From the NCBI GenBank assembly GCA_023434855.1, contig JAEYSJ010000035.1:1-7379 (forward strand): a DNA stretch of 7,379 nt. Direction: 5' to 3'. The stretch is from Bacillota bacterium (GTDB lineage: Bacteria; Bacillota_C; Negativicutes; JAEYSJ01). Numbering within the stretch: position 1 is the first letter of the stretch; every line of letters begins with the position of its first letter. Below are positions 1 to 7,379 of the stretch, piece after piece. The position numbers and the translations under genes are program-made. Under the pieces are notes generated by a model that had not been told where the DNA came from, searched no databases, and worked only from the letters and a program-made list of their open reading frames with translations.

Positions 1-1
1 A

Positions 2-337
2 ATGTTGGACTTGATTGAAAAAGCAAAAAGACTATTTGACACCTATTTTGACAACCCAGATAAACTTGCAGTCGTAATCAAAGACCTTGGTGTCAGCCAA
101 AATCATTTAATCCATATATTCCGTCAGCAAATAAATATAACACCTGTAGAGTACATCAATACACTGCGCTTGGAAAAGGCAAAAAAGTTACTTGTATATA
201 CTGATTCAAATATAATAAATATTGCCTTTTTATGCGGATTTGGCAGCCTTTCCACTTTTTATGAATTATTCAAAAAGAAAGTCGGATTAACCCCGAAAAA
301 CTATCGAAAAACATATTATATGAGTGATAATAAGTAG
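2..337 (+). CDS. AraC/XylS-family transcriptional regulator, C-terminal DNA-binding part (5' end probably outside the window)
   Basis: The 111 visible residues form the double helix-turn-helix domain of AraC-type activators. The first HTH lies around residues 22-45 (LAVVIKDLGVSQNHLIHIFR). It is followed by the family signature region, with NTLRLEKAKKLL near 53-64 and IAFLCGFGSLSTFYELFKKK near 74-93, and it ends in the typical GLTPKNYRK motif. Such proteins bind promoter DNA as activators, usually with an N-terminal sensor domain that sets the signal. No sensor domain is visible. The first ATG sits at the window edge with no room for an SD, so the start shown is probably an internal Met of a longer gene; a stand-alone MarA-size protein cannot be excluded. 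The effector and target genes are unknown. A hairpin terminator follows about 110 nt downstream. Confidence 0.9.
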   Translation: MLDLIEKAKRLFDTYFDNPDKLAVVIKDLGVSQNHLIHIFRQQINITPVEYINTLRLEKAKKLLVYTDSNIINIAFLCGFGSLSTFYELFKKKVGLTPKNYRKTYYMSDNK

Positions 338-445
338 CCCGTACTGCTAGCTGCTATCGATATGGCTAGACCTATTTGCGGTATGAAATGGAAATCAGAT
401 TTAAACACACTTAGGAATTGAATAGGGATGATTATATACAAAAAT

Positions 446-490
446 GGGGCTAGCCTAAAATACGTTTAGATTAGCCCCTCTTAATTATAT
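446..490. terminator. Bidirectional hairpin terminator after the AraC-type gene
   Basis: GGGGCTA..CTAAA (446-459) pairs with TTTAG..TAGCCCC (465-478) around a 5-nt loop. This gives 12 base pairs interrupted by one two-base internal mismatch. The plus side is followed by a moderately T-rich stretch. The arrangement can end transcription from the AraC-type gene, and also any minus-strand transcript coming from the repeat region on the right. The T-run is imperfect, so strength is uncertain. Confidence 0.6.
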
Positions 491-902
491 TCAATTTGAT
501 TTTTTCTTTTGGAAAGAGCCCGCAATGATCTACGCTACAGCCAATACCGATCATTACATACCTATACGCAATCTTTCGACTACCCACAAGCATTACACAA
601 CCGATAGTGACCTTTGCTCGACTACTGAGAATACCTGCCGAACCTACTGCAATCTCCCGACTGCAATAGACCCATCTAAGCGTCCCCCAGGAAGACTCTC
701 CAGCACTCCCAGTAATCTTAGCTCGACTGCCATACATCCCTTTTGACCACACGACAACAGTTGGGCTGCCGTACAGCCTTACAAGACACATGACAATCTT
801 CCCGCTGACTAATGCCGAACCCATCGATCCGACACTAATCTTTGGCCGACCGATACCGAACACCATGTAAGATGGAGATATCCGGCACCAATCTTGGCTC
901 AA
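471..902 (-). pseudogene. Possible remnant of a repetitive-protein gene (heptad Gly/Ser repeats), coding status doubtful
   Basis: The minus strand is open for 143 codons across the whole tandem repeat. It reads as rough heptads: GSRAKIT, CSREIAV, GSAGILS, SRAKVTI, GCVMLVG, SRKIAYR. A Gly-Ser every seventh residue and alternating hydrophobics resemble short-turn beta-solenoid or adhesin-head repeats, but no family is recognised. The start would be a TTG at 902 with no convincing SD at the right distance. An ATG a few bases upstream, with AAAGGG before it, is in another frame and stops after 23 codons. The last repeat interval (about 53 bp) is not a multiple of three, so the outermost unit is out of frame with the rest. 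I therefore read this as a decayed fragment, or as noncoding repeat DNA that happens to be open. Confidence 0.25.
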
Positions 903-905
903 CCA
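524..905. repeat. Degenerate tandem repeat, about 21/42-bp period
   Basis: A motif like AATCTTNGCTCGACT recurs on the plus strand with its AATC-equivalent starting near 570, 609, 651, 714, 795, 837 and 890, and a weaker copy near 524. The spacings between the seven clear copies are 39, 42, 63, 81, 42 and 53. All but the last are close to multiples of 21, and around 609-670 a 21-bp sub-period is visible directly. Between the motifs, GCCGAACC and CCGACACT elements also recur. The array has diverged strongly, as old tandem arrays do. Apart from the minus-strand reading described separately, nothing else is seen here. Confidence 0.6.
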
Positions 906-1014
906 TTACGAACCCTTTACACTACATATTATCTCTTTTTAAAAAGACTAAATACCCTGTAATAATTGTATCGAAAGCCAAAATAACCCGCATGATCATG
1001 AAGTGATTACTAAA

Positions 1015-1036
1015 CCTTGTTTTTTAACAAACAAGG
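1015..1036. repeat. Perfect 8-bp inverted repeat (hairpin) in the 903-1160 gap
   Basis: CCTTGTTT (1015-1022) and AAACAAGG (1029-1036) are perfectly complementary around a 6-nt loop. No T-run follows on the plus strand. A short one (TTTAG) follows on the minus strand, so it could be a weak minus-strand terminator or a regulator site. The rest of 903-1100 is AT-rich and shows no gene. An AGTCGAA at 1064-1070 is one base off the published Spo0A-box core TGTCGAA, which is weak evidence by itself. Confidence 0.35.
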
Positions 1037-1104
1037 AGAAATAAACTCTTTTAGTAAAAGAAAAGTCGAAAAGTATTTTGTATACAAACATCTTTTTACA
1101 TAAA

Positions 1105-1133
1105 TTACCAACACATTAGCGGTATTATATAAA
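1105..1133 (+). promoter_or_regulatory. Candidate sigma-A promoter for the 1161-1337 gene
   Basis: TTACCA (1105-1110), a 17-nt spacer and TATAAA (1128-1133) lie about 28 nt before the TTG start. The -35 box is a poor match and the surroundings are AT-rich, so this is a best guess. Confidence 0.3.
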
Positions 1134-1160
1134 AAGATCTTTTATTTTGGAGGGATTGAG

Positions 1161-1337
1161 TTGTATAAAGAACAACTATGCCAACGAATAATGGAATTGT
1201 CGGACAAACTCTATGAGAAGAATATTGCCCCGAAAACCCGTGAACAAGTTTTAGTTGAGCTGGAAAAGACGTGTATTAAATACATGGAACTGCGAAAGCA
1301 AAGTGCTAATATCTTTTGGCGCTGTAATTTAAAATAG
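1161..1337 (+). CDS. Small helical protein, 58 aa, loosely Spo0E-like
   Basis: A TTG start at 1161 is preceded by GGAGGG (1149-1154), six bases upstream. This is a strong SD and the reason for calling a gene here. The protein is two predicted amphipathic helices: residues about 2-21 (YKEQLCQRIMELSDKLYEKN), a turn with a Pro, then about 27-48 with LVELEKTCIKYMELRKQ, and a short basic tail. Size, hairpin shape and the ELEK..IKY pattern recall Spo0E-type phosphatases, which dephosphorylate Spo0A~P in spore formers. However, the diagnostic SQELD motif is absent: the serine position reads Leu and the aspartate reads Glu. If related, it is probably not an active phosphatase. It may equally be an unrelated small helical hairpin. 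The next gene follows 119 nt later on the same strand. Confidence 0.6.
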   Translation: MYKEQLCQRIMELSDKLYEKNIAPKTREQVLVELEKTCIKYMELRKQSANIFWRCNLK

Positions 1338-1456
1338 ATAATGGTTCGCAGTTGTAAAAGGTCATAAATGTTCATGAATAATATTTACAAAAAATGGAGA
1401 ATATTATAAATATGATATTCCCAACAAACTTTTCATGCGGTAAATAGGGGGATAAT

Positions 1457-1819
1457 ATGCCGTACTACACAGAGGACTCTCTTACCAGATTAGTTTGGCG
1501 AAATCTCTTCATGGTTGACTCTATACAACGCTCAAGTGCATCTGAATGGCTAGTTAGTATACTTGATATAATTCAAACAGGAGAGGAGCATCCCGATTAT
1601 TTGCTGCTATTAAAGGCAATGGCACATTGTCTAGTCAGGGACAATCAGAGATTCTGGTCAAATGAAGGTATTAGCGATATGTTATACCGTGTCCAATTGT
1701 ATTATGATTTACCTGATGGAAGCATGAGCCTTTTTATCGGCTGGCTGCATGCTACCCAGAATTATATGAGAAGAATGCTAACTAAATATAACGAGCATAA
1801 TCAGACGGAATTACAATAA
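1457..1819 (+). CDS. Hypothetical protein, 120 aa, unrecognised
   Basis: ATG at 1457 is preceded by AGGGGG (1446-1451) at a 5-nt spacing, and a clean intrinsic terminator starts right after the TAA, so this looks like a genuine single gene. The protein is soluble and predicted mostly helical, rich in Trp, Tyr, Leu and Met. It has no signal peptide, no long hydrophobic segment and no cysteine cluster (one Cys, in AHCLVRDNQRFW). Features worth searching with are LLLLKAMAHCLVRDNQRFW (about residues 49-67) and LFIGWLHATQNYMRRML (about 92-108). I recognise no family and assign no function. A weak promoter-like pair (TTTACA near 1384, TATAAA near 1405, spacer only 15) lies upstream. Confidence 0.7.
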   Translation: MPYYTEDSLTRLVWRNLFMVDSIQRSSASEWLVSILDIIQTGEEHPDYLLLLKAMAHCLVRDNQRFWSNEGISDMLYRVQLYYDLPDGSMSLFIGWLHATQNYMRRMLTKYNEHNQTELQ

Positions 1820-1855
1820 TCCTGCCGGTCAATAACCCTGGCAGGAGCTTTTTTA
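1820..1855 (+). terminator. Intrinsic terminator after the 120-aa gene
   Basis: TCCTGCC (1820-1826) pairs with GGCAGGA (1840-1846). An inner GGT/ACC extension is possible. GC and six T residues follow (1849-1854). This is a classic rho-independent terminator and starts at the base after the stop codon. Confidence 0.9.
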
Positions 1856-1939
1856 TTTACCATTAACGCAAAACAGCTTAAACAAATCGAGAAAGGCAAT
1901 ATTTCCAAGATGATTCAAACAATGAAGGATAATCGTTGA

Positions 1940-2179
1940 ATGATAATTGCCAATCTTAATGATATGGCCAGAAACCTTAACCCAAGGTATAACTATCCAA
2001 ACAAAGCTTTAGATGAAGTAATTCGCACCGGATCCGAAAGCAAACCTCTGACGTTAATGTGGAAAGAAGATGACATTAAGCCGATTTTCATTTTCGTTGT
2101 TCACTTATTTATTGAATCCAATTTATATATGGTGTTGGACCCGCCGGGATTTACGAAACAGATCCCCTATCTCGTTTAG
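1940..2179 (+). pseudogene. Short ORF (79 codons) ending at the repeat A boundary, probably a truncated gene
   Basis: An ATG at 1940 follows AAGGA (1925-1929) at 10 nt and directly abuts an upstream TGA. The protein has a polar N-terminal half (NDMARNLNPRYNYPNKALDE) and a hydrophobic stretch around residues 48-60 (IFIFVVHLFIESN), ending DPPGFTKQIPYLV. No family is recognised. The stop TAG (2177-2179) is completed by the first two bases of repeat A, so the reading frame appears to have been cut when the repeat arrived and only the 5' part remains. The stretch before it (about 1858-1939) is also open in another frame and encodes a Lys/Gln-rich tail with no start codon, perhaps another remnant. 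It could still be a short real protein. Confidence 0.4.
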
Positions 2180-2420
2180 TTTACATAATGAGATGTTAGA
2201 GGACTGTCGTCTTCCATTCCACTTAGGATACAATCGAATAAAATAGCAAGGTTCTATCTACTTAGGATTGGCGAGTTTAACAAGTGTTATCCGCCGTCCT
2301 TTTTTTCGTTCCCCGGGTCTTAACTTAACTTGATTCTAGAGTAACATACCGCCGGAAAAAACGACTACCAAGCCTCATAAATACTGAATTCCTGTCTTAA
2401 AGTGCTGATGAACAATACCG
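2178..2420 (+). repeat. Dispersed repeat A, copy 1
   Basis: This matches 7141-7379 in the same orientation. The first 42 bases are identical by eye. A central stretch of about 45 bases (about 2220-2262) has diverged. The rest is about 90% alike, including the terminator hairpin and the GAGTAACATACCGCCG block near 2340. The second copy runs off the window, so the right end may be longer. It begins with a 29-base core (2180-2208) that recurs inverted inside repeat B. The 5' part can form GAGGAC-TGTC-GTCTTC (2199-2214). No ORF is seen inside. Confidence 0.9.
2264..2306 (+). terminator. Intrinsic terminator inside repeat A, copy 1
   Basis: AGGA..GGCG (2264-2273) pairs with CGCC.TCCT (2292-2300), with a further small AACA/TGTT stem in the loop, followed by seven T residues (2300-2306). 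Substitutions between the two copies fall mostly outside the paired bases; one change is in the loop. This suggests the hairpin is a working part of the repeat. It would stop transcription coming from the left before it reaches the rep gene. Confidence 0.75.
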
Positions 2421-2455
2421 CATAAAATTAAATATAAAAATATGTGAAAGACCTA

Positions 2456-2483
2456 TTGAAAAACAAAAAAATTTTGGTTTAAT
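2456..2483 (+). promoter_or_regulatory. Candidate promoter of the rep gene
   Basis: TTGAAA (2456-2461), a 16-nt spacer and TTTAAT (2478-2483) are each one base off the sigma-A consensus. Transcription would start near 2490, only about 10 nt before the terminator hairpin that precedes rep. The AT-rich setting makes chance matches possible. Confidence 0.5.
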
Positions 2484-2499
2484 TCTAACATTCAAATAA

Positions 2500-2533
2500 A
2501 AGAAGGTACTTCCAAATGAGGTTCCTTCTTTTT
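2500..2533 (+). terminator. Intrinsic terminator/attenuator in the rep leader
   Basis: AAGAAGG (2500-2506) pairs with CCTTCTT (2524-2530). After a T-T mismatch, ACTTC (2508-2512) pairs with GAGGT (2518-2522, one G-U) around the loop CAAAT. T residues continue to 2533. It sits between the rep promoter and the rep SD, so most transcripts should end here unless the hairpin is prevented. This is the layout of transcriptional attenuation known for several Gram-positive plasmid rep genes. Confidence 0.8.
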
Positions 2534-2550
2534 GTATGTTAGGAGGAACC
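2520..2550 (+). promoter_or_regulatory. SD-sequestering hairpin, alternative to the rep leader terminator
   Basis: GGTTCCTTCT (2520-2529), which is mostly the 3' arm of the terminator, can pair over ten bases with AGGAGGAACC (2541-2550), which contains the rep SD. Only one pair is a G-U wobble, and the loop is 11 nt. The terminator and this hairpin are mutually exclusive. The complementarity is read directly; the regulatory role is inferred. Confidence 0.55.
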
Positions 2551-2552
2551 AA

Positions 2553-3257
2553 ATGTCCAGACTTGTATTCGTCGATAGAAAAGTAATTGTATCAGGTGGT
2601 ATGGTCGAAGAATGGATATACGAAATGGCATCAGTACGTGGCTTGTGCCCTAAAGCCAGAAGTGGTCATTCATCTGAAAGTCAGAAAAGAAAGTGGGGAA
2701 CCAAAAACAAAAAGGAATCATTCAATCATTTTCTTCGGTTAGTATGTACCAATTTTCTTAAAACGAAAAGTCGTTTCATAACCTTAACATTCAAGGAAAA
2801 TGTAACCGATGTCGCTCAAGCCAATAAGGAATTTGAAAACTTCATAAAGCGGTTACGAAGAAAATATGGTAGTGATTTTAAATATCTATCGTCAATCGAA
2901 TTCCAAGAACGTGGCGCGGTGCATTACCATATCATTAGCGATATTTGTTATGTAGAAGAGGAGGAAATGGAGAAAATCTGGGGACATGGTTTTGTTAAAA
3001 TCAAATTCATAGAAACTGCAAAGCATTGCGCCGTCTACGCAGGCAAATATATGAGAAAGGGTATTGCTGACGACCGCCTAAAAGGGAAAAAGGGCTATTG
3101 GACTTCGAAAAACCTTGTAAAGCCCGTTGAATTCCTAAACCAAAAAGCGGATGACCTTTTAAAAAGTCATCCGAAAATAGAGCTATATACTGAAAAGAGC
3201 TATCAGTCCGAACATAACGGGCAAGTTCGCTATCGGAAATTTTTCATTAATTCATGA
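2553..3257 (+). CDS. Rolling-circle replication initiator (HUH endonuclease, Rep/G2P-like), 234 aa
   Basis: This enzyme class nicks one strand at a double-strand origin, stays attached through a tyrosine, and starts rolling-circle replication. The three family motifs are present in order: motif 1 RFITLTF (about residues 74-80), the metal-binding HUH motif as GAVHYHII (His124 and His126), and the catalytic YAGKYMRK (Tyr162, Lys165, Tyr166, Lys169), followed by GKKGYWTSKNL. The layout resembles replication proteins of filamentous phages and small plasmids. No helicase domain is present, so host helicase would be needed. I chose ATG 2553 because GGAGG (2542-2546) lies 6 nt before it; an in-frame TTG at 2532 falls in the terminator T-run. 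The gene is led by a promoter and attenuator, and its 3' end overlaps the convergent gene by 28 bp. Confidence 0.88.
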   Translation: MSRLVFVDRKVIVSGGMVEEWIYEMASVRGLCPKARSGHSSESQKRKWGTKNKKESFNHFLRLVCTNFLKTKSRFITLTFKENVTDVAQANKEFENFIKRLRRKYGSDFKYLSSIEFQERGAVHYHIISDICYVEEEEMEKIWGHGFVKIKFIETAKHCAVYAGKYMRKGIADDRLKGKKGYWTSKNLVKPVEFLNQKADDLLKSHPKIELYTEKSYQSEHNGQVRYRKFFINS

Positions 3258-3268
3258 TAGCTTGCCCG
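3218..3268. repeat. 13-bp inverted repeat across the rep/161-aa gene overlap
   Basis: CGGGCAA (3218-3224) pairs with TTGCCCG (3262-3268), and GCTATC (3229-3234) with GATAGC (3256-3261). There is a 4-base bulge on one side and a 21-nt loop containing a T-run. It covers both stop codons of the convergent genes. No T-run follows either arm, so it is not a classic terminator. It could end or stabilise both mRNAs, or be a site for Rep. Confidence 0.6.
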
Positions 3269-3715
3269 CAGGTACGAAAACGAAATTTCCTTCCGATAAT
3301 ATACCTGCAAATATTTGGCAATCTGTCGCCAGCCTAAACCTTCTTTTCGTAACTTTTCAATCGTTGGCAGATGCCGTTCGATAAATTTGTGCAAAGGTGC
3401 TTTACGTCTCTCAAGGTCGTTACGGATTTTTCGTATCCTCATTTCTTCAATCCGTTCCAGTTCGGCAGGTAGGGGTTTTTTCTTCTGCCTGCTTCTGTAT
3501 TCATAAATGGCGATAAGCCAAACCGAATAGTAAAAGACAGTCGGCAGAATTTTCAATTCCTCTGCTTTGGGTCGATAGCTCTTTACCAGTGCCGTTTTGT
3601 TTTCCTCAATCATCAACTTTTCGTCCAGCGGTAGCTGGGCGAAATAATATGGTAAGCTTGTTTGGTCTTCGGTAGAAAGTCGCGTCAGCGATTGAATGAA
3701 AAGCATTGCATTCAT
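3230..3715 (-). CDS. Mobile-element-associated protein with C-terminal HTH-like segment, 161 aa
   Basis: ATG 3715 is preceded on the minus strand by GGAGG eight bases upstream and a good promoter further out, so the start is well supported. The N-terminal part (1-75) is mixed, with an aromatic-rich stretch FYYSVWLIAIYEYRS (61-75). The middle (about 76-112) is highly charged and helical, Arg/Lys/Glu-rich, possibly coiled coil. The C-terminal part EKLRKEGLGWRQIAKYLQ..ISFSYLR (120-150) looks like a helix-turn-helix. I recall similar C-termini in small proteins next to integrases in other mobile elements, but no function is established to my knowledge. A DNA-binding accessory role (copy control, excision or origin binding) is inferred from position between rep and recombinase. 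It runs convergently to rep and overlaps it by 28 bp. Confidence 0.75.
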   Translation of the reverse strand: MNAMLFIQSLTRLSTEDQTSLPYYFAQLPLDEKLMIEENKTALVKSYRPKAEELKILPTVFYYSVWLIAIYEYRSRQKKKPLPAELERIEEMRIRKIRNDLERRKAPLHKFIERHLPTIEKLRKEGLGWRQIAKYLQVYYRKEISFSYLRASYHELMKNFR

Positions 3716-3748
3716 AAATTAGTCCTCCAATCTTGTGCTTTTCTATGA

Positions 3749-3777
3749 ATTGTAGCAAAAATTTCATAGCACACCAA
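3749..3777 (-). promoter_or_regulatory. Candidate promoter of the 161-aa gene (extended -10)
   Basis: Read on the minus strand: TTGGTG (3777-3772), a 17-nt spacer, and TACAAT (3754-3749) preceded by TGC, an extended -10. The start point would lie near 3742, leaving a leader of about 27 nt that holds the GGAGG. It falls inside a competing 68-codon minus-strand ORF, which argues against that ORF being real. Confidence 0.55.
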
Positions 3778-3805
3778 ATCTCACGGTACATGGCAGGAGA
3801 AAAAC

Positions 3806-3828
3806 GTAGCAAGCCAGCAGTAGCAAGC
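3806..3828. repeat. Short direct repeat GTAGCAAGC x2 (period 14)
   Basis: GTAGCAAGC occurs at 3806-3814 and 3820-3828. The shorter GTAGCAA recurs at 3752-3758 and 4122-4128, all inside or beside the noncoding centre of the element. The pattern is iteron-like or operator-like and may be a binding site for Rep, the recombinase or the 161-aa protein. Confidence 0.4.
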
Positions 3829-3846
3829 TTTCAAGCATAAGGCAAA

Positions 3847-3874
3847 GCCTCTTTAGGTGCAAACCTAAAGAGGC
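3847..3874. repeat. Perfect 12-bp hairpin, candidate origin or attachment structure
   Basis: GCCTCTTTAGGT (3847-3858) and ACCTAAAGAGGC (3863-3874) are perfectly complementary around the 4-nt loop GCAA. No T-run follows on plus (GTAGGGGAGAGG); only TTT follows on minus. It is therefore not a typical terminator. In the noncoding centre of an element with an HUH initiator, such a hairpin is a natural candidate for the nick site or single-strand origin, or for a recombinase site. A purine-rich GGGGAGAGGGGAGG stretch follows at 3878-3891. Confidence 0.55.
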
Positions 3875-3924
3875 GTAGGGGAGAGGGGAGGCAAACAATT
3901 TTTGTGTAAACAGTAGCGTTTAAA

Positions 3925-3954
3925 TTGGAAATCGGCATAGCCGTTTGGTATAGT
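3925..3954 (+). promoter_or_regulatory. Candidate promoter toward the recombinase, with a dyad in its spacer
   Basis: TTGGAA (3925-3930), an 18-nt spacer, and TATAGT (3949-3954) with TGG before it as an extended -10. The spacer contains the perfect dyad CGGC-ATA-GCCG (3933-3943), which suits a repressor operator. A second small inverted repeat TAAAC/GTTTA lies just upstream (3907-3922). The recombinase start is about 215 nt downstream. That leader has no clear gene but contains short GC-rich pairs such as GCC/GGC near 4089-4098. Confidence 0.4.
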
Positions 3955-4172
3955 TAAATAGAATACCTTTATTCAAATAAATGAAGCTGGTTGTTAAAAA
4001 AAATGAAACAGGTTGATTTAAAAAATTAATTAGTAAAATCTCAATCAAGTATGTAACAGTTGGGGAGCCGACACGAAAAAGGCAAGATGCCGAAGGCTTC
4101 AAAACAACTTAATACAGGAGGGTAGCAACCTCGCTAAAAAGATGCTTTGGGTTAAGAAAGAGGGTGGGGGCA

Positions 4173-5072
4173 ATGAGGGGAAATACAAGATGGCAAGTCA
4201 ATCAAGCCTTAGACGAACTCGACAACTTTGGAATGTCGAAGCACGAAATCAAACTTTCTATGCAGGAAAGTGGTATCAAAGATTGGCACGAAATTGGACA
4301 GTCAACAGGCATTTTTCATTCCCGTACAAAAGACAGTTATCGGGACGCAATCCTGCAATTTTGTAACTGGGCAAAAGCCGAATATGGCATAAAAGATATA
4401 ACTAAACTGGATGCCAATCACGCATCCCAGTGGCTGGAGAAAAAAATATTCGCCGATGGCATAGCCCTAAAAACGTTTAATGCTTACGCCAGTGCATTAG
4501 AGAAATTCTCGATAGGACTAGAGCAGCTAATAGGCAAAGAATATAACTGGTCAGCAAATATTAATCAAATGAGAGAAATCGCACACAACGTTTGCGGTAA
4601 CGAACATATAGACAGGGCGTTTAAAAATCCAATGGCGGTCATTGAAGCCACTTCGCCCGAATTCCGCATTTATGCGGAAATTCAATATTTCTGCGGGTGC
4701 AGGATAAACGAAATTCACACGCTAAGAATAGATGATGAAGGAAGATACTGGGTCACGGGAAAAGGCAACTACACAAGGGAGGTGTTTCCTCCTGACAATC
4801 TAAAAAGTCAAATCATAACCCATATTGCTGAAAGCGGTATGGGTTTAACTACGAAAGCGGAACAAGACGAATACCGTAATGCAATTAAATCCGCTTGCCT
4901 TCAAACAGGCGAACACTACAGCGGTTCGCATTCCTTCCGTCATAATTTTTCGCAGGAGAAATTTAGTTCCTGCCTTGCCGAAGGCAAAGGCTATCATAGA
5001 AGTTTGCAGGAAACAAGCGCAGCACTCGGGCATCACAGGGAAGATGTGGTAAAAATATATTATCTTAAGTAA
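4173..5072 (+). CDS. Tyrosine recombinase / integrase, 299 aa
   Basis: This protein cuts and rejoins DNA at specific sites through a 3'-phosphotyrosine intermediate and would integrate and excise the element. The N-terminal part (about 1-130) is a helical SAM-like core-binding domain (YRDAILQFCNWAKAEYG). The catalytic domain shows Arg177 (CGCRINEI), Lys197 (VTGKGNY), His253 and Arg256 (SHSFRH), His287 (ALGHHRED) and the nucleophile near the very end, probably Tyr297 (KIYYLK). The full set of active-site residues is therefore present. ATG 4173 is preferred because GAGGG (4160-4164) lies 8 nt upstream; a GTG at 4164 has no SD at the right distance. The end of the gene runs into a terminator hairpin shared with the convergent membrane gene. 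The target site is unknown. Confidence 0.88.
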   Translation: MRGNTRWQVNQALDELDNFGMSKHEIKLSMQESGIKDWHEIGQSTGIFHSRTKDSYRDAILQFCNWAKAEYGIKDITKLDANHASQWLEKKIFADGIALKTFNAYASALEKFSIGLEQLIGKEYNWSANINQMREIAHNVCGNEHIDRAFKNPMAVIEATSPEFRIYAEIQYFCGCRINEIHTLRIDDEGRYWVTGKGNYTREVFPPDNLKSQIITHIAESGMGLTTKAEQDEYRNAIKSACLQTGEHYSGSHSFRHNFSQEKFSSCLAEGKGYHRSLQETSAALGHHREDVVKIYYLK

Positions 5073-5084
5073 GATAGTATTTTT
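5051..5084. terminator. Bidirectional terminator between the recombinase and the convergent membrane gene
   Basis: AAAAATA (5051-5057) pairs with TATTTTT (5078-5084), and TATCTT (5061-5066) with AAGATA (5071-5076), loop AAGT. The outer A/T arms supply T-runs for both directions. It includes the last codons of the recombinase and ends about 10 bp before the stop of the minus-strand gene. Confidence 0.65.
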
Positions 5085-5093
5085 ACTGTTATC

Positions 5094-5732
5094 TCACCAA
5101 AATTTAAACCGTGATAAAAATGAGCATTTTTTTGTTTCTTTCCCGTCACGAATTGCCCGTACTAAAAGCTTGTCATGACGGTTTAATATTTTCTCAAACC
5201 GATTTTCATTTTCATCAGGACAATGCTTGCAAGCAGGAGAAGCTAACATTTCACTAGAATGATAGCTTTTCTCATTACTTTGACGTTCTTCTTCATGTTT
5301 ATCACAGACGAACAAGTATCTCTTAAACAACCAGCCCATTGTCGCTCCGTAGGAAGTCGCGCCAATAAGGTGGACGTAATAGTCGCTGAATGGGCGAACG
5401 TCAATGTATCGACCTTCAATGGTAGCGGTAAATACTATTTCGGAGAGAATCCAGAAAAATAGGCTGGCACAGATTGCTTTTAAAAACAAGTAATCACGGC
5501 CCAAGAGGATAAGGGAGTAATAAAAGACTACCCCGAAAAAGCCACCGATTATGAAGTTGTTTATTAGCCCGATAAATTCATGGGGCCTATTTATGGTAAC
5601 GATAAGGCTAATAAGCTGGTATACACTGTATTCACCGATGCCATATGAAACCAGACCTCGCGTTATTACTTCACCCGCTATTGTTGATATCGCTCCGAGA
5701 ACACCTGCTATCAATGGTTTATCATATTTCAA
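5094..5732 (-). CDS. Four-helix membrane protein, 212 aa, YqhR-like layout, unknown role
   Basis: The start is taken at TTG 5732, because AAAAGGGGAAG lies about 8 nt upstream on the minus strand. An in-frame ATG at 5774 has no SD and would add a 14-residue polar tail. Four hydrophobic segments are visible at about residues 7-30, 56-78, 83-102 and 119-140 (GATSYGATMGWLFKRYL). A charged cytoplasmic-type tail of about 70 residues follows, with two Cys (CKHCPDENENR) and many Lys/Arg/Glu. Helix spacing matches the 6170-6706 protein, and both tails start with a short LA-PA-K motif, so the two are probably distant paralogues. The layout recalls Firmicutes YqhR-type proteins, but no motif proves it. 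No signal peptide or catalytic signature is seen. It is convergent with the recombinase. Confidence 0.7.
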   Translation of the reverse strand: MKYDKPLIAGVLGAISTIAGEVITRGLVSYGIGEYSVYQLISLIVTINRPHEFIGLINNFIIGGFFGVVFYYSLILLGRDYLFLKAICASLFFWILSEIVFTATIEGRYIDVRPFSDYYVHLIGATSYGATMGWLFKRYLFVCDKHEEERQSNEKSYHSSEMLASPACKHCPDENENRFEKILNRHDKLLVRAIRDGKETKKCSFLSRFKFW

Positions 5733-5894
5733 AATATCTTCCCCTTTTGGGACTTTTTGGAGAGTTAATGTCATGCCAAGACACTACCAGTATCCCCTAA
5801 AAAATAGGGAGCAATACATAATGCGAACACAGCCAAACGATATGGTACTTAAATGGCAAATTAATTTATGAGAACTTACTACAAAGAAAATCTT

Positions 5895-6054
5895 CGGCAA
5901 CGCAGTTCGTTGCTTCCTTGAAAACCCTTGACAGTCGTCTAACATCTATTATTTAAAAGCGTTAAGAAAATGGCGTAAAAATTACCGATTTAAGCTTTGG
6001 CTAATGTATTTCATTTCATGAATGCAATTTTTATGACGTTTTTTGGGAACGACT
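5895..6054 (+). repeat. Dispersed repeat B, copy 1
   Basis: This 160-bp stretch matches 6952-7111 without gaps, with about 11 mismatches counted by eye (about 93%). It opens with the perfect small hairpin GCAACG-CAGTT-CGTTGC (5898-5914). It then carries the 28-base core (5930-5957) that is the inverse of the start of repeat A, and ends with arms around AAAATGGCG near 5970 and TATGACGTTTT near 6032-6042 that pair imperfectly. A consensus TTGACA (5928-5933) is inside, 16 nt before TATTTA, so a promoter facing the next gene is possible but its -10 is poor. The spacer 5733-5894 before it has only a small CCCTA/TAGGG hairpin (5795-5809). Confidence 0.9.
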
Positions 6055-6137
6055 GGAATTTAATATTAACAATGTGGGGTAGTCAGTTAGCTCCAGTTTG
6101 GGCATACTATTTTGGGGCATACTATTTAGGTCAATAA
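6018..6137 (+). CDS. Possible small aromatic-rich peptide, 39 or 34 codons, weak
   Basis: An ORF starts at ATG 6018, or in frame at ATG 6033, and ends at TAA 6135. From the second start it reads with TMWGSQLAPVWAYYFGAYYLGQ-like composition, very rich in Trp, Tyr, Gly and Phe. This is unlike random translation and similar in style to small membrane or spore-associated peptides. Its first 12 codons lie in repeat B. The equivalent ORF in B copy 2 stops after 12 codons. A 15-bp tandem duplication makes the AYYFG/AYYLG repeat. No SD precedes either ATG, so expression is doubtful. Confidence 0.2.
   Translation: MNAIFMTFFGNDWNLILTMWGSQLAPVWAYYFGAYYLGQ
6099..6128. repeat. 15-bp tandem duplication
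   Basis: GGGCATACTATTT occurs at 6100-6112 and again at 6115-6127, a near-perfect tandem pair with a 15-bp period, about 40 bp before the second membrane gene. It could be a regulator site or simply a recent slippage duplication. Confidence 0.6.
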
Positions 6138-6169
6138 TATAAGATTACTACATATTGGGGGTGGTAGAA

Positions 6170-6706
6170 GTGGAAGACAGGATGTTCCGAGGCTTTGTTG
6201 CAGGACTTGTAGGCGGAGTCGTGTCAAGCGTACTGACCCATCTTTTCTACTTCTTAGGGTTTACTACACTACGCTTATCAGATTGGGCTTCAATCCTTAT
6301 GTATGCCCATACGCCGCCGTTCAGCTTAGAAGAACATGTGTTCAGCACTCTCATTCACATTTGCTTTTGCGGTGCCATCGGCTCAGTTTTTGCATATTTC
6401 CTGTTAATGGTCACTAGCCGTATGATTTATTTCAAGGGTTGGGTGTTGGGAACGACGCCTTACTTTCTTGTCTATTTATTTACTACATTTTTTCAAATCC
6501 CAGGAACGGTGCCTACACCATTTAACACGGCGCTTTCGAATTACATTACATCATCAATATTCGCTATTGTCATGGCACATAGCTTAAAAGTCCTAGACCA
6601 AGCAATCATCCAGCATCGTAGCCCCCTAGAACTTTTAGCTCATCCAGCCGCGAAACGCACCGACGAAGAAACGAGTCGGTGCCCTCTTGATAATGACGAA
6701 GCTTAA
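6170..6706 (+). CDS. Four-helix membrane protein, 178 aa, YqhR-like layout, unknown role
   Basis: GTG 6170 is chosen because GGGGGTGG (6157-6164) lies just upstream as an SD. An in-frame TTG at 6155 overlaps that SD, and an ATG at 6182 would remove only four more residues. The protein begins MEDRMFRGFVAGLVGG and has hydrophobic segments at about 8-30, 57-81, 89-110 and 122-140, then a polar tail of about 35 residues with LLAHPAAKRTDEETSRCP. Gly-rich first helices, a FYFLGFTTLRLSDW segment and a Pro-containing third loop (IPGTVPTPFNT) recall YqhR-type membrane proteins. This is by layout only. It is probably a paralogue of the 5094-5732 protein and lies between the two copies of repeat B. A weak A-run/T-run pair (6707-6724) follows the stop. 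Confidence 0.75.
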   Translation: MEDRMFRGFVAGLVGGVVSSVLTHLFYFLGFTTLRLSDWASILMYAHTPPFSLEEHVFSTLIHICFCGAIGSVFAYFLLMVTSRMIYFKGWVLGTTPYFLVYLFTTFFQIPGTVPTPFNTALSNYITSSIFAIVMAHSLKVLDQAIIQHRSPLELLAHPAAKRTDEETSRCPLDNDEA

Positions 6707-6951
6707 AAAAGTGCGGTTTTTTGATAGCCTGTTGCAGAAACAGTATTTATGAATGAGTCTTGTATTTTAAGGATTCTGGCCGAATTTAACAAAATGCTAG
6801 AGCTTCCGTGATATTCAACTGGAGCAAACCGACTACCACGCTAAATTATTGATAAAGTAGACAATTGGCCTGGTTTTAACTGTTATCGTTTAAAAGCAAC
6901 CCTGATAATTTACGCCAGACAATCTTAGCCAGCACTCAGCCAAAACCCCCG

Positions 6952-7111
6952 CGGCAACGCAGTTCGTTGCTACCATAGAAACCCTTGACAGTCGTCTAAC
7001 ATCTATTATGTAAAAGCGTAAGGAAAATGGCGTAAAAATTGCCGATTTGAGCTTTGGCTAATGTATTTCATTTCATGAATGCAATTTTTATGACGTTTTC
7101 TGGGAGCGACT
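6952..7111 (+). repeat. Dispersed repeat B, copy 2
   Basis: This is the direct repeat of 5895-6054 (see there). The core is at 6987-7014 and a TTGACA at 6985-6990. The copy is followed within 30 bp by repeat A copy 2, so the core here and the one at 7143-7171 form a close inverted pair 128 bp apart. The 245 bp before it (6707-6951) show no gene or clear signal. Confidence 0.9.
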
Positions 7112-7171
7112 AGTATTAAGAAGGCCCCCCCCTTCTTTACAGTTTACATAATGAGATGTTAGAGGACTGTC
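6987..7171. repeat. Inverted pair of the 28-29-bp core at the B/A junction
   Basis: The core at 6987-7014 is the reverse complement of 7143-7171 apart from one mismatch and one extra base. Between them, a second pair nests: TAAAAATTGC near 7034-7043 and GCAATTTTTA near 7081-7090. The whole 185-bp block could fold into one long branched hairpin, like a small MITE or a folded recombination site. Confidence 0.7.
7118..7137. terminator. Hairpin with an all-C loop between repeats B and A
   Basis: AAGAAGG (7118-7124) pairs with CCTTCTT (7131-7137) around six C residues, making a run of eight C in an AT-rich region. TTTAC follows, so weak termination is possible. The stem arms are the same seven bases as in the rep leader terminator. 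Confidence 0.4.
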
Positions 7172-7379
7172 GTCTTCCATTCAAGATGGATACAGCCTAT
7201 CAAAAAGAATAGAAGTCATCGATTTAGGATTGGCGAGTTTAACGAGTGTTATCCGCCGTCCTTTTTTTCGTCCCCAGGTCTTTAACTTAACTCGACTCTA
7301 GAGTAACATACCGCCGAAAAAACGCCTACAAAACCTCATAAATATTGAATTCTTGTCTTAAAGTACTGATGAAAAATAC
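7141..7379 (+). repeat. Dispersed repeat A, copy 2 (continues past the window)
   Basis: Same orientation as 2178-2420 and similar to it up to the last base of the window, so its right end is not seen. The core is at 7143-7171. The central part (about 7183-7223) differs from copy 1, while the terminator and the block after it are kept. No ORF is seen. Confidence 0.9.
7226..7268 (+). terminator. Intrinsic terminator inside repeat A, copy 2
   Basis: The stem is the same as in copy 1: AGGA..GGCG with CGCC.TCCT, then seven T residues (7262-7268). The only change inside the hairpin is in the loop (AACGAGTGTT instead of AACAAGTGTT). Confidence 0.75.

What the first reader, a model, noticed from the sequence alone, without database searches (positions are those of the whole stretch)
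2456..2556. Rep leader with a terminator whose 3' arm can also hide the rep ribosome site
Promoter-like boxes (2456-2483) lead almost directly into an intrinsic terminator (2500-2533). The 3' arm of that terminator (2520-2529) is complementary over ten bases, one a G-U, to the SD region 2541-2550. If the terminator forms, transcription stops. If its 5' arm is captured, for example by an antisense RNA or protein, the freed 3' arm can block the SD. This would be a compact two-level lock on rolling-circle initiation. Attenuation is known for plasmid rep genes; the shared-arm design in an integrated minimal element is the unusual part.
Basis: partly seen in the sequence, partly recalled or inferred. 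Interest (0 to 1): 0.7.

Follow-up and report, generated by a model that had tools for sequence, protein, structure and literature searches.

The report
Nested hairpin hiding a rep start
Just before the replication gene of a small mobile element lies one long RNA hairpin that looks able both to stop transcription and to hide the ribosome site, probably as a guard against unwanted switching-on from outside; the parts are known from plasmids and transposons, the arrangement here is a variant.

Summary
The stretch 2473-2553 is one imperfect 81-nt palindrome (-32.3 kcal/mol for 2474-2553, z -6.8): the terminator is its tip, the SD its 3' foot. Its 5' foot overlaps the putative -10 box. Transcripts entering from upstream keep that foot and are predicted to bury the SD; transcripts from the local promoter-like boxes would start inside the palindrome, lose the foot and leave the SD about half open. 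I read it as a two-level guard against read-through expression, as known for Tn10 and IS200, before an HUH Rep (PF23343) with a pC194-like nick site at 2328. Covariation could not be tested: no DNA of close relatives was reachable. Leaders of distant relatives mostly lack the design (2 of 47 measured are similar).

The parts
2456..2483 (+). promoter-like boxes TTGAAA - 16 - TTTAAT; the -10 box lies in the 5' foot of the palindrome; start expected near 2489-2491
   Evidence: rank 3 of + sites in the window, but equalled in 14 of 200 shuffles of the region
2473..2553 (+). nested hairpin (imperfect palindrome, 81 nt)
   Evidence: -32.3 kcal/mol for 2474-2553, z -6.8, 0 of 1000 shuffles as stable
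2473..2491 (+). 5' foot of the hairpin, pairs with 2536-2553 (SD and first base of the start codon)
   Evidence: duplex of 2470-2497 with 2534-2553 -17.6 kcal/mol, 5 of 5000 shuffles as strong
2498..2533 (+). tip of the hairpin = intrinsic-terminator-like stem-loop with U-run 2529-2533
   Evidence: -14.7 kcal/mol in 2491-2533; 3 of 1000 shuffles of 2498-2533 as stable
2520..2529 (+). terminator 3' arm, alternative anti-SD
2541..2546 (+). Shine-Dalgarno AGGAGG of rep
   Evidence: sequence; -11.1 kcal/mol with the recalled 16S tail used
2553..3257 (+). rep, HUH rolling-circle initiator, PF23343 REP_ORF2-G2P
   Evidence: E 5.7e-21; phrog_3419, 1e-29
2318..2363 (+). double-strand-origin-like site, ACTTGATTCTAG at 2328-2339
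   Evidence: best profile hit in the window (16.7 bits; highest of 30 shuffles 14.0)
2264..2306 (+). second, upstream terminator-like hairpin with T7 run
   Evidence: -13.5 kcal/mol, z -2.9, 2 of 200 shuffles as stable

Best explanation
The leader is an insulator of rep. RNA polymerase entering from upstream (host DNA after integration, or round a circle) first meets terminator-like hairpins (2264-2306, then 2498-2533). Any transcript that passes carries the 5' foot 2473-2491, which folds on 2536-2553 and buries the SD and the edge of the start codon, so it is poorly translated. Transcripts from the local promoter start near 2490, inside the foot, and cannot make the outer lock. Most should stop at the weak terminator; the few that pass keep the terminator hairpin folded and the SD about half open, giving little Rep. 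Shown: sequence, possible pairings, predicted energies, rarity. Inferred: promoter use, termination, translation block, integration, and insulation as the selected role.
For: SD unpaired 0.19 for transcripts starting at 2420-2474 (outer pair 2487:2540 P 1.00), against about 0.5 for starts at 2489-2494 with 3' end 2575. Whole hairpin 0 of 1000 shuffles and 0 of 201 background leaders as stable. Outer foot 5 of 5000 shuffles. A second terminator-like hairpin upstream. P0002 (86% identical) is given from an upstream start as MLGGTKMS, which needs ATG-YTN-GGN-GGN-ACN-AAR-ATG, so the 3' foot ATGTTAGGAGGAACCAAA is at least compatible there. Six named plasmid and phage relatives show no such lock (0 of 6, two of them with leaders cut short by the record end). 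5' terminators before mobile-element genes are a described class said to prevent expression when inserted in a transcribed region (PMC2965389, passages).
Against: The promoter is not better than chance allows (14 of 200 shuffles). With the 3' end at 2620 the AUG is buried in other pairs whatever the start (unpaired 0.04-0.13) and SD openness for local starts is 0.32-0.53, while for starts at 2478-2486 with that end it is 0.32-0.66 although the outer stem forms: the contrast is moderate and depends on the 3' end. No covariation: no DNA of a close relative was reachable. Of 47 measured homologue leaders only 2 (L013, L061) have z at or below -3 with the SD region unpaired 0.2 or less, near the background rate (5 of 201). 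That the element is integrated is itself inferred; the contig ends inside the right repeat.
Confidence: 0.5

Rival explanations
1. Antisense-RNA control of the pT181, pIP501 or pSK41 kind: a countertranscript or protein captures the 5' arm and shifts the leader between terminator and anti-SD hairpin.
For: Terminator and anti-SD hairpins are nearly equal in energy (-14.7 and -14.9); the growing transcript from 2490 passes through the anti-SD fold as its minimum when it ends at 2556; anti-SD energy matched in 1 of 201 genes. An antisense promoter-like site at 2895-2866 scores above the rep boxes. Antisense attenuation is known for pT181 and pIP501, antisense-induced hiding of the ribosome site for pSK41 (PMC5703833 passages).
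Against: No pre-emptor found; that antisense site is more than 300 nt inside rep and nothing strong lies nearer; both proposed states are OFF; the outer stem excludes the anti-SD hairpin in transcripts that hold 2473-2491.
Confidence: 0.2
2. A plain terminator in front of rep, with the anti-SD run a by-product of a pyrimidine-rich arm facing a purine-rich SD; no translational role.
For: Runs of 10 or more pairs to an SD are common (14 of 118); anti-SD strength 66 of 5000 shuffles; an SD as buried as here occurs in 25 of 201 genes.
Against: The outer foot does not belong to the terminator and is rare (5 of 5000), and the full hairpin exceeds all 201 background leaders.
Confidence: 0.17
3. The palindrome acts as DNA: an operator for a repressor at the rep promoter, or a single-strand origin of rolling-circle replication.
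For: It overlaps the promoter-like boxes and also folds as single-stranded DNA (-18.1 for 2460-2560).
Against: No CS-6 (TAGCGW) inside it; it lies after the nick-like site, while an sso is said to lie usually just before the dso (PMC5037232 passages). The pairing is imperfect and uses G-U, which favours RNA: the opposite strand as RNA gives -25.4 (2440-2560) against -35.1 for the + strand (2440-2575).
Confidence: 0.13

Closest known systems
Tn10/IS10 protection from external promoters (Davis, Simons, Kleckner 1985; seen only as a title in a reference list; mechanism recalled) and IS200 (Beuzon 1999; title in the same list, paper not held)
   Same: block of transcription and of translation in read-through mRNA by a hairpin over the ribosome site; local promoter starting inside the repeat (all recalled)
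   Different: here the gene is an HUH rolling-circle initiator, and terminator and SD lock are one nested hairpin
pT181 repC attenuator, stem-loop IV (PMC5703833, passages)
   Same: terminator-like stem-loop just before rep, predicted to hold the ribosome site
   Different: pT181 has a pre-emptor and an 87-nt antisense RNA; no pre-emptor and no evident antisense gene found here; Rep is of another family
pSK41 rep leader (same source)
   Same: ribosome site hidden in a stem-loop
   Different: there the stem-loop is induced by an antisense RNA; RepA_N plasmid
Mobile attenuators, class 1 (PMC2965389, passages)
   Same: 5' terminator in front of a mobile-element gene, said to stop expression from outside
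   Different: no SD lock in the passages read; those are transposase and other IS genes

Membership tests
pT181-type countertranscript attenuator | terminator stem-loop between promoter and rep start | tested here: met
   by folding; the promoter itself is uncertain
pT181-type countertranscript attenuator | pre-emptor that pairs with the 5' arm of the terminator | tested here: not met
   only about 8-10 nt precede the stem if the start is near 2490; none in folds of longer transcripts
pT181-type countertranscript attenuator | antisense RNA over the leader | tested here: inconclusive
   promoter scan only: 2895-2866 (9.65, deep in rep) and weak 2559-2531 (5.75)
pT181-type countertranscript attenuator | Rep_trans initiator | tested here: not met
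   PF23343 instead
Tn10/IS200-type fold-back protection | 5' segment present only in read-through mRNA pairs with the ribosome site | tested here: met
   by folding; depends on the assumed start
Tn10/IS200-type fold-back protection | local promoter starts inside the 5' arm | tested here: inconclusive
   boxes present but 14 of 200 shuffles as good
Tn10/IS200-type fold-back protection | read-through mRNA is poorly translated | not testable with these tools
   needs reporter fusions
pC194-type rolling-circle replicon | CTTGATA-like nick site near rep | tested here: met
   CTTGATT within 2328-2339; literature motif CTTGATA, PMC10378824 passages
pC194-type rolling-circle replicon | Rep_1 (PF01446) initiator | tested here: not met
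   no PF01446 match up to E 0.01, PF23343 instead

The most novel reading that the evidence does not exclude
An integrated rolling-circle element guards its initiator as transposons guard their transposase: one nested hairpin terminates read-through transcription and hides the ribosome site, and the gene's own promoter escapes the lock because it fires inside the hairpin's 5' foot. Rep would thus tell its own transcript from the host's, keeping the chromosomal origin copy silent.
Probability: 0.35. Interest if true: 0.5.

Novelty: new variant of a known kind. Interest (0 to 1): 0.35.

Why it matters
Firing a rolling-circle origin inside a chromosome should be dangerous for the host. If the reading holds, it shows how an integrated rolling-circle element keeps chance transcription from switching on its initiator, and it gives a simple test by mutation and compensation. 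As an RNA device it combines two known tricks in one stem.

Tried and rejected
Covariation in homologous leaders, the decisive test: not possible. P0002-P0006 (48-87% identical) came as proteins only. DNA searches gave nothing closer than about 50%: genome contigs (21 loci, best segment 49%), viral contigs (3 loci, up to 37%; 0), plasmids by protein (82 records, all under 60%; the 30 listed at most 43%), phages by protein (26 records, at most 37%), DNA against plasmids and phages (no match; one search gave only 5 weak pieces of 13-17% of the query at E 0.4), and whole genomes (18 of 398, 13 of 398, the same 2 of 39, 2 of 98; samples overlap; best 46%). only re-searched genomes of known loci (5 of 5, 6 of 6). 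The host could not be named (no genome held; searches did not tell).

Rejected: Rfam families (0 matches at the gathering score); single-strand origin by CS-6; the idea that the nick site lies in the palindrome: the nick-like motif is at 2328, 225 nt before the ATG, whereas in 22 of the 23 distinct homologue loci in which I judged such a site and an in-frame start to be both present the nearest start lies within 80 nt (exception L033, 155 nt; L048, a second rep behind L036's site, left out; unrelated ACTTGA words in L001, L005, L006 and L043 left out by eye). Three named plasmids have 45, 86 and 155 nt. A wider claim that rep genes of this family generally hide their SD failed: 2 of 47 measured leaders against 5 of 201 background genes. 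Of the loci up to L064, L046 and L060 had no match at E 0.001; of the remaining 62, 9 exact duplicates and 6 without a usable start or enough leader were dropped; L091 came later and was not measured. In one search the script gave rep the upstream TTG start, so its rep row is not used.

Full report
Check of the observation. 2520-2529 pairs with 2541-2550 over ten bases, one a G-U. The terminator hairpin and the anti-SD hairpin have nearly equal predicted energies, -14.7 and -14.9 kcal/mol. The promoter-like boxes rank third among + strand sites of the window and ninth on both strands (recalled weights), yet 14 of 200 shuffles of 2420-2556 hold a site as good, so they remain a suggestion; the stricter scan did not list them, because the second hexamer lacks A at position 2.

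What was missed. Folding 2485-2560 (z -4.1) shows the terminator extended by CUAACAU/AUGUUAG, and folding from 2420 extends it further, to 2473-2553. The palindrome has -32.3 kcal/mol (2474-2553), z -6.8; 0 of 1000 shuffles are as stable. The 5' foot against the 3' foot alone is matched in 5 of 5000 shuffles, and 16 of 4902 28-mers of the window (both strands, itself included) pair with the 3' foot as strongly. The anti-SD duplex is matched in 66 of 5000 shuffles and by 30 of 4895 38-mers. In a background of 201 SD-led genes from 20 stretches of three genomes (30-40% G+C), none has a leader as stable by energy or z (one has z -7.40 against -7.43), 1 has an anti-SD as strong, and 25 have an SD as buried. 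So SD burial alone is ordinary; the size and nesting of the hairpin are not.

Which structure forms when. With the RNA start moved along the leader (3' end 2575 or 2620), starts at 2420-2474 give the outer stem with probability 1.00, SD unpaired 0.19 and the anti-SD hairpin 0.00. Starts at 2478-2482 still hide the SD (0.06-0.08) with 3' end 2575, less so (0.32-0.37) with 3' end 2620; at 2486 the outer pair still has 0.97 but the SD is unpaired 0.39-0.66. Starts at 2489-2494 lose most of the outer stem: SD unpaired about 0.5 (3' end 2575) or 0.32-0.53 (2620); terminator 0.94-0.98 or 0.40-0.70; anti-SD 0.02-0.06 or 0.30-0.60. Only when the 5' arm of the terminator is absent (start 2505 or later) does the anti-SD hairpin take over fully. 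Folding of growing transcripts shows the terminator forming first; in those from 2300 or 2400 the outer lock zips up from 2540 on, in that from 2490 the anti-SD fold is the minimum at end 2556 and the terminator again at 2575. These are equilibrium predictions and assume the start site.

Context. Rep is an HUH initiator of PF23343. In many homologues a motif like ACTTGAT(T/A)ATAG stands before rep: 38 of 62 loci have a CTTGA(T/C) site within 400 nt, 28 of them distinct, 24 have none (the sites were picked by that core, so the profile is biased towards it). Its profile finds 2318 (16.7 bits) and 7280 (13.8 bits) as the two best places in the window; maxima of 30 shuffles average 8.2, highest 14.0, so the second place would not stand alone. 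CTTGATA is the described nick site of pC194-like origins (PMC10378824, passages). The two places lie in a direct repeat, 2178-2418 and 7141-7379, 4.96 kb apart; in the right copy the core reads ACTCGACTCTAG. A second terminator-like hairpin, 2264-2306, precedes the left origin. So the order is terminator, nick-like site, promoter-like boxes, nested hairpin, rep.

Relatives. No close relative could be read as DNA. P0002 (86%) is given from an upstream ATG as MLGGTKMS, which fits the 3' foot and SD of the window with one extra base; this says nothing about the 5' foot. Of 62 homologue loci, 9 were exact duplicates, 6 could not be measured, 47 were; 2 have a strong SD-hiding leader: L061 (z -6.2, an uninterrupted hairpin whose 3' arm holds GTTAGGAGTG, with TTTT four bases before the ATG) and L013 (z -5.9, a hairpin around the nick-like site). 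Start choice there was mechanical. Six named plasmid and phage relatives show none, two of them with leaders cut short by the record's end.

Mechanism. The likeliest reading is a guard against read-through expression: terminators plus an SD lock that only read-through RNA can form. This matches what is stated for 5' terminators of insertion sequences (PMC2965389, passages), where papers on Tn10 and IS200 are cited; those two papers were not read. pT181 already has a terminator stem predicted to hold the ribosome site (PMC5703833, passages), so that idea is not new. Ten full-text searches (two were aimed at other points) showed no report of fold-back protection of a rolling-circle rep among the titles and abstracts listed; the library lacks most subscription journals.

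Verdict. Observation confirmed and enlarged; interpretation partly supported; a new variant of a known kind, of moderate interest.

Noticed in passing
2178-2206 (-), 5932-5959 (+), 6989-7016 (+), 7141-7169 (-): Four related sites, roughly CAGTC.TCTAACATCT.ATTATGTAAA (the one at 5932 reads ATTATTTAAA), resemble Xer dif sites (dif recalled, not from a call); the integrase 4164-5072 is nearest XerC in NCBIfam, far below cut-off. The element may move by Xer-like recombination.
   Followed up: partly
2178-2418 and 7141-7379: About 240-bp direct repeats, each with a nick-like origin site (right copy altered in the core), stand 4.96 kb apart; a Rep starting at one and stopping at the other could release a circle. 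The contig ends inside the right copy.
   Followed up: partly
5895-6060 and 6952-7117: 166-nt repeats (92%) on both sides of a gene with a sub-threshold YqhR match; they fold as single-stranded DNA (-20.0 and -25.1) and give the tail a cassette-like look.
   Followed up: no
L061:1200-1320: A distant rep homologue (25% identical) has an uninterrupted terminator-like hairpin holding the SD, with TTTT four bases before the ATG.
   Followed up: partly
471-902 (-): Open frame of 143 aa with a periodic glycine/serine-rich pattern; no family search was made for it.
   Followed up: no
4173-5072: The integrase found no relative but itself among 436 candidates of the large protein search, although plasmid tblastn lists 17 records at 21-33% identity.
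   Followed up: no
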